Below, piece by piece: positions 1 to 64,000 of a stretch of DNA of 64,000 nt. The position numbers and the translations under genes are program-made. Numbering within the stretch: position 1 is the stretch's first letter; each line of letters starts with the position of its first letter. The notes under the pieces were generated by a model. The model ran no database searches and had not been told where the DNA came from. It worked only from the letters and a program-made list of their open reading frames with translations. The stretch comes from Noviherbaspirillum saxi. GTDB taxonomy: Bacteria > Pseudomonadota > Gammaproteobacteria > Burkholderiales > Burkholderiaceae_D. The DNA lies in contig NZ_QYUO01000001.1 in the NCBI RefSeq assembly GCF_003591035.1, forward strand, positions 2,790,001 through 2,854,000, given 5' to 3'.

Positions 1-34
1 ACCTGAATCGTCGTAGTCGAATTGCAGGCTCAGT

Positions 35-170
35 ATGGATACCCGATTTCTCGGGTATGACGGGGAAGAGCAGGTGGTATGTCTGATTGACCATGGCCCG
101 CCTGCGGGCCCTGAAGTTATTCCAGTCCTTTTACTCTTCCCCGTCATCCTCGCGCAAAGCGGGGATCCAT
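35..170. repeat. Paired hairpin repeat, tail-to-tail copy
   Basis: Two oppositely oriented units of about 35 bp lie at 35-70 and 134-170. Each unit folds by itself: 39-46 pairs with 51-58 around a 4-nt loop, and 146-153 pairs with 159-166. The inner edges 57-70 and 134-147 are perfect 14-bp inverted repeats of each other. A second pair in the opposite arrangement lies near 25.8-25.95 kb. Bases 1-230 hold no convincing gene. This looks like a REP/REPIN-type dispersed element, but the genome-wide copy number cannot be seen from one window. Confidence 0.7.
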
Positions 171-230
171 GGTGACGTTGGGTTTCAGCGACGTTCATAT
201 CGAAGCGTGCAATTAAATAATGCTCGAAGG

Positions 231-1439
231 CTATCCCGCCGACTGCGACGTCAGCTTCCTCTGCATCAAAATATCTGCCAGCTCTTTCATCACCCTGCGG
301 TTACCTTCCTCATTGAAGTGCCAGTCGTTGGGCCCGGAACTAAGCGCCTTGTCGGCATGAATATCGAAGGTAATCAGCTGATTCTTCAACGGCGTTGCCT
401 TCAGGTGCCGTAACCAGTCCGAGCCGTCATACGCATAGCGCTCGCCATCCGCCGTTTTTATGCAGCGGATTTCTCTGAATGCCGCATCCAGGTCGTGGCG
501 GTAAGGATGGAACATGAAGAAGGATGCGCGATGCGAACGCGCGACGTTTGCAATTTCTTGCAGCAATCGATGAGTGATCGCGACTGCATAACGATCGCGT
601 TCCGACATGTTTTTGAGGAAGGGAGAAAAGTGGCTGCGTCCTGCCCCCAGATTTTCGTCAGTGACCAGCGTGTAGCCACGGCTGCCACTCATATAGGCGC
701 CGATCAATAGTTTTTGATCGAGCTCTGCCGCAGGACAATCTGCGGCGTTCGCATGCAGCGAATGCGGAGACGGAAGCTGTGAAGACCAGCGATCAAGTTC
801 ACCCTGCTCCAGCGTGAACTTTGCGCCATGCTTGATACGGCCATCTGCCAGCGCAACCAGATTGACCAGCCTCGAATCGAATGCCGCTGGCATTACCGTC
901 TGTAAATGCTTGCCACCCGCAAGCGTATAGGTGGGCTTGAGCCTGCCGGCTTCGGGTGTGACGCTACGGTCAACGAAAGTGTTTTCCCAATAGTCGTTGA
1001 CGGGTGTCAGCCAATTCAGCACCAGGTCCGCGCGATAGTGGCGAAAGTATTCCTTGAGCCATACCAGCTGCTGGTCTTGCCCCCAACCTGCGCCCGCGAC
1101 GGAAAAGACCTTGATCTTGCGCATGCCTGCGCGCTCGAGTTCCTGGCGCAGCACGACTTCCGGCAACTTGTCGGCAGTCTGGGTACCCGACTCTACCTGA
1201 GAGTCACCGAGCAGCAGCACGACAAAATCGTCGGCGCCGTACTCGACGCGATTACCGCGCAAACCTAGCTGGTTGGTTCCATGATCGTCGGCATTGAATG
1301 GTGCGCGATAAGGACTCTCATCCCAGCGCCAGCCGATCGGCGGCGCAGGTGGATAATCTGCCAGGCGTAGCACGCCTTCCACCGCCAGCAAGGTCAGGAC
1401 CAGACTCAGCAGTGTCAGGAATACATTCTTAAGCTTCAT
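231..1439 (-). CDS. SGNH/GDSL hydrolase-like exported or membrane-anchored protein
   Basis: About 402 residues from the ATG at 1439. The start was chosen because it gives a clean N-terminal hydrophobic segment (MKLKNVFLTLLSLVLTLL) and follows the upstream stop by 2 bp. A longer reading frame would overlap the carbamoyltransferase. The GDSQVESG block fits the SGNH nucleophile-serine block, and DWHFNEEGN near the C-terminus fits the Asp-x-x-His pair. The single N-terminal hydrophobic stretch suggests a periplasm-facing anchored enzyme. It is last in a four-gene minus-strand cluster with a carbamoyltransferase. The family includes esterases and O-acetyl-transfer enzymes acting on glycans, but the substrate here is unknown. 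Confidence 0.75.
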   Translation of the reverse strand: MKLKNVFLTLLSLVLTLLAVEGVLRLADYPPAPPIGWRWDESPYRAPFNADDHGTNQLGLRGNRVEYGADDFVVLLLGDSQVESGTQTADKLPEVVLRQELERAGMRKIKVFSVAGAGWGQDQQLVWLKEYFRHYRADLVLNWLTPVNDYWENTFVDRSVTPEAGRLKPTYTLAGGKHLQTVMPAAFDSRLVNLVALADGRIKHGAKFTLEQGELDRWSSQLPSPHSLHANAADCPAAELDQKLLIGAYMSGSRGYTLVTDENLGAGRSHFSPFLKNMSERDRYAVAITHRLLQEIANVARSHRASFFMFHPYRHDLDAAFREIRCIKTADGERYAYDGSDWLRHLKATPLKNQLITFDIHADKALSSGPNDWHFNEEGNRRVMKELADILMQRKLTSQSAG

Positions 1440-1441
1440 GC

Positions 1442-3277
1442 TCAATCCAGTTCGAATGCATTTTCGTAACTTGCCTGCAGCGATGCATCCTGCATTTCCT
1501 TGCGCAAGTAGCAATTACCGATTGCGAGCGCTTCGATCCCGGTGCCCATGAAGCAGCGGAATGCATCTTCCGGTGTGTTGACGATCGGTTCGCCGCGCAC
1601 ATTGAAGCTGGTGTTGACCAGCACCGGACATCCGGTCAGACGCTTGAACTCGCTCAGCAACGCGTGATAGCGGGGATTCGTTTCGGCGTAGACCGTTTGT
1701 ATGCGTGCCGAATAATCGACATGGGTCACTGCCGGAATGTCGGAACGCGGCACCTTGAGCTTGTCGATGCCGAACAGTTGCGCGGTATGGTCGGGTAACG
1801 TCTTGCGTCGCTTGTCAGCAACTTCGGCCACCATCAGCATGTAGGGACTGTCGCCATTGAACGCAAACCAGTCATCGACATCTTCACGCAAGACCGAAGG
1901 CGCAAACGGACGGAACGATTCGCGAAACTTGACCTTGAGATTGAGCGTCGATTGCATCGACGGCGCGCGCGGATCGCCAAGAATCGAGCGACCGCCCAAT
2001 GCGCGCGGACCGAACTCCATCCTGCCCTGGAACCAGCCGACCGCCTTGCCTTGCGCCAGCTCAGCCGCACAGGTTGCTGTCAGCGATGCATCGTCGAGCA
2101 CGTCAAAGCGCGCGCCGGCCGCTGCAAGGCGGCGCTCAATGTCAGCCTGCTCGAAAGAAGGGCCAAGATAAGAGCCCTGCATGCGGTCCATCGCCGTGCT
2201 GTGGCGGCGCTCCTGCTTCAAAAATCCATGGTAGCCCATCAATGCCGCACCTAGCGCCCCACCGGCATCGCCCGCCGCCGGTTGTATCCAGATCTCGTCG
2301 AAGCAGCCGTCGCGCAGCAGCTTGCCGTTGGCAACGCAGTTCAGCACGACACCGCCGGCCAGGCACAGTTTGCGTAAGCCGGTTTCCTTCGCGATCGATC
2401 GCGCCAGCTTGATGACGACTTCTTCGGTCACCGCCTGCACCGATGCCGCCATGTCCATATGCCGTTGCGTTAATTCCTGTTCCGATGTACGCACTGGCAA
2501 ATCGAATAACTTCCCAAAACGCGCATTGGTCATCGTCAGTCCGACGGCATAATTGAAATACGCCATGTCCAGGCGGAACGATCCATCTTCCTTGATATCG
2601 ATGAGGTGTTCACGGATCTGTGCCGCGTATTTCGGCTCGCCATAAGGCGCCAGACCCATCACCTTGTATTCGCCGGAATTGACCTTGAATCCGAGGTGAT
2701 AAGTAAAGGCCGAATACAGCAAGCCAAGCGAGTGCGGAAAGTGCATCTCCTTGGCGATGCGCAGCTGCGTACCTTCGCCAATGGCCAGCGATGTGGTGGC
2801 CCACTCGCCGACGCCATCCAGCGTCAATACCGCAGCCTTGTCAAACGGCGACGGATAGAACGCACTGGCGGCATGACTGAGATGATGTTCGCTGAACAAT
2901 AGCTTCGACGCCCAATTGCGCGAAGGCGCGACCGTATCGAGTTCGGTTTCCAGCAAACGGCGCAGGAACAGCTTTTCGCGCAGCCATACCGGCAACGCAA
3001 GACGAAAGGACGAAAAGCCGCGCGGCGCGAAGAACAGATAAGTTTCGAGCAGGCGTTCGAACTTCAGGAACGGCTTGTCGTAGAACACCACATGGTCGAT
3101 CTGTTCAGGCGTGATGCCGGCGCTCTCCATGCAAAACCGCAATGCCTGCGCGGGAAACGCAGCATCATGCTTCTTCCGCGTGAAGCGCTCTTCCTGTGCG
3201 GCCGCAACAATGACGCCGTCGCGCACCAATGCCGCCGCGCTGTCATGATAGAACGCCGATATGCCGAGAACGATCAT
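1442..3277 (-). CDS. Carbamoyltransferase (NodU/CmcH family)
   Basis: 611 residues, the usual full length for this family. The N-terminus (MIVLGISAFYHDSAAAL) carries the HxH-type metal-site region, followed by QEERFTRKKHD. HHLSHAASAFYPSPF and the C-terminal part with GRMEFGPRALGGRSIL and LVNTSFNVRGEPI are hallmarks of the TsaC/YrdC-less O-carbamoyltransferases that use carbamoyl phosphate and ATP. Known members carbamoylate Nod factors, cephalosporins or saxitoxin-type compounds. The acceptor here is not predictable. The gene starts 6 bp after the stop of a DUF5989-like gene and is followed by an SGNH hydrolase, so the genes are probably co-transcribed. Confidence 0.9.
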   Translation of the reverse strand: MIVLGISAFYHDSAAALVRDGVIVAAAQEERFTRKKHDAAFPAQALRFCMESAGITPEQIDHVVFYDKPFLKFERLLETYLFFAPRGFSSFRLALPVWLREKLFLRRLLETELDTVAPSRNWASKLLFSEHHLSHAASAFYPSPFDKAAVLTLDGVGEWATTSLAIGEGTQLRIAKEMHFPHSLGLLYSAFTYHLGFKVNSGEYKVMGLAPYGEPKYAAQIREHLIDIKEDGSFRLDMAYFNYAVGLTMTNARFGKLFDLPVRTSEQELTQRHMDMAASVQAVTEEVVIKLARSIAKETGLRKLCLAGGVVLNCVANGKLLRDGCFDEIWIQPAAGDAGGALGAALMGYHGFLKQERRHSTAMDRMQGSYLGPSFEQADIERRLAAAGARFDVLDDASLTATCAAELAQGKAVGWFQGRMEFGPRALGGRSILGDPRAPSMQSTLNLKVKFRESFRPFAPSVLREDVDDWFAFNGDSPYMLMVAEVADKRRKTLPDHTAQLFGIDKLKVPRSDIPAVTHVDYSARIQTVYAETNPRYHALLSEFKRLTGCPVLVNTSFNVRGEPIVNTPEDAFRCFMGTGIEALAIGNCYLRKEMQDASLQASYENAFELD

Positions 3278-3283
3278 CGCCGG

Positions 3284-3433
3284 TCAAAACAAGGTATAGA
3301 TGAAAGGCGCGATCGCCGACCCTTGCGTAAGCACGATCAGCATGCCGAGCATGGCAATGACCAGCAGGATCGGGGCAAGCCAAAACTTCTTGCGCATGCG
3401 GAGGAAAGCAAATAATTCTTTGATAAAGGACAT
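3284..3433 (-). CDS. DUF5989-like small membrane protein
   Basis: A 49-residue reading frame, below common ORF length cut-offs, starting at ATG 3433 and ending 6 bp before the carbamoyltransferase start. It begins MSFIKELFAFLRMRKKFWL and then has one hydrophobic segment (about residues 18-35) and a short tail. A basic helix followed by one membrane segment, at this length and next to a carbamoyltransferase and an SxtJ-like protein, fits the DUF5989 family of tiny proteins of unknown function. The tight spacing supports translation as part of the operon. Confidence 0.75.
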   Translation of the reverse strand: MSFIKELFAFLRMRKKFWLAPILLVIAMLGMLIVLTQGSAIAPFIYTLF

Positions 3434-3513
3434 CGTGTTGTTGTAGTGGTTAAGAGAAAACGCGGCATGCGATGCATGCGTGGCGCAGCCGCGAACCGGC
3501 GACGAGCCCGGTA

Positions 3514-3918
3514 TTAAAACTGATCTTTCAAGCGCTCGGGATCCGGACCAGCCGGATCACGCACGATCCAGTAGGTATCCGCATTTTTGGAAAACCCGAC
3601 CGGGATTATGCTCTTGCCGAGACGCCGCATCAGCCAGCCATACGGAGTAATCGCGCCAAAGAACAGGATTGCCATGGCGACCGGTCCCATGACGGCAGAC
3701 ATCAGCAGACCAAACCGAGTCCAGGCTTTGTTCAATGGCGACAACAGCCCGGGCAACATCAGTGCGAAAACCAGGAAGGCCGCGGATATACACAAAGCCC
3801 AATATCTTGGGCCATTCCCGGACCACATGGGTAGTATTGCGACAATCAAAAAGAAGCCACTCATGACGCAGCCGAACATGCGGTCGGATGAGCCTGGCGG
3901 ATGAGTATGAGTTGACAT
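3514..3918 (-). CDS. SxtJ-family membrane protein
   Basis: 134 residues from ATG 3918 (MSTHTHPPGSSDRMFG); a longer start at 3963 is possible, and neither has a strong ribosome-binding site. The SSDRxFG segment is followed by two or three hydrophobic spans (FFLIVAILPMW, ALCISAAFLVFALMLPGLL, AVMGPVAMAILFFGAITPYGWLM), then a basic tail. This layout and the neighbours (DUF5989-like, carbamoyltransferase) fit the SxtJ family, named from the saxitoxin cluster, whose function is unknown. It is probably the first gene of the cluster; the 80-bp gap to the next gene shows no obvious terminator. Confidence 0.7.
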   Translation of the reverse strand: MSTHTHPPGSSDRMFGCVMSGFFLIVAILPMWSGNGPRYWALCISAAFLVFALMLPGLLSPLNKAWTRFGLLMSAVMGPVAMAILFFGAITPYGWLMRRLGKSIIPVGFSKNADTYWIVRDPAGPDPERLKDQF

Positions 3919-3963
3919 TTCGTAACGGGAGCTGGCGACGAGCCAAAATAAAATATGTGGCAT

Positions 3964-4187
3964 CTTAACAAGCTTTTACAATTGGCGATGCCGCATACGT
4001 ACAACCGCGCAACAGATTGCGGCTAACGCGCTCAAGTGGGTATTCCGATAGCAACCGGCTTAAGTTTGCCCTACGCCCAAGAGAACATCATTTGCTCAGG
4101 ACTGATCCGTCAGAGCCAGGTGGCGGCTGCCGGATCAGTCATTTCCTCATTCCCGGTGTTCCGGGGCGCATGCCTTCATTCGCTACG
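3964..4187. repeat. Gene-free spacer with 9-bp inverted repeat
   Basis: Between the SxtJ-like gene and the flavin oxidoreductase. A perfect inverted repeat (4101-4109 with 4131-4139) could form a hairpin after the oxidoreductase gene, but there is no T-tract on either side. The promoter of the SxtJ-carbamoyltransferase cluster should lie here; I cannot pick a clear one. Confidence 0.4.
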
Positions 4188-5585
4188 TTATGAAGGCTGT
4201 ATCGCAGGGCAAATATTCTGATTCTGACGGAAAAGATTTCTTGGATCATAGCGATTCTTTATCTGCACCAGCCGGTCATAGTTCACACCATAAGCCGCGC
4301 GCACCCGCTCGGTTTCGTCTTCCGTCAGAAAGTTGACGTACACCCCGCCGGTTGCATATTGTTCGGTAGCGGAAAAGAAGTCGCGCGCCCATGCGACACA
4401 TGGCTTGTCTTCCGTTGGGTCATCCCAGCGCGTATGCACATTCAGGACGAACAAGGCATCCCGATGTGCGTAGGCGGTCGCATTTGGGGGGACACGATTT
4501 GCCTGCCCGCCCAGCACGCCCAAAAAGATTTCGCATTGCGATCCCGGCAGCCGGCCCGCGTATTCAATGACTTTATCGACAGCCTCGTCGCCAAGCGCGC
4601 TGAAGTTGTGCGATTTCCAATAATTGCGTGCTCCCGCTGTCAGCAAAGGATCGAACGCCTGTTGCCACAACTCGTACGGCATCGGACCGACATTCTCTCC
4701 GCATGGCTTGCCGAAGGTATATAGCGCCTCGATGGCGCGCTTGCCGTCGGCGACGGCGCCCGAGTAACAGATCGCCAGGACGACCACTTCTTTGCCATGC
4801 ACATCCGGTGGCAGGAAAGGCAATGGCGGCGCCTTGCGCAACACTGCCCAGACGGTCAGTTCCTCCGGCATGTTGTTGGCAAAATCGCGAAACTGCGTCA
4901 TCACGGCCTTGGCCTGGTCGAACGGAAAAACGAGCAAGCCGCCATAGATTTCCGGCCCGACTGCATGCAGCTTGAATTCGAACATCGTGACGACGCCGAA
5001 ATTGCCGCCGCCGCCGCGTATTGCCCAAAAGATGTCAGGATGATTGTTTTCGTCGACATGCATTCGATTGCCATCGGCCATGACAATATCGGCAGCGACC
5101 AAGTTGTCGACAGCAAGACCTAGCCTGCGTGTTAGCCAACCGAAGCCGCCGCCCAGCGTCAAGCCGGCCACGCCGGTGGTGGAATTGATGCCAAGCGGCG
5201 TAACCAGCCCGAAGGCTTGCGCCTCATGGTCGAACTCGCCAAGCAGCACACCAGGCTCGACATAGGCGCGCCGCGTATCGGGATCGATACGCACCGACTT
5301 CATGCGAGACAGGTCGATCACCAGTCCGTCGTTACACATTGCACTGCCAGCAATATTATGGCCGCCGCCGCGCACCGCCAATGCCAGATCGTGATCACGC
5401 GCGAAGACGACGGAGCGCATTACATCGGCAACACCGGCGCATCGCACAATGATCGCCGGCTTGCGATCGATCATCGCGTTCCATATTTTCCGTGCCTCGT
5501 CGAACCCGGGATCGCCGGGTTCCAGCAATTCACCTCTCAATTTGGATTTGAAATCATCAATAACGTCATGCTTCATCGTAGTCAT
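4188..5585 (-). CDS. FAD-binding oxidoreductase with BBE domain (PCMH/berberine-bridge type)
   Basis: 465 residues, typical for bacterial BBE-type oxidases. The FAD-binding 4 domain occupies about residues 35-200. RGGGHNIAGSA carries the histidine that usually bonds covalently to FAD, and GLTLGGGFGWLTRR forms the flavin pocket. The second attachment cysteine of bicovalent members is not seen at the expected place (NSTTGVAG), so single covalent attachment is inferred. The C-terminal BBE segment (NYDRLVQIKNRYDPRNLF) is complete. Family members oxidise sugars, alkaloids or other alcohols; the substrate is unknown. It stands alone, with long spacers on both sides. Confidence 0.85.
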   Translation of the reverse strand: MTTMKHDVIDDFKSKLRGELLEPGDPGFDEARKIWNAMIDRKPAIIVRCAGVADVMRSVVFARDHDLALAVRGGGHNIAGSAMCNDGLVIDLSRMKSVRIDPDTRRAYVEPGVLLGEFDHEAQAFGLVTPLGINSTTGVAGLTLGGGFGWLTRRLGLAVDNLVAADIVMADGNRMHVDENNHPDIFWAIRGGGGNFGVVTMFEFKLHAVGPEIYGGLLVFPFDQAKAVMTQFRDFANNMPEELTVWAVLRKAPPLPFLPPDVHGKEVVVLAICYSGAVADGKRAIEALYTFGKPCGENVGPMPYELWQQAFDPLLTAGARNYWKSHNFSALGDEAVDKVIEYAGRLPGSQCEIFLGVLGGQANRVPPNATAYAHRDALFVLNVHTRWDDPTEDKPCVAWARDFFSATEQYATGGVYVNFLTEDETERVRAAYGVNYDRLVQIKNRYDPRNLFRQNQNICPAIQPS

Positions 5586-6183
5586 CGCATACCTCCAGGA
5601 ATTTCGATTTCACGACCAAGTCAGCAACGGCCACGACATGCTCCGAAGCACCGCGCATGTTTTGATGATGTTGTGAATGACGACGCGTGGTGATGCTCAT
5701 GCAGCTTGCCGAGAGCAGTCCAGGATCGGCACCTGACGCTTTTCGCGATGCCGCTGCTTTCGCGGGGCTGCCTGGGACCGGCGCGCATGAAGGACTGTTC
5801 GAGATGCGCCGGCAGCGCCTCGCTTCATCATAGGCATTGCCGGTCGATTCGCATGTTTATGCGCAGGCTCTTTTCTGATGCAAGTCAATCGGCGAGGCCA
5901 TACTCTGCCGGTTATGTCGGAATGGAATTTTCTGCGTGATGTCAAGAGTTTTCTCAGCGCACAGGAGGTAGGTGCATCGACTGAGAAGCGCCCACGAAGC
6001 TTGATGCTTTTGCATAGTTGCAGATGCTTCCAGCGATCGTGTTGTCGGCACAAGTGAATTTTTGAACTTGGAGCGGCACGCAAAAAACAGAATCACCTTT
6101 TTCGAAGCCTGCTGCTTGAATTCATCTGCTTCAAGCGCCATGCGCCGGTTGGATGTCAGTAATATAAAACGTGGAGACAAAAA
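5586..6183. other. Long gene-free region upstream of the oxidoreductase
   Basis: About 600 bp without a convincing gene. Short frames exist on both strands, but none has a good start signal, recognisable motif or coding-like composition. It presumably contains the oxidoreductase promoter. No repeat or RNA structure was recognised apart from the terminator at its right edge. Confidence 0.5.
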
Positions 6184-6218
6184 AGAAGGGGTTGCAAGCA
6201 ACGCTTGCAACCCCTTCT
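6184..6218 (-). terminator. Rho-independent terminator after tRNA-Ile(CAU)
   Basis: A perfect 16-bp inverted repeat (6184-6199 with 6203-6218) with a 3-nt loop. On the minus strand it is followed by a run of T (the A-run at 6178-6184), and it sits 11 bp after the tRNA 3' end. Confidence 0.85.
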
Positions 6219-6229
6219 ATAGCAAATTC

Positions 6230-6308
<79 letters not shown>

Positions 6309-6413
6309 GGAAAGCTGTGTATTTTATTCCACTCGTGCATTGTTGTCTTCCAATTAATGTAACAACGCACGGGGGACTGGCCAACACCTGTTACGGTATT
6401 GGCAGGAGGATGA

Positions 6414-8825
6414 TCAGCTACCTTCCAGGAAGCTCTTAAGCTTGTCGGAACGAGACGGGTGACGCAGCTTGCGCAGCGCTTTTGCCTCTATTTGTCGAAT
6501 GCGCTCGCGTGTCACATCGAACTGCTTGCCGACTTCTTCGAGCGTATGGTCGGTCGACATTTCGATACCGAAACGCATGCGCAGCACTTTTGCTTCGCGC
6601 GGCGTCAACGAATCGAGCACGTCCTTGACCACGCCACGCATCGATGCATGCAGGGCAGCATCGGCCGGAGCCAGTGTGTTGTTGTCTTCGATGAAGTCGC
6701 CAAGATGGGAATCGTCGTCGTCGCCGATCGGTGTTTCCATCGAAATGGGCTCTTTCGCGATCTTCATGATCTTGCGGATCTTGTCTTCCGGCATTTCCAT
6801 CTTGATGGCCAGCGTTGCGGGGTCCGGCTCAGCACCGGTTTCCTGCAAGATCTGGCGCGAAATGCGATTCATCTTATTGATCGTTTCGATCATGTGCACC
6901 GGAATACGGATGGTGCGTGCCTGGTCGGCGATGGAGCGAGTGATCGCCTGACGGATCCACCATGTCGCGTAGGTCGAAAACTTGTAGCCGCGACGGTACT
7001 CGAACTTGTCGACTGCCTTCATCAAGCCGATGTTGCCTTCCTGGATCAGGTCAAGGAATTGCAAGCCACGGTTGGTATACTTCTTCGCAATCGAAATCAC
7101 CAGACGCAGGTTGGCCTCGGTCATTTCGCGCTTGGCCTTGCGTGCCTTCATCTCGCCCGCAGCCATCTTTTTGTTGATGTTGCGCAGGTCTGGCAGCGGC
7201 AGGACGACGCGCGCCTGCAAGTCGATCAGCTTTTGCTGCAGTTCCTTGATGGTCGGGACATTACGGCCCAGCACCGCGCTATATGAATGGCTGCCCGTGA
7301 CCTCACCATCGATCCAGTCGAGGTTGGTTTCGTTGCCGGGGAACACCTTGATGAAGTGCGCGCGCGGCATGCCGCAGCGGTTGACCGCAACGTCGAGAAT
7401 CTGCTTTTCGATATGGCGCACTTCGTCGACCTGGCCGCGTAGTGTGTCGCACAGCTTTTCCACGAATTTGGCGGTGAAGCGGATCGACAGCAATTCATTG
7501 GAAATCGTTTCCTGCGCTTTTACGTAAGGCTTGGAGTTGTAGCCTTCCTTTTCGTAAGCCTTGCGCATCTTGTCGAACTGGCTCGAAATCTCTTCGAACT
7601 TGCCAAGCGAATCGCGCTTGAGCTGTTCAAGCTGCTCTGCGGAGAAGCCTGCTGCGCCGCCGGCAGCATTGTCTTCTTCCTCTTCTTCCTCTTCCTCTTC
7701 GTCACCTTCTTCGTCTTCTTCGTCCGCAGCAGCGGCAGCTACCGGAGCAGCGACTACTTCCGTCGCGTTAGGATCGACGAGGCCGTCGACGATTTCATCG
7801 ACCTTGATTTCTTCCTTTTCGATGCGATCGGCAGCAGCGAGGATTTCAGCGATAGTCGTCGGGCAGGCGGAGATGGCCTGAATCATGTCTTTCAGGCCGT
7901 CTTCGATGCGCTTGGCGATTTCGATTTCGCCTTCGCGTGTGAGCAGTTCAACCGAGCCCATTTCGCGCATGTACATGCGGACCGGATCGGTAGTGCGGCC
8001 AAAATCGGAATCGACCGTGGACAAGGCAGCTTCGGCAGCCGCTTCCGCATCGTCGTCGGTGGCAACCGTTGCAACGTTGTCGGACAAGAGCAGCGTCTCT
8101 GCATCCGGCGCCTGTTCGTAGACGGCGATACCCATGTCGTTGAACGTGCCGATGATGCCTTCGATGGCTTCCGGCTCGACGATATTTTCGGGCAGGTGGT
8201 CGTTGATTTCCGAATAGGTAAGGAAGCCGCGATCCTTGCCCAGCTTGATCAGCGTCTTGAGCTTTTGCCGGCGCTGTTCGAGTTCTTCCTCGGACGCCTC
8301 GCTATCTGACGCGAATGCATCCTTCAGCAACGCCTTTTCCTTGGCCTTGCGGTCCTTGGCCTTTGCCTTGTCGGCGGCTTTCAGTTCCGCACGCTCGACC
8401 GCATTGAGTGCTGCGACTTCGTCGTTCTCAGGCTGATATTCCTTCGGCTTGCGACCGCGGCGGCCCGGTACCTTGACACCTGGAAGGACATAGCCGGACG
8501 TATCGATGGCTGCCAATGCGGCGGCATCGGTGGTCTGACTGACGGCCATCACTTTGCTGTCGGACTTCGCTTCGGCTTGCGGTGCTACCTTGGCAGCCTT
8601 GCTGGCGGTCTTCGAATCGGTTTTCTTGTTTGTCACGGGTTCTTTCAGTTTCTCGGGAGCCGCCTTGTCAGTGGCTCTGGATGAAGGTTTCGCCTTTGAC
8701 ATGCCTGATTTTGCGGTCGTCGTCGGCGCTACTTTGGCAACTGTTTTCGTCGCGGCTTTGCCGGTCGCCTTTGCCTTGCTTGTTGTCGCGGCGGAAGCTG
8801 CCGTCTTCACGGCGGGCTTTGCCAT
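6414..8825 (-). CDS. rpoD: RNA polymerase sigma factor RpoD (sigma-70)
   Basis: 803 residues, longer than the E. coli protein. An Ala/Lys-rich N-terminal extension covers about residues 1-160. Region 1.1 follows (about 185-250), then region 1.2 ([21 protein letters not shown]), and a non-conserved region with a long acidic run (about 370-395). Region 2 ([39 protein letters not shown]), region 3 and region 4.2 ([19 protein letters not shown]) are all intact. It is the last gene of the rpsU-yqeY-dnaG-rpoD cluster. The ATG at 8825 is the first in-frame start. An upstream ATG pair at 8916 and 8904 would read into the gene if the A8 tract at 8894-8901 were one base shorter, so the true N-terminus is uncertain. 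Confidence 0.95.
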
Positions 8826-9078
8826 CGACTTGTCCGACGCAGGTTTAGTTGCAGCCGGGGTTGCTTTTTTCGTGGAAACAGTCGAATTCGCGGTTTTTTT
8901 TCATTGCGTTTGCCATGGAATCAATACCATCTGGATTGCTCTCGTGCGCCGAGTGAATCTTGCTTCATGAAGCCAATGGATACTCTTGGCCGGCATTCGC
9001 CCGCGCGACATTTTCCTGATCACCCCGTCAGCCTGAAGGCCATCGAAATGTCCTAAGACCTTGAATCAAAAGCTTTTA

Positions 9079-9108
9079 ATGATACCACAGGGTACAATGT
9101 TTCTCCAA
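9079..9108 (-). promoter_or_regulatory. Candidate sigma-70 promoter for rpoD
   Basis: In the spacer after dnaG the minus strand has TTGGAG (9103-9108) and TATCAT (9079-9084) separated by 18 bp. It would start transcription inside the roughly 200-bp gap between dnaG and rpoD, giving rpoD its own expression in addition to read-through. The -10 is good and the -35 moderate. Confidence 0.45.
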
Positions 9109-9130
9109 TTCAAAGGCAAAACCGTTACAG

Positions 9131-10924
9131 TTACCGCAATGTGGTTTCGACCTCAGCCTGCCGTCGGAGTTGCTCCTGCTGTTGCATCAGTTCGCGATAT
9201 CGGGTACGCGCTTCCTCGGTCGTCAACCCTGTTGTTGCGAGGCGGTCAAGTTCCGCTTTCAATACTTGCATTTTAGTTTGTCTTATCGCACCGGCAAGTT
9301 CTAGGCGGGCTGCATCGATTTCGGACTCAGTATCGGCCGCGATTTCCGCAATTAGCGGATCGAAATCCGAACCAAGGCTTTTCAACTGTTCCGCCAAAGC
9401 GGCGAACTGCGCATTTTCACCAAGCGCATGGCATGCATCCAGCAATTGCGTCAACATCGCCGCGTTATCGGGGGCAAGCTGAGCAGCCGCTTCCAGCGCC
9501 GCCCCGTCGACTCCTGTCGCCAATGCCGGATGGGCCACCAACAGTCTGATCATCTGCCGCTCCAAGCCGATCGGCGGCGTGCGCTTGGTGCGCGGCGGGG
9601 CAATTCTGGTGCGTGCCACCGGTTGCGCCAACTCGAACAATGCCTCGATTTCGGCGGGTGTGGTCTGTGTGACCTGCGCCAGACCGCGAACAATCTGCAG
9701 CCGTAACGCGGAGGGCGGCATGGCCTGCAATAAAGGTTTGGCGTCAAACTGTGCACGCGCCCGGCCTTCCGACGTCGTCAAATCAGTATCTTGGGTTACT
9801 TCGTTTAGCAAGAATTGTGACAGCGGCATGGCATCGCGCACCTGCTGGTCAAACGCTTCGGCACCGAACTCGCGCACGTAGCTGTCAGGATCATGTTCGG
9901 TCGGCAAAAACAGGAATTTCAGCGTCTTATTGTCACCGGCATGGGGTAGGCAAGCTTCCAGTGCACGCCGCGCGGCGCGGCGGCCGGCATTATCACCGTC
10001 AAAACTGAAAATTACATGATCTGTTTGCCGCAGCAACTTTTGCACGTGCACCGGTGTACACGCGGTGCCAAGCGTAGCAACTGCCTGTGGAAATCCCAGT
10101 TGCGCCAGGGCGACGACATCCATATAGCCTTCGGTGACCAGCACATAGCCGGCTTCACGGATTGCCTGCCGCGCCTCGAACAGGCCGTATAACTCATTAC
10201 CCTTTTGAAATAAGGGTGTTTCAGGGGAATTCAAGTATTTCGGCTCGCCGCCGTCGAGAACGCGTCCGCCAAAGCCGATTACTTGGCCTTTTATATTGCG
10301 AATAGGGAACATTACGCGGTCGCGAAACCGGTCATAGCGTTTGCGTCCGGCGCCCTCGTCCTCGGTCTTGTCGATCACCAGGCCGGCTTCCACCAGCGCA
10401 GTCGCCTCGTAATCTGGAAATGGCTTGCGCAGACCATCCCAACCGTCTGGCGCGTAACCGAGTCCAAACTTGGCGGCAATTTCTCCGGTCAGGCCGCGAT
10501 TTTTCAAATAGGAAATGGCGTTCTGCGCGCTGCGCAACTCATGCCGGTAATAGTCACAGGCCTTGGTCATTACTTCCGACAAGGCGAGACTCTTTGCCTG
10601 CACTTCGGCCCGCTGGGCCGGGGGCAGCCGGTCCTGGTCGGGCACGACCATTCCGACACCTTGGGCGAGGTCCTTTACTGCTTCGACAAAGCCGAGACCG
10701 GAATACTCGATAAGAAACCCGATTGCGGTGCCATGCGCGCCGCAGCCAAAGCAGTGATAGAACTGCTTGGTCGGACTGACAGTGAAACTGGGTGACTTTT
10801 CATTGTGGAATGGGCACAGGCCCATGAAATTGGCGCCGCCCTTCTTCAGTTGCACATAGCGGCCGACCACGTCGACGATGTCGATCCGGTTGAGCAAATC
10901 CTGAATGAAAGATTGTGGAATCAC
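9131..10924 (-). CDS. dnaG: DNA primase DnaG
   Basis: 597 residues, normal for DnaG. The N-terminal CHC2 zinc-binding domain shows CPFH and CFGC (about residues 38-64). The Toprim core has the catalytic glutamate in VTEGYMDV and the metal-binding FSFDGDNAGR. The C-terminal helicase-interaction part is present but less conserved, as usual. The enzyme makes RNA primers for Okazaki fragments and works with DnaB. It lies between yqeY and rpoD, the classical macromolecular-synthesis order, with about 125 bp between it and yqeY. Confidence 0.97.
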   Translation of the reverse strand: MIPQSFIQDLLNRIDIVDVVGRYVQLKKGGANFMGLCPFHNEKSPSFTVSPTKQFYHCFGCGAHGTAIGFLIEYSGLGFVEAVKDLAQGVGMVVPDQDRLPPAQRAEVQAKSLALSEVMTKACDYYRHELRSAQNAISYLKNRGLTGEIAAKFGLGYAPDGWDGLRKPFPDYEATALVEAGLVIDKTEDEGAGRKRYDRFRDRVMFPIRNIKGQVIGFGGRVLDGGEPKYLNSPETPLFQKGNELYGLFEARQAIREAGYVLVTEGYMDVVALAQLGFPQAVATLGTACTPVHVQKLLRQTDHVIFSFDGDNAGRRAARRALEACLPHAGDNKTLKFLFLPTEHDPDSYVREFGAEAFDQQVRDAMPLSQFLLNEVTQDTDLTTSEGRARAQFDAKPLLQAMPPSALRLQIVRGLAQVTQTTPAEIEALFELAQPVARTRIAPPRTKRTPPIGLERQMIRLLVAHPALATGVDGAALEAAAQLAPDNAAMLTQLLDACHALGENAQFAALAEQLKSLGSDFDPLIAEIAADTESEIDAARLELAGAIRQTKMQVLKAELDRLATTGLTTEEARTRYRELMQQQEQLRRQAEVETTLR

Positions 10925-11049
10925 GGCGTTGCGATCGATGCCTAAGTCGGTTTATCCAGGAGTTGCTACCGGGCCAAGTCAATGGCCATGCGATGAAAAT
11001 GGGGATGGAGAAACGCTTTTAAAAGCCTGCCATCCCTGGCGGTCCATCA

Positions 11050-11499
11050 CTATGCCTGCGACAAAGCATTCTTTACCAATGCCGAAACCGCCGTCATGTC
11101 GGCGCGACCAGCCAGCTTGGGCTTGAGCACTGCCATGACCTTGCCCATGTCTTGAGGGCCGGCGGCTCCGGTCGCGGCGACTGCTGCGGCGACCTCGCCG
11201 GAAATCTCGTCGTCTGACAATGCTGCCGGCATATAACCGGACAAGACGGCCAGTTCGGCCTTCTCGATATCGGCCAGATCCTGGCGCCCGCCGGCTTCGA
11301 ACTGGGTGATGGAATCCTTGCGCTGCTTGATCATCTTTTCAATGATTGCCAGGACATGGGTATCCGTCAGCTCGATACGCTCGTCGACTTCCTTCTGCTT
11401 CATTGCCGCCGTGAGCAAACGGATCGTGCCCAGCTTGCCGCTGTCCTTGGCGCGCATCGCTGTCTTCATGTCTTCGGTGATCTGCTCTTTGAGACCCAT
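11050..11499 (-). CDS. yqeY: GatB/YqeY domain protein
   Basis: 149 residues from ATG 11499, preceded by GGAG with 7-nt spacing; a longer frame reaching 11655 has no such signal. The sequence (MGLKEQITEDMKTAMRAKD, then KQRKDSITQFEAGGRQDLAD) is the typical YqeY protein with the tRNA-binding-like C-terminal helical domain of GatB. Its cellular role is not settled: the resemblance is to the tail of the Asp/Glu-tRNA amidotransferase B subunit, yet it is encoded apart from gatCAB. It sits between rpsU and dnaG. Confidence 0.92.
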   Translation of the reverse strand: MGLKEQITEDMKTAMRAKDSGKLGTIRLLTAAMKQKEVDERIELTDTHVLAIIEKMIKQRKDSITQFEAGGRQDLADIEKAELAVLSGYMPAALSDDEISGEVAAAVAATGAAGPQDMGKVMAVLKPKLAGRADMTAVSALVKNALSQA

Positions 11500-11654
11500 T
11501 GTTTTTCTCCAGTTCGAAGGTGGTTTGGCGAGCGGCAGAGGCAGAAATGTGGTGACTGCCTTTGTTTCGACTGCAATGTACAGATAAAACAGCGGAATGG
11601 TATTGCTTGGCAGCCCAACACCAACATTCAGTTTATCAGCCGCCTTAAGTACCA

Positions 11655-11685
11655 AAACCCGCTGCGGCTACTCCGGAGCGGGTTT
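11655..11685 (-). terminator. Partial terminator between rpsU and yqeY
   Basis: A 9-bp stem (11655-11663 with 11677-11685) whose minus-strand product ends in TTTT. A second small hairpin (11694-11699 with 11705-11710) lies just after rpsU. Together they may lower read-through from rpsU into yqeY-dnaG-rpoD, as the E. coli cluster does with internal terminators. Confidence 0.6.
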
Positions 11686-11718
11686 GCATGGTACCGCACG
11701 TAAAGTGCGGCGCAAGAA

Positions 11719-11931
11719 TCAGTACAGCTTTTTCGGCAATTGCTGGCTGCGGATGCGCTTGTAGTGGCGCTTCACAGCAGCGGCGAGCTTACGCTTGCGC
11801 TCTGCGGTCGGCTTCTCGTAGAACTCACGCGCACGCAACTCGGTCAGCAGACCGGTTTTTTCAATAGTGCGCTTGAAGCGACGCATGGCGACTTCGAACG
11901 GCTCGTTTTCTTTAAGGCGAATTGTGGTCAT
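11719..11931 (-). CDS. rpsU: 30S ribosomal protein S21
   Basis: 70 residues, the normal S21 length. It starts [21 protein letters not shown] and ends in the basic [14 protein letters not shown] tail. S21 is a late small-subunit protein that helps mRNA base-pair with 16S rRNA. It is the first gene of the minus-strand rpsU-yqeY-dnaG-rpoD cluster; tsaD, its usual neighbour in enterics, lies 18 kb away here. Confidence 0.97.
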
Positions 11932-12033
11932 GTAACTCTAACCGTGGGTTTGAGGGAAAGACGGCGAGTATAGCAGCATAAGATCGCGTTGAAAAGAATT
12001 TCGACGGATTGTCGCAGATCAGCAGGGTCGTTG

Positions 12034-13230
12034 CTATACCGACAAGCCGGCGGCCGTGCCGGATGCCCAGGCCCATTGGAAGTTGTAGCCACCCAGCCAT
12101 CCGGTGACATCGACCGCTTCTCCGATGAAGTGAAGACCGGGCACCTTGTTGGCCATCATGGTTTGCTGCGATAACTCCTTCGTATCGACTCCGCCGCGCG
12201 TCACTTCAGCCTTGCGATAGCCTTCGGAGCCGTTCGGCACGATCATCCAGCGATTGATCGACTCACCCAGCCGGCGCAGAGTCTTGTCCGGCATGTCGGC
12301 CAGCCTCGCGTCAGGTCGAATACCGTTGGCAACGAGCAAGCCTTCGGCCAAACGGGAAGGCAGCCATTGCGGCAACAGGTTGCCTATGTTTTTCTTGAGG
12401 GTGGTCTTGCCTTGTACCAGCGTCTCGGCGATATCGGTTTCCGGCACAAGATTGAGCATGATCGGCTTGCCGGAATCCCAAAAGCTTGAAATCTGCAGCA
12501 CAGCCGGCCCGGACAACCCACGATGAGTAAATAAGAGATCTTCACGAAAATGCGTGCGTGATTTCTTTTCCCCTGTTTCGATATCGACCTCGAGGGCGAT
12601 CCCCGATAGAGGGATAAACGGTTCCCATGTTGCTATATCGAAGGTCAGCGGCACCAGTCCCGGACGCGGATCGACCAGCTTGAGTCCGAACTGCTTGGCT
12701 ATCCGGAATGCAAAATCGGTAGCGCCAATCTTTGGAATCGACAAGCCGCCGGTAGCAATCACTACGCTGGCAGCGTGGATCGTGCCGGCATTGGTATCGA
12801 GCCGAAATCGATCGCCGTCCTTGCCGATTGTTTCCACCTTGCATGGCGTTCGCCAAGCCACCCTGCCCGCCTCGCATTCGGCCTTGAGCATGTCGATAAT
12901 TTGCTCCGCCGACTGGTCACAGAACAGTTGGCCCTTATGTTTTTCGTGAAAAGCAATACGATAGCGTTTGACGAGACTGAGGAAATCCTGCGGCGTATAG
13001 CGCGACAAGGCACTACGGCAAAAGTGCGGATTATTGGAAACGAAATGTTGCGGGCCGGCCTGCAGGTTGGTGAAGTTGCAACGTCCGCCGCCGGAGATGC
13101 GGATCTTTTCCGCCAGCCGGGTAGCATGGTCGATCAGCACGACCTTTTTCCCGCGTTGACCGGCGACCGCCGCACACATCATTCCGGCTGCACCGGCGCC
13201 AATTACGGCAATATCAAACTGGTTTTGCAT
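12034..13230 (-). CDS. HI0933/BaiN-family NAD(P)/FAD-dependent flavoprotein
   Basis: 398 residues. The N-terminal Rossmann motif (AVIGAGAAGMMCA) binds FAD. The family signature EKIRISGGGRCNFTN follows at about residues 41-55, and a second dinucleotide motif (VVIATGGLSIPKIGATDFA) lies near 155-175. The C-terminus (GEAVDVTGWLGGYNFQWAWASG) is the conserved FAD-contact end of the HI0933/YhiN family. The in vivo reaction of most members is unknown; some relatives reduce bile-acid intermediates. It lies about 100 bp from rpsU on the same strand. Confidence 0.88.
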   Translation of the reverse strand: MQNQFDIAVIGAGAAGMMCAAVAGQRGKKVVLIDHATRLAEKIRISGGGRCNFTNLQAGPQHFVSNNPHFCRSALSRYTPQDFLSLVKRYRIAFHEKHKGQLFCDQSAEQIIDMLKAECEAGRVAWRTPCKVETIGKDGDRFRLDTNAGTIHAASVVIATGGLSIPKIGATDFAFRIAKQFGLKLVDPRPGLVPLTFDIATWEPFIPLSGIALEVDIETGEKKSRTHFREDLLFTHRGLSGPAVLQISSFWDSGKPIMLNLVPETDIAETLVQGKTTLKKNIGNLLPQWLPSRLAEGLLVANGIRPDARLADMPDKTLRRLGESINRWMIVPNGSEGYRKAEVTRGGVDTKELSQQTMMANKVPGLHFIGEAVDVTGWLGGYNFQWAWASGTAAGLSV

Positions 13231-13301
13231 GGCATCTGAGAAAACTGCGAAGCCATGATTGTAAGCGGTGTGACTGTCGAAGCCCTGGCCTTATCAAGCG
13301 C

Positions 13302-13331
13302 AAAAAAACGGCCACCCGTGCAGAGTGGCCG
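13302..13331 (-). terminator. Rho-independent terminator after cobA
   Basis: A 7-bp GC-rich stem (13309-13315 with 13325-13331), followed on the minus strand by seven T residues (A-run at 13302-13308). It lies just after the cobA stop and closes the nirB-to-cobA gene string. Confidence 0.85.
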
Positions 13332-13358
13332 AAATAACATCTCTTGGAGGAAATCGGG

Positions 13359-14129
13359 TCAGCGAAAAGCGCGCTCCGCGAGTGCCGGAAGGCTTTCATT
13401 GAAACCATGCGATGCGCAGCGCACCACGTCGCCAATGACAATGATGCTGGGACTTGCAAGATTGGCCGCTGCGATTGCGGCTGGCAACTCACCCAGTGTG
13501 GTTACCAGCTGCGCCTGCGCAGCCGATGTCGCCGCATGGATGACGGCGACTGGCGTGGCCGCAGCCTTGCCGCCGGCCAGCAGCGCTGCCTGTATCTCGG
13601 CGCAGCGTGCGACGCCCATGTACACCACCAGCGTCATGTTGAGCTTGGCCAGCGCTTGCCAGTCGGGATTGGCATCGGCTGTCTTGCCGTGGCCGGTAAC
13701 GAATATCGCGCCTTGGCTCCAATCGCGATGAGTGAGCGGTACGCCAATCGACGATGGCGCGGCGAGACCGCTGCTGATGCCATTGATGACCTCTACTTCG
13801 ATGCCGGCGGCCAGCAGATGTTCGCGCTCTTCGCCGCCGCGTCCAAAGATGAACGGGTCGCCACCCTTCAAGCGCACCACGCGATGGCCTGCGCGTGCTT
13901 CGGCAATCATCAGCCGCTCGATGAATTCCTGCGGAGTCGACTGGCAACCGCCGCGCTTGCCGACATGGATCACGCGCGCATCGGAACAGGCATGATCGAG
14001 AATCTCCGGATTGACCAGATCATCGACCAACAACACGTCGGCATGGCCGATGGCCTTGACTGCCTTGAGCGTCAGCAGTTCCGGATCGCCCGGACCCGCG
14101 CCTACCAGATAAACCTTACCTTTCGCTTC
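13359..14129 (-). CDS. cobA: Uroporphyrinogen-III C-methyltransferase
   Basis: 256 residues from ATG 14129, which has AGGTG six bases upstream; a start seven codons earlier is possible. Family signatures are VYLVGAGPGDPELLTLKA at the N-terminus, RLKGGDPFIFGRGGEE (about residues 85-100), the SAM-binding region GISSGLAAPSSIGVPLTHRD, and VVYMG. It methylates uroporphyrinogen III twice to precorrin-2, the branch toward siroheme and cobalamin. Lying next to nirBD-nasA, it most likely supplies siroheme for NirB. It is single-domain, without the CysG dehydrogenase/ferrochelatase part. Its start overlaps the end of ybiB by 14 bp. Confidence 0.95.
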   Translation of the reverse strand, partial: EAKGKVYLVGAGPGDPELLTLKAVKAIGHADVLLVDDLVNPEILDHACSDARVIHVGKRGGCQSTPQEFIERLMIAEARAGHRVVRLKGGDPFIFGRGGEEREHLLAAGIEVEVINGISSGLAAPSSIGVPLTHRDWSQGAIFVTGHGKTADANPDWQALAKLNMTLVVYMGVARCAEIQAALLAGGKAAATPVAVIHAATSAAQAQLVTTLGELPAAIAAANLASPSIIVIGDVVRCASHGFNESLPALAERAFR

Positions 14130-15102
14130 CATGAAACACCTGTCTTGCATATAGATGTCTCGCTATATGCAAACAGTGTTCCACCTGTGCGGCAATCGGT
14201 GCGGGCACCGGTTGCTCCCCCTTGAGCGCCTGTTCTATCCAGTTCGCCGTCGTGTCTGCATCACTTGAGTGCGGCAGCGGCGGCATTTCATCCACCGGCT
14301 CCTGTTTTTGCACCAGAACCGTGCGCTCATGTTCGTGAAACCATTCGATCTGTTGCGCGCGCTTGGGATTGGCGACCGTCTCGCCTTCGGTGCCGCGCAT
14401 CAGGAAGGCATCGCCGCGTTCGACCGGCGCCGCCGTCGAGAAATACGCCGACAGCATTTCCAGATATTCGGGATGCGTGTACGAAGTCAGGCGCAAAGCC
14501 GGTCCCGCAAACGGCTGGATGATCTTCACTAGGGTATGGGTAGAGTTGCGCACGCCAAGAATGCGACGCAAGGCCAGCAAGCCTGCCATGCGCGGCGCCA
14601 GTGCTTCGATCGACATGAAGACCGGCCTGCCTGCCGCAAAGCCGGCTTCGGCTTCCTGCAGCGATTGCGCAAATCCGATTCCGAGGCGATCAAGAATTTC
14701 GGCGGTGGTCACACGGCCGGGGTCGGTGGTGACGCCATGGATCAGGACCGGCACGCCTTGCCGTGCCAGAAGCATGGCAAGCAGCGGCGTCAGGTTGGGC
14801 ATGTTGCGCGAGCCGTTATAGCTGGGGATGACGACAGGTGCGGCGTCGGCAGCGGGCATCGGCAAGCGCTCGAATGAAGCTTCGGCGGCGTCCAGGAAAC
14901 CGGCGATTTCATCGACCGACTCTCCCTTGATGCGCATTGCCAGCATGATGCCGCCCATCTCCAGGTCGGAGACGCGACGCTCCAGCATCGCGGCATACAG
15001 TTGACAGGAATCTTCGCGCGACATGCTGCGCGCGCCTTTTTTGCCGCGGCCGATTTCCTTGATGAATCGGGCGGCCGGGAATGAATCGGATGCGGTAGTC
15101 AT
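14116..15102 (-). CDS. ybiB: YbiB-type anthranilate phosphoribosyltransferase-like protein
   Basis: 328 residues with the fold signature of glycosyltransferase family 3/TrpD (KGARSMSREDSCQLYAAML, DLEMGGIMLAMRIKGES, VVIPSYNGSRNMPNLTPLLAMLLARQGVPVLIHG is the matching core, positions about 30-120). The catalytic TrpD motif GTGGD is replaced by SYNGSR, as in YbiB proteins, which are not TrpD enzymes and have been reported to bind DNA. It is placed between nasA and cobA; this pairing with nitrate genes is common in Burkholderiales, but its role there is unclear. Confidence 0.85.
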   Translation of the reverse strand: MTTASDSFPAARFIKEIGRGKKGARSMSREDSCQLYAAMLERRVSDLEMGGIMLAMRIKGESVDEIAGFLDAAEASFERLPMPAADAAPVVIPSYNGSRNMPNLTPLLAMLLARQGVPVLIHGVTTDPGRVTTAEILDRLGIGFAQSLQEAEAGFAAGRPVFMSIEALAPRMAGLLALRRILGVRNSTHTLVKIIQPFAGPALRLTSYTHPEYLEMLSAYFSTAAPVERGDAFLMRGTEGETVANPKRAQQIEWFHEHERTVLVQKQEPVDEMPPLPHSSDADTTANWIEQALKGEQPVPAPIAAQVEHCLHIARHLYARQVFHGSER

Positions 15103-15152
15103 GGCGCAAGGGTACTACGAACTGCGGGAGGGCGAGAAGGAGGAATGTGATA

Positions 15153-15186
15153 GTTCCTGCCTTCACATTATCAAGAAGGCAGGAAC
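15153..15186. terminator. 12-bp inverted repeat after nasA
   Basis: A perfect 12-bp stem (15153-15164 with 15175-15186) with a 10-nt loop, directly after the nasA stop and before ybiB. There is no T-tract, so it may stabilise the 3' end or slow transcription rather than end it efficiently. Confidence 0.5.
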
Positions 15187-15198
15187 CTGCGGCGAACC

Positions 15199-18057
15199 TT
15201 ATGCCGCGATCTTGCCCGCGGGGCTTTTCTGCAAGATGATTTTCTTGAGTTCCGGCACGCACGATCCGCAATTGGTGCCGCACTTGAGCTTGCCCTGCAA
15301 TGATGCCAGCGCTGCATCCGGCGTGCCTTCATTGATCCAGTCCTGCGTGTCAAGCATGTCATGGATTTCGGTTTCGGCAACGTTGAAGCAATTGCAGACG
15401 ATGCGTCCACGCGGCTTGAAGCCCTGCGGCGCCTTGGTCGAAGGCATCAGCAGCAGACGTCCCAAAGCAGCGACGGGCTGCTCGGCTTCAAGGTACTCCT
15501 TCAGCCAGCGTTCAGCGGAAAGATCGCCAGCCAGCGAAACCGCTTCCAGTTTTCCATCGCGGACCAGGATATGCCGCGCATTGCCACGCTTGGTATCGTC
15601 GTAGCGCAAGACCTCAGCCCCGGCAATGCCAAAGCGCGCCTCGATGTCCTTCACCAGTTCGGGTGCAGCCGGATAATCGTCCGCCGCGCGGAACAGCACC
15701 CCAACCTTGTCCCGACCGAACAAGGTGCAGGATGCATACGCAAACTGCCGCATAGTGGGACGCAGCGCCGCCTGCAGCGCCAGTGCCGCCGATGCATCGA
15801 TCCAGCCGAATACCAGGAAGCGCCACGGCAACTCGGCCTTCAGGATTTTCGTCGCCGCATGCTTGAGTTCCGGTTGCTTGGAACTTGGGCAAAACGCCGG
15901 TACCGTCAACGCGTTGACGCCATAGGTTCCCGCGCCGTCGCTGCCGCGACCCGAAACATACTCCTCGCCCCAGTGCATGCCGATGAAGGCCTGTCCGGCA
16001 CGGATTTCATCGCTTGCCAGCGCAGGCAGGATCTGCGAACCGCGCCGGCTGGTCACATGCACCAGATCGCCGTTGGCAATCATGCGCCTGTCCATGTCGG
16101 ATTGCGCCAGCATGACCGCCGGTTCGGACGCATGCGAAAACAGTTGCGCCACCGTGCCGCTGCGGCTCATGCCATGCCACTGGTCGCGCAGGCGGCCGGT
16201 GGTCAACCGGAAGGGAAAGCGCGCATCGACCGGTTCGACCACCGGCTTGTATACGGTATCGACAAAGCGGGCGCGGCCGCTGGCGGTCGGGAAGATGCCA
16301 TCTTCATACAGGCGTTTCTTGCCCGTGACGGCACCTTCCGGATAAGGCCATTGCTGCGGGCCCTGCTGTTCCAGGATGCGGTAAGACAAGCCGGTGATAT
16401 CGAGATCGCGTCCTCGCGTGGATTCGCGATGCTCATTCCAGATCTGTTCGACATTCTCATAAGGAAACAGCGTACCGGCCTTGCCCATCCGCTGTTCCAG
16501 CCGGCGCGCGAAGTCGATGACGATTTCCCAATCGTGTCGGGTTTCACCCGGTTTGGGCAATACCGGCTTGAAGCGCGTAATGCGGCGTTCGGAATTGGTG
16601 ACCGTGCCTTCCTTTTCGCTCCAGGTGGTCGCGGGCAACAGCACGTCGGCATAGTCGACGGTCGCGGTGGTTCGGTAGGCTTCCTGCACGATCACCAGTT
16701 CGGCATGCTTCAATGCTTCGCGCACCATTTTCTGTTCCGGCAGGGATTGCGCGGGATTGGTACAGGCAATCCAGATGATCTTGATCTCGCCTGAGCGTAC
16801 CGCTTCGAACATTTCCACCGCGGTCTTGCCGGGTGTTGAAGGCACATCGTCCACACCCCACAGCCGCGCTACTTCGGCGCGATGTTCCGGATTGGCCATG
16901 TCGCGATGCGCCGACAGCAGGTTGGCCAGCCCCCCTACTTCGCGCCCGCCCATCGCATTAGGCTGTCCGGTCAACGAAAAAGGCCCGGCGCCCGGCTTGC
17001 CGATCTGATGAGTCGCCAGATGCAGGTTGATCAAGGCCGCATTCTTTGCGGTACCAGCTGCGGACTGATTCAGGCCCTGGCAATACAGCGACAGCGTCGC
17101 CTTCGATTGGCCGAACCAGCGCGCCGCACGGATCAGGTCTTCTTCAGTGATGCCGCAGGTATCGGCGACAAACTTCGGGGTGTAATCGCGCACCGTGCGC
17201 TTGAGCTCGACGAATCCTTCCGTGTGCGCGTCAATATAGGCCGTGTCGATCAGGTCTTCCCACAGGCAGATGTGCAGCATGCCGTTGAACAGCGCCACAT
17301 CGGTGCCTGGCAGGATAGGCAGAAAGAGATCGGCTTCGCGCGCGGTATCGGTACGGCGCGGATCAGCGACGATCACTTTCAGCGCCGGATTTTTCTTGCG
17401 CGCTTCTTCGATGCGACGGTACAGGATGGGATGCGCATACGCGGTATTAGAGCCGACGATGAAGATGACCTGGGCTTCGTCGATATCTTCATAGCATGCC
17501 GGCGGCGCGTCGGCGCCCAGCGTCTGCTTGTAGCCGGCCACCGCGCTGGACATGCACAGCCGCGAGTTGGTATCGATATTGTTGGTACGGACCAGGCCCT
17601 TGGCCAGCTTGTTGAAGACGTAATAATCCTCGGTCAGCAACTGGCCCGAAATATAAAAGCCGATGCTGTCCGGTCCATGCTCGCGTATCGTCGCCTCGAC
17701 GCGGCGCGCGAGGAAATCCATCGTCGATTCCCACGAAGCACGCTCGCGCTGCTGATTGCGCGCCAGTCGCAGTTCGGGATGCAATGCCCTGACCTGTTGC
17801 TGTAATACCGGATTGGCGGTCAAATGCAAGGTGCTGCCCTTGGTGCACAGCCTTCCGAAATTGGCCGGGTGGTCGGGATCGCCACGCACGCCGGTGACTT
17901 TTTCGCCATCGCTTTCGACAATGACGCCACAACCGACGCCGCAATAGCAGCACGTCGCCTTGGTTTCCGTCCGCGCGCCAGCGGCGGTTGCCTGCACTAC
18001 GTCATCGACGCGGGAAAGAGCGGCAGGTCGAAGTTCGGCGCTGATTGATGCATTCAT
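15199..18057 (-). CDS. nasA: Assimilatory nitrate reductase, catalytic subunit
   Basis: 952 residues, of the size of cytoplasmic NasA-type enzymes. The N-terminal [4Fe-4S] site is seen in CCYCGVGCGV with the later RLCTKG (about residues 36-75). The molybdopterin oxidoreductase and dinucleotide-binding domains follow (NTNSRLCMSSAVAGYKQ, GLNQSAAGTAKNAALINLHL, TGRLRDQWHGMSRSG). The C-terminal roughly 80 residues form a Bfd-like [2Fe-2S] domain (IVCNCFNVAE, CGTNCGSC). There is no Tat signal, consistent with cytosolic nitrate-to-nitrite reduction. Its ATG overlaps the nirD stop by 4 bp, so the two are translationally coupled. Confidence 0.95.
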   Translation of the reverse strand: MNASISAELRPAALSRVDDVVQATAAGARTETKATCCYCGVGCGVIVESDGEKVTGVRGDPDHPANFGRLCTKGSTLHLTANPVLQQQVRALHPELRLARNQQRERASWESTMDFLARRVEATIREHGPDSIGFYISGQLLTEDYYVFNKLAKGLVRTNNIDTNSRLCMSSAVAGYKQTLGADAPPACYEDIDEAQVIFIVGSNTAYAHPILYRRIEEARKKNPALKVIVADPRRTDTAREADLFLPILPGTDVALFNGMLHICLWEDLIDTAYIDAHTEGFVELKRTVRDYTPKFVADTCGITEEDLIRAARWFGQSKATLSLYCQGLNQSAAGTAKNAALINLHLATHQIGKPGAGPFSLTGQPNAMGGREVGGLANLLSAHRDMANPEHRAEVARLWGVDDVPSTPGKTAVEMFEAVRSGEIKIIWIACTNPAQSLPEQKMVREALKHAELVIVQEAYRTTATVDYADVLLPATTWSEKEGTVTNSERRITRFKPVLPKPGETRHDWEIVIDFARRLEQRMGKAGTLFPYENVEQIWNEHRESTRGRDLDITGLSYRILEQQGPQQWPYPEGAVTGKKRLYEDGIFPTASGRARFVDTVYKPVVEPVDARFPFRLTTGRLRDQWHGMSRSGTVAQLFSHASEPAVMLAQSDMDRRMIANGDLVHVTSRRGSQILPALASDEIRAGQAFIGMHWGEEYVSGRGSDGAGTYGVNALTVPAFCPSSKQPELKHAATKILKAELPWRFLVFGWIDASAALALQAALRPTMRQFAYASCTLFGRDKVGVLFRAADDYPAAPELVKDIEARFGIAGAEVLRYDDTKRGNARHILVRDGKLEAVSLAGDLSAERWLKEYLEAEQPVAALGRLLLMPSTKAPQGFKPRGRIVCNCFNVAETEIHDMLDTQDWINEGTPDAALASLQGKLKCGTNCGSCVPELKKIILQKSPAGKIAA

Positions 18058-18407
18058 GCAACCTCGATTTCGGTGGCCAATGTTTGCAGTTCATTCACGT
18101 CGAGGAAGATCTGGCCTTCTTCCACCTTGACGCTGAATTTCTGGGTGCATCCCTCGTCCGGCGCGACCGCGCAGCCGGAATCGAGCTGAATATTCCAGTT
18201 GTGCAGCGGGCACGCCACGCGCTCGCCGAACACGATGCCTTGCGACAGCGGTCCGCGCTTATGCGGGCAGCGGTCGAGCAGGGCAAAAATCTTGTCTTCG
18301 CTATTGCGGAAAATCGCCACATCGGTCTTCGGTGCCCGATTGACGACCCGTGCCCCTAGCACGGGGATGTCTGCGACGTTGCAAACGGCTTTCCATTGTT
18401 GCGACAT
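18054..18407 (-). CDS. nirD: Nitrite reductase (NADH) small subunit NirD
   Basis: 117 residues with a Rieske-like fold. The usual Rieske motifs are present as CPHKRGPLSQG and CPLHNW, so a [2Fe-2S] centre may be bound, unlike the short NirD of enterics where these ligands are lost. It partners NirB in the six-electron reduction of nitrite to ammonium. It lies about 80 bp after nirB and overlaps nasA by 4 bp. Confidence 0.93.
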   Translation of the reverse strand: MSQQWKAVCNVADIPVLGARVVNRAPKTDVAIFRNSEDKIFALLDRCPHKRGPLSQGIVFGERVACPLHNWNIQLDSGCAVAPDEGCTQKFSVKVEEGQIFLDVNELQTLATEIEVA

Positions 18408-18490
18408 TTCATTCCCTTTTACTTGAGTTGTAGCATGTAGTCCGGTGCGGCCGGCTAGGTGTGGCCGGCTAGGTGCGGCCGGCGTTCCGG

Positions 18491-20929
18491 TCAGACCGTC
18501 AAGGGCTCAAACTGACGGGTATCGATCTGGGCCTTGTCCTTCTCATGCCACGGATCCGGTTCGCCATCGAGCGAGAACAGCAGACGCTCATAGAGGGTCT
18601 TGCGGTTTTCAGCGTCTTCCAATACTTTTTTCTTCACGTGCTCAAGTCCGACGCGCGCGATGTAATGCACGGTGCGTTCCAGATACCAGCCTTCTTCACG
18701 ATACAACTGCAGGAATGCGCCCGAATACTCTAGCACTTCTTCGTGCGTCTTCAGCTTGACGAAGAAATGCGCGACTTCGGTCTTGATACCGCCGTTGCCG
18801 CCGACATAGATTTCCCAACCGGAATCGACACCAATCACACCAACATCCTTGATGCCGGATTCGGCGCAATTGCGCGGGCAACCGGAAACGGCGATCTTGA
18901 CCTTGTGCGGCGCATACATCTTCCACAGCTCGCGCTCCAGTTGCTGTCCCATCAAGGTCGAATCCTGGGTACCGAAGCGGCACCATTCCGAACCGACGCA
19001 GGTTTTCACCGTGCGCAGCGCTTTTGCGTACGCATGGCCGCATGGCATGTCGAGGTCTTTCCAGACTGCCTGCAGGTCTTCCTTCTTCACGCCCAGCAAG
19101 TCGATGCGCTGGCCGCCGGTCACCTTCACCGTCGGAATGCTGTACTTGTCCACTACATCTGCGATGCGGCGCAAATCATTCGCCGTGGTCTCGCCGCCCC
19201 ACATGCGCGGGATCACCGAGTAAGTGCCATCTTTCTGGATGTTCGCGTGCGCACGTTCATTGATGAAGCGCGATTGCGGATCGTCCTTCGCCTCATGCGG
19301 CCAGGTAGAAATCAGGTAATAGTTGAGTGCAGGCCGGCAAGTCGCGCAACCGTTCGGCGTCCGCCATTCCATGAAGCGCATGGTGTCGCTAATGGCCAGC
19401 AGCTTGTTGGCCTTGATCGCATCGCGCACTTCCTGATGCGTATGGTCCGTGCAGCTGCACAACGGCTTGATCTTGTTGGCGGTCGAATAGTCGCCGCCGG
19501 CGGTGGACATGATGATCTGTTCCACCAGGCCGGTGCAGGAACCGCACGATGCCGATGCCTTGGTATGCTTGCGCACGTCTTCCAGCGTGAACAGACCTTT
19601 TTCCTTGATCGCCTTGACGATGGTGCCCTTGCAGACGCCGTTGCAGCCGCAGACTTCCGCGGTATCCGGCATCGCGGCGGCCTTGGTGAAACCTTCGTGA
19701 CCAACGTCGCCGGGGCGGCCGGTATTGGACTCGCCGAACATCAGCGTGTCGCGAAGCTCGCCGATGTCCTTGCCTTCGCGCAGCAGGCTGAAGTACCAGG
19801 AACCGTCGACCGTATCGCCATACAGGCAGGCGCCGACCAGCTTGTCATCCTTGATCACCAGCTTCTTGTACACGCCGCCTATCGGATCGGACAGCACGAT
19901 TTCTTCGGTACCTTCGCCACCCATGAATTCGCCGGCCGAAAACAAGTCGATGCCGGTGACCTTGAGCTTGGTCGAGGTCACCGAACCCTGATAGCGGCCG
20001 ATGCCAAAGTTCGCCAGGTGATTGGCGCAAACCTTCGCCATTTCGAACAGCGGAGCAACCAGTCCGTACGCGGTGCCGCGATGGTTGACACACTCGCCGA
20101 CCGCATAGATGCGGGGATCGTAGGTTTGCATCGTGTCGTTGACGACGATGCCGCGATTGCAATACAAGCCGGCGGATTCGGCCAGTGTGATATTGGGACG
20201 AATGCCGACCGCCATCACCACCAGTTGCGCCGGCACTTCCAGACCGTCGGTGAAGCGGATCGCTTTCACATGGCCGTTTTCATCGCCGACGATTTCCTTG
20301 GTATTTTTCTCAAGCAGAAAAGACAAGCCACGATCTTCCAGCGATTTCTGCAGCATTTTGCCCGCAACCGGATCGAGTTGGCGCTCCATCAGCCAGTTCG
20401 GCAAATGCACCACGGTGACATCCATGCCGCGCAGCTTCAAGCCATTGGCCGCTTCCAGCCCCAGCAAACCGCCGCCGATGACGACCGCATGCTTGTGCTG
20501 CTGCGCGGCGTCGATCATCGCGTTGGTATCCTGGATATCGCGATAGGAGATGACTCCTTTCAGATCCTTGCCGGGAACCGGCAACAGGAAAGGGTTGGAA
20601 CCGGTCGCCAGCAGCAGGCGGTCGTATTCCGCCACGGTGCCGTCTTCCGCAATGACCTGCCGTTTCTTGCGGTCGATCTTTGTGATCTTCTTGCCAAGAT
20701 GGAGCGTGATGTTGTTTTCCGCATACCAGTCGACATCGTTGAGCATGATGTCCTTGATGGTCTGCTCGCCGGCGAGCACCGGCGACAGCAGGATGCGGTT
20801 GTAGTTGGCGTGCGGCTCGGCGCCGAATACGGTGATGTCGTAGATGTCCGGTGCGATCTTCAGCAACTCTTCCAGAGTGCGCACACCAGCCATTCCATTT
20901 CCAACCATGACTAACTTCAGCTTCTTCAT
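18491..20929 (-). CDS. nirB: Nitrite reductase (NADH) large subunit NirB
   Basis: 812 residues from ATG 20929, which is preceded by GGGAG at good spacing; the in-frame start at 20968 lacks this. An FAD/NAD-binding oxidoreductase half comes first (VMVGNGMAGVRTLEELL, VVIGGGLLGLEAANGL). A Bfd-like [2Fe-2S] region follows (CGCNGVCKGTI, CGSCTG), then the siroheme/[4Fe-4S] half with CVGSEWCRFGTQDS and SGCPRNCAESGIKD carrying the four cysteine ligands. It is the first gene of nirB-nirD-nasA and is transcribed divergently from narK. A sigma-54 type promoter lies 62 bp upstream. Confidence 0.96.
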   Translation of the reverse strand: MKKLKLVMVGNGMAGVRTLEELLKIAPDIYDITVFGAEPHANYNRILLSPVLAGEQTIKDIMLNDVDWYAENNITLHLGKKITKIDRKKRQVIAEDGTVAEYDRLLLATGSNPFLLPVPGKDLKGVISYRDIQDTNAMIDAAQQHKHAVVIGGGLLGLEAANGLKLRGMDVTVVHLPNWLMERQLDPVAGKMLQKSLEDRGLSFLLEKNTKEIVGDENGHVKAIRFTDGLEVPAQLVVMAVGIRPNITLAESAGLYCNRGIVVNDTMQTYDPRIYAVGECVNHRGTAYGLVAPLFEMAKVCANHLANFGIGRYQGSVTSTKLKVTGIDLFSAGEFMGGEGTEEIVLSDPIGGVYKKLVIKDDKLVGACLYGDTVDGSWYFSLLREGKDIGELRDTLMFGESNTGRPGDVGHEGFTKAAAMPDTAEVCGCNGVCKGTIVKAIKEKGLFTLEDVRKHTKASASCGSCTGLVEQIIMSTAGGDYSTANKIKPLCSCTDHTHQEVRDAIKANKLLAISDTMRFMEWRTPNGCATCRPALNYYLISTWPHEAKDDPQSRFINERAHANIQKDGTYSVIPRMWGGETTANDLRRIADVVDKYSIPTVKVTGGQRIDLLGVKKEDLQAVWKDLDMPCGHAYAKALRTVKTCVGSEWCRFGTQDSTLMGQQLERELWKMYAPHKVKIAVSGCPRNCAESGIKDVGVIGVDSGWEIYVGGNGGIKTEVAHFFVKLKTHEEVLEYSGAFLQLYREEGWYLERTVHYIARVGLEHVKKKVLEDAENRKTLYERLLFSLDGEPDPWHEKDKAQIDTRQFEPLTV

Positions 20930-20990
20930 TAAAGCTCCCTCTCCGCGCGGCTTCGCCATTGAAGCCATTCAATGAACATGGCGAACTCTA

Positions 20991-21006
20991 AGCAGATCGC
21001 GTGCCA
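20991..21006 (-). promoter_or_regulatory. Sigma-54 promoter of nirB
   Basis: The minus strand reads TGGCACGCGATCTGCT, matching the -24/-12 consensus TGGCACG-N4-TTGC except for one base in the -12 element. GG and GC have the correct spacing. The predicted start near 20980 gives a leader of about 50 nt. In that leader GGCTTC/GAAGCC close a six-base loop AATGGC (20951-20968). Confidence 0.7.
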
Positions 21007-21046
21007 TAGAGGAAACAGCAAAAACGCACTGTGATGACAACGCGGA

Positions 21047-21063
21047 TGCACCTGTCCGGTGCA
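21047..21063. promoter_or_regulatory. NtrC-type binding site between nirB and narK
   Basis: TGCACC-N5-GGTGCA is a perfect palindrome that matches the NtrC consensus (GCAC-N7-GTGC). It lies about 40 bp above the nirB sigma-54 promoter and about 80 bp above the narK one, and may serve both as an enhancer. An imperfect inverted GGTGC-GCACC sequence follows at 21090-21102. Confidence 0.7.
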
Positions 21064-21144
21064 TCGCGGGCGACGTTACTGCGCTTATAGGTGCGCTGCA
21101 CCATTCAGATCTCTTTATTCGGGGGCATTTCCGCTCAAAACCAG

Positions 21145-21160
21145 TGGCATGGCGCTTGCA
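21145..21160 (+). promoter_or_regulatory. Sigma-54 promoter of narK
   Basis: TGGCATGGCGCTTGCA fits TGGCACG-N4-TTGCA with one mismatch. The predicted start near 21171 lies about 33 nt before the GTG start of narK. Confidence 0.7.
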
Positions 21161-21203
21161 TTGCAAGGCAACAGTCTTACTATCTTTGATGCAAAGGAGC
21201 ATT

Positions 21204-22418
21204 GTGAAAACAACGTCGTTCTGGAAGGCGGGCCACACGCCTACCCTGCTCGCTTCATTCTTTTATTTTGATCTCAGCTTCATGGTCTGGGTCCTGCTGG
21301 GACCGCTGGCCGTGCAGATTTCGAAAGACCTTGGACTGACTCCCGCACAAAAAGGCTTGATGGTGGCAACGCCATTGCTGGCCGGCGCTTTGCTGCGCAT
21401 TGTAATGGGCGTGCTGGTCGATCACCTCAAACCGAAGAAGGCTGGCGCCATCGGTCAGGTCATTGTGATTGCCGGATTGACCTGGGCCTGGCTCGGCAAT
21501 ATCGACAGCTATGAAACCATGCTGACCCTGGGCGTATTGCTCGGTGTGGCCGGTGCGGCCTTCGCCGTCGCATTGCCGCTAGCGTCGCGCTGGTATCCAC
21601 CCGAGCATCAGGGTACGGCGCTCGGCATTGCCGGTGCAGGCAATTCGGGCACTGCGTTTGCCGCCTTGTTCGCCCCGACGCTCGCCATCGCCTTCGGCTG
21701 GCAAAACGTGTTCGGCCTCTGCCTCATTCCGCTAGGCGTTGCCTTTCTTGTCTATATGGTATTTGCCAAGGACTCGCCGGGTGCGCCGCCGCCGAAGTCG
21801 ATGACCGAATATCTGCACGTACTGAAAGACAAAGATGCGTGGTGGTTCATGTTCTTCTATAGCGTGACCTTCGGCGGCTTTTCGGGGCTGGCGTCTTCGC
21901 TGACGATTTACTTCAACGCGCAGTACGGCCTGTCGCCGGTGACGGCTGGCTACTTTACCGCTGCCTGCGTATTCGCCGGCTCTCTGGTGCGTCCGGTCGG
22001 CGGCATCGTCGCCGATCGCATCGGCGGCATCAAGACCTTGTCGATCATGTATGTGCTGGCAGGCACCTTCCTGTTCATCGCTAGCCTGGGCATGCAATCC
22101 TATTTGGGTGCGCTGGCTGTCTTCGTGTTGGCGATGCTGGCGCTTGGCACCGGCAATGGCGCAGTGTTCCAGCTGGTGCCGCAGCGCTTTCGCAAGGAAA
22201 TCGGCGTGATGACCGGTCTGGTCGGAATGGCCGGCGGTATCGGCGGCTTTTATCTTGCCTCCAGCCTCGGTTATTCCAAGCAGATCACCGGCAGCTACCA
22301 GCTCGGCCTGACCATCTTTGCCGCGCTCGCGGTATCGGCGCTGGTTGGCCTGTCGGTGGTGAAGAACCGCTGGCGCACTACCTGGGGCAGCGCTGCGATG
22401 ACCACCGCAAAAATCTAA
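21204..22418 (+). CDS. narK: Nitrate/nitrite MFS transporter (NarK/NasA type)
   Basis: 404 residues from the GTG at 21204, which follows AAAGGAG; the ATG at 21189 lies before that ribosome-binding site. It is a twelve-span major facilitator protein. FDLSFMVWVLLGP in span 1, and the glycine-rich nitrate signatures in spans 5 and 11 (GIAGAGNSGTAFAALFAP and GLVGMAGGIGGFYLAS), identify the nitrate/nitrite porter family. It imports nitrate for NasA. It is divergent from nirB and is followed by the phosphatase-kinase gene on the same strand. Confidence 0.93.
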   Translation: MKTTSFWKAGHTPTLLASFFYFDLSFMVWVLLGPLAVQISKDLGLTPAQKGLMVATPLLAGALLRIVMGVLVDHLKPKKAGAIGQVIVIAGLTWAWLGNIDSYETMLTLGVLLGVAGAAFAVALPLASRWYPPEHQGTALGIAGAGNSGTAFAALFAPTLAIAFGWQNVFGLCLIPLGVAFLVYMVFAKDSPGAPPPKSMTEYLHVLKDKDAWWFMFFYSVTFGGFSGLASSLTIYFNAQYGLSPVTAGYFTAACVFAGSLVRPVGGIVADRIGGIKTLSIMYVLAGTFLFIASLGMQSYLGALAVFVLAMLALGTGNGAVFQLVPQRFRKEIGVMTGLVGMAGGIGGFYLASSLGYSKQITGSYQLGLTIFAALAVSALVGLSVVKNRWRTTWGSAAMTTAKI

Positions 22419-22493
22419 TCATCTGTCGCGTCGCTACGGCAACGCGACAGATGATTCGCGACATGGGACGGCAATGTAACGCGTTGCCGTCCC
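22418..22493. promoter_or_regulatory. Two tandem hairpins between narK and the kinase gene
   Basis: A perfect 14-bp stem (22418-22431 with 22442-22455) begins inside the narK stop codon. A second perfect 10-bp stem follows (22465-22474 with 22484-22493). Neither has a T-tract. They may end or protect the narK message, or set the ratio of narK to the downstream gene. Confidence 0.5.
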
Positions 22494-22532
22494 GTGTACA
22501 CTTTGTGACACCCATCCTATTCCTCTCGTCTC

Positions 22533-24236
22533 ATGTCCCTATCCGTCCTGACCGGTTACGCATCGCGTACCGGCCTTCGCGAACGCAATGAAGATTTCGT
22601 CGGCATGGCGACGCCCGATGAACCCGACCTGTCGACCAAAGGCATGCTGGCTGCTATCGCCGATGGCATTTCCGGCAATGCGGGCGGACGCGAAGCAGCC
22701 GAATATACGGTGCGCGGCTTGCTGACGGATTACTTCGCAACGCCCGACACCTGGCCGGTCACACAGGCTATGGACCGGGTACTCAAGGCGATCAACAGCT
22801 GGGTCCAGGATCAGGGTGCCAAGCGGCGTGAAGTGGCAGGTATGGCAACCACGCTGACCGCGCTGGTATTGCGCGGCAGCTTTTATTATTTTTCGCATGT
22901 CGGCGATACCCGTCTCTATCTGCTGCGCGGCGGTACGCTGACGCGGCTCACTACCGACCATGTCTGGGACCGGCCGGAAATGCAGCATGTGCTGACGCGC
23001 GCCATTGGACTGGATTCGCGGCTGGCGATCGACCATGGCATGGGCGAGCTGCGCGAACGCGACGTGTTTCTACTGGCCTCGGATGGGGTATGGGGCTGGA
23101 TGACCGAGTACGACATGACGCATGCGCTGTCCGAGGTGGCGATGCAACAGGCGGAGCCCGAAGCAACCGCGGCACTGCTTGCCGATAGCGCGCTGCGCGC
23201 CGGCTCCACCGACAACTGCAGTGCGCTGGTATTGCGGGTGGATGCACTGCCGGAGGAAAACCTGCGCGACGCGCTGTCGGGTTCACAGCAATTGCCCGTG
23301 CCGCCGAAACTGAAGCCCGGCCAGGAACTCGATGGCTATCGGATTGAAGAAGTCATCCATGCATCGCAAGCGACACTGCTCTACCGTGTGGTGGAACCGA
23401 AGTCGAACCGTCAGCTCGTATTGAAGACCTTGCATCCAGACCGTGCCGACGATGCGCACGAGCGCTCCGCGTTCGCGCATGAAGAATGGCTTGCGAAGCG
23501 AGTGGTCGCGCGTTTCTTCCCGCAAGTGATCGTGCCGGAACAAAAGAATTATCTGTACTACCTGTCCACCTGGCACGACGGACAGACGCTGCAACAAAAG
23601 CTCGATGCAGGTGCGCATTTCACCGCGCCCGAGGCGATCGCCTACGGCGAGAAGCTGGTGCGCGCGGCCGGCGCCCTGCACCGACGCAGCATCATTCACC
23701 GCGACATCAAGCCATCCAATGTCCACCTCGGCACGGATTCCGAATTGCGGCTGCTGGATCTCGGCGTCGCGCTATCGGAACTTGAGAAGGAAGGCGGCAT
23801 TGCCGCGCTGCAGGCCGGCACACCGTCGTTCCTGGGCCCCGAGCAATTCGACAATGCGCCGCCATCGCGCCAGACCGACGTGTATGCAGCTGGCGTGACA
23901 ATCTATACGATGCTGACCCGCCACTACCCATATGGTGAGGTCGAGCCTTTTCAGCGACCACGTTTCGGGGAACCGGTGCCGGCCAGTCGTTACCGGCCCG
24001 ATATACCGCTCTGGCTGGACAATGTGCTGCTGAAGGCGGTCGCACGCGATCCGGCCGAACGCTTCGAAACTGCGGAAGAGTTTTTGATTGCGCTGGAACG
24101 CGGTGCCAGCAATCCCATGCCGGCACGCGGCATCACGCCGCTGGCAAAGCGCGATCCGGCCGGACTGTGGCGAGCGGTGGCGGTGATTTCGATGGTGATG
24201 AATCTCTTGCTGTTGTATTTGCTGGTATTGCAGTGA
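22533..24236 (+). CDS. PP2C phosphatase-Ser/Thr protein kinase fusion protein
   Basis: 567 residues with three parts. The first about 245 form a PP2C-type phosphatase: RERNEDFVG, AIADGISGNAGG, SHVGDTRLYLLR, LASDGVWGW and DNCSALVLRV hold the metal aspartates. Residues about 265-525 form a Hanks-type kinase with the catalytic loop HRDIKPSNVHLG, a DLG in place of DFG, and a long activation segment. The C-terminus has one hydrophobic span (VISMVMNLLLLYLLVLQ), so it is likely a tail-anchored membrane protein facing the cytosol. Gene position suggests control of nitrate uptake or reduction by reversible phosphorylation, but the target is unknown. Confidence 0.88.
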   Translation: MSLSVLTGYASRTGLRERNEDFVGMATPDEPDLSTKGMLAAIADGISGNAGGREAAEYTVRGLLTDYFATPDTWPVTQAMDRVLKAINSWVQDQGAKRREVAGMATTLTALVLRGSFYYFSHVGDTRLYLLRGGTLTRLTTDHVWDRPEMQHVLTRAIGLDSRLAIDHGMGELRERDVFLLASDGVWGWMTEYDMTHALSEVAMQQAEPEATAALLADSALRAGSTDNCSALVLRVDALPEENLRDALSGSQQLPVPPKLKPGQELDGYRIEEVIHASQATLLYRVVEPKSNRQLVLKTLHPDRADDAHERSAFAHEEWLAKRVVARFFPQVIVPEQKNYLYYLSTWHDGQTLQQKLDAGAHFTAPEAIAYGEKLVRAAGALHRRSIIHRDIKPSNVHLGTDSELRLLDLGVALSELEKEGGIAALQAGTPSFLGPEQFDNAPPSRQTDVYAAGVTIYTMLTRHYPYGEVEPFQRPRFGEPVPASRYRPDIPLWLDNVLLKAVARDPAERFETAEEFLIALERGASNPMPARGITPLAKRDPAGLWRAVAVISMVMNLLLLYLLVLQ

Positions 24237-24289
24237 GAGACTCTGCCATGTACCGCGATTCGCCATTTGTTTGCAGATATAGATAATTA

Positions 24290-25778
24290 GTGACTGTTCA
24301 GCGCCTATGGGCGCAATAAAGCAGTTGTAAACGATGCCCAACCTGTGCATCATGCTGACATGGCAAAAAAACAACCTGCTCCCGACCTTTCCGGCCTCAG
24401 CCATGAGGAGAAGGACATCCTCATCTTGACGCTGCTGGCGCGTCTGGATGCGCTTGAGTCAAAGATGCGTAAGGACAGTCACAATTCGAGTAGACCTCCG
24501 TCATCCGATGGCTTGACCAAGAAGACGAACTCGCTGCGAGAATCTTCTGGCAAGCCCCCTGGCGGCCAAGCCGGACACAAGGGAACGACTCTCAAGCGGG
24601 AGCAGCCGACCCAGACCATCGATCATCCTTTGCCGGGGCAATGCGACCGTTGCCATGGTGCATTGCCGTTGGCCGAGGCCCGCGTGGCCGAGTGCAGGCA
24701 AGTGCTCGATGTGCCTGCGGCGGCGTTCGATGTCATCGAGCACCGTACATTGGCGCTGGTGTGTCGGTGCGGGCAATCGCATGTGAGTGCCTTTCCCGCC
24801 GGTGTGACCGAGATGGTGCAATATGGCCCGAACGTGAAAGCGCTGGGTGCCCATCTGACCCAGGGTCAAATGCTGCCCTATGCGCGCGCCGCCGAACTGA
24901 TTCAAGATGTGTATGGCCTGTGCATATCGCCCGGCACGCTGGTGTCGTGGGTGGGCGAGGCAAGCGTCGCCTTACAGGGCACCGCCGATCGCATCGCCGA
25001 ATACCTGCGCAATGCGCCGCTGCTCCATGCCGACGAGTCTGGTCTGCGCGTTGCCAGCAAGCTGCATTGGTTGCATATCGCGGCCAGCGGCACCTTGACC
25101 TGGTACGGCGTACATGCCAAACGCGGCCTGGAAGCGATGCACGCGCATGGCATTCTGCCCAGGCGCATAGGCATATTGGTTCACGACTGCTGGGCGCCAT
25201 ACTGGCGGCTCGACGGCAGCATCCATGCCCTGTGCAATGCGCATCTTCTACGCGAGCTGGTGTACGTGAAAGAAATCACCGGACAGGAATGGCCACAGTC
25301 GATGACGGATTTCCTGCTCAATGCCAACAAGCTATGCGAGGCGGCGCGACAAAAGCAGCGCAAGTTCAGCACCAGGGAAATCGCCGCCTTCCGGACGATT
25401 TACGATGCGATCGTAGCCGAAGGCGAACAGCTCAATCCCGAAGCGAACCAGTCGGTCAACAAACGTGGCCGCGCCAAGCAGTCCATTGCATTCAATTTGC
25501 TGCGGCGCTTGCGTCAACATGCCGATGCGGTGCTGCTCTTCATCAGCAACCTTGCCGTCCCGTTCACCAACAACGTTGGTGAGCGTGCCGTGCGCATGCC
25601 CAAAGTGAAGCAGAAAATCTCCGGCTGCTTTCGCACCGTCGTCGGCGCCGAAAATTTCTGCGTCATCCGCTCCTGTCTCGACACGCTTCGCAAGCAAGGC
25701 CACCGTATGCTCGACGTACTGCAACGCGCCTTCCATGGAAACCCTATCCAAGTCTTCGCGTAGCTGCTGAACAGTCAC
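24290..25778 (+). mobile_element. Complete IS66-family element with single transposase gene
   Basis: A 1,489-bp element. It starts GTGACTGTTCAGC (24290-24302) and ends with the exact inverted repeat (25766-25778). It is flanked by a perfect 8-bp direct repeat GATAATTA (24282-24289 and 25779-25786), the target duplication length of the IS66 family. Only the large transposase gene is present, with no TnpA/TnpB genes, as in the ISBst12-like subgroup. It sits between the convergent kinase and nrtD genes and breaks neither. The intact repeats suggest a recent insertion. Confidence 0.92.
24360..25763 (+). CDS. IS66-family transposase
   Basis: 467 residues from ATG 24360 (MAKKQPAPDLSGLSHEEK). The N-terminal coiled/leucine-rich part is followed by NSSRPPSSDGL and the GGQAGHKG segment typical of IS66 TnpC. 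A zinc-finger-like part comes next (CDRCHGAL with CRCGQ). The DDE catalytic core has LHADESGLRV, VHDCWAPYW and a glutamate in NNVGERAVRMPKVKQKISG. The gene fills the whole element. No stop or frameshift is seen, so it is probably active. Confidence 0.93.
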   Translation: MAKKQPAPDLSGLSHEEKDILILTLLARLDALESKMRKDSHNSSRPPSSDGLTKKTNSLRESSGKPPGGQAGHKGTTLKREQPTQTIDHPLPGQCDRCHGALPLAEARVAECRQVLDVPAAAFDVIEHRTLALVCRCGQSHVSAFPAGVTEMVQYGPNVKALGAHLTQGQMLPYARAAELIQDVYGLCISPGTLVSWVGEASVALQGTADRIAEYLRNAPLLHADESGLRVASKLHWLHIAASGTLTWYGVHAKRGLEAMHAHGILPRRIGILVHDCWAPYWRLDGSIHALCNAHLLRELVYVKEITGQEWPQSMTDFLLNANKLCEAARQKQRKFSTREIAAFRTIYDAIVAEGEQLNPEANQSVNKRGRAKQSIAFNLLRRLRQHADAVLLFISNLAVPFTNNVGERAVRMPKVKQKISGCFRTVVGAENFCVIRSCLDTLRKQGHRMLDVLQRAFHGNPIQVFA

Positions 25779-25831
25779 GATAATTAAAAGCCGTTCGCGT
25801 GCGGTTACATGCATCAAGTTAGGTAATATGC

Positions 25832-25953
25832 CTCTCCCCGTCATCCCCACGAAAGTGGGGATCCATAAGCCGCTTGCTCAATGCAGCGATTTTACTATCC
25901 GTACTTGAAGCGCAGCTTCAGCATGGATACTCGCTTCCGCGGGTATGACGGCG
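25832..25953. repeat. Paired hairpin repeat, head-to-head copy
   Basis: Two units of the same repeat as at 35-170, in the opposite arrangement: 25836-25866 reads CCCCGTCAT to ATCCAT, and 25923-25951 reads ATGGATAC to GGGTATGACGG. Each half has its own small stem (for example 25845-25849 with 25856-25860). The 56-bp spacer ends in a sequence similar to bases 17-34 of the first copy. Confidence 0.7.
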
Positions 25954-25995
25954 ATGGGTAGAGTGCTTGCATGATCGTAAGCACCGCGTGCAAAC

Positions 25996-26805
25996 TTACG
26001 CCGCTTCCTTCACCGGATGCGCCTGCCGGTGATACAGAAATTCCAGCACCGCACTCCGATACTCGATATACAGCGCATCATGCGCCAGCGCCACGCGGTC
26101 GCGCGGACGGTCCAGGCGCACGTTGACGATATCGCCGATGGTTGCGGCCGGACCATTGGTCATCATGACGATCCGATCCGACAGCAGCACTGCTTCATCG
26201 ACATCATGCGTGACCATGACCACGGTCGAGTGGGTCTTCGCAACGATCTTCAGCAACTCATCCTGCAGATGCGCGCGGGTCAATGCATCCAGCGCACCGA
26301 AGGGTTCATCCATCAGCAAGACCTTGGGTTCCATCGACAGCGCACGCGCGATACCCACACGTTGCTTCATGCCGCCCGAGATTTCATTCGGACGCTTTTG
26401 CTCTGCATGCGACAAGCCGACCAGCGCCAGCGCGGCCAGGGTACGCTCCTTCAGCTTGGTCTTGCTTTCGGTTGAGCCAAACACCCGTTCCACCGCCAGG
26501 TGCACGTTTTCATAGCACGTCAGCCATGGCAGCAGCGAGTGGTTCTGGAACACCACGGCGCGTTCCGGCGCCGGTCCGGCAATCTCGCGATTGGCGCACA
26601 GCAGCGCGCCGTCGCTGGCGCGCAGCAGTCCTGCAATCAGATTGAGCAGGGTCGACTTGCCACAACCGGAGTGCCCGATCAGCGTAACGAACTCGCCCTT
26701 CCTGACCGTCAGGTTAATGTCGCGCAGCGCATGGAACCTGCCCTGCTTGGTGTTGAACACCATTTCGGCGTTCTGGATATCGATGAATTTGCTGTTGTTG
26801 TCCAT
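25996..26805 (-). CDS. nrtD: Nitrate ABC transporter, ATP-binding protein
   Basis: 269 residues from ATG 26805. Walker A is GHSGCGKST, the signature is SGGMKQR, Walker B is VLLMDEPFGALD, and the H-loop is VTHDVDEA, so the ATPase is complete. The QNHSLLPWLTCYENVHLAV segment is typical of the nitrate/sulfonate/taurine subfamily (NrtD/TauB). It powers import through NrtB. It is the last gene of nrtA-nrtB-nrtD. There is no NrtC-type fusion domain, so the transporter has one kind of ATPase subunit. Confidence 0.92.
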   Translation of the reverse strand: MDNNSKFIDIQNAEMVFNTKQGRFHALRDINLTVRKGEFVTLIGHSGCGKSTLLNLIAGLLRASDGALLCANREIAGPAPERAVVFQNHSLLPWLTCYENVHLAVERVFGSTESKTKLKERTLAALALVGLSHAEQKRPNEISGGMKQRVGIARALSMEPKVLLMDEPFGALDALTRAHLQDELLKIVAKTHSTVVMVTHDVDEAVLLSDRIVMMTNGPAATIGDIVNVRLDRPRDRVALAHDALYIEYRSAVLEFLYHRQAHPVKEAA

Positions 26806-26823
26806 GATGTTTTCCAATGCCGG

Positions 26824-27741
26824 TTAGCTGCGTACTTCTTCGTAGGTGAATGCCTTTGCGAGGGCGACCAGCGCCTGTTCCAGCAGCAAGCCGACAACGC
26901 CGATGACGACAATCGCAATGATGATGTGCGGCACGTTGAGGTTGTTCCACTCATCCCACACCCAGAACCCGATGCCCACGCCGCCGGTCAGCATTTCTGC
27001 CGCGACGATCACCAGCCATGCGGTCCCGATCGCCAAACGCACGCCGGTCAGCATGTACGGCAATACCGAGGGAAACAGAATCTTGGTGACGATCTTCCAT
27101 TCGGACAGATTCAGCACCTTGGCGACGTTCATGTAATCCTGCGGGACGCGCTGCACGCCGACCGCGGTATTGATGATCATCGGCCAGATCGAACAGATGA
27201 AGATCGCCCAGATCGCGGCGGGATTGGCGGCCTTGAATACCAGCAGGCCGATCGGCAGCCAGGCCAGCGGCGACACCGGCTTCAGCAGGCTGACGATGGG
27301 ATTGAACATGCCTGCCAAAAACTTGAAGCGCCCGATCATGAAACCCAGCGGAATGCCGATTGCCGCCGCCAGGCCGAACCCGGTCGCCACGCGCTGCAGC
27401 GACAACAGCAGATTCCAGCCTATGCCCTGGTCATTCGGTCCTTTTTGATAGAAGGGATCGGAAAACACATGAATCGCTTCCTGCAAGGTCACCATGGGCG
27501 ACGGGAAGCCGCTGTTTTTGGCGGCAACGATTTCCCACACCAGCACCAGCAGCGCGAGACCGAAAATCGGCGGCAGCACGGCCAGGAAGAAAGGTTTGAA
27601 CGACAGCTTTCTTGCCGCCGGCTTTGCCGCGGTTACGGATGGGCGCGCCTTCGCGTGCTCCTTGGTGTCGGCTTTCATCGGCGGCGACTCCGAGACCGGC
27701 TCTACCGGTGTGTTGAGGACATTGTTCATGACTGCGCTCAT
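26824..27741 (-). CDS. nrtB: Nitrate ABC transporter, permease
   Basis: 305 residues. After a charged N-terminal tail (about 45 residues) come six predicted membrane spans and the BPD_transp_1 core. The cytoplasmic EAA-like loop reads AKVLNLSEWKIVTKILFPSVLPYMLTG (about residues 207-233 as the key span). Length and motifs fit NrtB of nitrate/nitrite transporters. It lies 18 bp before nrtD and 21 bp after nrtA. Confidence 0.92.
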   Translation of the reverse strand: MSAVMNNVLNTPVEPVSESPPMKADTKEHAKARPSVTAAKPAARKLSFKPFFLAVLPPIFGLALLVLVWEIVAAKNSGFPSPMVTLQEAIHVFSDPFYQKGPNDQGIGWNLLLSLQRVATGFGLAAAIGIPLGFMIGRFKFLAGMFNPIVSLLKPVSPLAWLPIGLLVFKAANPAAIWAIFICSIWPMIINTAVGVQRVPQDYMNVAKVLNLSEWKIVTKILFPSVLPYMLTGVRLAIGTAWLVIVAAEMLTGGVGIGFWVWDEWNNLNVPHIIIAIVVIGVVGLLLEQALVALAKAFTYEEVRS

Positions 27742-27762
27742 AGTGGGCTCCGGTATAAGAAA

Positions 27763-29013
27763 TCAGGCTTTGATCTTGAAGGATTCGGCATAGGCTTTCG
27801 GGTTCTTGCCGTCCCAGACCGTGCCGTCGATCAGCTTCGACGTGCGCATCGGATCTTTCGGCAAGCTCACCTTGGCCATGTTTGCCGCTTCCTTGTAAAG
27901 GTCGATCTGATTGATCTGCCTGGCGACCGCAAGATAGTCGACATCTTCCTTGAGCAAACCCCAACGCTTGTGCTGGGTCAGGAACCACATGCCGTCGGAC
28001 AGGTACGGAAAGTTCACCGCGCCGTCGTTGTAGAACTTCATGTAGTTCGGATCATCCCAGGTCTTGCCCAGGCCATTCGAGTAGCGGCCGAGAATGCGCT
28101 GGTTGATGACGTCGACCGAGGTATTCACATACGACTTGTCGGCGATGGTTTCAGCCATCTTGTTCTTGTTGGACAGGCTGGCGTCGATCCACTTGCCGGC
28201 TTCCAGCACCGCAGCCGTCATCGCGCGTGCCGTGTTCGGATACTTCTTGACGAAGTCCGCAGTGGTACCGAGCACCTTTTCCGGATGGTCTTTCCAGATG
28301 TCCTGCGTGGTCACGCCGGTGATGCCGATACCGTCGGCGATCGCACGATGGCCCCATGGCTCGCCCACGCAATAGCCATCCATGTTGCCGACCCGCATGT
28401 TGGCCACCATTTGCGGCGGCGGCACGGTAATGATCTTTGCATCCTTCATCGGATTGATGCCATGCGCGGCCATCCAGTAGTACAGCCACATTGCGTGGGT
28501 GCCGGTCGGGAAGGTTTGCGCGAACGTGTATTCGCGCTTGTCGGTCTGCATCAGCTTGGCAAGCGATGCGCCGTCGACCGCTCCCTTGTCGGACAGCTTT
28601 TTCGACAGTGTGATCGCCTGGCCATTGTTGTTCAGTGTCATCAGCATCGCCATGTCCTTCTTCGGGCCGCTGACACCGAGGTGTACGCCGTAGATCAAGC
28701 CGTACAGCACATGTGCTGCATCGAGTTCGCCATTGACCAATTTGTCGCGTACGCCTGCCCACGAAGCTTCCTTGGTGGGTGTGATCTTGATGCCATATTT
28801 CTTGTCGATGCCGAGTACCGATGCCATGACGACCGAGGCGCAATCGGTCAATGGAATGAAGCCAATCTTGACCTCTTCCTTTTCCGGCTTATCGGAACCG
28901 GCAGCCCATGCACCCTGAGTGGCCAATCCACCGAATGCGCCGGCTGTTACTGCTGCGCCCGCCTTGATGATGCTGCGGCGGGTCAAATTTGTTTTGCTTT
29001 CTTTTGTTGTCAT
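27763..29013 (-). CDS. nrtA: Nitrate ABC transporter, substrate-binding protein
   Basis: 416 residues from ATG 29013, preceded by GAGGAAATC. The N-terminus carries a twin-arginine signal (NLTRRSIIKAGAAVTAGAFG), so the protein is likely exported folded by Tat. The body matches NrtA-type binding proteins (KIGFIPLTDCASVVMASVLG, GLIYGVHLGVSGPKKDMA, DGYCVGEPWGHRAIADGIG). It captures nitrate in the periplasm for NrtB and NrtD. The gene lies behind a sigma-54 promoter and an ANTAR-type leader (29044-29167). Confidence 0.93.
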   Translation of the reverse strand: MTTKESKTNLTRRSIIKAGAAVTAGAFGGLATQGAWAAGSDKPEKEEVKIGFIPLTDCASVVMASVLGIDKKYGIKITPTKEASWAGVRDKLVNGELDAAHVLYGLIYGVHLGVSGPKKDMAMLMTLNNNGQAITLSKKLSDKGAVDGASLAKLMQTDKREYTFAQTFPTGTHAMWLYYWMAAHGINPMKDAKIITVPPPQMVANMRVGNMDGYCVGEPWGHRAIADGIGITGVTTQDIWKDHPEKVLGTTADFVKKYPNTARAMTAAVLEAGKWIDASLSNKNKMAETIADKSYVNTSVDVINQRILGRYSNGLGKTWDDPNYMKFYNDGAVNFPYLSDGMWFLTQHKRWGLLKEDVDYLAVARQINQIDLYKEAANMAKVSLPKDPMRTSKLIDGTVWDGKNPKAYAESFKIKA

Positions 29014-29043
29014 GATTTCCTCATGCATGATGTCGAAACCGGC

Positions 29044-29098
29044 AAAAAGAAAGGCGTCCGGTCACAGCAAGCCAAGCTCGCGGTGAACGGACGCCTTT
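29044..29098 (-). terminator. Leader terminator upstream of nrtA
   Basis: An 11-bp stem (29050-29060 with 29088-29098), extended by partial pairing of 29061-29065 with 29083-29086. On the minus strand it is followed by CTTTTT (29044-29049). It lies 30 nt before the nrtA start, inside the leader, so it should stop transcription unless antiterminated. Confidence 0.8.
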
Positions 29099-29167
29099 GT
29101 CCAAAAACGAGATGACCATCTTTGGTCAGCTCGTTGTTACTGATCGGTGCGCCAGCATTGGCGCGCC
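29044..29167 (-). ncRNA. ANTAR-target leader RNA of nrtABD (two hexaloop hairpins plus terminator)
   Basis: On the minus strand the first hairpin has a GCGCC/GGCGC stem (29149-29153 with 29160-29164) and loop AATGCT (29154-29159). The second has TGACC/GGTCA (29113-29117 with 29124-29128), loop AAAGAT (29118-29123), and an outer CTCGT/ACGAG extension. Both six-base loops carry A at position 1 and G at position 4, the hallmark of ANTAR RNA targets. They are about 20 nt apart and are followed by an intrinsic terminator. NasT is encoded just upstream, so antitermination by NasT is the natural model. Confidence 0.8.
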
Positions 29168-29177
29168 AGTATCGTTT

Positions 29178-29192
29178 GCAAGCCCTGTGCCA
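29178..29192 (-). promoter_or_regulatory. Sigma-54 promoter of nrtABD
   Basis: The minus strand reads TGGCACAGGGCTTGC, a near-perfect -24/-12 promoter. The expected start point is around 29166-29168, exactly at the 5' base of the first ANTAR hairpin. Confidence 0.8.
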
Positions 29193-29243
29193 ACCCGGAA
29201 TTCAAACTTGGTACCGGATTTGATCCAGATCAGGCCCGGTTTC

Positions 29244-29258
29244 GCACCCGGATTGTGC
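29244..29258. promoter_or_regulatory. Candidate NtrC site upstream of nrtA
   Basis: GCAC-N7-GTGC, the NtrC core pattern, about 50 bp upstream of the -24 element. The inner bases are less symmetric than in the nirB-narK site. Confidence 0.55.
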
Positions 29259-29313
29259 GGCGCATTAAATCAGGGCGGAGCGCGTCACAATTCGGGGCCC
29301 GGTCTTAGCGCAC

Positions 29314-29937
29314 TTACAAGAGCAGATCGGCAACATCGATCATGCGCTGCGCCACTTCGGACAACTTGAGGTTCTTGTCCATCGCCAGACGGCGCAGCTT
29401 GCGATAGGCATCGTCTTCCGAGCAGTGATGCCTTTCCATCAACAAACCTTTGGCGCGCTCGATCACCTTGCGCTCGGCCAGCTTGATCTTGGTTTCCGAG
29501 AGCTCGTGCCGCAATTTCTGGTCGACTTCAAAGCGCGCAAGCGCAACGTCCAGCACGGTCTTGACGCGTTCGGCCGACAATCCCGCGACGACATAGGCCG
29601 ATACGCCGGCTTCTATCGCGGCATGCATCTTTTCCTTGTCATTGTCTTCAGTGAAGCAGACGATGGGGCGGCGCTCATTGGCGGTCGCGGCAACGACCTT
29701 CTTCAATGCCGCATCGGATTGTTCATCGACGATAATCACGTCGGGCTGCAGCTGCGCGATCTGTTCTTCCAGATCGGCGTCCGGCGGCAGCGCGGCCAGG
29801 ATGTTATAGCCGCCTTCCAGCAATCCTATGCGCAGCGCCCGGGCACGCTCGGCCTGGACCTGCGCGGCGACGTCGGCCCCTTCGGGCACGACTAATGAGT
29901 TGATTACGACGATTTTCAGCTGTTTGGGATCGCTCAT
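29314..29937 (-). CDS. nasT: NasT-type response regulator with ANTAR RNA-binding domain
   Basis: 207 residues from ATG 29937 (MSDPKQLKIVVIN), with AGG upstream. Residues about 1-135 are receiver-like; the usual N-terminal acidic pair is replaced (VVINSL), while an aspartate remains at the phospho-acceptor place (DVIIVDEQSD). The C-terminal 60 residues are an ANTAR domain (KLAERKVIERAKGLLMERHHCSEDDAYRKLRRLA in sense, about residues 148-182). NasT proteins bind leader RNAs and prevent termination when nitrate is present; in known systems NasS holds NasT inactive without nitrate. No NasS gene is seen in this window. Confidence 0.9.
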   Translation of the reverse strand: MSDPKQLKIVVINSLVVPEGADVAAQVQAERARALRIGLLEGGYNILAALPPDADLEEQIAQLQPDVIIVDEQSDAALKKVVAATANERRPIVCFTEDNDKEKMHAAIEAGVSAYVVAGLSAERVKTVLDVALARFEVDQKLRHELSETKIKLAERKVIERAKGLLMERHHCSEDDAYRKLRRLAMDKNLKLSEVAQRMIDVADLLL

Positions 29938-30006
29938 GATTAGCCTGTGATGGACTTCCATTAAAATAGAGCTTTGCAAGAACCTTGCCATCCTTCACTT
30001 CCCTTC

Positions 30007-31035
30007 ATGATCGTTCTCGGCGTCGAATCCTCCTGTGATGAAACCGGCCTTGCGTTGTATGACACACAACGCGGCCTGCTTGCGCATGCCCTGTATTCGC
30101 AGGTCGCAATGCATGAGGAATACGGCGGCGTAGTACCCGAACTGGCGTCGCGCGACCATATCCGGCGCGCCATTCCCCTGCTTGAACAAGTGCTGACGCA
30201 GGCCGCGCTGCCGCGCAATGCAGTCGATGCGATCGCCTATACCCAGGGCCCGGGTCTGGCAGGCGCATTATTGGTTGGGGCGTCGATCGCATGCGGTCTC
30301 GGCCTGGCGCTGGATCGGCCGGTCCTGGGCGTACATCATCTCGAAGGTCATTTGCTGTCGCCGCTGCTCGCGGGCGACCGGCCGGATTTCCCGTTTGTCG
30401 CCTTGTTGATTTCCGGCGGCCATACGCAGCTGATGCGTGTGGACGGTGTCGGCCAGTATGAATTGCTGGGCGAAACCCTGGATGATGCGGCGGGTGAAGC
30501 ATTCGACAAGTCGGCCAAGCTGCTCGGCCTGGGCTATCCGGGCGGTCCCGCGATTTCGCGATTGGCCGAATTCGGCGATCCCGGCACCTATCAGTTGCCG
30601 CGCCCGATGTTGCATTCAAAAGATTTGAACTTCAGCTTTTCCGGCTTGAAGACTGCAGTCCTCACGCTGGTCAAGAAACAGACCGTCAATATCTGCGAGC
30701 AGGACAAGGCCAATATCGCGCGGGCATTCGTCGATGCGATCGTCGACGTGCTGGTCGCGAAATGCCTGGCGGCGCTCAAGCAAACCGGCCTGAAGCGGCT
30801 GGTGATCGCGGGCGGCGTCGGCGCCAACCGGCAATTGCGCGAAGCATTGAATGCGGCTGCGCAGAAAAAGCGCTTTCGCGTCTACTATCCGGAACTTGAG
30901 TTTTGCACCGACAATGGCGCGATGATCGCGTTTGCCGGCGCGATGCGTCTGCAAATCAATCCTGATGCCGCAAAACGCGAGTATGCGTTCAATGTGCGTC
31001 CGCGCTGGCCGCTGGATGAACTGCGCGTGGTTTAG
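30007..31035 (+). CDS. tsaD: tRNA N6-adenosine threonylcarbamoyltransferase
   Basis: 342 residues from ATG 30007 ([19 protein letters not shown]). Metal-binding histidines are in [11 protein letters not shown], and ISGGHTQLM and the ATP-binding [13 protein letters not shown] are present. With TsaB, TsaC and TsaE it makes t6A37 on ANN-decoding tRNAs; tsaE is present at 54.3 kb. It is transcribed divergently from nasT with a 69-bp gap. Length and motifs are normal. Confidence 0.97.
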
Positions 31036-31231
31036 CGATTCAAACCGTAGCAGGCGCGTGGGACGCGGATTCCCACAGTTCTTTCTTTCCGGACGGTGCG
31101 CCGCAATTACCTTGCATCATGTTGATGTGCGGCATTACTTCATTCGTATCATCCTGCCCGATCCATAACAGCGTAAACTCCGTATCCAATCCTGTCGCAT
31201 CCTGCGACCCGAATAATTCTGCGAGCAATCC

Positions 31232-33526
31232 ATGTCCGACGCGTCTTTCCCTTTATTTTCCGACCTGAACCTGAGCGAGCCTTTGCTACGCGTGCTGAAG
31301 GAGCTGGGCTATGAGTCACCGTCGCCAATCCAGGCGGCCACGATTCCCATCTTGCTGGGCAACCGCGACGTGCTGGGCCAGGCGCAGACAGGCACCGGCA
31401 AAACGGCGGCTTTTGCCCTGCCCGTGCTGGCCCGCATCGATATCCGGCAAACCGCTCCGCAAGCCCTGGTGCTGGCGCCGACGCGTGAACTGGCGATTCA
31501 AGTGGCAGAAGCCTTTCAACGCTACGCCACGTATATCCCTGGCTTTCATGTGCTGCCGATTTATGGCGGCCAGAGTTATGGTCCGCAGCTGAGCGCATTG
31601 CGGCGCGGTGTGCATGTCGTGGTCGGCACGCCCGGCCGCATCATCGATCATGTGGAAAAAAACTCGCTGGACCTTTCGCAGATCAAAACGCTGGTGCTCG
31701 ATGAAGCCGATGAAATGCTGCGCATGGGCTTTATTGACGACGTCGAAACCATCCTGCAACGGACGCCGGCTTCGCGCCAGACCGCACTGTTTTCGGCCAC
31801 CATGCCTTCGGCGATCAAGCGCATCGCGCAAACCTATCTGCGCAATCCGGCCGAAGTCACCATCGCTGCCAAAACAGGCACCGCCGACAATATCCGCCAG
31901 CGCTACTGGCTGGTCAGCGGCATGCACAAGCTCGACGCGCTCACGCGCATCCTGGAAGCCGAGACCTTCGACGGCATGATCATTTTTGCGCGCACCAAGC
32001 TGGGCACGGAAGAGCTAGCCGGCAAATTGCAGGCGCGCGGGTTTTCCGCCGCCGCGATTAACGGCGACATCGTGCAGCAGCAGCGCGAACGGACTATCCA
32101 GCAGCTTAAGGATGGCAAGATCGATATCCTGGTCGCCACCGATGTCGCCGCACGCGGCCTTGACGTCGAGCGTATCAGCCACGTGATCAACTACGATGTG
32201 CCCTACGACCCGGAAAGCTATACGCATCGCATCGGCCGCACCGGACGCGCCGGACGCAGCGGCGAAGCAATCCTGTTTATCGCCCCGCGCGAACGCAACC
32301 TGCTCAAGACCATCGAGCGCGCGACGCGCCAGCCTATCGCGATGCTGGAATTGCCGACCATTCAGGCCGTCAACGACGTGCGTATCGCGAAATTCAAGGA
32401 TCAGATCAGCGCCGCTCTTGCGGCAGGCGGGCTCGACCTATTCCAGTCGCTGATCGAAGATTATGAGCGCGAACAGAATATCCCTGCCATTGAAATCGCT
32501 GCCGCACTCGCGAAACTGGCGCGCGGCGATGTCCCGCTGTTACTGGAAAAAAACCAGCGCGAGCCGCAGGGCGAACGCTCCTGGGCGAGCGACAAGCCCA
32601 GCCATGGCAGCAGGTTTGAACATACCGAGCACAAGGGACAAGCGGAAAGATTCGGTCGCCAGGAACACAGAGATCACACCGAGCGGCCTGCCTTTCCCCG
32701 CAAGGAGCGCATTGTTCGCCAGCCCGATGCCGGCATGGCGACCTTCCGGATTGAAGTTGGCCACGCACATGGGGTCAAACCGGGCAATATCGTCGGCGCC
32801 ATTGCCAACGAAGCCGGGCTCGATTCCAAACACATTGGCCGCATCGAAATCTATGACGATTACAGTACGCTTGATCTGCCCGACAGCATGCCTGCCGAAC
32901 TCCTGAATCAGCTCAAGACCGTATGGGTGGCCGGCCAACAATTGCGCATCAGCCGCGATGGCGAACCCGCAGCAGCGCCGGCAAAACCTGCGTTCAAAAA
33001 AGCACACGTCTCCGACAAGCCGGATGCCAGTGATGCCGCCATGCCCGCCGCGCGCCCCGCACCCAAGGAGCGCACTGATCGAAAAAACAAGCTCGCCGTA
33101 AAGGCATACCGTATCGAGGTGGGCCATGCGCATGGCGTCAAGCCAGCCAATATCGTGGGCGCGATTGCCAACGAGGCGGGGCTGGAGGCCAAATACATCG
33201 GCCGTATCGAGATATTTGACGACTACAGTGTGCTGGATCTGCCGGACGGCATGCCAAAGGAAGTGTTTGAACAGTTACAAACTGTAGCGGTGGCCGGACG
33301 GCCGTTACGCATCAGCCAGGTCGGCGGGGCAGCGCCTGCGCAAGACAAACCCGCCGGGGCAAAAATCCCATTATCCGTGCCCAAAAAAGGCGGGGACAGA
33401 AGAGTGAATGAGAAAAATTCCGGCGACAAATCCTCGTTCAAACGAACGGGCGGTGTCGGAAACCGCTCTGCCGATACGGCAAAAGCGAAGCCAAAATCGC
33501 ATCGCAAAGGTGTGAAGCCGGCGTGA
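31232..33526 (+). CDS. deaD: DEAD-box ATP-dependent RNA helicase with two DbpA RNA-binding domains
   Basis: 764 residues. The helicase core spans about 1-370: the Q motif region, AQTGTGKTAA, VLDEADEML, FSATMPS and HRIGRTGRAGRSG. A charged linker leads to two copies of the DbpA/CsdA-type RNA-recognition domain, about residues 500-572 and 624-695. Both start with EVGHAHGVKP and share NIVGAIANEAGL, and they are about 70% alike. The tail is Lys/Arg/Gly-rich. DeaD/CsdA proteins help ribosome assembly and mRNA turnover, especially in the cold. Most relatives have a single such domain, so the tandem copy is unusual. Confidence 0.92.
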   Translation: MSDASFPLFSDLNLSEPLLRVLKELGYESPSPIQAATIPILLGNRDVLGQAQTGTGKTAAFALPVLARIDIRQTAPQALVLAPTRELAIQVAEAFQRYATYIPGFHVLPIYGGQSYGPQLSALRRGVHVVVGTPGRIIDHVEKNSLDLSQIKTLVLDEADEMLRMGFIDDVETILQRTPASRQTALFSATMPSAIKRIAQTYLRNPAEVTIAAKTGTADNIRQRYWLVSGMHKLDALTRILEAETFDGMIIFARTKLGTEELAGKLQARGFSAAAINGDIVQQQRERTIQQLKDGKIDILVATDVAARGLDVERISHVINYDVPYDPESYTHRIGRTGRAGRSGEAILFIAPRERNLLKTIERATRQPIAMLELPTIQAVNDVRIAKFKDQISAALAAGGLDLFQSLIEDYEREQNIPAIEIAAALAKLARGDVPLLLEKNQREPQGERSWASDKPSHGSRFEHTEHKGQAERFGRQEHRDHTERPAFPRKERIVRQPDAGMATFRIEVGHAHGVKPGNIVGAIANEAGLDSKHIGRIEIYDDYSTLDLPDSMPAELLNQLKTVWVAGQQLRISRDGEPAAAPAKPAFKKAHVSDKPDASDAAMPAARPAPKERTDRKNKLAVKAYRIEVGHAHGVKPANIVGAIANEAGLEAKYIGRIEIFDDYSVLDLPDGMPKEVFEQLQTVAVAGRPLRISQVGGAAPAQDKPAGAKIPLSVPKKGGDRRVNEKNSGDKSSFKRTGGVGNRSADTAKAKPKSHRKGVKPA

Positions 33527-33570
33527 TGCCGTGTATGCCGGTTTGCGGGGAGACGACCGGCCGTTTTTTC

Positions 33571-34263
33571 TCAATCGCCGGTGGGCGATAGCTGAAACGA
33601 TTTCACCCGGGTCCAGCCGCGCAGATACTCCGCCAGCTTGGGCGTATTGCTGGCATCCGTGGTCTGGATCACCATCCTGTACTCGAACGAGTCGCCGTCT
33701 TCGGCGACTCGGTAACTCATGTTGGCGATCGAAAAGCCATGCCGATGCAGCAGGGAGCGGATCTCTTCTTCCGGCACGGTATCGTCGCGGCCGAAACGGA
33801 TGGAATGATGCGCATATGAATGCGAAGGCATCAGCGCCTCGATGCGGCGGAACAGCGAGAGGATGCCGACCGTCAGCAGGGTGGCGAGGATCGCCGGGTA
33901 ATAGAAGCCGATGCCGATCAATACCCCGATCGCAGCAGTGATCCAAATTGAGGCCGCAGTGGTCAGGCCGCGTACGCTGAGCCCTTCCTTGAAAATGACA
34001 CCGGCCCCAAGAAAGCCGATACCGGTCATGATGCCCTGCGCCATGCGCGTCGGATCGGTGCGCACCGTGTCCATCGGCATGCCGGGCAGCCACTTCGACT
34101 GGTAGAGCATCACCAGCATCAGCAAACTGGATGCGAGACAAACCAGCGTATGCGTACGAAATCCCGCAGGACGGGCGTGATAGCTGCGCTCCAGGCCAAT
34201 GATGCCGCCCGCGACAAGGGCACCGATCAGATGAACCGCAATCGCGACATAGTCATTGCCCAT
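33571..34263 (-). CDS. MgtC/SapB-family membrane protein
   Basis: 230 residues with four or five N-terminal membrane spans. The hallmark GGIIGLERSYHARPAGFRTH comes first, then DPTRMAQGIMTGIGFLGAG and GLTTAASIWITAAIGVLIG. The C-terminal about 80 residues form a soluble ACT-like domain, as in MgtC. MgtC itself restrains the F1Fo ATP synthase and supports growth in low magnesium; many relatives have other or unknown roles. No Mg-responsive leader was recognised, so the symbol mgtC is not assigned. Confidence 0.85.
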   Translation of the reverse strand: MGNDYVAIAVHLIGALVAGGIIGLERSYHARPAGFRTHTLVCLASSLLMLVMLYQSKWLPGMPMDTVRTDPTRMAQGIMTGIGFLGAGVIFKEGLSVRGLTTAASIWITAAIGVLIGIGFYYPAILATLLTVGILSLFRRIEALMPSHSYAHHSIRFGRDDTVPEEEIRSLLHRHGFSIANMSYRVAEDGDSFEYRMVIQTTDASNTPKLAEYLRGWTRVKSFQLSPTGD

Positions 34264-34353
34264 CCCTGCTCCTTGCTATCTTTTATTCAGCATAACGCCA
34301 ATGGCGGCGATGCGTATAGACGCAGAGCAATATCGGCGCGGAATGGAGATGGC

Positions 34354-34959
34354 CTATTTTTTCTTGCTGCCGATCCGGCTTTCCTTGCCCGCGATCAGAT
34401 TCGCCACATTCTGGCGATGCCGATAAATCAGCAAGCCGCTCATGATCACGATGGCGAGCAGGATCGGGTCGGTACCGAACAGCAAGCCGTAATAGAAAGG
34501 CGCAAAGACGCTCGCGACCAGGGCGGCAAGCGACGAATAGCGGAATGCATAAGCAATGACGATCCAGGTGACGATGGTTGCTAGTCCCAGCCAGCCGTTT
34601 ATGCCGATCAGCACCCCCAGCATCGTTGCCACCCCTTTGCCACCGACGAAACGCGTGAACAGCGGCCACAAGTGGCCGATGAAGACAGCAAGCGCGACCA
34701 GTGCGATTCCGCCATCGCCGACCCCGTATTGCGGCCCGAAGCGCATCGCCAGCCAGACGGCGAGCCAGCCTTTGGCGCCGTCGCCGAACAAGGTCAATGC
34801 CGCGGCCGCCTTGTTACCGCTGCGCAGCACATTGGTGGCGCCGGGGTTATTCGAACCATAGGTACGGGGATCGGCCAGGCCGAATAGTTTGCTGACCACC
34901 ACCGCGAACGACACCGAGCCAATCAGATATGCGGCGACGGTAAACAAGACTGTATTCAT
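34354..34959 (-). CDS. plsY: Glycerol-3-phosphate acyltransferase PlsY
   Basis: 201 residues, with about five membrane spans. Conserved blocks: [37 protein letters not shown] (motif 1, glycerol-phosphate site), the [14 protein letters not shown] segment and the [18 protein letters not shown] block (motif 2). It uses acyl-phosphate from PlsX to acylate glycerol-3-phosphate, the first phospholipid step. The C-terminal tail is short and basic. The gene precedes the mgtC-like gene's region and follows ybaK on the same strand. Confidence 0.95.
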
Positions 34960-34994
34960 TTCATCCTTTCAATTGAGGCAAGGCAGGTGCGGTC

Positions 34995-35486
34995 TTATTC
35001 GTCAAGCGCGCACTGAATCGGCTTGGCCGGCAGCACCGCCGGAATGATCTTCGGATCGATGCCGATCAGGTAACCGCGCCGGCCGCCGTTGATGTAGATC
35101 TTGTCGACATCGAGTATGCCTTGCTCGATATAGACGGGCATGGCCTTCCGGGTGCCGAACGGTGAAGTACCGCCCACCAGAAATCCCGAATGGCGATTCG
35201 CCACTTCGGGCTTGCAAGGTTCGACCGACTTGCAGCCGATCTGGCGCGCAAGGTTCTTGGTGGAGACCTTGCGGTCGCCGTGCATCAGCACGATCAGCGG
35301 CTTGGCCGTCTCATCCTGCATGACCAGGGTCTTGATCACATGATGTTCGTCGACACCGAGCTCGCGGGCCGACACTGCGGTGCCGCCGTGCTCTTCATAG
35401 GCATACGGATGTTCGGAAAAGGCGATGCCGTGCTTGCGCAGGAACTGGGTGGCCGGGGTCTCGGAGATATGTTCTTTTTTTGCCAT
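34995..35486 (-). CDS. ybaK: Cys-tRNA(Pro)/Cys-tRNA deacylase YbaK
   Basis: 163 residues. A YbaK/ProX-type editing domain with VIKTLVMQDETAKPLIVLMHGD, the key lysine in KNLARQIG, and GGTSPFGTRKAMPVYIE. It removes cysteine wrongly loaded on tRNA(Pro) by prolyl-tRNA synthetase. It starts 35 bp upstream of plsY and is probably co-transcribed with it. Confidence 0.92.
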   Translation of the reverse strand: MAKKEHISETPATQFLRKHGIAFSEHPYAYEEHGGTAVSARELGVDEHHVIKTLVMQDETAKPLIVLMHGDRKVSTKNLARQIGCKSVEPCKPEVANRHSGFLVGGTSPFGTRKAMPVYIEQGILDVDKIYINGGRRGYLIGIDPKIIPAVLPAKPIQCALDE

Positions 35487-35569
35487 GGTTCAAATTCATA
35501 TTGCGGAGCACATTATGCAGCAAGACGCGCTCTTTGCAAGCCGCCTATGCATGTGCCGACATCGGTGCC

Positions 35570-38500
35570 TTACAGTGTCAAAATGGCAGGACCTTCCAGC
35601 AGCTTGACGAACTCGTCTCCCGGAACCGGCTTGCTGTAGTAATAACCTTGCGCCATCACGCAGTGATGCTCGCGCAGAAAAGCCGCCTGCTCCGCCGTTT
35701 CCACACCTTCGGCGATCACCTTGAGATTCAGGCTGTGTGCCATCGCGATGATGGCATTGGTGATTGCCGCATCATTTTGTGCGCAGCCGATGCCGCTCAC
35801 GAACGATTGATCGATCTTCAATGCATGAATCGGAAAGCGTTTCAGGTAAGACAAACTGGAATAGCCGGTACCGAAATCGTCGACCGACAACTGCACGCCC
35901 ATTTCGGACAGGCGGGTAAGGGGCGTCAGGTTTTCTTCGCCCGGATGCATCAGCATGCTTTCGGTGATTTCCAGATCAAGCGACGATGGCGCAATACCAT
36001 GGCGGTCGAGAATTTCGGCGACGGTATGGGCGAAATCCGGCTGCATCAACTGGCGCGCCGACAGATTAACGGCAATCGACAATTGCCGATGCCCGGCATC
36101 ATGCCAGCGCCGCAACTGCGCGCAAGCTTGCGTCAACACCCATTCGCCGATGCCGACGATAAGACCGGTTTCCTCGGCGACCGGAATGAATTCGGAAGGC
36201 GGGATGAAACCGCGCTCCGGCTGCCGCCAACGCAACAGCGCTTCGGCAGACAGAATGCGACCCTGCACCATATCGATCTGCGGCTGGAAGTGCAAGGCGA
36301 GCTCATCGCGCGCCAGCGCGCGGCGCAGCTGGTTGGCGATCGTCAGGCGATGCTGCACCGCTTCGTTCAGTCCTTGGGTGAAGAACTGGCAATTGCCGCG
36401 CCCTTTCGATTTGGCATGGTACATCGCGGTATCGGCGGCGCGCATCAAGGCATCGGCATCCTTGCCGTCGGCCGGATAGAGACTGATGCCGATGCTGGCG
36501 CCGATATGCAATTCATGACCGTCGACATGCAAGGCGTTCTTGAGCTCTTCCAGTATCTTTTGCGCGACCGCGCCCGCCGCATGGCCATCGACGAGCGACG
36601 GCAGAATCAGCACGAACTCGTCGCCGCCGAGACGTGCAAGGCTGTCTTCCTTGCGCAGGCACAGCAGCAGCCGCGCCGACACCATCTGCAGCAACTGGTC
36701 GCCGACCTGATGCCCGAGCGAGTCATTGATGTGCTTGAAGTAGTCGAGATCGATAAACATCAACGCGACAAACTTGTCTGCGCGCTGAGCCTGCGCGATG
36801 GCCTGGCGTAAACGATCCTGCAGCAGTACGCGGTTCGGCAAACCGGTCAGCGCGTCATGATGCGCCATGTAACTGATGCGTTCTTCGGAGTGCTTGCGCT
36901 CGATGGCGATGCCGGCGATGCGCACCGCGGTGTCCGCAAGACGCAAGTCGCCGGGCGTCGGATCGCATGCCTGTCTACAGTACATGTCGACGCTGCCCAG
37001 GACACGGCCTTTCTGGGAAAGAATCGGGGTCGACCAGCAGGAACGAAGACCCTGCTCGAGCACCGGACCGGACAAGGTATTCCATCCCGGTGTTTGTGCA
37101 ATGTCCGCGCTCAAGATGCGGGTACGGTGAAACATTGCCTCGCTACAGGAAGCTCCCACGGCGCCGATTTCGCAGGCATCCAGCATGCGCACCCATGACT
37201 CTGATGCACTCGACGCAGCCCCCACCCGCATATGCCGGCCATCTTCATCCAGCAGCATGATCACGGTTGATACGCCTTGCAATTGCGTTTCCATCACGCG
37301 CACCAGACTGGCGAGAACGTCGGCCAATGGCGCGCCGGTGGCAATCATTTCGAGTACCCATGCCTGTCCGAGGTGGAGTGCTTCCGCCTGCTTGCGTGCG
37401 CTGACTTCCGAACCTACGCCGCGATAACCCTTGAATGCACCGCTCTTGTCGAACAGCGGTTCGCCGCTGATGCTGTACCAATACCAGTGACCGTCTTCGC
37501 CATTGATTCTGTATTCGAGATTGAAGAAAGGCTTGCGCGCCTCCAGCAGCATCAGATGCGCACTCCAGGTATCGTCGTCAACCGACGCTGGGTCAATGGG
37601 CAATTCGGCGCGGGTCTTGCCGATCAAGGCTTCTGCACGGATTCCGCCGACCCTTCCCACACCTTCGGACATCACGGTAAAGCGAAAATGTTCATCCTGC
37701 TCCCAGTACCAGTCCGATGACAGTCCAGTCAGGCTGCGGAACCTTTGCTCGCTGCGAATCAATGCCTGCTCGGTTTCCTTGCGTTCGACGAACTGACCGA
37801 TCTGGCTGCCGACGATGAACATCATGTCCATCATTTCCTCGTCGGGCTTGCGCATTTGCCGCGTATAGAAAGCCATCATGTGGACAGGCTTGCCATTTAC
37901 CCGGACCGGGAAGGCGAAAGCGCTGCGCAAGCCGATCTCGGAAGCCAGCGCCGCTCGCCGGAACAAGGGTTCGCGGCAAACATCAGGCAGCCACAATGCC
38001 CGGCCGGTTTCAAACATGCGCTCGGTCAGGCCGCCACGCGGGGACACCTGACTGGCACGCGCACGTTCGATAAATGTGGTGGCAGGAACGCCTGGCGCGG
38101 TCCACCACTCGGTCAGGGAGAGCCGGTCCGCGTCGAAGTCGGCATGCCAGAGTTCGCCAATTTCCCAGTAAAACTTTTCGCATATCACTTGCAGCAGCCG
38201 CGACGCAGCCTCCTTCAGCGAGGCGGCATTGGCCAGGGCGCGCGTTACGGCGACCTGCACTTCCTGCCGGCGTTGTGCGCGCATCCGATCGGTGATGTCG
38301 CGCATGCTGCACTGGATCACGCGCGTTTCATTGACCCGGTACGCGCTGCTGACAAATTCGATATCGAGCAGCCGGCCGTCGCTTGCACGTAGCGGCAGGC
38401 GTTCGCAATTCAAAGCTTGCGTGCGCTGCAGCTCGTCGAACAGGCTGACGTAGATGCTATGGTCACTGAAAGGCGGCAGTTCGCGCACGCATTTACCGAT

Positions 38501-39208
38501 GAACTCGTCGCGCTGATGACCGACCATATTGAGCAGGCAGGAATTGACGGCGGTGACAATTCCCGTATCGGAGTCGAGCAAGAGAATTCCGTCAGTCGCA
38601 TTGTCAAAAAGCTGGCCGTAATGCGTTTCCGACAATTGCAGTTCGTGTTCGATGCGGCTGCGCATGGCCCGTTCTTCGTTTAGCTGCGCATCCAGTCGGG
38701 CATTTTCGATGGCGACAGCCGCCTGTCCCGCAATGGATTCGAGCATGCCTGATGCATCAGCGGGGGACGCCGCGGCTGCCGTCCGGATTTCCAGATACAG
38801 TAGCCCGGCCATTTCTGCACCGATGAAGACTGGATGGCATAGCGCAAGCTTTGGCTGGATCTGCACGATATACGGATCAGCGCCAAAAACGCTATCGGCG
38901 ACAGGGTTCTCGGCCATAACGGGTTCGCCTGTGCGTTCAACGTGGTGGATCAGCGAAAGGGGCAATAACGACGAACTGGCCACCCTGTCGGCAAGCTTGT
39001 CGACTCGATGCCGTGCTTCGATATTTCCATCGAGGTCCCGCGATGCCTCGGCTGCAATTGACCATTTATCATCATGCCGCAACAGCAGATATCCCTTGTA
39101 CGCACCGGTTTGACCGGCGACGGCATGCAGCAGCCTTTCAAGCGTTCGAACACTTCTACCTTGAATTGAATGGCCTTCCTCATGCAGGAGCTTGCCAACC
39201 TTGTACAT
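35570..39208 (-). CDS. Multi-sensor GGDEF-EAL protein (c-di-GMP signalling)
   Basis: 1,212 residues from ATG 39208, which has GGGGA just upstream; a TTG start 20 codons earlier is possible. The order is GAF (about 20-185), PAS (about 195-320), GAF (about 330-490), PAS/PAC (about 495-620), GAF (about 630-780), GGDEF (about 790-945, motif [10 protein letters not shown] near residue 860) and EAL (about 960-1210, motif SAEALLRW near 990). Both catalytic motifs are intact, so it may both make and break c-di-GMP. It has no membrane span and so should be a cytosolic sensor. The ligands of the five sensory domains are unknown. Confidence 0.9.
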
Positions 39209-39727
39209 CACTTCCCCAATATTGTTTGACAGGCAGGCAGTCAATGATTCCGGATTTACATGTCGCAACTTTAGTTGCTTGTTTGAAAGTCGCTCTTTTT
39301 CGTAGCCTAGATCAGTATTGCGCTGGTTACAAGTCTCTGGCTGTACTTGTGGAGGGATTGGAAACCACTATGACAAGATTTTCTGAAAACCGTGTGGATT
39401 GACCAACATCAAATCCCCTTCCGATAGAAAGGGGGCGTTTACGTTGCAATGCCGCATACATGATAAAAGTGACGCCTCTTCCACCGCCTTTGTTTTGCAA
39501 TGCAAGAAGGCAGCAAAAAGGCAGCGAGAAGGTATTTTCCCAATTTTGCCGGAAGAAGATTCTGCATAGAAATAAATTGATTTAAGCAGGGAAAGAAATG
39601 CCTTGATTTTTTGTGCGCCGCACAAAATAACACTTGACTTCACGGGGAGCGTCCATAAAATAGAGTTTGTTGCAGCGCACAATAAAAGCTGTCCATCTAA
39701 TATCGTATCCGTTTATAGGAGAAGTCC
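39209..39727 (+). promoter_or_regulatory. phaP promoter region with two operator-like repeats
   Basis: A 520-bp gap without a credible gene. A sigma-70 promoter TTGACT (39634-39639)-16 bp-TAAAAT (39656-39661) points to the phasin gene. Two similar elements flank it: the perfect palindrome TTGTGCGCCGCACAA (39611-39625) just above -35, and TTGTTGCAGCGCACAA (39667-39682) at the start point. They resemble TGC/GCA-rich sites bound by the polyhydroxyalkanoate regulator PhaR. A ribosome-binding site AGGAG precedes the gene. Confidence 0.55.
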
Positions 39728-40291
39728 ATGTTTATCGTTCCAGAACAATTTTCTTCCGCCGCCAAAGCCAACTTCGAAGCTCAGGTTACCCTGTTCAATA
39801 GCATTGCCGGAAAAGCATTTGAAAGCGTTGAAAAAGTCGTTGATCTGAATCTGAATGTAGCAAAAGCATCGTTGGAAGACACCTCGATTGCAGCTCGCCA
39901 GTTGCTGGCTGCAAAAGATCCTCAGGAATTCTTTTCGCTGACTGCCGCACAGGCACAACCGACAGCCGCCAAGGCAATTGCCTATGGCCGTCATTTGGCA
40001 GGTATCGTGACTGCGGCACAGGCTGAATTGAGCCGCGTTACCGAAGAACAGATGGCCGAGACTGGTCGCAAGGTAGTCGCCGCATTCGACGACGTTACCA
40101 AAAACGCTCCGGCCGGCTCCGAAAACGTGATCGCCCTGTTCAAGTCCGCCATCGGCAATGCCAATGCCGGCTATGAACAGTTCACCAAGACCACCAAGCA
40201 GGCGGTCGAAGCGATGGAAGCGAACATGAATTCGGCAGTGACCCAATTCTCGCAAGCAGCGGAAAAAACAGCAAACCGCGCACGCAAGTAA
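39728..40291 (+). CDS. phaP: Phasin family protein
   Basis: 187 residues, the usual size. It starts MFIVPEQFSSAAKANFEAQ and continues as an amphipathic helical protein (LFNSIAGKAFESVEKVVDLNL, then TNARAS-like Ala-rich helices), matching the Phasin_2 family. Phasins coat polyhydroxybutyrate granules and control their size and number. It has its own promoter and terminator and is thus a single-gene unit. Confidence 0.92.
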   Translation: MFIVPEQFSSAAKANFEAQVTLFNSIAGKAFESVEKVVDLNLNVAKASLEDTSIAARQLLAAKDPQEFFSLTAAQAQPTAAKAIAYGRHLAGIVTAAQAELSRVTEEQMAETGRKVVAAFDDVTKNAPAGSENVIALFKSAIGNANAGYEQFTKTTKQAVEAMEANMNSAVTQFSQAAEKTANRARK

Positions 40292-40330
40292 ATAAACTAG
40301 CTTTGAATCTGAAGCTTGAATGTAGATAAT

Positions 40331-40359
40331 ACGGGCCGCTTAGCGGCCCGTATTTTTTT
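40331..40359 (+). terminator. Rho-independent terminator of phaP
   Basis: A 9-bp GC-rich stem (40331-40339 with 40343-40351), a 3-nt loop and a run of seven T. Confidence 0.9.
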
Positions 40360-40479
40360 GGAAGAGTCGTGTTCCTGTGCAGTTGGAAAGACAACCACGC
40401 TTTGGCTGCCCATATTTTGTTCAAAGGCAAAATCTACTGAAGAATCAGTGCCTTGGCATCTTGCTCCCGCGCTTATCCA

Positions 40480-40512
40480 CAAGCTTGCCCACATCGAATG
40501 TGGGCAAGCTTG
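40480..40512. repeat. 15-bp perfect inverted repeat after xerD
   Basis: 40480-40494 pairs perfectly with 40498-40512 around CGA. It lies downstream of xerD, with no T-tract on the minus strand. It could be a processing or terminator-like hairpin. Confidence 0.55.
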
Positions 40513-40582
40513 GCAGGATTCAAGCGCGTACCGGATAACGCATGTTCAAAGGTTGTCGCTCGACACCCAGGTTTGACCTGGC

Positions 40583-41485
40583 CTACGCTCGAGGATGATG
40601 ATCGGCATGCAGCTTTTTAAGGCGCTCACGCGCGACATGCGTATAAATCTGCGTGGTCGATATATCGGCGTGCCCAAGCAGAAGTTGTACGACGCGCAGA
40701 TCGGCACCATGGTTGAGCAGGTGGGTGGCGAATGCGTGACGCAAGGTATGCGGCGAGAGGGGCGCGTTGATTTCGGCCTTAAGGGCATGTTTCTTGATCA
40801 GGGTCCAGAACATCTGCCGCGTCATTGCACCGCCGCGTGCCGTGACGAACAATGCATCATCCACCTGCCCGTTCAAGATGGCGCCCCTGCCCTCGGCCAG
40901 GTAACGTTCGATCCATACCCTGGCTTCTTCCCCGAACGGCACCAGGCGCGTTTTGGCGCCTTTGCCGGTGATGCGCAGCACGCCCTCATTCATTCCGAGT
41001 TCCATGGTCTTGAGCAGCACCAGTTCGGATACGCGCAAGCCACTTGCATACATCAGTTCCAGCATCGTACGGTCGCGCAAGCCTAACGGCGTGCGGACGT
41101 CCGGGGCAGCCAGCAGCGCTTCGACCTGCGCTTCGGACAAGGTTTTCGGGGTGCGCGGCGGTTGCTTGGCCGATTTCATCTTCAGACAAGGATCGGCACT
41201 GACCCGGTTTTGCCGCAAGGCCATTTGATAAAAGCGCTTCAGCACTGCGAGCCGCCGGTTGGCCGAAGTCGCCTTCGTATCGGCATGGCGGGCGGCAAAA
41301 TAAGCGACGATGTCTTCGGCTTGCACCGCGTACAAATGTTTGGCGCGTTCTTCGGCAAGCCATACGCCGAACAAGGCCATATCGCGTCGATAGGCATCGA
41401 GCGAATTCTTGGCCAAGCCGTCTTCCAGCCAGAGCGTGTCGCAAAATTCATCGATCGCGGTCTGGTTCGCTGCTGCGTCACTCAT
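40583..41485 (-). CDS. xerD: Site-specific tyrosine recombinase XerD
   Basis: 300 residues. An N-terminal SAM-like core-binding domain precedes the catalytic domain. The catalytic Arg lies in YASGLRVSELV, HTLRHAFATHLLNHG gives His-x-x-Arg, LLGHADIS the second His, and TTQIYTH the nucleophile tyrosine. Length and C-terminal motif fit XerD, which with XerC resolves chromosome dimers at dif with FtsK. Its start overlaps the ogt stop, so the two are translationally coupled. Confidence 0.94.
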   Translation of the reverse strand: MSDAAANQTAIDEFCDTLWLEDGLAKNSLDAYRRDMALFGVWLAEERAKHLYAVQAEDIVAYFAARHADTKATSANRRLAVLKRFYQMALRQNRVSADPCLKMKSAKQPPRTPKTLSEAQVEALLAAPDVRTPLGLRDRTMLELMYASGLRVSELVLLKTMELGMNEGVLRITGKGAKTRLVPFGEEARVWIERYLAEGRGAILNGQVDDALFVTARGGAMTRQMFWTLIKKHALKAEINAPLSPHTLRHAFATHLLNHGADLRVVQLLLGHADISTTQIYTHVARERLKKLHADHHPRA

Positions 41486-41982
41486 CGATACGCCCTGACT
41501 CCTTCATGGGCAAGCAGCCAGCGCTTCACACCCAGATGGAAGCCGGTTTCATCGTCGTGATTGGAAAACCCTCCAAGGCCGCCGGAGGCGGTCACACGAT
41601 GACAAGGAATCACCAGCGGAAACCAGTTTGCGCCGCAAGCCTGACCCACCGCGCGCGGCGCCGAACGAATCAGTTTGGCGACTTGACCATAGGTCAACAC
41701 TTCTCCGCAAGGTATGGCGGAAATCGCCCCCCATACCTTGCGCTGAAATATGGTGCCGACCTCGGCCAGCGGCAGATCGAAGCGGAAGTCCGGCTCGTGC
41801 AGATAGCGCTCGACTTGCCGCGCGGCTTGCTCCGATAAAGGATCGGCTGGTGGTTTTTCGTTGAAACTTGGCGGCAGATAAACCAGCTCCCGGACCATGC
41901 CCGCTTCGGTACGAATACCGACCCCGCCCCAGGGCGCTTCAACGATAGCGGAAAACAGCGACTGAGTTTGCGAAGCGTTCAT
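41482..41982 (-). CDS. ogt: Methylated-DNA-protein-cysteine methyltransferase
   Basis: 166 residues from ATG 41982; a start 17 codons earlier lacks support. The active-site motif IPCHRVTASGGLGGF is complete, preceded by VGQACGANWFPLVIPCHRV (DNA-reading helix RAVGQACG). It transfers alkyl groups from O6-alkylguanine to its own cysteine. There is no AdaA domain. It lies upstream of and overlaps xerD by 4 bp. Confidence 0.94.
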   Translation of the reverse strand: MNASQTQSLFSAIVEAPWGGVGIRTEAGMVRELVYLPPSFNEKPPADPLSEQAARQVERYLHEPDFRFDLPLAEVGTIFQRKVWGAISAIPCGEVLTYGQVAKLIRSAPRAVGQACGANWFPLVIPCHRVTASGGLGGFSNHDDETGFHLGVKRWLLAHEGVRAYR

Positions 41983-42064
41983 ATCGATAGGATAAATCAA
42001 AAGAGCCAGCTTTTTACAGCGACATGATGGCATGAGCAGGCGATTGATCCACCCGTCGGCACAT

Positions 42065-42107
42065 AAAAAAAACCGGCGTGCCGCCTTTTGGCAACACGCC
42101 GGTTTTT
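42065..42107. terminator. Bidirectional terminator at the end of tctCBA
   Basis: An 11-bp stem (42070-42080 with 42095-42105) with A-run 42065-42071 on one side and T-run 42103-42107 on the other. It terminates tctA on the minus strand. Confidence 0.85.
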
Positions 42108-42138
42108 GTCCATGGCGTCGGATGCGCGGCGCGGCTGT

Positions 42139-43638
42139 TTACTCGACGAAGGCTTCTTCGCGTTTCTTGCGCAAGGCTGGCAGCAGCACGACCGCCATGG
42201 CCAGTGCCGACAGGATCAGCATCGTGGCGCTGATCGGGCGCTGCAAAAACACCATCGGATCGCTGCGCGACAGCAGCAGCGCACGACGCAGATACTCTTC
42301 CATCATCGGGCCGATGATGAAGCCCAGCAGCATCGGTGCCGCTTCCATTTCCAGCTTGGCGCAGATATAGCCGAACAGACCGAAGCCCGCCATCAGGAAC
42401 ACGTCGAATTCGCTGTTATTCAGGCTGAATACGCCAATCGCACAGAACACCAGGATGCCTGGATACAGGTAGTGGTACGGCACCATGATCATGCGCACCC
42501 ACAAGCCAATCATCGGCAGGTTCAGCACGATCAAAAAGAAGTTGCCGATCCACATCGAGGCAATGATGCCCCAGAACAGCGCCGGCTGTTCCGTCATGAC
42601 CGCCGGTCCCGGCTGGATGCCCTGGATGATCATCGCGCCAATCATCAGCGCCATCACCGGGTTCGAGGGAATGCCCAGGGTCAGCATCGGGATGAACGAG
42701 GTTTGCGCACCGGCATTGTTGGCCGATTCAGGGGCGGCCACACCTTCGATCGCGCCCTTGCCGAACTGGGCCGAATTCTTCGAAATCTTCTTTTCGATCG
42801 AATACGCGGCAAACGACGACAGCATCGCGCCGCCGCCGGGCAAAATGCCCAGCGCCGAACCCAGTGCGGTACCGCGCAGGATCGGCGCGACGATGCGCTT
42901 CAAGTCGTCCTTGCTGGGCAGCAGCCCCTTGACTTTCTTGATGGTCAGGTCGCGGGTGTGCTGGTCTTCCAGGTTGCGGATGATCTCGCCCAGGCCGAAC
43001 ATGCCCATCGCGACCACCACGAAGTTGATGCCATCGGCCAGCTGCGGCAGATCGAAGGTATAGCGCGGTGTGCCGGAGTTCACGTCGGTGCCGACCAGGC
43101 CCAGCAACAAGCCGAGGATGATCATGCCGATGGCGCGCAGCAGCGAGCCATGCGCCAGCACGACCGAGGCGACCAGGCCCAGCACCATCAGCGAAAAGTA
43201 TTCGGCCGGACCGAACTTCAGCGCCAGTTCGGCCAATGGCGGGGCGAACAGCGCCAGCAGCAGCGTGGCCACCGTGCCGGCGAAGAATGAGCCGATACCG
43301 GCGGTGGCCAATGCCTTGCCGGCATTACCGTTGCGCGCCATCTGGTAGCCGTCGATCGCGGTCACCACCGACGACGATTCGCCGGGCAGATTGACCAGGA
43401 TCGCGGTGGTCGAGCCGCCGTATTGTGCACCGTAATAGATGCCGGCGAGCATGATCAGTGACGATACCGGTGGCAATGAGAAGGTGATCGGCAACAGCAT
43501 CGCGATGGTTGCGGTGGGGCCGAGGCCAGGCAGCACGCCGATGGCGGTGCCGAGGAAGACGCCGATCAGGCAGTACATCAGGTTCGACAGGTTCAGCGCA
43601 GTGTCGAAGCCGAGGGCGAGGTTACTTAGGATTTCCAT
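42139..43638 (-). CDS. tctA: Tripartite tricarboxylate transporter, large permease TctA
   Basis: 499 residues, about twelve membrane spans. GLGPTATIAMLLPITFSLPP and the GIYYGAQYGGSTTAILVNLPGESSSVVT stretch (about residues 30-100) are conserved in TctA, as is APESANNAGAQTSFIPMLTLGIP. With TctB and the binding protein TctC it imports carboxylates using a cation gradient. It follows tctB by 12 bp and is the last gene of tctC-tctB-tctA. Confidence 0.95.
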   Translation of the reverse strand: MEILSNLALGFDTALNLSNLMYCLIGVFLGTAIGVLPGLGPTATIAMLLPITFSLPPVSSLIMLAGIYYGAQYGGSTTAILVNLPGESSSVVTAIDGYQMARNGNAGKALATAGIGSFFAGTVATLLLALFAPPLAELALKFGPAEYFSLMVLGLVASVVLAHGSLLRAIGMIILGLLLGLVGTDVNSGTPRYTFDLPQLADGINFVVVAMGMFGLGEIIRNLEDQHTRDLTIKKVKGLLPSKDDLKRIVAPILRGTALGSALGILPGGGAMLSSFAAYSIEKKISKNSAQFGKGAIEGVAAPESANNAGAQTSFIPMLTLGIPSNPVMALMIGAMIIQGIQPGPAVMTEQPALFWGIIASMWIGNFFLIVLNLPMIGLWVRMIMVPYHYLYPGILVFCAIGVFSLNNSEFDVFLMAGFGLFGYICAKLEMEAAPMLLGFIIGPMMEEYLRRALLLSRSDPMVFLQRPISATMLILSALAMAVVLLPALRKKREEAFVE

Positions 43639-43650
43639 TGTTCGTTCCCC

Positions 43651-44112
43651 TTAGAAGCCGAGCCACGGGCCGAACATGGGCATCGGCAAGCCCAGCGCCT
43701 TGACGAACACCAGCACGCTGAACGCGGCCAGACCAACCGCCACGATCAGGAAAGGCCCGACCTTGAACCTGATGCTGGCCAGGCCACTGAGCATGACCAG
43801 CAGCACCACGGCTATCGCCAAGCCTGCCCCGCGCACCAGGATACCGAACAGCAAGGTGGAAACGATCACCAGGGTCATGCCCTTGATCGTGAATTTCCCG
43901 ACCGCCTCGCCCGAAGTCAGCAGCGATCGAACAACGGCAATGGCACCAATGATGGCAAGCAGCGAGCCGAGTATGGTGGGGAAATAGGCTGGCCCCATGC
44001 GGCCGGCAGAACCCATCGAATAGTCGCGGCCAATAAATACCCCGGCCAGACCGATGACGATAAAAATCGCCCCGGACCAGAAGTCCTTGGGGTTGCGGAT
44101 GAATGATGCCAA
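43651..44112 (-). CDS. tctB: Tripartite tricarboxylate transporter, small permease TctB
   Basis: 153 residues if it starts at the TTG at 44112, which has AAGGAGGAG eight bases upstream; a frame beginning eight codons earlier would place that Shine-Dalgarno inside the gene. There are four membrane spans. The sequence (FWSGAIFIVIGLAGVFIGRDY, and PAYFPTILGSLLAIIGA) fits TctB. It is the small membrane subunit with poorly conserved sequence between TctC and TctA. Confidence 0.88.
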   Translation of the reverse strand: MASFIRNPKDFWSGAIFIVIGLAGVFIGRDYSMGSAGRMGPAYFPTILGSLLAIIGAIAVVRSLLTSGEAVGKFTIKGMTLVIVSTLLFGILVRGAGLAIAVVLLVMLSGLASIRFKVGPFLIVAVGLAAFSVLVFVKALGLPMPMFGPWLGF

Positions 44113-44210
44113 AGTCGTCTCCTCCTTGGTTTGCAATTGAATTGTTGTGGTGAAATCTCTTGTTCGTAGCGCGCCAGTTTCTTGATTACCTGTCAGTCAT
44201 TCACTACGCA

Positions 44211-44235
44211 AAAAGCGGGGCATGCTCGCCCCGCA
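44211..44235 (-). terminator. Terminator-like hairpin between tctC and tctB
   Basis: A 7-bp GC-rich stem (44216-44222 with 44229-44235) followed on the minus strand by five T residues. It lies right after the tctC stop inside the operon. Partial termination here would give more binding protein than permease. Confidence 0.75.
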
Positions 44236-44268
44236 ATCTTCTAACTTGTGTACAGCTTCGCTGACATC

Positions 44269-45246
44269 TTAGTCGGCATATACCCCTGCCTTCTTGATGA
44301 TCGGACTCCATTTGTCGATTTCGACTTTCAGGAAAGTGCGCAGTGCTTCCGGTGTAGCACGTTCTGCCGCCACCGGTTCCGTACCGAGCTCACCGAAACG
44401 CTGCTTGACCGTTGTATCCTTCAATGCCGTCTGCAGTGCGCTTGCGACCTTGTCGACCACCGGCTTTGGTGTTCCCTTGGGCGCATACAAGCCATGCCAT
44501 ACCGCGATTTCGAAGTTCGGCAATCCGGCTTCATTCGCGGTCGGGATATCCGACAAAGACGGCACACGGGTCTTTGTGGTGACCGCATAGGCCTTGATCT
44601 TGCCGCTCTTGATCTGGCTGGTGGTATTGGTGGTCTGGTCGCACATGAAGTCGACCTGTCCGCCGAGCAAATCATTCATTGCCGGGCCGGTGCCCTTGTA
44701 TGGCACTGTGGTCAATTCGGTGTCGATCGCCGTCATGAACAGCATTCCGCACAAGTGCGATGCAGAACCCACGCCGGCATTGGCATAGGTCACTTTCGTC
44801 TTGTTTGCCTTCAGGTAAGACAATAACTCCTTGAAGTCCTTGGCGGGCATGTCCTTGCGCGCCACGATTGTCATCGGCACATCGGTCACCAGACCGATAG
44901 GCTCAAAGCTGTCGATCGAATTGTAGGTGAGCTTACGATACAGTGTCGGCGCGGTGGAGTGGCCGATGTGATGCAGGAATAGCGTATGGCCATCCGGATC
45001 CGACCTGGCCACGCGGGCAGCGCCGATGGTGCCGCCTGCACCGGCGACATTCTCGACGATGACTTGCTGGTTAAGCGTCTTGGTCATGGACTGGGCGATC
45101 AGGCGGGCCACGGTATCCGTCGGGCCGCCGGCCGCAAACGGAACGATCATCGTGATAGTCTTGCTTGGATAGTTCGACTGGGCATGCGCCATTGTCCCAA
45201 CTACCAGCGCCAGTCCGGCTACATATCGCAGTGTCTTGATATTCAT
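44269..45246 (-). CDS. tctC: Tripartite tricarboxylate transporter, binding protein TctC (Bug family)
   Basis: 325 residues from ATG 45246. The N-terminus is a Sec signal (MNIKTLRYVAGLALVVGTMAHA). The mature part starts with the Bug-family signature YPSKTITMIVPFAAGGPTDT and has GGTIGAARVARSDPDGHT. Bug proteins bind carboxylates or related small acids; the residues seen do not fix the ligand. It is the first gene of tctC-tctB-tctA. Confidence 0.93.
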   Translation of the reverse strand: MNIKTLRYVAGLALVVGTMAHAQSNYPSKTITMIVPFAAGGPTDTVARLIAQSMTKTLNQQVIVENVAGAGGTIGAARVARSDPDGHTLFLHHIGHSTAPTLYRKLTYNSIDSFEPIGLVTDVPMTIVARKDMPAKDFKELLSYLKANKTKVTYANAGVGSASHLCGMLFMTAIDTELTTVPYKGTGPAMNDLLGGQVDFMCDQTTNTTSQIKSGKIKAYAVTTKTRVPSLSDIPTANEAGLPNFEIAVWHGLYAPKGTPKPVVDKVASALQTALKDTTVKQRFGELGTEPVAAERATPEALRTFLKVEIDKWSPIIKKAGVYAD

Positions 45247-45462
45247 GTGTGTTGCTCCTCTAATAATTGTGTGGACGCACAGAATCATTCAAATGCCGAC
45301 TCAGCCTTGAAAGTCGACTTCGACTGTCACGCAAAATGTCGGAATACTATGCCTGCATTGTGAAATGCATACAACTCATTATCAACAAGAGGATTAACTT
45401 CCTCAACTGTGGAAAACCGCAACATTAACGATTGTGCGGTGCACTCCAGCGACTCTGCGGCA

Positions 45463-45888
45463 CTATTTCACCAGCACGACAGGCATTTCGGCAAGATGGA
45501 CGACCTTGGTCGCCACCGATCCCATGAACAGGCTGCCTATGCCGGAAAACCCCCGGGTACCGAGCACGATTTCATCGCATCCCTGCTCGCGTGCAAAACG
45601 GGTAAGCACTTCCGCCGGTTCACCGACGAACAAATGGTAGCTATATGCGACACCGGCGGCATCGAGCGCGGTCCGGGCCTTTTCCAGGACCTTCATGCCT
45701 TCGTCATGGTGATGTTGCTTAAGCTGTCCTGCATTGACGAAGGTACTGACGCTACCGTGCAGCGGGTACTGTACATTCGCCAGCAACATCTTCGGCTGAT
45801 CCTTGGTGACCCCCGCGCGTTTAATGACATGCGCGACCGCACGTTGCGAACTTTCGGAACCATCGACTGCCAACAAGACCTTCAGCAT
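45463..45888 (-). CDS. Universal stress protein (UspA family)
   Basis: 141 residues. MLKVLLAVDGSESSQRAVAHV starts the fold, and the C-terminal GTRGFSGIGSLFMGSVATKVV is the ATP-binding G-x2-G-x9-G(S/T) motif, so it likely binds ATP. It is a stand-alone single-domain protein with unknown client. It lies about 55 bp before the terC-like stop, on the same strand. Confidence 0.9.
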   Translation of the reverse strand: MLKVLLAVDGSESSQRAVAHVIKRAGVTKDQPKMLLANVQYPLHGSVSTFVNAGQLKQHHHDEGMKVLEKARTALDAAGVAYSYHLFVGEPAEVLTRFAREQGCDEIVLGTRGFSGIGSLFMGSVATKVVHLAEMPVVLVK

Positions 45889-45942
45889 TGCTTTACCTCG
45901 CGAAAGTGAGATGAAACCAAGACGCTGCGATTCATCGCAGAC

Positions 45943-46683
45943 CTAGCGGTTGCCCGCATTTTCACTGGCCTGCTTTTCCGCCGCCAGATCCTCCAGCGCA
46001 CCGGCGCGCGCCTCGGCACGCGATGCAATCAGCTTGCCCACTGCAATGACCAGAACAGCACCCAACACCGGTCCCGCCCATGACGCATAAGGCATATTGG
46101 CGGCAAACCAGTCCTTGACGACGACATCGCTCACCGCCATGTCGCCGGCAATCCATCCAAGCAGCGCGCCGCCAAGAACGACGACAATCGGGAAACGGTC
46201 CATCAGCTTGATCACGAGTTGGCTGCCCAGCATGATAATGGGAATGCTCAGCAACAGGCCGAAGACGATCAGCACCTTGCTGTCGCCTGCAGCGCCGGCA
46301 ATCGCAATAACGTTGTCCAGGCTCATGACCGCATCGGCAATGATGATGGTCTTGATTGCAGCCACCAGCGTCGCGCCGGCTTCGATCTTGTGTCCGCCTT
46401 CCTCTTCTTCCGGCAGCAGCAGCTTGATGCCGATCCACAGCAACAGCGCGGCGCCTACCAGCTTGAGATAGGGAACGGCAAGCAGGGTAACGGCAAACAT
46501 GATCAATATGACGCGCAAACCCACGGCACCGATCATGCCCCAAAGAATGCCGAGCCTGCGTTGACGTTCGGGCAGACGGCGGCAGGCAAGTCCGATCACA
46601 ACGGCGTTGTCACCGCCCAGGACGATATCGATCGCCACAATTTGCAGGACGGCCACCCAGAAACTAGGATTACTGAAGTCCAT
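45943..46683 (-). CDS. TerC/YjbE-family integral membrane protein
   Basis: 246 residues from ATG 46683 (MDFSNPSFWVAVLQIVAIDI). About seven membrane spans. The family core is IVLGGDNAVVIGLACRRLP and the second repeat has ADAVMSLDNVIAIAGAA, with acidic residues inside the membrane. TerC relatives (Alx, YkoY) export manganese or support metal loading of exported enzymes; YjbE itself is not well defined. I looked for a yybP-ykoY Mn riboswitch upstream and saw none. Confidence 0.88.
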   Translation of the reverse strand: MDFSNPSFWVAVLQIVAIDIVLGGDNAVVIGLACRRLPERQRRLGILWGMIGAVGLRVILIMFAVTLLAVPYLKLVGAALLLWIGIKLLLPEEEEGGHKIEAGATLVAAIKTIIIADAVMSLDNVIAIAGAAGDSKVLIVFGLLLSIPIIMLGSQLVIKLMDRFPIVVVLGGALLGWIAGDMAVSDVVVKDWFAANMPYASWAGPVLGAVLVIAVGKLIASRAEARAGALEDLAAEKQASENAGNR

Positions 46684-46951
46684 GATTACCTTACGTGCTT
46701 GAATGAATTGAATAGAGCGAAACGCCGTGAAGTTCAGCTGGTCCGCCGGGAAGCGACATCCCGCGGGATGTGCGGAGATGGGCAAGTATTTTGCCGCCGG
46801 GAGTATACAATGCCGTCATATCAATTTATTCGAGCATTTCCTGCGGAAAAAGCGCAGCTGCGGCTGCGTATCGCGCACTGCAAGTGCGTTTTGCACGGCA
46901 CGGCGAAAACCACCTGAATGTCTGTCGCCGCGCCGCCGCTCTATTTACCGA

Positions 46952-47926
46952 TCAGCTACCGTCAAACTTGATGTTCTGCTTCTTTACCACGGTCTTCATC
47001 TTGTCCAGCTCGGCCTGAATCTCGGCCGCATGCTCGGCAGGAGAATTGCCGACCGGTTCCGCGCCGCTCTGCTTGAGCCGCTCGCGCACCTCGGGCATGG
47101 CCAGCACTTTTACTGCCGCCGCATTGATTTTCTTGATGATGTCGTCCGGCGTCTTCGGTGGCGCAACCAGACCATACCAGGCAGGATCGTTAACCTGTGG
47201 CAGCCCAAGCTCTGCAAACGTCGGAACATTGGGCAATGCGTCAAGCCTTTTGTTCCAGGCAATCGCCAGTGGCCTAAGCTTACCCGCCTGAATATGCGAC
47301 ATGGAAGACGGCAGGTTGTCGAACATCATGTCCACCTGTCCGCCGAGCAAGTCATTGAGAGCCGGCCCCGCACCGCGGTAAGGGATGTGCAGGATAAAGG
47401 TCCCGGTGGCGAGCTTGAACTGCTCACCGACGATATGCTGGATGCTGCAGGTACCCGATGTTGCGTAGTTCAACTTGCCAGGACTCTTTTTCACATGCTC
47501 CAGATATTGCTTGAAATCCTGGGCAGGAAATTTGGGATTGACAGTCAGCACGTTCGGGGTGCGTGCAAGATTGGTGATAGGAGCGAAGTCGGTCAGGGGG
47601 TTGTAGCCGAGCTTAGGATTGCAGGCTGCATTCACCGCATGAGTCGACACGGTGGAGATGCCCAGCGTGTAGCCGTCCGGATCGGCCTTGGCGATGGCCG
47701 TCGCGCCGATGCTGCCACCACCACCACCACGGTTCTCGATCACCACGGCCTGACCGAGTTCTTTCCCCAGCTTGTCGCCGACCACGCGGGCCACGATATC
47801 GGTCGTGCCGCCCGGCGCAAACGGAACGATGATGCGGATCGGCTTGTTGGGATAAGTCTGGGCATAAGCGGTCGTCATGACGGAAAGAGCAGCCATGACC
47901 GGCACGGCAAGGTGATGCAATTTCAT
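46952..47926 (-). CDS. Orphan Bug-family substrate-binding protein
   Basis: 324 residues with a Sec signal (MKLHHLAVPVMAALSVMTTAYA) and the Bug signature TYPNKPIRIIVPFAPGGTTD. VVIENRGGGGGSIGATAIAKADPDG and GGQVDMMFDNLPSSM are typical. No TctA/TctB pair is adjacent, so it either shares the tctBA permease 3 kb away or acts in sensing, as many Bug proteins in beta-proteobacteria do. Ligand unknown. Confidence 0.9.
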   Translation of the reverse strand: MKLHHLAVPVMAALSVMTTAYAQTYPNKPIRIIVPFAPGGTTDIVARVVGDKLGKELGQAVVIENRGGGGGSIGATAIAKADPDGYTLGISTVSTHAVNAACNPKLGYNPLTDFAPITNLARTPNVLTVNPKFPAQDFKQYLEHVKKSPGKLNYATSGTCSIQHIVGEQFKLATGTFILHIPYRGAGPALNDLLGGQVDMMFDNLPSSMSHIQAGKLRPLAIAWNKRLDALPNVPTFAELGLPQVNDPAWYGLVAPPKTPDDIIKKINAAAVKVLAMPEVRERLKQSGAEPVGNSPAEHAAEIQAELDKMKTVVKKQNIKFDGS

Positions 47927-48182
47927 TTCTATCTCCTTTATTGATTATGACTTTCTGCGAGAACGCTAACGTTCCTTGTCCCGCCACAGTCTAACGGGGT
48001 GCGCGAGTCGCCGCCTCTATTGCAAGCTTCAGGCCAGCCGGATAAGTGGCCCGGGTCGGTCGGCACCGCCGTTTTTTCTTGCATGTTTGCTGAATCGGTT
48101 GCCGCAATGACTGGAATTCCGCACGTTCAATCCACTGACATTGCGAAAACCGGCACATCAGGCAATCATACCCTTCACCAGC
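47927..48182. other. Spacer with no recognised gene
   Basis: About 250 bp between the orphan Bug gene and the TRAP binding-protein gene. It should hold the Bug-gene promoter. Nothing else was recognised. Confidence 0.3.
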
Positions 48183-49187
48183 TTACCTGAAGCCGACATC
48201 CGCCGCTTCCTTATTGACGGCTTGAATCAGGTCCTTGCCGATGCGGCCCTCCATATCCTTTTGTACCGGCAGAAGCACCTTGCGCCAGTCGGCGCGTTCA
48301 TTCTCGTTCAATACATAAACCGTACTCTTGCCCGATTTCCTGACCGCTTCAAGGGCCGCGTCGTTTTCCTGCTGGGCAATTGCATTGGCGAAGCGGGTGG
48401 CTTCCTTCATCGCCGCTTCCAGCGCGCTGCGTATATCGGCCGGCAAGCCGTCCCAGAATTTCCGGTTCACGATGACCGCATAGCCAAGGTAGCCGTGGTT
48501 AGATACGGTTACATGCTTCTGCACCTCATGCATTTTTTGCGTGTACAGGTTGGACGGTGGATTCTCGGTGCCATCGACCACTCCCGTTTGCAGAGCATGA
48601 TATACCTCGGAGAAAGCCATCACTTGCGGAATGGCGCCGAGCGCGCGCATCTGCGCATCTAGTATCTTGGACGACTGGATGCGCATCTTCAAGCCCTTGA
48701 AGTCGGCCGGCGTTTTCAGCGGCCTGTTGGCCGACATGACCTTGAAGCCATTATCCCAGTAAGCCAGGCCGGTAATGCCTTTCGACTCCAGCTTCTTGAG
48801 CAGATCCTTGCCGATACGCCCTTCCGTGACCCGGTACAGGACCTCTTTGCTCGGAAAGATGTACGGCACGTCGAACACTTCAAATTCCTTCACGCCGAAC
48901 GGGCCGAATTTGGCCAGCGACGGGGCCAGCATCTGCACTGCGCCCAGTTGCAACGCCTCCAGTTCTTCCTTGTCCTTATAGAGCGTGCTGTTCGGATACA
49001 CTTCGACCTTCACCCGGCCCCTGGTTGCCTTTTCGGCAAGTTCCTTGAAACGTTCGGCCGCCTTACCCTTGGGCGTATCGTTTGCCACAACATGGCTGAA
49101 CTTGATGATGATAGGCGCCTGCGCAAGGGCATTGCTGCCAAACAGGGCAGCCGCCGACCAGGCCAGGAACAAGCTTTTGAGCATCAT
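48183..49187 (-). CDS. dctP: TRAP transporter solute-binding protein (DctP family)
   Basis: 334 residues from ATG 49187, six bases after GGAG. The signal peptide (MLKSLFLAWSAAALFGSNALA) is followed by the DctP core: IIIKFSHVVANDTPKGKAAERF, VEVYPNSTLYKDKEELEALQ, MRIQSSKILDAQMRALG and FSEVYHALQTGVVDGTENP. The conserved arginine of DctP proteins that binds the carboxylate is in the MRIQ segment. No DctQ/DctM membrane genes are adjacent. It is divergent from a sensor kinase, so a sensing role beside transport is possible. Confidence 0.93.
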   Translation of the reverse strand: MMLKSLFLAWSAAALFGSNALAQAPIIIKFSHVVANDTPKGKAAERFKELAEKATRGRVKVEVYPNSTLYKDKEELEALQLGAVQMLAPSLAKFGPFGVKEFEVFDVPYIFPSKEVLYRVTEGRIGKDLLKKLESKGITGLAYWDNGFKVMSANRPLKTPADFKGLKMRIQSSKILDAQMRALGAIPQVMAFSEVYHALQTGVVDGTENPPSNLYTQKMHEVQKHVTVSNHGYLGYAVIVNRKFWDGLPADIRSALEAAMKEATRFANAIAQQENDAALEAVRKSGKSTVYVLNENERADWRKVLLPVQKDMEGRIGKDLIQAVNKEAADVGFR

Positions 49188-49247
49188 CGAGATCTCCATC
49201 TGAACACAAATCAGACCGGTGGCAGTCTGTCTGTATTCTCTGCAGGA

Positions 49248-49264
49248 CTTGCCCGAACGGCAAG
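49248..49264. promoter_or_regulatory. Palindromic operator candidate between dctP and the kinase gene
   Basis: CTTGCC-N5-GGCAAG, a perfect 6-bp inverted repeat with centre in the divergent spacer. It could be the binding site of the LuxR-type response regulator encoded downstream. This is inferred from position only. Confidence 0.4.
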
Positions 49265-49361
49265 TGTGGATAACCACAAGCGCTGGATCGCGCCGGAATC
49301 GTTTCCGTCGCTTACACTTATGTCGCGGCCCGCCCTCCACGCCAGCCGACCCGGTGCGATC

Positions 49362-51413
49362 ATGATCAGCAAACGCCTCAGCCAAAAATTCAGCTTCGTA
49401 TTCCCGACAAGGCGACAGGCCTGGCGCTGGATGCTGCCCATCATGCTGGTCCTGCTCTTTTTGTCGACCCTGCTGTGGCTGCCGTGGCAGGCCCAGCGCA
49501 TGGAAGCCAATGAACGCCAGGAACAGCTGATCGCCGACACGCTCTGGGTGGAACAGACGATCCGCTTCCAGCTTGGCCGCCATGAGGAAAACCTGCGCTT
49601 GATCGCATCGGAAATCGCTTCCAGGGATCTGCCTGAAAAGCGCTTGCATGACCGGCTGTCCGCGCTGGTGCGCACCAATCGCGAACTGACCCGTGTCGCC
49701 CAGTTCGACACCACAGGCAATGTCGTGCTGTCTACCGACGATACCTTGCTTTCGCTCAAGGAGTTGACGCCGGAATCGCGCGAGGCGATGGAAACCGCCC
49801 GCAAGTCGCGCGAACCGCGCTACGCACAGCCAACGCCGCGTGACGCCGGCTCCGGACCGGCAAGCCTCGACTATTACGTGCCGCTGTTTTCGGGCGATAC
49901 CTATCTCGGCGTACTGGTCGCCAGCTACTCGATGTCCAGCATCCTCAGCGAAATGGTCCCGTGGTGGTTTGCGCAAGACAATGAAGTCATGGTTACCGAC
50001 CAGGACGACAATGTGATCGACCGCCGCGCCGCCGGCGGTGTCGGACGCAATGTCTACACGCATCGCCGCGCACTGGACTTGCCGGGCGTCGTGCTGACCT
50101 TGCATACCAATAGCGTCAAGGGCGAACCCAAGCTGTTGCCAAGCCTGCTGGTCGGGTCGGTGATCACGCTGTCGCTGGGCTTGCTATGGAGTCTGTGGGC
50201 GCTATGGCGCGATATCAATCGCCGGCTGGCCGCGGAAGGCGCCCTGCGCCAGCAGGTAGCCTTTCGTACCGCAATGGAAAACTCCCTGATGACCGGCTTG
50301 CGCGCACGCGACCTGAACGGCCGCGTCACTTATGTCAACCCGGCGTTCTGCCGGATGGTCGGCATCCCGGCCGAGCAGTTGATCGGCCAGGTGCCGCCGA
50401 TGCCCTACTGGGCTCCGGAAGCGATGGACGAGTACAACCACCGCTTCACCCAGGTACTGGCCGGCACCGTGACGCCGCAATTTGAAACGATCTTTCAGCG
50501 CTCCGATGGTGAACGTTTTCCGGTGCTGATTTTCGAGTCGCCGCTGGTCGACGATAGCGGGCAACAGACCGGCTGGATGGGTTCGATTCTCGACATTTCC
50601 GATCGCAAGCAGGTCGAAGACCTGAACCGCAGGCAGCAGGAAAAGCTGCAGGCAAGCGCACGCCTGGCAACGATGGGGGAAATGGCATCGACGCTGGCGC
50701 ATGAGCTGAACCAGCCGCTGGCCGCCATTTCCAGCTATACCATCGGGGCACTGAACATGATCAACAATGCAGTGCAGCCTGAACGGATCGATCTCGGCAT
50801 GCTGAAACCCGCCCTGGAAAAGGCAAGCACGCAAGCGCAACGCGCGGGGCATATCATTCGCAGCGTGCATACTTTCGTGAAGCGCCGAGAACCCAGCCGT
50901 GAAGCGACCACCGTGCAATCGCTGATCGATAACGTGATGCCGCTGGTGGAGTTGCAGGCGCGTCAATTCTTCGTCGTCACGCAGACCGAGATCGAACCCG
51001 AGCTGCCGCTGGTGCTGGCAGACCGCGTCATGCTGGAACAGGTGCTGCTGAACCTGACGCGCAACGGCATCGAGGCGATGCAACACATTGCGCCGGAACG
51101 CCGTATCTTGCGCATCGTGGCCGGGCGCGATACCGGCGTCGACACCCAGCACAGCGTTACGATTTCGGTGATCGACCGTGGACATGGCATCGCGAAAGAC
51201 GTCGCCGAACGCTTGTTCTCGCCTTTCTTTTCCACCAAGGCCGAAGGCATGGGCATGGGCCTCAATATCTGCCGCACCACCATTGAATTCCATGGCGGGC
51301 AATTGGTTTATGCCGACAATCCGGGCGGCGGTACGATCTTCCGGTTCACCCTGCCGGGAGTGGAGAAAGGCATGCCGGTTGCGGAAGATTCGGCGATAAT
51401 CGGCCCGGCGTAA
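49362..51413 (+). CDS. DctB/FixL-type sensor histidine kinase
   Basis: 683 residues from ATG 49362; ATG 49320 would add 14. A membrane span at about residues 24-42 is followed by a periplasmic sensor domain (about 43-260), a second span (about 265-285) and a PAS domain (about 310-425, NSLMTGLRARDLNGRVTYVN). The kinase core has the phospho-accepting histidine in LAHELNQPLAAISSY, then the N-box (LNLTRNGIEAMQ), GHGIAKD and GMGMGLNIC. It probably senses a carboxylate, directly or through the divergent DctP protein. The partner regulator gene starts about 120 bp later. Confidence 0.9.
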   Translation: MISKRLSQKFSFVFPTRRQAWRWMLPIMLVLLFLSTLLWLPWQAQRMEANERQEQLIADTLWVEQTIRFQLGRHEENLRLIASEIASRDLPEKRLHDRLSALVRTNRELTRVAQFDTTGNVVLSTDDTLLSLKELTPESREAMETARKSREPRYAQPTPRDAGSGPASLDYYVPLFSGDTYLGVLVASYSMSSILSEMVPWWFAQDNEVMVTDQDDNVIDRRAAGGVGRNVYTHRRALDLPGVVLTLHTNSVKGEPKLLPSLLVGSVITLSLGLLWSLWALWRDINRRLAAEGALRQQVAFRTAMENSLMTGLRARDLNGRVTYVNPAFCRMVGIPAEQLIGQVPPMPYWAPEAMDEYNHRFTQVLAGTVTPQFETIFQRSDGERFPVLIFESPLVDDSGQQTGWMGSILDISDRKQVEDLNRRQQEKLQASARLATMGEMASTLAHELNQPLAAISSYTIGALNMINNAVQPERIDLGMLKPALEKASTQAQRAGHIIRSVHTFVKRREPSREATTVQSLIDNVMPLVELQARQFFVVTQTEIEPELPLVLADRVMLEQVLLNLTRNGIEAMQHIAPERRILRIVAGRDTGVDTQHSVTISVIDRGHGIAKDVAERLFSPFFSTKAEGMGMGLNICRTTIEFHGGQLVYADNPGGGTIFRFTLPGVEKGMPVAEDSAIIGPA

Positions 51414-51534
51414 GGCCCAACATAATGCCGAACAACGGCATCAAGAGTAACAAAACGACAAAACCGACAGGATCACCGGCGTGCGCCAGCCGGCAAATCC
51501 TGCGAGCCCGGCCGGGCGAACCCGAGGAGACTGC

Positions 51535-52125
51535 ATGCTGCATATTGTCGATGACGAAGAAGTAATCCGCGATTCATTAAGCTGGCTTGCACAATCACGC
51601 GGCATCGCCGCGAACGCCTATGAAAGTGGCGCCGCATTTCTGGCTGCGCTCGACAGCACCGTCGCCTTCGATACGCGCGGCGAATGCATCCTGCTCGACG
51701 TGCGCATGTCCGACATGAGCGGCGCCGCCCTCTTCGACTTGCTGACCGCACGCGGACTGATCAAAAGAATGCCGGTCATTTTCCTCACCGGCCACGGCGA
51801 TGTGCCGATGGCGGTCGATACGCTCAAGCGCGGCGCCTTCGATTTTTTCGAAAAACCATTCAACGACAACAAGCTGATGGACCGTGTTGAAGAAGCATTG
51901 ACGGCATCCTGCGAAGCCGGTGCGACCGCCAAGGTGCATGACCGCCTCGCCACCTTGTCGGCACGCGAACGCGAAGTGCTCGACTTGATTCTGGTCGGCA
52001 AGATGAACAAGGTGATTGCCGATGAACTCGGCATCAGCATGCGCACGGTCGAAGTGCACCGCGCCCATATCTTCGACAAGATGAACGTCAAGACGGCGGT
52101 GGAACTGGCGCGACTGCTGAAGTAG
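51535..52125 (+). CDS. FixJ/TtrR-type response regulator, LuxR family
   Basis: 196 residues from ATG 51535, with GAGGAG six to eight bases upstream; an upstream GTG frame at 51481 lacks this. Receiver domain: acidic pair in IVDDEEV, phospho-acceptor Asp in LLDVRMSD, then the Lys in FEKPF. The C-terminal LuxR helix-turn-helix is TLSAREREVLDLILVGKMNK to TVEVHRAHIFDKM. It pairs with the preceding kinase. It lacks a sigma-54 interaction domain, so this is not a DctD-type regulator. Confidence 0.92.
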   Translation: MLHIVDDEEVIRDSLSWLAQSRGIAANAYESGAAFLAALDSTVAFDTRGECILLDVRMSDMSGAALFDLLTARGLIKRMPVIFLTGHGDVPMAVDTLKRGAFDFFEKPFNDNKLMDRVEEALTASCEAGATAKVHDRLATLSAREREVLDLILVGKMNKVIADELGISMRTVEVHRAHIFDKMNVKTAVELARLLK

Positions 52126-52223
52126 ACACACTTGCAGGTATCCTCCCTAAGGGATATCCGTCAGAGCGGGGATGACTAAACACCGGTAACATGCCGGTTT
52201 AAGCTCGACGGTTTGTTTGTCCC
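52126..52223. other. Short spacer with hairpins, possibly a degenerate repeat half
   Basis: Contains AGCGGGGATGAC (52155-52166), resembling one arm of the hairpin repeat described near the start of the window, and a small CCGG(T)-type hairpin before the AEC carrier. Weak evidence. Confidence 0.3.
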
Positions 52224-53114
52224 ATGTCCATCGCCACCATTCTGTTTCCCGATTTCGCGCTGATCCTGCTCGGTTTTCTGCTAATGCGCTATACCGATTG
52301 GGGCACGCCATTCTGGAGCGGATTGGAAAAACTGATCTATTACTTTCTGTTTCCCGCGCTGCTGTTTTATTCGACCGCTCGCACGCCCTTCGACTTCGAT
52401 ACGACCGGAAAAATGCTGCAGACTGCGCTGCTGACCATCTGCGGCGGTATTGCGCTGGGCTGGCTTGCGAAACCCTTGTTCAAGGCGCCACCGATGGTGT
52501 TTGAATCCGGTGTGCAAACCGCATTCCGCTTCAATTCCTATATTGCGCTTGCCATCGCCTCGCGGCTTGCGGGCGAACAGGGAACCACGCTGATGGCGCT
52601 GATCATCGGCTTCGGCGTCCCGCTATGCAATATGGCTGCGGTGCATGCGCTGGTAAAAAAAGGCGGCGGATTGCTCAAGGAAATGGCCAAGAATCCCCTG
52701 CTGGTTGCTACCGCCAGCGGCATGGCGTTCAACTTCGCCGGCCTGCAGGTGCCGGAAATCATCGGTGCGACGCTGTCGCGCATGGCCAATGCATCGATTG
52801 CAGTCGGATTGATCGCGGTAGGTGCCGGCCTGCGCCTGTCGGGCCTGCAGGAAGCGAAAGCGATGGCGGTCTACTTCACGGCAGTCAAGCTGCTCGCGCT
52901 GCCGGCCATCGCCTTGCTGCTGGGACGGTGGATGGAGCTTCCCTTGTTGCAGTTGCAGATCGTCGTGATGTTTGCCGCGCTGCCGACCGCCTCCAGCGCC
53001 TATGTGCTCGCCGCGCGCATGGGGGGCAACGGGCCATTCGTCGCATTCCTGATTTCGGGTGGTACCGTATTGTCGGTGCTGACATTGCCGCTGTGGCTGA
53101 GTCTGGCGAGCTGA
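52224..53114 (+). CDS. AEC family transporter (auxin efflux carrier type)
   Basis: 296 residues with about ten hydrophobic spans; the broken helices SNSYIALAIASRL-like (residues about 95-110) and FAALPTASSAYVLAARMGG are family hallmarks. Bacterial relatives (MdcF, malonate; others for malate or auxin-like acids) move small carboxylates. Placed after the two-component genes, so the substrate might match the sensed acid. This is an inference. Confidence 0.85.
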   Translation: MSIATILFPDFALILLGFLLMRYTDWGTPFWSGLEKLIYYFLFPALLFYSTARTPFDFDTTGKMLQTALLTICGGIALGWLAKPLFKAPPMVFESGVQTAFRFNSYIALAIASRLAGEQGTTLMALIIGFGVPLCNMAAVHALVKKGGGLLKEMAKNPLLVATASGMAFNFAGLQVPEIIGATLSRMANASIAVGLIAVGAGLRLSGLQEAKAMAVYFTAVKLLALPAIALLLGRWMELPLLQLQIVVMFAALPTASSAYVLAARMGGNGPFVAFLISGGTVLSVLTLPLWLSLAS

Positions 53115-53123
53115 ATTCGCGTT

Positions 53124-54218
53124 TCAGCGGGCCGGCGCCTGTTGCCGCAGCGCCCAGGCCACATGCTCGCGTACCAGCTCGGAAGCATGCGTGGCGCGCG
53201 ACTGCAGCGCCGCTACTATTTCTTCCGGATGCGCGGCCGTTTTCAAGGCATTTCCCAATCCGACCGCCAGATTCCTGAGCCATCGTTCATGCCCGACGCG
53301 CCGGATCGGGCTGCCTTCCAGTCTGCGGTTGAATTCGTCTTCGTCCCATGCAAACAGTTCGACCAGCGTCGCGGCGTCCAGGCCGTTGCGCACGTCGAAG
53401 TCAGGCAGGCTCGAGCGCTGGGCAAACTTGTTCCAGGGGCAGACCAGCTGGCATTCATCGCAGCCGTAGACCCGATTGCCGATCAAGGGCCGCAATTCGA
53501 CCGGAATACTGCCTTTGAGCTCGATGGTCAGATAGGAAATGCAACGCCGCGCATCCAGCCGGTAGGGGCCGAGAATGGCCTGGGTCGGACAGATATCGAT
53601 GCAGGCGCTGCACTGGCCGCAATGCGAGCCGACCGGTGCATCGACCGGCAACGGCAGGTCGGTATAGACCTCGCCGAGGAAAAACATCGACCCGGCCTCG
53701 CGGTTGAGCAGCAGCGTATGCTTGCCGCGCCAGCCGATGCCGGCTTTTTCGGCCAGCGCCACTTCCATCACCGGGGCCGAATCGGTAAAGACGCGGTAGC
53801 CGAAATCGCCGACTTCGCCGCGAATCCGCTCCGCCAGCTGTTGCAGCCGCGCGCGCAAAACCTTGTGGTAGTCGCGGCCGCGGGCGTACAGCGAAATCGC
53901 CGCATTGGCCGCCTGGCCGGCATGGCGTTCCTCGCGTTCGCGCCATTCGGTATCGGTATCGCGCGGCAGATAATTCATCCGCGCGGTAATGACGCGCAGG
54001 GTACCGGGCACCAGTTCGGCCGGCCGCGCGCGCTTCATTCCATGCGCTGCCATATAATCCATGTCGCCGTGATGCCCGGCATCCAGCCACGCCTGCAATC
54101 CCGCTTCCTGTTGCGAGAGGTCGACGTCGGCGATGCCGATATCCGCAAACCCAAGCTCGCGACCCCATGCCTTGATGGAGAGCGCAAGCATGGACAATTT
54201 ATCATCGGGAACAGTCAT
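53124..54218 (-). CDS. queG: Epoxyqueuosine reductase QueG
   Basis: 364 residues from ATG 54218; ATG 54194 is also possible. The N-terminal half binds cobalamin. Two [4Fe-4S] clusters are ligated by CGQCSACIDICP and CDECQLVCP (about residues 185-245). C-terminal HEAT-like helices follow. It catalyses the last step of queuosine in tRNA, epoxyqueuosine to queuosine. It is divergent from tsaE with about 80 bp between the starts. Confidence 0.95.
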   Translation of the reverse strand: MTVPDDKLSMLALSIKAWGRELGFADIGIADVDLSQQEAGLQAWLDAGHHGDMDYMAAHGMKRARPAELVPGTLRVITARMNYLPRDTDTEWREREERHAGQAANAAISLYARGRDYHKVLRARLQQLAERIRGEVGDFGYRVFTDSAPVMEVALAEKAGIGWRGKHTLLLNREAGSMFFLGEVYTDLPLPVDAPVGSHCGQCSACIDICPTQAILGPYRLDARRCISYLTIELKGSIPVELRPLIGNRVYGCDECQLVCPWNKFAQRSSLPDFDVRNGLDAATLVELFAWDEDEFNRRLEGSPIRRVGHERWLRNLAVGLGNALKTAAHPEEIVAALQSRATHASELVREHVAWALRQQAPAR

Positions 54219-54300
54219 CACACGGCAGGTTTTCGAAGGGCGGCACGGTTGCAAGCGCCGTCGAGAAATAAAAGTCACACTAAAACAGCCATTTTACGAG

Positions 54301-54786
54301 ATGCGGCATTTCCACACTCATTTGCATGACGAATCCGGCACCGCGGCGTTGGGCACGGCGTTCGCCCGCGCGCTGGCGCCCGGCCTGACCATTTACCTGC
54401 ATGGCGACCTGGGCGCGGGCAAGACCGCGTTTACCCGGGCGCTGTTGCATGCGGCCGGACACGCCGGCCACGTCAAAAGCCCAACCTATACCCTGGCCGA
54501 ACCGTACAAGGTGGTCGTCGGCGGTCAGCCGGTCGAAGTCATCCATTTCGATTTATATCGCCTCGCCAGTCCGGAAGAATTTCTGGAGGCCGGGTTTCGG
54601 GAATATTTCAACGACAAGTCGATCTGCATCATTGAATGGCCGGAAAAAGCGGAAAGGGTGTTGCCCAAGCCAGACATAAACATGCATTTGAGCATTATCG
54701 GCGAAGGGCGTGATATAGAATGTCAAGCCTTGTCCGACCAAGGTTTTCAATGTCTCGATCGCCTGAAATTTGCGCCAAACCTGTGA
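54301..54786 (+). CDS. tsaE: tRNA threonylcarbamoyladenosine ATPase TsaE
   Basis: 161 residues from ATG 54301; the longer frame overlaps queG. The P-loop is GDLGAGKTAFTRALL, with SPTYTLAEPY, HFDLYRLASPEE and CIIEWPEKAE following. The C-terminal end has a longer tail than usual. TsaE hydrolyses ATP and supports the TsaB-TsaD complex in t6A synthesis. It overlaps amiC by 37 bp, as is common in proteobacteria. Confidence 0.94.
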   Translation: MRHFHTHLHDESGTAALGTAFARALAPGLTIYLHGDLGAGKTAFTRALLHAAGHAGHVKSPTYTLAEPYKVVVGGQPVEVIHFDLYRLASPEEFLEAGFREYFNDKSICIIEWPEKAERVLPKPDINMHLSIIGEGRDIECQALSDQGFQCLDRLKFAPNL

Positions 54787-56126
54787 CTTACGCCACGAAG
54801 TCGCGACGGCGCCGCACAGTTCTCAAAGCCGGCGGCACCCTTCTCCTCTCCGTCTTTACACCTTTGCCCTCGCATGCCGCGCAGATTCTGGCGGTACGCG
54901 TCTGGCCGGCCGAGGACTACACGCGCGTGACGCTGGAGAACGACACCAACCTGAAGACCAGCCATTTCATCGTCAAGGATCCGGAACGGCTGGTGGTCGA
55001 TATCGAAGGACTGGAACTCAATCCGACGCTCAAGCAGCTGGTCGCCAAGATCCAGTCGAACGATCCTTACATCAAGCAGGTGCGCGTCGGCCAGAACCGT
55101 CCGAACGTGGTGCGGCTGGTATTCGACCTGAAGGAAGAAATCAATCCACAGGTGTTTACGCTGGCCCCGATCGGCGACTACAAGCACCGTCTGATCTTCG
55201 ACCTGTACCCGATCAATCCGGCAGACCCGATCGCTGCCCTGATCAACAAAGGCGAGTGGACCAGCGAGCGTTCGCCGGCAACCGACCCAGTGCCGCCGCT
55301 GGCGGAAGCCAAGCCGGACGCCAAGCCCGACGTCAAACCCGAGATCAGGCCCGGCACCGATGCGCAGCCGGCAAAACCGGAGCCGAAAGCGGACCCCGAC
55401 AGGCCATCCACCCTGACCCGCATGATCACGATTGCGCTCGATCCCGGCCACGGCGGGGAAGATCCGGGTGCAGTGGGACGCGGCGGCAGTCGCGAAAAGG
55501 ATGTTGTACTGGCAATCGCCAAGCGTCTCAAGACCAAGATCGAGGGTCAGCCGAACATGCGTGTGATGCTCACGCGCGACGGCGACTTCTTCGTGCCGCT
55601 CCATGTCCGGGTGCAAAAAGCGCGCAAGGTGCAGGCCGACCTGTTCGTCTCCATCCATGCCGACGCCTGGGTGGAAACCACGGCTCGCGGCTCATCGGTG
55701 TTCGTGCTGTCGGAAAAAGGCGCATCGTCGACTGCCGCGCGCTGGCTTGCGAACAAAGAAAACGCGGCCGACCTGATCGGCGGCGTCAACATCAAGACCC
55801 ACGACCGCCAGTTGGCCAGCGTGCTGCTCGACCTGTCGACTACCGCGCAGATCAGTGACAGCCTCAAGCTGGGCAAGGCGGTGCTGAGTGAAATCGGCGG
55901 GATCAACCGGCTGCACAAGCCGGCGGTCGAACAAGCAGGCTTCGCGGTGCTGAAAGCGCCCGACATCCCCAGCATCCTGATCGAAACCGCCTTCATCTCC
56001 AATCCGGAAGAAGAAGCGAAGCTGAGCGACGATGCGTATCAGGACCAGATGGCGCAAGCCGTCCTGAAAGGCATTCAAAAGTATTTCGCGCGCAACCCGC
56101 CGCTGGCGAAAAACCGGATGACCTGA
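54750..56126 (+). CDS. amiC: N-acetylmuramoyl-L-alanine amidase AmiC
   Basis: 458 residues from ATG 54750, with AAGG upstream. The N-terminus carries a twin-arginine-like signal (KSRRRRTVLKAGGTLLLSVF). An AMIN domain follows (about 40-150), then a Pro/Ala/Lys-rich linker with PDAKPDVKP repeats. The zinc amidase domain spans about 225-450: LDPGHGGEDPGA, SIHADAW, and the catalytic Glu in ILIETAFISNPEE. It cleaves septal peptidoglycan during division. Activation by an EnvC/NlpD-type protein is expected from family knowledge. Confidence 0.95.
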   Translation: MSRSPEICAKPVTYATKSRRRRTVLKAGGTLLLSVFTPLPSHAAQILAVRVWPAEDYTRVTLENDTNLKTSHFIVKDPERLVVDIEGLELNPTLKQLVAKIQSNDPYIKQVRVGQNRPNVVRLVFDLKEEINPQVFTLAPIGDYKHRLIFDLYPINPADPIAALINKGEWTSERSPATDPVPPLAEAKPDAKPDVKPEIRPGTDAQPAKPEPKADPDRPSTLTRMITIALDPGHGGEDPGAVGRGGSREKDVVLAIAKRLKTKIEGQPNMRVMLTRDGDFFVPLHVRVQKARKVQADLFVSIHADAWVETTARGSSVFVLSEKGASSTAARWLANKENAADLIGGVNIKTHDRQLASVLLDLSTTAQISDSLKLGKAVLSEIGGINRLHKPAVEQAGFAVLKAPDIPSILIETAFISNPEEEAKLSDDAYQDQMAQAVLKGIQKYFARNPPLAKNRMT

Positions 56127-56154
56127 GCGTGCGGGCCTCCGTGGCCCGGAGAGT

Positions 56155-56796
56155 TTATCGCCAGACTCTGCGCGACAGCTTCCAGACAGCGCCCACAGCG
56201 ACCGGAATCACGGCGGCCCCGACACCGACCAGCACGATGGTATTGAGGTGATTGCGGATGATGGGGATATTGCCAAAGAAATAGCCGGCGGCGACAAGGC
56301 TGATCACCCAGAACAAGGCGCCAGCGACATTAAACAGCTGGAATTTTGTAAACGTCATCATCGACACCCCCGCCACGAAGGGGGCAAACGTGCGAACGAC
56401 AGGGACGAAACGCGCGAGGACGATGGTCTTGCCGCCGTGATTTTCATAGAACGCATGCGTCTTGCGCAGCGCATCCTTGTCCAGCCAGCGGTAATCGTGG
56501 GTAAACACTTTTTCGCCGATGGCCCGTCCTACCCAGTAATTCACCGTATTGCCGGTAATGGCGGCAATGATGAGCAAGGTCATCAATAACCATTCATTCA
56601 TTGCACCGGTGGCACAAAAGGCGCCGGCAATGAATAGTAGCGAGTCGCCTGGCAGAAAAGGCAACACGACCAAACCGGTTTCACAGAACACGATCGCAAA
56701 CAGCACCACATAAACCATTGTGCCGTACTGATCGATGATAACGCCAAGCGATTTATCGATATGCAACATCATATCGAGGAATTGCATCAAATCCAT
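56155..56796 (-). CDS. DedA family membrane protein
   Basis: 213 residues from ATG 56796 (MDLMQFLDMMLHIDKSLGVI). About five hydrophobic spans. The motif GDSLLFIAGAF-type ETGLVVLPFLPGDSLLFIAG segment, the YWVGRAIGEKVF and GGKTIVLARFVPVVRTFAPFVAG are DedA hallmarks. DedA proteins support membrane homeostasis and flip lipids or polyprenyl phosphate; the exact role here is unknown. Convergent with amiC (28 bp gap). Confidence 0.92.
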   Translation of the reverse strand: MDLMQFLDMMLHIDKSLGVIIDQYGTMVYVVLFAIVFCETGLVVLPFLPGDSLLFIAGAFCATGAMNEWLLMTLLIIAAITGNTVNYWVGRAIGEKVFTHDYRWLDKDALRKTHAFYENHGGKTIVLARFVPVVRTFAPFVAGVSMMTFTKFQLFNVAGALFWVISLVAAGYFFGNIPIIRNHLNTIVLVGVGAAVIPVAVGAVWKLSRRVWR

Positions 56797-56920
56797 GCTT
56801 TCTCCATCCAGGTTCCGGCGCATCATACACCACTGCCTGAAGGAAAAATAAGAGCTGGCACAAACTCCCGCGCTATTCCCTCGGCTCATGCCGAACAGGT
56901 GGCAAAGGTATAATCCCGGC

Positions 56921-58786
56921 ATGAATGCGCCGCCTAGCTTACCTCGCCCGATACAGGCCCTGTCCGACCAACTGATTTCCCAGATCGCTGCCGGCGAAGT
57001 GGTGGATCGTCCTTCGGCAGTGGTCAAAGAGCTATTGGAAAACGCGCTGGATGCCGGCTCTACCCAGATCACGGTACGACTTGAAGAAGGCGGCGTCAAA
57101 CGCATCGCGATTACCGACAATGGGCGCGGCATTTCACCGGAACAAATACCGCTGGCGCTGGCACGGCACGCCACTTCCAAGATTGCCTCGCTGGCCGATC
57201 TGGAAAATGTCGGCACCCTTGGATTTCGCGGCGAAGCCCTTGCATCCATTGCATCAGTCGCACAACTGACCCTGACCTCGCGCGGCCCGGATGCGGACCA
57301 TGCCTGGGAAATTTCCGGAAACCAGGGTAATCAGGTCATTCCTTCATCAGGCGCGCAAGGCACCACGGTCGATGTCAGGGATCTGTACTACAACACGCCG
57401 GCACGCCGTAAGTTCCTGAAGTCCGAACAAACCGAATTCGGTCACTGCGCCGAAGTAGTCAGGCGCATCGCCCTGTCGCGGCCGGATGTCGCTTTTTCAC
57501 TTACGCATAATGGCAAAACCGTCGACCACTGGAACATCAGCGGCATCGAAAAACGTAGTGCCCACATTCTCGGTAATGAATTTGCCGATGCCCGCCTGGC
57601 ACTCGACGAAGCGGCCGGCCCCTTGCGATTGCATGGCTTCGTCGGTCTGCCGACCGCATCCAAAGCGCGTGCCGATGGCCAGTATTTTTATGTCAACGGT
57701 CGCTTCGTGCGCGACAAGCTGCTCACGCATGCAGTGCGCGCCGCGTACCAGGACGTGCTGCATGGCGACCGTTATCCCTGTTACGTGCTCGGCCTGGACC
57801 TGGATCCGGCACTGGTTGACGTGAACGTGCACCCCTCCAAAATCGAAGTGCGTTTTCGGGACAGCCGCGCGGTGCACCAATTCGTGTTCCATGCGGTGAG
57901 TCGCGCACTGGCACAGACCTCGGCCACCTCCTATGGATCGACCCCTGCGCCGGTGACGGCCGCACCGGGCCCATTGCCTTGGGTGCGCGAGCAAAAGCAG
58001 ACTGCGTTCAGCATGCCGTTTGCGACGACCGGTGGTGGCGTTGCGCAGACAGCCGCAGCATATGGCGCACTGTTCTCATCATCGGACGATCCGGCACGCA
58101 GAGCGCCGAATGAAAACATGGCCGTGATGGATGGAACCATATCCCCGGTAAGCACCTGGCGTGCCGAGGAAAACCAAGGTGCGACGAAGCTTCCCGACGA
58201 AGAATTCCCGCTCGGTTTTGCACTGGCACAGTTGCATGGAATCTATGTCCTCGCGCAAAACAGGAAGGGACTTGTGCTGGTCGACATGCATGCCGCCCAT
58301 GAACGCATTCTCTACGAACAGCTGAAGAATGCTCTGGATGAAGATGCAATGCAGATCCAGCCGCTCCTGATTCCGGTGACCTTCCATGCCGACCCCATAG
58401 AGGTGGGTACAGTCGAAGAAAACCAGGCGGCGCTGCAGGCTCTGGGATTCGACATCAGCGCTCTGTCTCCCACCACGCTGGCGGTGCGCGCGATTCCGGC
58501 ATTGCTCAAGAACGCCGATGCACAAACGCTGGCGCGTGACGTGCTGCGCGATGTGCGTGAGTTCGGCGGATCGCGTGTCCTCGTGGAGCGGCGCAATGAA
58601 ATGCTGGGCACCCTGGCCTGCCATACCGCTGTGCGCGCAAACCGGACACTGACCCTTCCCGAAATGAATGCACTGCTGCGCCAGATGGAAGCGACCGAAC
58701 GTGCCGACCAGTGCAATCATGGCCGGCCTACCTGGATACAACTCGCTTTGTCGGACCTGGACAAACTTTTCCTGCGTGGCCAGTAA
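56921..58786 (+). CDS. mutL: DNA mismatch repair protein MutL
   Basis: 621 residues from ATG 56921. ATPase N-terminal motifs: VKELLENALDAGST, ITDNGRGI and LGFRGEALASIA. The middle is a ribosomal S5-like domain, then a variable linker (about 345-430). The C-terminal domain ends in QMEATERADQCNHGRPT. It couples MutS mismatch recognition to repair. It is followed by a transporter and miaA in tight order; mutL-miaA proximity is ancient, and here an MFS gene is inserted between. Confidence 0.97.
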   Translation: MNAPPSLPRPIQALSDQLISQIAAGEVVDRPSAVVKELLENALDAGSTQITVRLEEGGVKRIAITDNGRGISPEQIPLALARHATSKIASLADLENVGTLGFRGEALASIASVAQLTLTSRGPDADHAWEISGNQGNQVIPSSGAQGTTVDVRDLYYNTPARRKFLKSEQTEFGHCAEVVRRIALSRPDVAFSLTHNGKTVDHWNISGIEKRSAHILGNEFADARLALDEAAGPLRLHGFVGLPTASKARADGQYFYVNGRFVRDKLLTHAVRAAYQDVLHGDRYPCYVLGLDLDPALVDVNVHPSKIEVRFRDSRAVHQFVFHAVSRALAQTSATSYGSTPAPVTAAPGPLPWVREQKQTAFSMPFATTGGGVAQTAAAYGALFSSSDDPARRAPNENMAVMDGTISPVSTWRAEENQGATKLPDEEFPLGFALAQLHGIYVLAQNRKGLVLVDMHAAHERILYEQLKNALDEDAMQIQPLLIPVTFHADPIEVGTVEENQAALQALGFDISALSPTTLAVRAIPALLKNADAQTLARDVLRDVREFGGSRVLVERRNEMLGTLACHTAVRANRTLTLPEMNALLRQMEATERADQCNHGRPTWIQLALSDLDKLFLRGQ

Positions 58787-58790
58787 GCAC

Positions 58791-60008
58791 GTGAACACGC
58801 CTGGCCCTCCTCTCGCGCAATTCGCGCATGCTCCGCTGCTGTTGCTGATCATCGCTTTCATGATGCTGCAGCCGCTGTCGACCGACCTGTACCTTGCCTC
58901 GCTGCCCGGACTGGCCAGCAGCTTCAACGTGCCGCCAGCCACGGTCCAATTGACGCTCTCGCTGTTCGTGATCGGTTTCGGCGGCGCTCAATTGATCATC
59001 GGTCCGCTTTCGGATCGCTTCGGGCGTCGTCCTGTCTTGCTCTGCGGACTCGTCCTCTATGTCGCAGCAAGTATTTTTTGCGCACTGGCGCCATCGATCA
59101 CGATGCTGATCGTTGCGCGCTTTCTGCAAGCGCTGGGCTGCTGCGCGGCGGTCATCATCGCGCGTGCCATCGTACGCGATGCCTATGCGCCCGAGCATAG
59201 TGTCCGGGTCGTGGCCAGCGCGAGTACCTGGCTATCGCTCGCCCCCATCGTTGGTCCTATCGTCGGCTCGTATCTGCAGGTTGCATTCGGCTGGCGCGCC
59301 GCCTTTGCCGCGCTTGGCCTGTTTTCCGCCTGCGTATTGGCAGTGAGCCTCAAGCGCATGCCGGAAACAAACCTGCACAGGAACGCCCGCGCGACTGAAC
59401 TGTCCGGCTTGCTGGAAAACTATCGGCTGGTGCTGGGTTCGCGCGAATTCTGGGCGCATGCCTTGCCCGGCGCCCTGTCATACGGTGCGATCTTTTCCTT
59501 CATTTCCGGATCGTCGTTTGTGCTGATCCGCGTGCTGGATGTACCGACTTCATGGTTCGGATATTGTTTCGCATTCGGTGTGTCGGGTTACATGAGCGGC
59601 ACCATCATCTGCCGACGACTGCTACCGACGATAGGCAGCGCACGCACTTTTCGCATCGGCAGCCTGACCTCGCTTGTTGCAGGTTGCGGTTTTATGGCTG
59701 CGGTTGCGGCCGGCATTGCGCATTGGTCGCTGATGCTGGCGGCAATGTTTTTGACCATGCTCGCGCACGGCATCAACTTTCCGATTGCGCAATCCGGCGC
59801 CGTATCGCCGTTTCCGCAGCAGGCAGGTACTGCCGCCGGGCTGATGGGGGCACTGTATATGAGCATCGCCTTCACCGTCGGTACCGTGGTCGGCGCCACC
59901 CACAATGGCACGCTGTATCCGCTCGCCATCATTTCATGCACGCTGGGCTTGCTGATATTTGCTTCGGTGCGCAGTATTCCCGCAGCCCTGTCGAAGGCGG
60001 AGTCATGA
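58791..60008 (+). CDS. Multidrug efflux MFS transporter (Bcr/CflA type)
   Basis: 405 residues if it starts at the GTG at 58791, four bases after the mutL stop; an internal ATG at 58860 would cut span 1. Twelve hydrophobic spans. [17 protein letters not shown] in span 1, the [21 protein letters not shown] loop (about residues 60-85), and [21 protein letters not shown] follow Bcr/CflA drug exporters. Its stop overlaps the start of miaA by 4 bp, so it is translationally coupled. Confidence 0.88.
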
Positions 60009-60961
60009 ATACGCTTGCAAAACCCCTGGCCGTGGCGCTCATGGGGCCGACCGCATCCGGCAAGACAGCCGCTGCGCTGGAAATTGCGCATCGACTTCCG
60101 GTGGAAATCATTTCGGTAGACTCGGCGCTGGTCTATCGCGGCATGGATATCGGAACCGCCAAACCAACACTGGCGGAACGTGCAGTCGCCCCACACCACT
60201 TGATCGATATTCTGGATCCGGCCGAGTCGTACTCCGTCATGCAATTTCGCGAAGATGCGATTCGTCTAACCGTGGATATCGCCAGCCGCGGCAAGCTTCC
60301 ATTGCTGGTCGGCGGCACCATGTTGTACTTCAAGGCATTGCGTGATGGCCTCGACGCATTGCCGCAGGCAGATCCCGCGCTGCGGGCGCAATTGGACGAA
60401 GAAGCGGCCAAAATCGGGATACCGGCAATGCATGCGCGGCTGGCTACCCTCGATCCGCAAACCGCAGCCCGGCTGAAACCAAATGACTCCCAGCGCATCC
60501 AGCGCGCGCTGGAAATTTTTGCGCTCACCGGTCAGCCGATGTCTTCCTTGCTTGCGCGCGCTGCCAAGAGCGATTTGCCATTCGATTTGTTGCCAATTTC
60601 GCTTGAACCATCCGTCCGCAGTGTGCTACATGCGCGGATCGCGACACGTTTCGATGCGATGCTTGACCGTGAAAACGGCGGACTACTGCAAGAAGTCGAA
60701 CGATTACGCGCGCGCGGCGATTTGCATCCGGGACTGCCCTCGATACGTTGCGTCGGCTATCGACAGGCTTGGGAATATTTAGATGGGGATATCGATTTTG
60801 ACGTATTGCGCGATAAAGGAATTGCGGCGACACGCCAGTTGGCAAAGCGCCAATTAACCTGGTTGCGATCCATGCCTGATCGCACAGTGGTCGACTGCAT
60901 CCAGCCCGACGCAGCCACAATGGTCCGAGAGCTTGTGATAAAGGCACTTGCCGGACGCTGA
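60005..60961 (+). CDS. miaA: tRNA dimethylallyltransferase
   Basis: 318 residues from ATG 60005. P-loop [30 protein letters not shown] is the acceptor-site region; [13 protein letters not shown] and [14 protein letters not shown] are conserved. It prenylates A37 of UNN-reading tRNAs. It overlaps the upstream MFS gene by 4 bp and ends about 75 bp before the tRNA-Met gene. Confidence 0.97.
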
Positions 60962-61037
60962 CGATTGCCGCCCGGATAATTTGCATTCACATATCTTGAC
61001 AGCCGTAATGAATCGCCTCATAATTTATGGCTATTCT

Positions 61038-61114
61038 GGTGATATAGCTCAGTTGGTTAGAGCACAGCACTCATAATGCTGGGGTCGGTGGTTCAAGTCC
61101 ACCTATCACCACCA
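61038..61114 (+). tRNA. tRNA-Met (elongator, CAU)
   Basis: 77 nt with encoded CCA. The acceptor stem is GGTGATA/TATCACC, the anticodon loop is CTCATAA in a GCACTCATAATGC stem, and the T-loop is TTCAAGT. It resembles elongator tRNA-Met. Its 3' end is followed by an integrase gene, so it is a plausible attachment site; the matching repeat on the far side is outside the window. Confidence 0.93.
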
Positions 61115-61147
61115 ATACCATGTCCCAGGAAGTCCTGGAACATCCCA

Positions 61148-61186
61148 AAACCCGCTTCTAGCCCCGTGCTGATGCGGGTTTTTTGT
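61148..61186 (+). terminator. Rho-independent terminator after tRNA-Met
   Basis: An 8-bp stem (61148-61155 with 61174-61181) followed by T-rich sequence to 61190. Confidence 0.8.
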
Positions 61187-61279
61187 TTTTTGATGACTCT
61201 TGGCATCCGTTGACATCCCAATCTTGTGTTGGTACTTTTGCTAATACGCGCAGGCTCATTCACATGAGATACCAGCAAA

Positions 61280-61732
61280 ATGCCGAAACTCGCCATGCCC
61301 CTGACTGAAGAACAGATCGGTGCGCTTGTGCCAAGGGAGCGCCGATACAGGGTAGGCGACGGTCACGGCCTCTACCTGTTGGTTGAACCGACGGGAAAAA
61401 AGCGCTGGCGAATGAGTTTTCATCTGCGCGGCAGGGAAAGTACGGTTGCGTTTGGCGATTATCCCGACATGTCGCTGGCGGACGCGCGGCAGCAGTGCAT
61501 CAATGCAAACCGGCTCATCAGCGATGGCATCGACCCGGTCGAATGGAAACGGCAACAGCGCCGGCAAGCGCAGGCCGCCACGCCAACCACGCGCAAATTC
61601 CATCTCTCCATGAATGCCCAGGGCGGCCTGGTCATCGAAAACAGATCCCATCACATGGCATTGACCGCGCAGCAAGTCGCCGCACTACGCGCTTTCTTGA
61701 TCGCAACTGGCGACGAGACCCAAGGAGAATAA
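61280..61732 (+). CDS. Stand-alone integrase Arm-type DNA-binding protein
   Basis: 150 residues. The first 90 match the N-terminal Arm/DUF4102 domain of P4-type integrases (RYRVGDGHGLYLLVEPTGKKRW, YPDMSLADARQQCI), starting MPKLAMPLT, nearly as the next gene does. There is no catalytic domain; residues about 95-150 form a different small domain with LTAQQVAALRAFLIA. It ends 3 bp before the integrase start. It could compete at arm sites or act as a directionality factor. That is inference. Confidence 0.75.
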   Translation: MPKLAMPLTEEQIGALVPRERRYRVGDGHGLYLLVEPTGKKRWRMSFHLRGRESTVAFGDYPDMSLADARQQCINANRLISDGIDPVEWKRQQRRQAQAATPTTRKFHLSMNAQGGLVIENRSHHMALTAQQVAALRAFLIATGDETQGE

Positions 61733-61735
61733 ACC

Positions 61736-63001
61736 TTGCCAAAACTCGCCACGCCACTCACCGACATCCAGCCACGCACCGCCAAGCGCAAAGACAAACC
61801 CTACAAGCTGGCCGATGGCGGCGGCTTGTATTTGCTGGTCAACCCGGACGGCTCGAAATATTGGCGCATGGGTTATCGTTTCGGCGGCGTCCAGCGATTG
61901 CTCGCGTTTGGCAAGTACCCGGAAATTTCCCTGGCCGACGCCAGGAAAGCACGCGCGGCCGCGCGCGCCAAGATCAATGCCGGCATCGACCCGGCGCAAG
62001 CCCGGCGCATCGAAAAGCGGCAAAAGGCGATCGAGTCCGCCAACACGTTCGAGGCCATCGCCCGCGAATGGCACCAGCACAAGGTCGACTCGTGGCAGCC
62101 CCGGACAGCCACCAACGTCCTGTACCGACTGGAAAAAGATGTGTTCCCGTTGATCGGCAAGTACCCCATCAAGGACCTCAAGGCCCCCGTCATTCTCGAC
62201 ATGCTCAGGCAAATCGAACGGCGCGGCGCAGTGGAGATGGCCAAACGGCAGGCGCAGGTATGCGGGCAAATCTTCCGCTATGCCGTCGCCACGGGCGTGG
62301 CTGAATACGACCCGGTGCCCAGCCTGCGCGGCGCTTTGAGGCCGACGCCGAGAGGGCATCACGCGGCGATCACGCCGGATGAGCTGCCGGAATTCCTCCG
62401 CATCCTGGCAAAGAACGAAGTCCACATGTCGCCCCCGACGCGGATACTCACGCGCCTGATGCTGCTGGTGTTTGTGCGCACCAGCGAACTGACAGAAACG
62501 CCGTGGAGCGAAATCGATCTTGACCATGAAGAATGGGTGATCCCCTGGCAGCGCATGAAGATGGGGAAGCGCAAGATCAACCCGCGCAAGGTCGACCATC
62601 ATGTGTTCCTGCCGCGCCAGGGCTGGGCGCTGCTGCGGGAACTGCACACGTTTACGGGTGGCGGCAAATATCTTTTCCCGAACCGGAATGACCATGAGCG
62701 CCCGGCCAGCAATTGGGGAATATTGGCGGCGCTAAAGCGCATGGGATACAGCGGCAGGATGACCGGACACGGCTTCCGTTCATTGGCGATGGGCGTGATC
62801 AAGGAGCGGCTCGGCTACCGGCATGAAGTGGTGGACCGGCAGCTGTCGCACCAGTCCGGCGACACCTACGGCGAAGCCTACGATCGCGCCGAGTTCAAGG
62901 AGGAGCGTAAGAAAATGATGCAGGAATATGCAGACTACCTGGATGCCGTTGCAAGCGATCAGGCAGCTACCCGCGGACGCCAAACATTAAGACTTAATTG
63001 A
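61736..63001 (+). CDS. P4-family tyrosine integrase
   Basis: 421 residues from a TTG at 61736, with AAGGAG eight bases upstream. The Arm-type domain (MPKLATPLTDI, GGGLYLLVNPDGSKYWR) is followed by the core-binding domain, then the catalytic domain. The first Arg is in VFVRTSELTETPW, His-x-x-Arg in GHGFRSLAMGV, His in RQLSHQS and the tyrosine in EAYDRAEFKEERKKMMQEYADYLD (about residues 384-407). All catalytic residues are intact, so it should recombine DNA at the tRNA-Met site and marks the edge of an integrated element. Confidence 0.92.
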   Translation: MPKLATPLTDIQPRTAKRKDKPYKLADGGGLYLLVNPDGSKYWRMGYRFGGVQRLLAFGKYPEISLADARKARAAARAKINAGIDPAQARRIEKRQKAIESANTFEAIAREWHQHKVDSWQPRTATNVLYRLEKDVFPLIGKYPIKDLKAPVILDMLRQIERRGAVEMAKRQAQVCGQIFRYAVATGVAEYDPVPSLRGALRPTPRGHHAAITPDELPEFLRILAKNEVHMSPPTRILTRLMLLVFVRTSELTETPWSEIDLDHEEWVIPWQRMKMGKRKINPRKVDHHVFLPRQGWALLRELHTFTGGGKYLFPNRNDHERPASNWGILAALKRMGYSGRMTGHGFRSLAMGVIKERLGYRHEVVDRQLSHQSGDTYGEAYDRAEFKEERKKMMQEYADYLDAVASDQAATRGRQTLRLN

Positions 63002-63433
63002 TGGCAGAAAGCAGCCTGTCCAGGTTGCTGGTCGAACGACTGCTATGTTTACCAGCGGACATTCGCGAAGACTTGCCAGTAGGCAGCAACCGGCCAATTC
63101 CAGCCTTTCGCGGATTTGCTCCATAGCTGCCATTGGATTCGCGTGCTGCTCCGAAGCCGCCAGTGACACGAAATCGTACAGCCTTGCCATTTTGGCGCGC
63201 CGCAGTGACGCGAAAACGGCAAAATCAAACAATCTTCCATCGGGCAGGCAACGCCCCAAAGCCGCCAGTCGCGTTCCTTATTGATCCGGCATAGGTTTGC
63301 CGAGCCTAATTTTCCAGAAGGCATTGCCGGTTTGAATACTAAATAAATCTGAATTGATTGGTCAGCGTTGTCGGGATTTCGCGCCGAGCGAGTGCATCAA
63401 ATAAGATCGATGATGCATGTAGCGAGGACGGCG
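63002..63433. other. Region without a clear gene downstream of the integrase
   Basis: About 430 bp. A minus-strand frame (62987-63259, 90 codons) and a plus-strand frame (63045-63284) overlap each other; neither has a good start or a recognised domain. I see no support to call either. It may be eroded mobile DNA. Confidence 0.4.
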
Positions 63434-63832
63434 ATGGAACGAAGCGACAGCAGGCTACTGCCGGTAGCGGCGCTCAACGAACGGCGGCGCGCAGTGATCT
63501 TGCGCTTGAGCGGAATGAAACTCGATCAGGTATGCGCGTTGTCGGAATTGTCCAAGGGAGTCGTCATTGCGGCAGTCCGAGCATATCATCGCGGCGGCTG
63601 GGAAGCGGTGGCCGTGCAAACGCATCGCGGCCCGCACAAGGGCGAAGGCTGCCTGCTCGATGAGGAGCAGCAACAGGCGATCCAGAACCTGATCCATGAC
63701 CGGATGCCAGACCAGTTGGGTTTGCCGTTCGCGTTATGGAGTCGGCCGGCGGTGAGCGCGCTGATCGAGCACGAATACGGCCTGACGCTGCCGGTGCGCA
63801 CAGTGGGCAGTCGCTTTTTAAAAGGGAAATAG
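63434..63832 (+). pseudogene. IS630-type transposase, N-terminal fragment
   Basis: 132 residues from ATG 63434 (MERSDSRLLPVAALNERRRAV). The first 120 follow the helix-turn-helix part of IS630-type transposases: SGMKLDQVCALSELSKGVV, then RGGWEAVAVQTHRGP and IQNLIHDRMPDQLGLPFALWS. It stops at VRTVGSRFLKGK, where complete members continue into the DDE catalytic domain. No terminal repeats or DDE part follow, so it is a decayed fragment. Confidence 0.75.
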
Positions 63833-63835
63833 CGG

Positions 63836-64000
63836 TCAGCCACTATTCTTAGATTGTCGCCGCTTTCGTTTCGGTTTGTCATTTAGCGGCGCGTACGACA
63901 CCAGGTCAGTGTATTTTTCGAGTAGGTCGGGATTTTTCTTTAAACGCTCCTCGATCTCGTCCCGCGTCCACCAGTCCGCCGTAAATTTTTGGTCCGAGCG
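63836..64000 (-). CDS. Partial gene leaving the window (C-terminal part)
   Basis: An uninterrupted minus-strand frame enters at the right edge and ends at the stop at 63836-63838, 54 residues seen. The sequence (WWTRDEIEERLKKNPDLLEKY, then a Lys/Arg-rich tail KPKRKRRQSKNSG) is charged and looks coding. It has no recognisable domain, and its start lies outside. Function unknown; it may belong to the integrated element. Confidence 0.55.
   Translation of the reverse strand, partial: RSDQKFTADWWTRDEIEERLKKNPDLLEKYTDLVSYAPLNDKPKRKRRQSKNSG

Follow-up and report, generated by a model that had tools for sequence, protein, structure and literature searches.

The nrtABC operon of Noviherbaspirillum saxi, encoding a nitrate ABC transporter, is very probably preceded by a sigma54 promoter that feeds into an ANTAR-type leader RNA. 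Within this leader we identified three hairpins, named P0, P1 and P2 in order of transcription, each with a six-base loop that has A at position 1 and G at position 4 (A1/G4); this three-hexaloop form is a variant of the ANTAR leader that we did not see described in the literature consulted. Judging from the sequence and its relatives, the element is probably a NasT-controlled antitermination leader of nrtABC in which P0 serves as an added recruitment hairpin. Throughout, the window denotes the whole 64,000-nucleotide stretch of DNA that was analysed.

On the minus strand of the window, the order is nasT, sigma54 box, leader, terminator and nrtABC. The transporter genes, all on this strand, are nrtA (27763..29013), for the binding protein, with a Tat-type signal recognised by eye (TRRSIIK...AWAAG); nrtB (26824..27741), for the permease (TIGR01183, 249 bits, cut-off 209); and nrtC/D (25996..26817), for the ATPase (TIGR01184, 330 bits, cut-off 292). 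The likely start of nrtA is the ATG at 29013, with GAGGAA just before it. Among the matches listed, the named proteins closest to NrtA come mostly from Oxalobacteraceae and Burkholderiales MAGs (81-90%). Between nrtC/D and a gene encoding a fused PP2C phosphatase/protein kinase stands an IS66-family transposase gene (24345-25763).

Immediately upstream of the leader lies nasT (29314..29937, minus strand; likely start ATG at 29937), which encodes a response-regulator-like protein combining a receiver-like part with an ANTAR domain (Pfam E 1e-22). NasT matches EutV (6wsh, E 5e-18) and the ANTAR domain of NasR (4akk), and it keeps the EutV RNA contacts R142, K143, K149, E160, Y164 and M172, with K147 replaced by R, as read from an alignment in which the chain numbers are shifted by 2. 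The hexaloops of the leader, in turn, match the NasR SELEX consensus and the EutV mutational data. The receiver-like part has an Asp at the position of the EutV phospho-acceptor, but it lacks the customary Lys (VVAGL in place of LVKPL) and shows no acidic pair near its beginning, and phosphorylation of NasT therefore looks unlikely. The genome also encodes a second ANTAR protein, a stand-alone protein of 98 aa whose gene adjoins one for a PAS sensor (L002 1435-1731, C1:3305299-3305451).

The sigma54 -24/-12 box TGGCACAGGGCTTGCA (29177..29192, minus strand) agrees with the consensus at 11 of 12 positions and has its GG and GC 12 nt apart; rpoN is present in the genome. Exact matches to TGGCAYNNNNNTTGCW occur twice in the 64 kb against 0.31 expected, a count reached in 2 of 100 shuffles, and the second of them stands in front of narK. 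At a stringency of one mismatch, the window holds 8 sites against 3.65 expected; boxes of this kind are found before nirB (21006-20991) and, as TGGCAAGGTTCTTGCA (29975..29990, minus strand), before nasT, where the match is weak when taken alone. Transcription is predicted to start at about 29166, at the base of P0. Farther upstream, 67 nt from the -24 T, an NtrC-like dyad CGCACAATCCGGGTGCG (29243..29259, minus strand) agrees at 9 of 12 positions. At 15 of 20 related loci, such a dyad is placed 67-69 nt ahead of the -24 T, counting the two best sites per locus by their fit to the NtrC consensus, and a score of at least 9/12 is reached in 12 of the 20, versus 2.1 in shuffles that keep mononucleotide composition only. 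The spacer of the NtrC consensus is 5; with a spacer of 6 or 7, 9/12 was also reached, in 6 and 5 loci. Promoters of NasT-type genes from beta- and gammaproteobacteria are also among the predictions of a published sigma54 survey (PMC12316311).

The leader begins, at the predicted 5' end of the transcript, with P0 (29146..29167; all leader features are on the minus strand), whose core is GCGCC-AATGCT-GGCGC (29164-29149) and whose A1/G4 loop AATGCT (29159-29154) is closed by a C:G pair. P1 (29107..29134) has the A1/G4 loop AAAGAT (29123-29118), again with C:G closure, and P2 (GGAC-AAAGGC-GTCC, 29089..29102), also with an A1/G4 loop, overlaps the 5' arm of an intrinsic terminator (29044..29098; arms 29098-29088 and 29060-29050, U-tract 29052-29044). 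From the U-tract to the likely nrtA ATG there are 30 nt. For the leader, the predicted folding energy is -65.4 kcal/mol (z -7.86), a value reached by none of 200 shuffles, and the terminator hairpin is computed at -34.1 kcal/mol versus -4.0 for P2 alone. P2 and the terminator are predicted to be mutually exclusive, and both helices are kept across the 20 related loci. In known ANTAR leaders, as described in the sources cited, the second hairpin sits at the 5' arm of the terminator (PMC3369931, PMC7496416). Since P2 overlaps that arm here, P1/P2 is the canonical ANTAR pair, with P1 as the recruitment hairpin, and P0 is additional.

A preliminary description of this DNA had named a near-perfect -24/-12 promoter on the minus strand, a nasT gene immediately upstream, a terminator with a U-tract 30 nt before nrtA and two hairpins with the A1/G4 loops AATGCT and AAAGAT. 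The first three agree with what we find. Both loops are real as well, but they belong to P0 and P1 of three hairpins and do not form the antitermination pair, P2 having been missed. The broader proposal, a sigma54 promoter joined to an ANTAR leader under NasT, gains support from conservation, covariation, the co-occurrence of nasT and the match to the P11/NalA family, all read from sequence. An independent model, that of the Rfam family P11, aligns over the promoter, P1 and P2. It scores 32.3 bits, short of the gathering score of 70, at which it is not listed (E 2e-5 when 501 bases were searched, 0.0013 in 29.5 kb). Among the Rfam families, only P11 and narK RNA (RF03032, 23.1 bits at the leader, gathering score 43.2) came close. 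A mir-995 match (E 4.3) was dismissed as chance.

Our own models served for the wider searches: R1, which includes P0, and R2, which consists of P1, P2 and the terminator without P0. In the window, R1 detected the leader only, the next match being the opposite strand of the terminator (17.9 bits) and the rest scoring at most 11.2 bits; in the whole genome, R1 and R2 gave one match each, with filters strict enough to miss weaker matches. The divergent nirB and narK genes (window 20991-21160) each have a sigma54-like box. The window-wide R1 search found no ANTAR leader at nirB or narK, so NasT control in this genome seems to extend to nrtABC only.

For the analysis of conservation, we aligned 20 leaders, without structure, out of 30 nrtA loci (L003 and L005-L033). 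The loci left out were L012, L022-L025 and L027, which have a sigma54 box and no hairpins (L022 and L023 have less than 310 bases upstream), and the partial leaders L016, L017, L018 and L020. The A1/G4 loop is present in all 20 loci for P1 and for P2, and in 19 of 20 for P0, L015 having A4 instead; all closing pairs but one, a U:G in P2, are C:G. Both sides have changed in 4 of 6 pairs of P0 (88% of cells paired, the outermost pair formed in just 7 of 19 loci), in 7 of 9 pairs of P1 and in 3 of 11 pairs of the terminator. P2 has 97.5% of its cells paired and is nearly invariant, and thus offers no covariation of its own. The three-hairpin structure as a whole has 49 double-changed cells versus 16.7 in shuffles, with none of 500 as high, a comparison in which independence is overstated, as the loci are related and the shuffles keep the kinship in. 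Spacing is narrow as well, with loops 34.7 ± 1.1 nt apart from P0 to P1 (32-36) and 23.7 ± 1.0 nt from P1 to P2, and with 32.8 ± 0.8 nt between the sigma54 box and P0 (range 30-34, 33 in 14 of 20).

On the grounds of covariation and spacing, we rejected P0 as a chance hairpin. Another reading takes P0 as a DNA palindrome near the start, for example a governor-type NtrC site or some other operator, and not as an RNA element. Some P0 stems (TGCGCC...GGCGCA) do resemble NtrC half-sites, and P0 is near +1, but its spacer is 6 and not the 5 of the consensus, on which ground an NtrC site was rejected. The stems, moreover, vary with compensation (GCGCC, GTGCC, TACC, GATC), and the loop is asymmetric (A1, A2, G4), a feature superfluous for a symmetric DNA dimer. 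We regard a DNA palindrome as very improbable.

A second sample consisted of named nrtA loci, the best 80 of at least 591, in which R2 located leaders in 58. A sigma54 box of at least 9/12 stands before all 58 (shuffle mean 4.0), of at least 10/12 before 56 (0.8 in shuffles) and of at least 11 before 48. With the limit for room set at 44 nt, a cut chosen after the distances were seen, 46 of these leaders have room for P0 and 12 do not; in 11 of the 12, the first hairpin is 33-44 nt from the -24 T. A P0 with an A1/G4 hexaloop and at least 4 pairs was found in 23 of the 46, a count that owes nothing to a P0-bearing model; in shuffles the mean was 0.73 and the largest 4 among 300, about 30-fold fewer. 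Of these hairpins, 21 are C:G closed, and all 23 stand 30-37 nt from the sigma54 box. In the other 23 of the 46, many of them from Comamonadaceae, the loop departs from A1/G4. A hexaloop stem with any loop is present at the place of P0 in 38 of the 46, versus 7.9 in shuffles. These loci, too, share ancestry, and the shuffles overstate their independence. Also within the best 80 of at least 591, and excluding seven loci with less than 1200 bases upstream, nasT is beside nrtA in 51 of 55 leader-bearing loci and in 10 of 18 leaderless ones.

Because the hexaloop stem outlasts A1/G4 in many leaders, the P0 stem may have a job besides NasT, and in those leaders a stem kept without its loop counts against a NasT role for P0. 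Nor is P0 generally required, given the 12 of 58 leaders without room for it and its absence from the P11/NalA consensus. These leaders would suit a reading in which the element is an ordinary two-hairpin ANTAR leader (P1/P2), with P0 stabilising the RNA at its 5' terminus and not being recognised by NasT. Three things speak for this: P0 stands where the transcript is predicted to begin, about 33 nt from the -24 box; its stem persists after the loss of A1/G4; and two-hairpin leaders occur in the same family. Against it, 19 of 20 P0 loops of the clade keep A1 and G4, all with C:G closure, A1/G4 loops are roughly 30 times commoner than in shuffles, and in another family P0 stands 34-35 nt from P1 without a recognisable sigma54 box. 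We consider this reading somewhat unlikely and retain P0 as an added recruitment hairpin.

R1 matched in 180 of 294 genomes of the family; as R1 includes P0, counts based on it lean towards P0. Among further R1 loci, P0 is present in 37 of 41 (misses L068, L070, L105 and L107) at 32-39 nt from the sigma54 box, which reaches at least 10/12 in 41 of 41. Some loci recur: L067 is the same as L010, and the named loci overlap the other set (for example, L164/L107, L196/L093 and L152/L020). In the genus itself, the leader is found in all 12 genomes having nrtA and in none of the 3 without it. Across the class, R2 matched in 45 of 369 genomes, from which 30 loci were taken; one is the window's own and the match of L124 is off the place examined, leaving 28 readable. 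P0 occurs in five of the 28, from three other families (L112, L121 and L123, of one genus, and L114 and L116), at 34-35 nt from P1 in four and 40 nt in one; no sigma54 box was found at these five loci. Four more (L117, L120, L132 and L135) have an upstream A1/G4 hexaloop at other distances and were excluded from the P0 count. In one family (f24), the leaders start just after the apparent end of nasT, as judged by eye, and lie ahead of an nrtA whose product has a Tat-type signal.

Several loci depart from the common arrangement. At L012, L024, L025 and L027, nrtA has a sigma54 box but lacks the entire switch: neither the hairpins nor, within 1.5 kb, nasT is present. L016, L017, L018 and L151 (the last, from Noviherbaspirillum suwonense, being the same locus as L017) keep the sigma54 box, P0 and nasT, and L016 and L018 keep P1 as well. 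A clear U-tract terminator is lacking from all of them, and either decay of the switch or a different action of NasT would account for this. Three-hairpin leaders also stand beside an NrtA/NasS-like gene (45-57% to NrtA) at L074, L076, L087, L091, L098 and L103, from several genera of the family, and at L138, L139 and L144 (the places of L076, L074 and L103) nasT is followed by the NasS-like gene, the leader, narK and nirB, in that order. It follows that P0 is tied neither to nrtA nor to the lack of NasS.

We propose that, under nitrogen limitation, phosphorylated NtrC and sigma54 would initiate nrtABC transcription at the base of P0, and that nasT would probably also be switched on, through its own sigma54-like box. 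If active NasT is absent, the terminator would form. Active NasT would dock on the emerging P0 and P1 and then pass to, or also occupy, P2; a P2 held by NasT would keep the 5' arm of the terminator unpaired, and polymerase would read into nrtABC. P0, transcribed first, would act as a second recruitment hairpin and give a longer window for NasT loading before the terminator is made. That NasT binds P0 is rather likely; that P0 acts by early loading we put forward with slightly more doubt than confidence.

The scheme builds on the one proposed for EutV. There, a dimer is modelled to bind one hexaloop, P1, for recruitment and then to move to P2, and a linker 20 nt longer abolishes antitermination (PMC8934654). 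As the P0-P1 distance exceeds P1-P2, and a longer EutV linker has this effect, it may be that P0 does not work jointly with P1. The same source reports that a single hexaloop is enough for an ANTAR dimer and suggests that the EutX/Rli55 RNAs sequester EutV (PMC8934654), and one paper redefines the minimal ANTAR target as one hexaloop. By this precedent, and with P0 transcribed first, P0 could be a decoy or tuning site, where a NasT dimer on P0 (or P0-P1) is sequestered and the threshold for holding P2 is raised. We think this quite unlikely: one cis copy per transcript would titrate little, and all three spacings are narrow, which fits cooperation better. Although an ANTAR dimer reportedly binds a single hexaloop at any one time, a target needs two, for a reason argued from one system (PMC8934654). 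With natural leaders of one family that have three hexaloops, two, or a decayed first one, at narrow distances from a sigma54 box, the model of recruitment followed by handover is testable.

The preliminary description had further proposed an AND gate of nitrogen and nitrate. The nitrogen half has some support in the NtrC-like dyads and the nasT box. NasS, described as the sensor of the NasS-NasT pair (PMC3795266), was found neither in this genome nor in any of the 12 leader-bearing genomes of the genus, so the nitrate half is an assumption here. The query was a relative's NasS-like protein that has no signal peptide and adjoins nasT. Against 15 genomes of the genus, it gave one strong match in each of 12, always at NrtA, and four other matches at 23-27%. 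NrtA is 61% identical to this protein and carries a Tat-type signal. The genome's three further PF13379 proteins start with what, by eye, are Sec-type signal peptides.

With no NasS found in the genus, one may ask which signal NasT receives there. We see an even chance that the signal is not nitrate via NasS, NasT being instead constitutive, reading c-di-GMP, or held by, for example, a folded NrtA Tat precursor. The failure to find NasS in 12 of 12 genomes, the signal peptides of the remaining PF13379 proteins and the likeness of Tat-borne NrtA to a NasS-like protein point this way, as does c-di-GMP binding to NasT as reported in a review (PMC12830290); against this, a distant sensor could escape the searches, and some genomes are drafts. 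A combined version, a relay from P0 to P1 to P2 in which the 5'-end hexaloop would load NasT early and, without NasS, the NrtA Tat precursor folded in the cytoplasm would hold or release NasT, is a long shot; if true, the transporter would sense its own substrate before export.

Antitermination of nitrate genes by a sigma54 promoter and an ANTAR leader is already established, and the AND gate as such is not new. The closest family is P11 (RF00625), which we take to be the NalA leader of nirBD in P. aeruginosa / P. putida, and on whose antitermination the primary work is said to be that of Romeo (2012) and Nie (2024). Its consensus shares the A1/G4 hexaloops of P1 and P2 and GGACAAAGGCGUCC at the terminator, but is unpaired at the place of P0; the operon is nirBD, and NasS is present. 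The narK RNA (RF03032), by our reading of its alignment, likewise has a -24/-12-like box followed by two A1/G4 hexaloops and differs in having no P0. Read by eye, both consensuses place the box near the 5' end, and RF00625 and RF03032 look like one leader class held as two families that share no clan, with promoter DNA inside the models. For Pseudomonas NalA/nirBD, a review reports NtrC/sigma54 initiation together with NasT antitermination (PMC12830290).

In Klebsiella, Ntr control and NasR antitermination are reported for the nas genes (PMC5424462), and the nasF leader resembles ours in joining the two for nitrate assimilation through a two-hexaloop motif (PMC5424462, PMC7496416); NasR differs from the NasT described here, which has a receiver-like domain, in being a one-component, nitrate-binding NIT-ANTAR protein, and the hexaloops are two. 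The eut leaders share hexaloop recognition, the exclusivity of P2 and terminator and the model of recruitment followed by antitermination (PMC8934654), but have two hexaloops, a phosphorylation-driven EutV and ethanolamine as the subject. In Paracoccus denitrificans, NasT binds the nasA leader RNA with its hairpins HI and HII, and a chromosomal HI mutant does not grow on nitrate (PMC3795266, PMC5424462); there nasS is present and cotranscribed with nasT, and a third hexaloop is not described in the relevant passages. A genome search of 2012 reported ANTAR matches upstream of nitrate transporters and may include leaders of this clade with two hairpins (PMC3369931). In the portions of the ANTAR and nitrate antitermination literature consulted, we saw no three-hexaloop leader described, and PMC4679880, which mentions ANTAR and three hairpins, proved unrelated. 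The leader of nrtABC has the A1/G4 hexaloops, the terminator-exclusive second hairpin and the cognate ANTAR protein of the known leaders, and departs from them in the minor point of exactly two hexaloops, having three, which are conserved.
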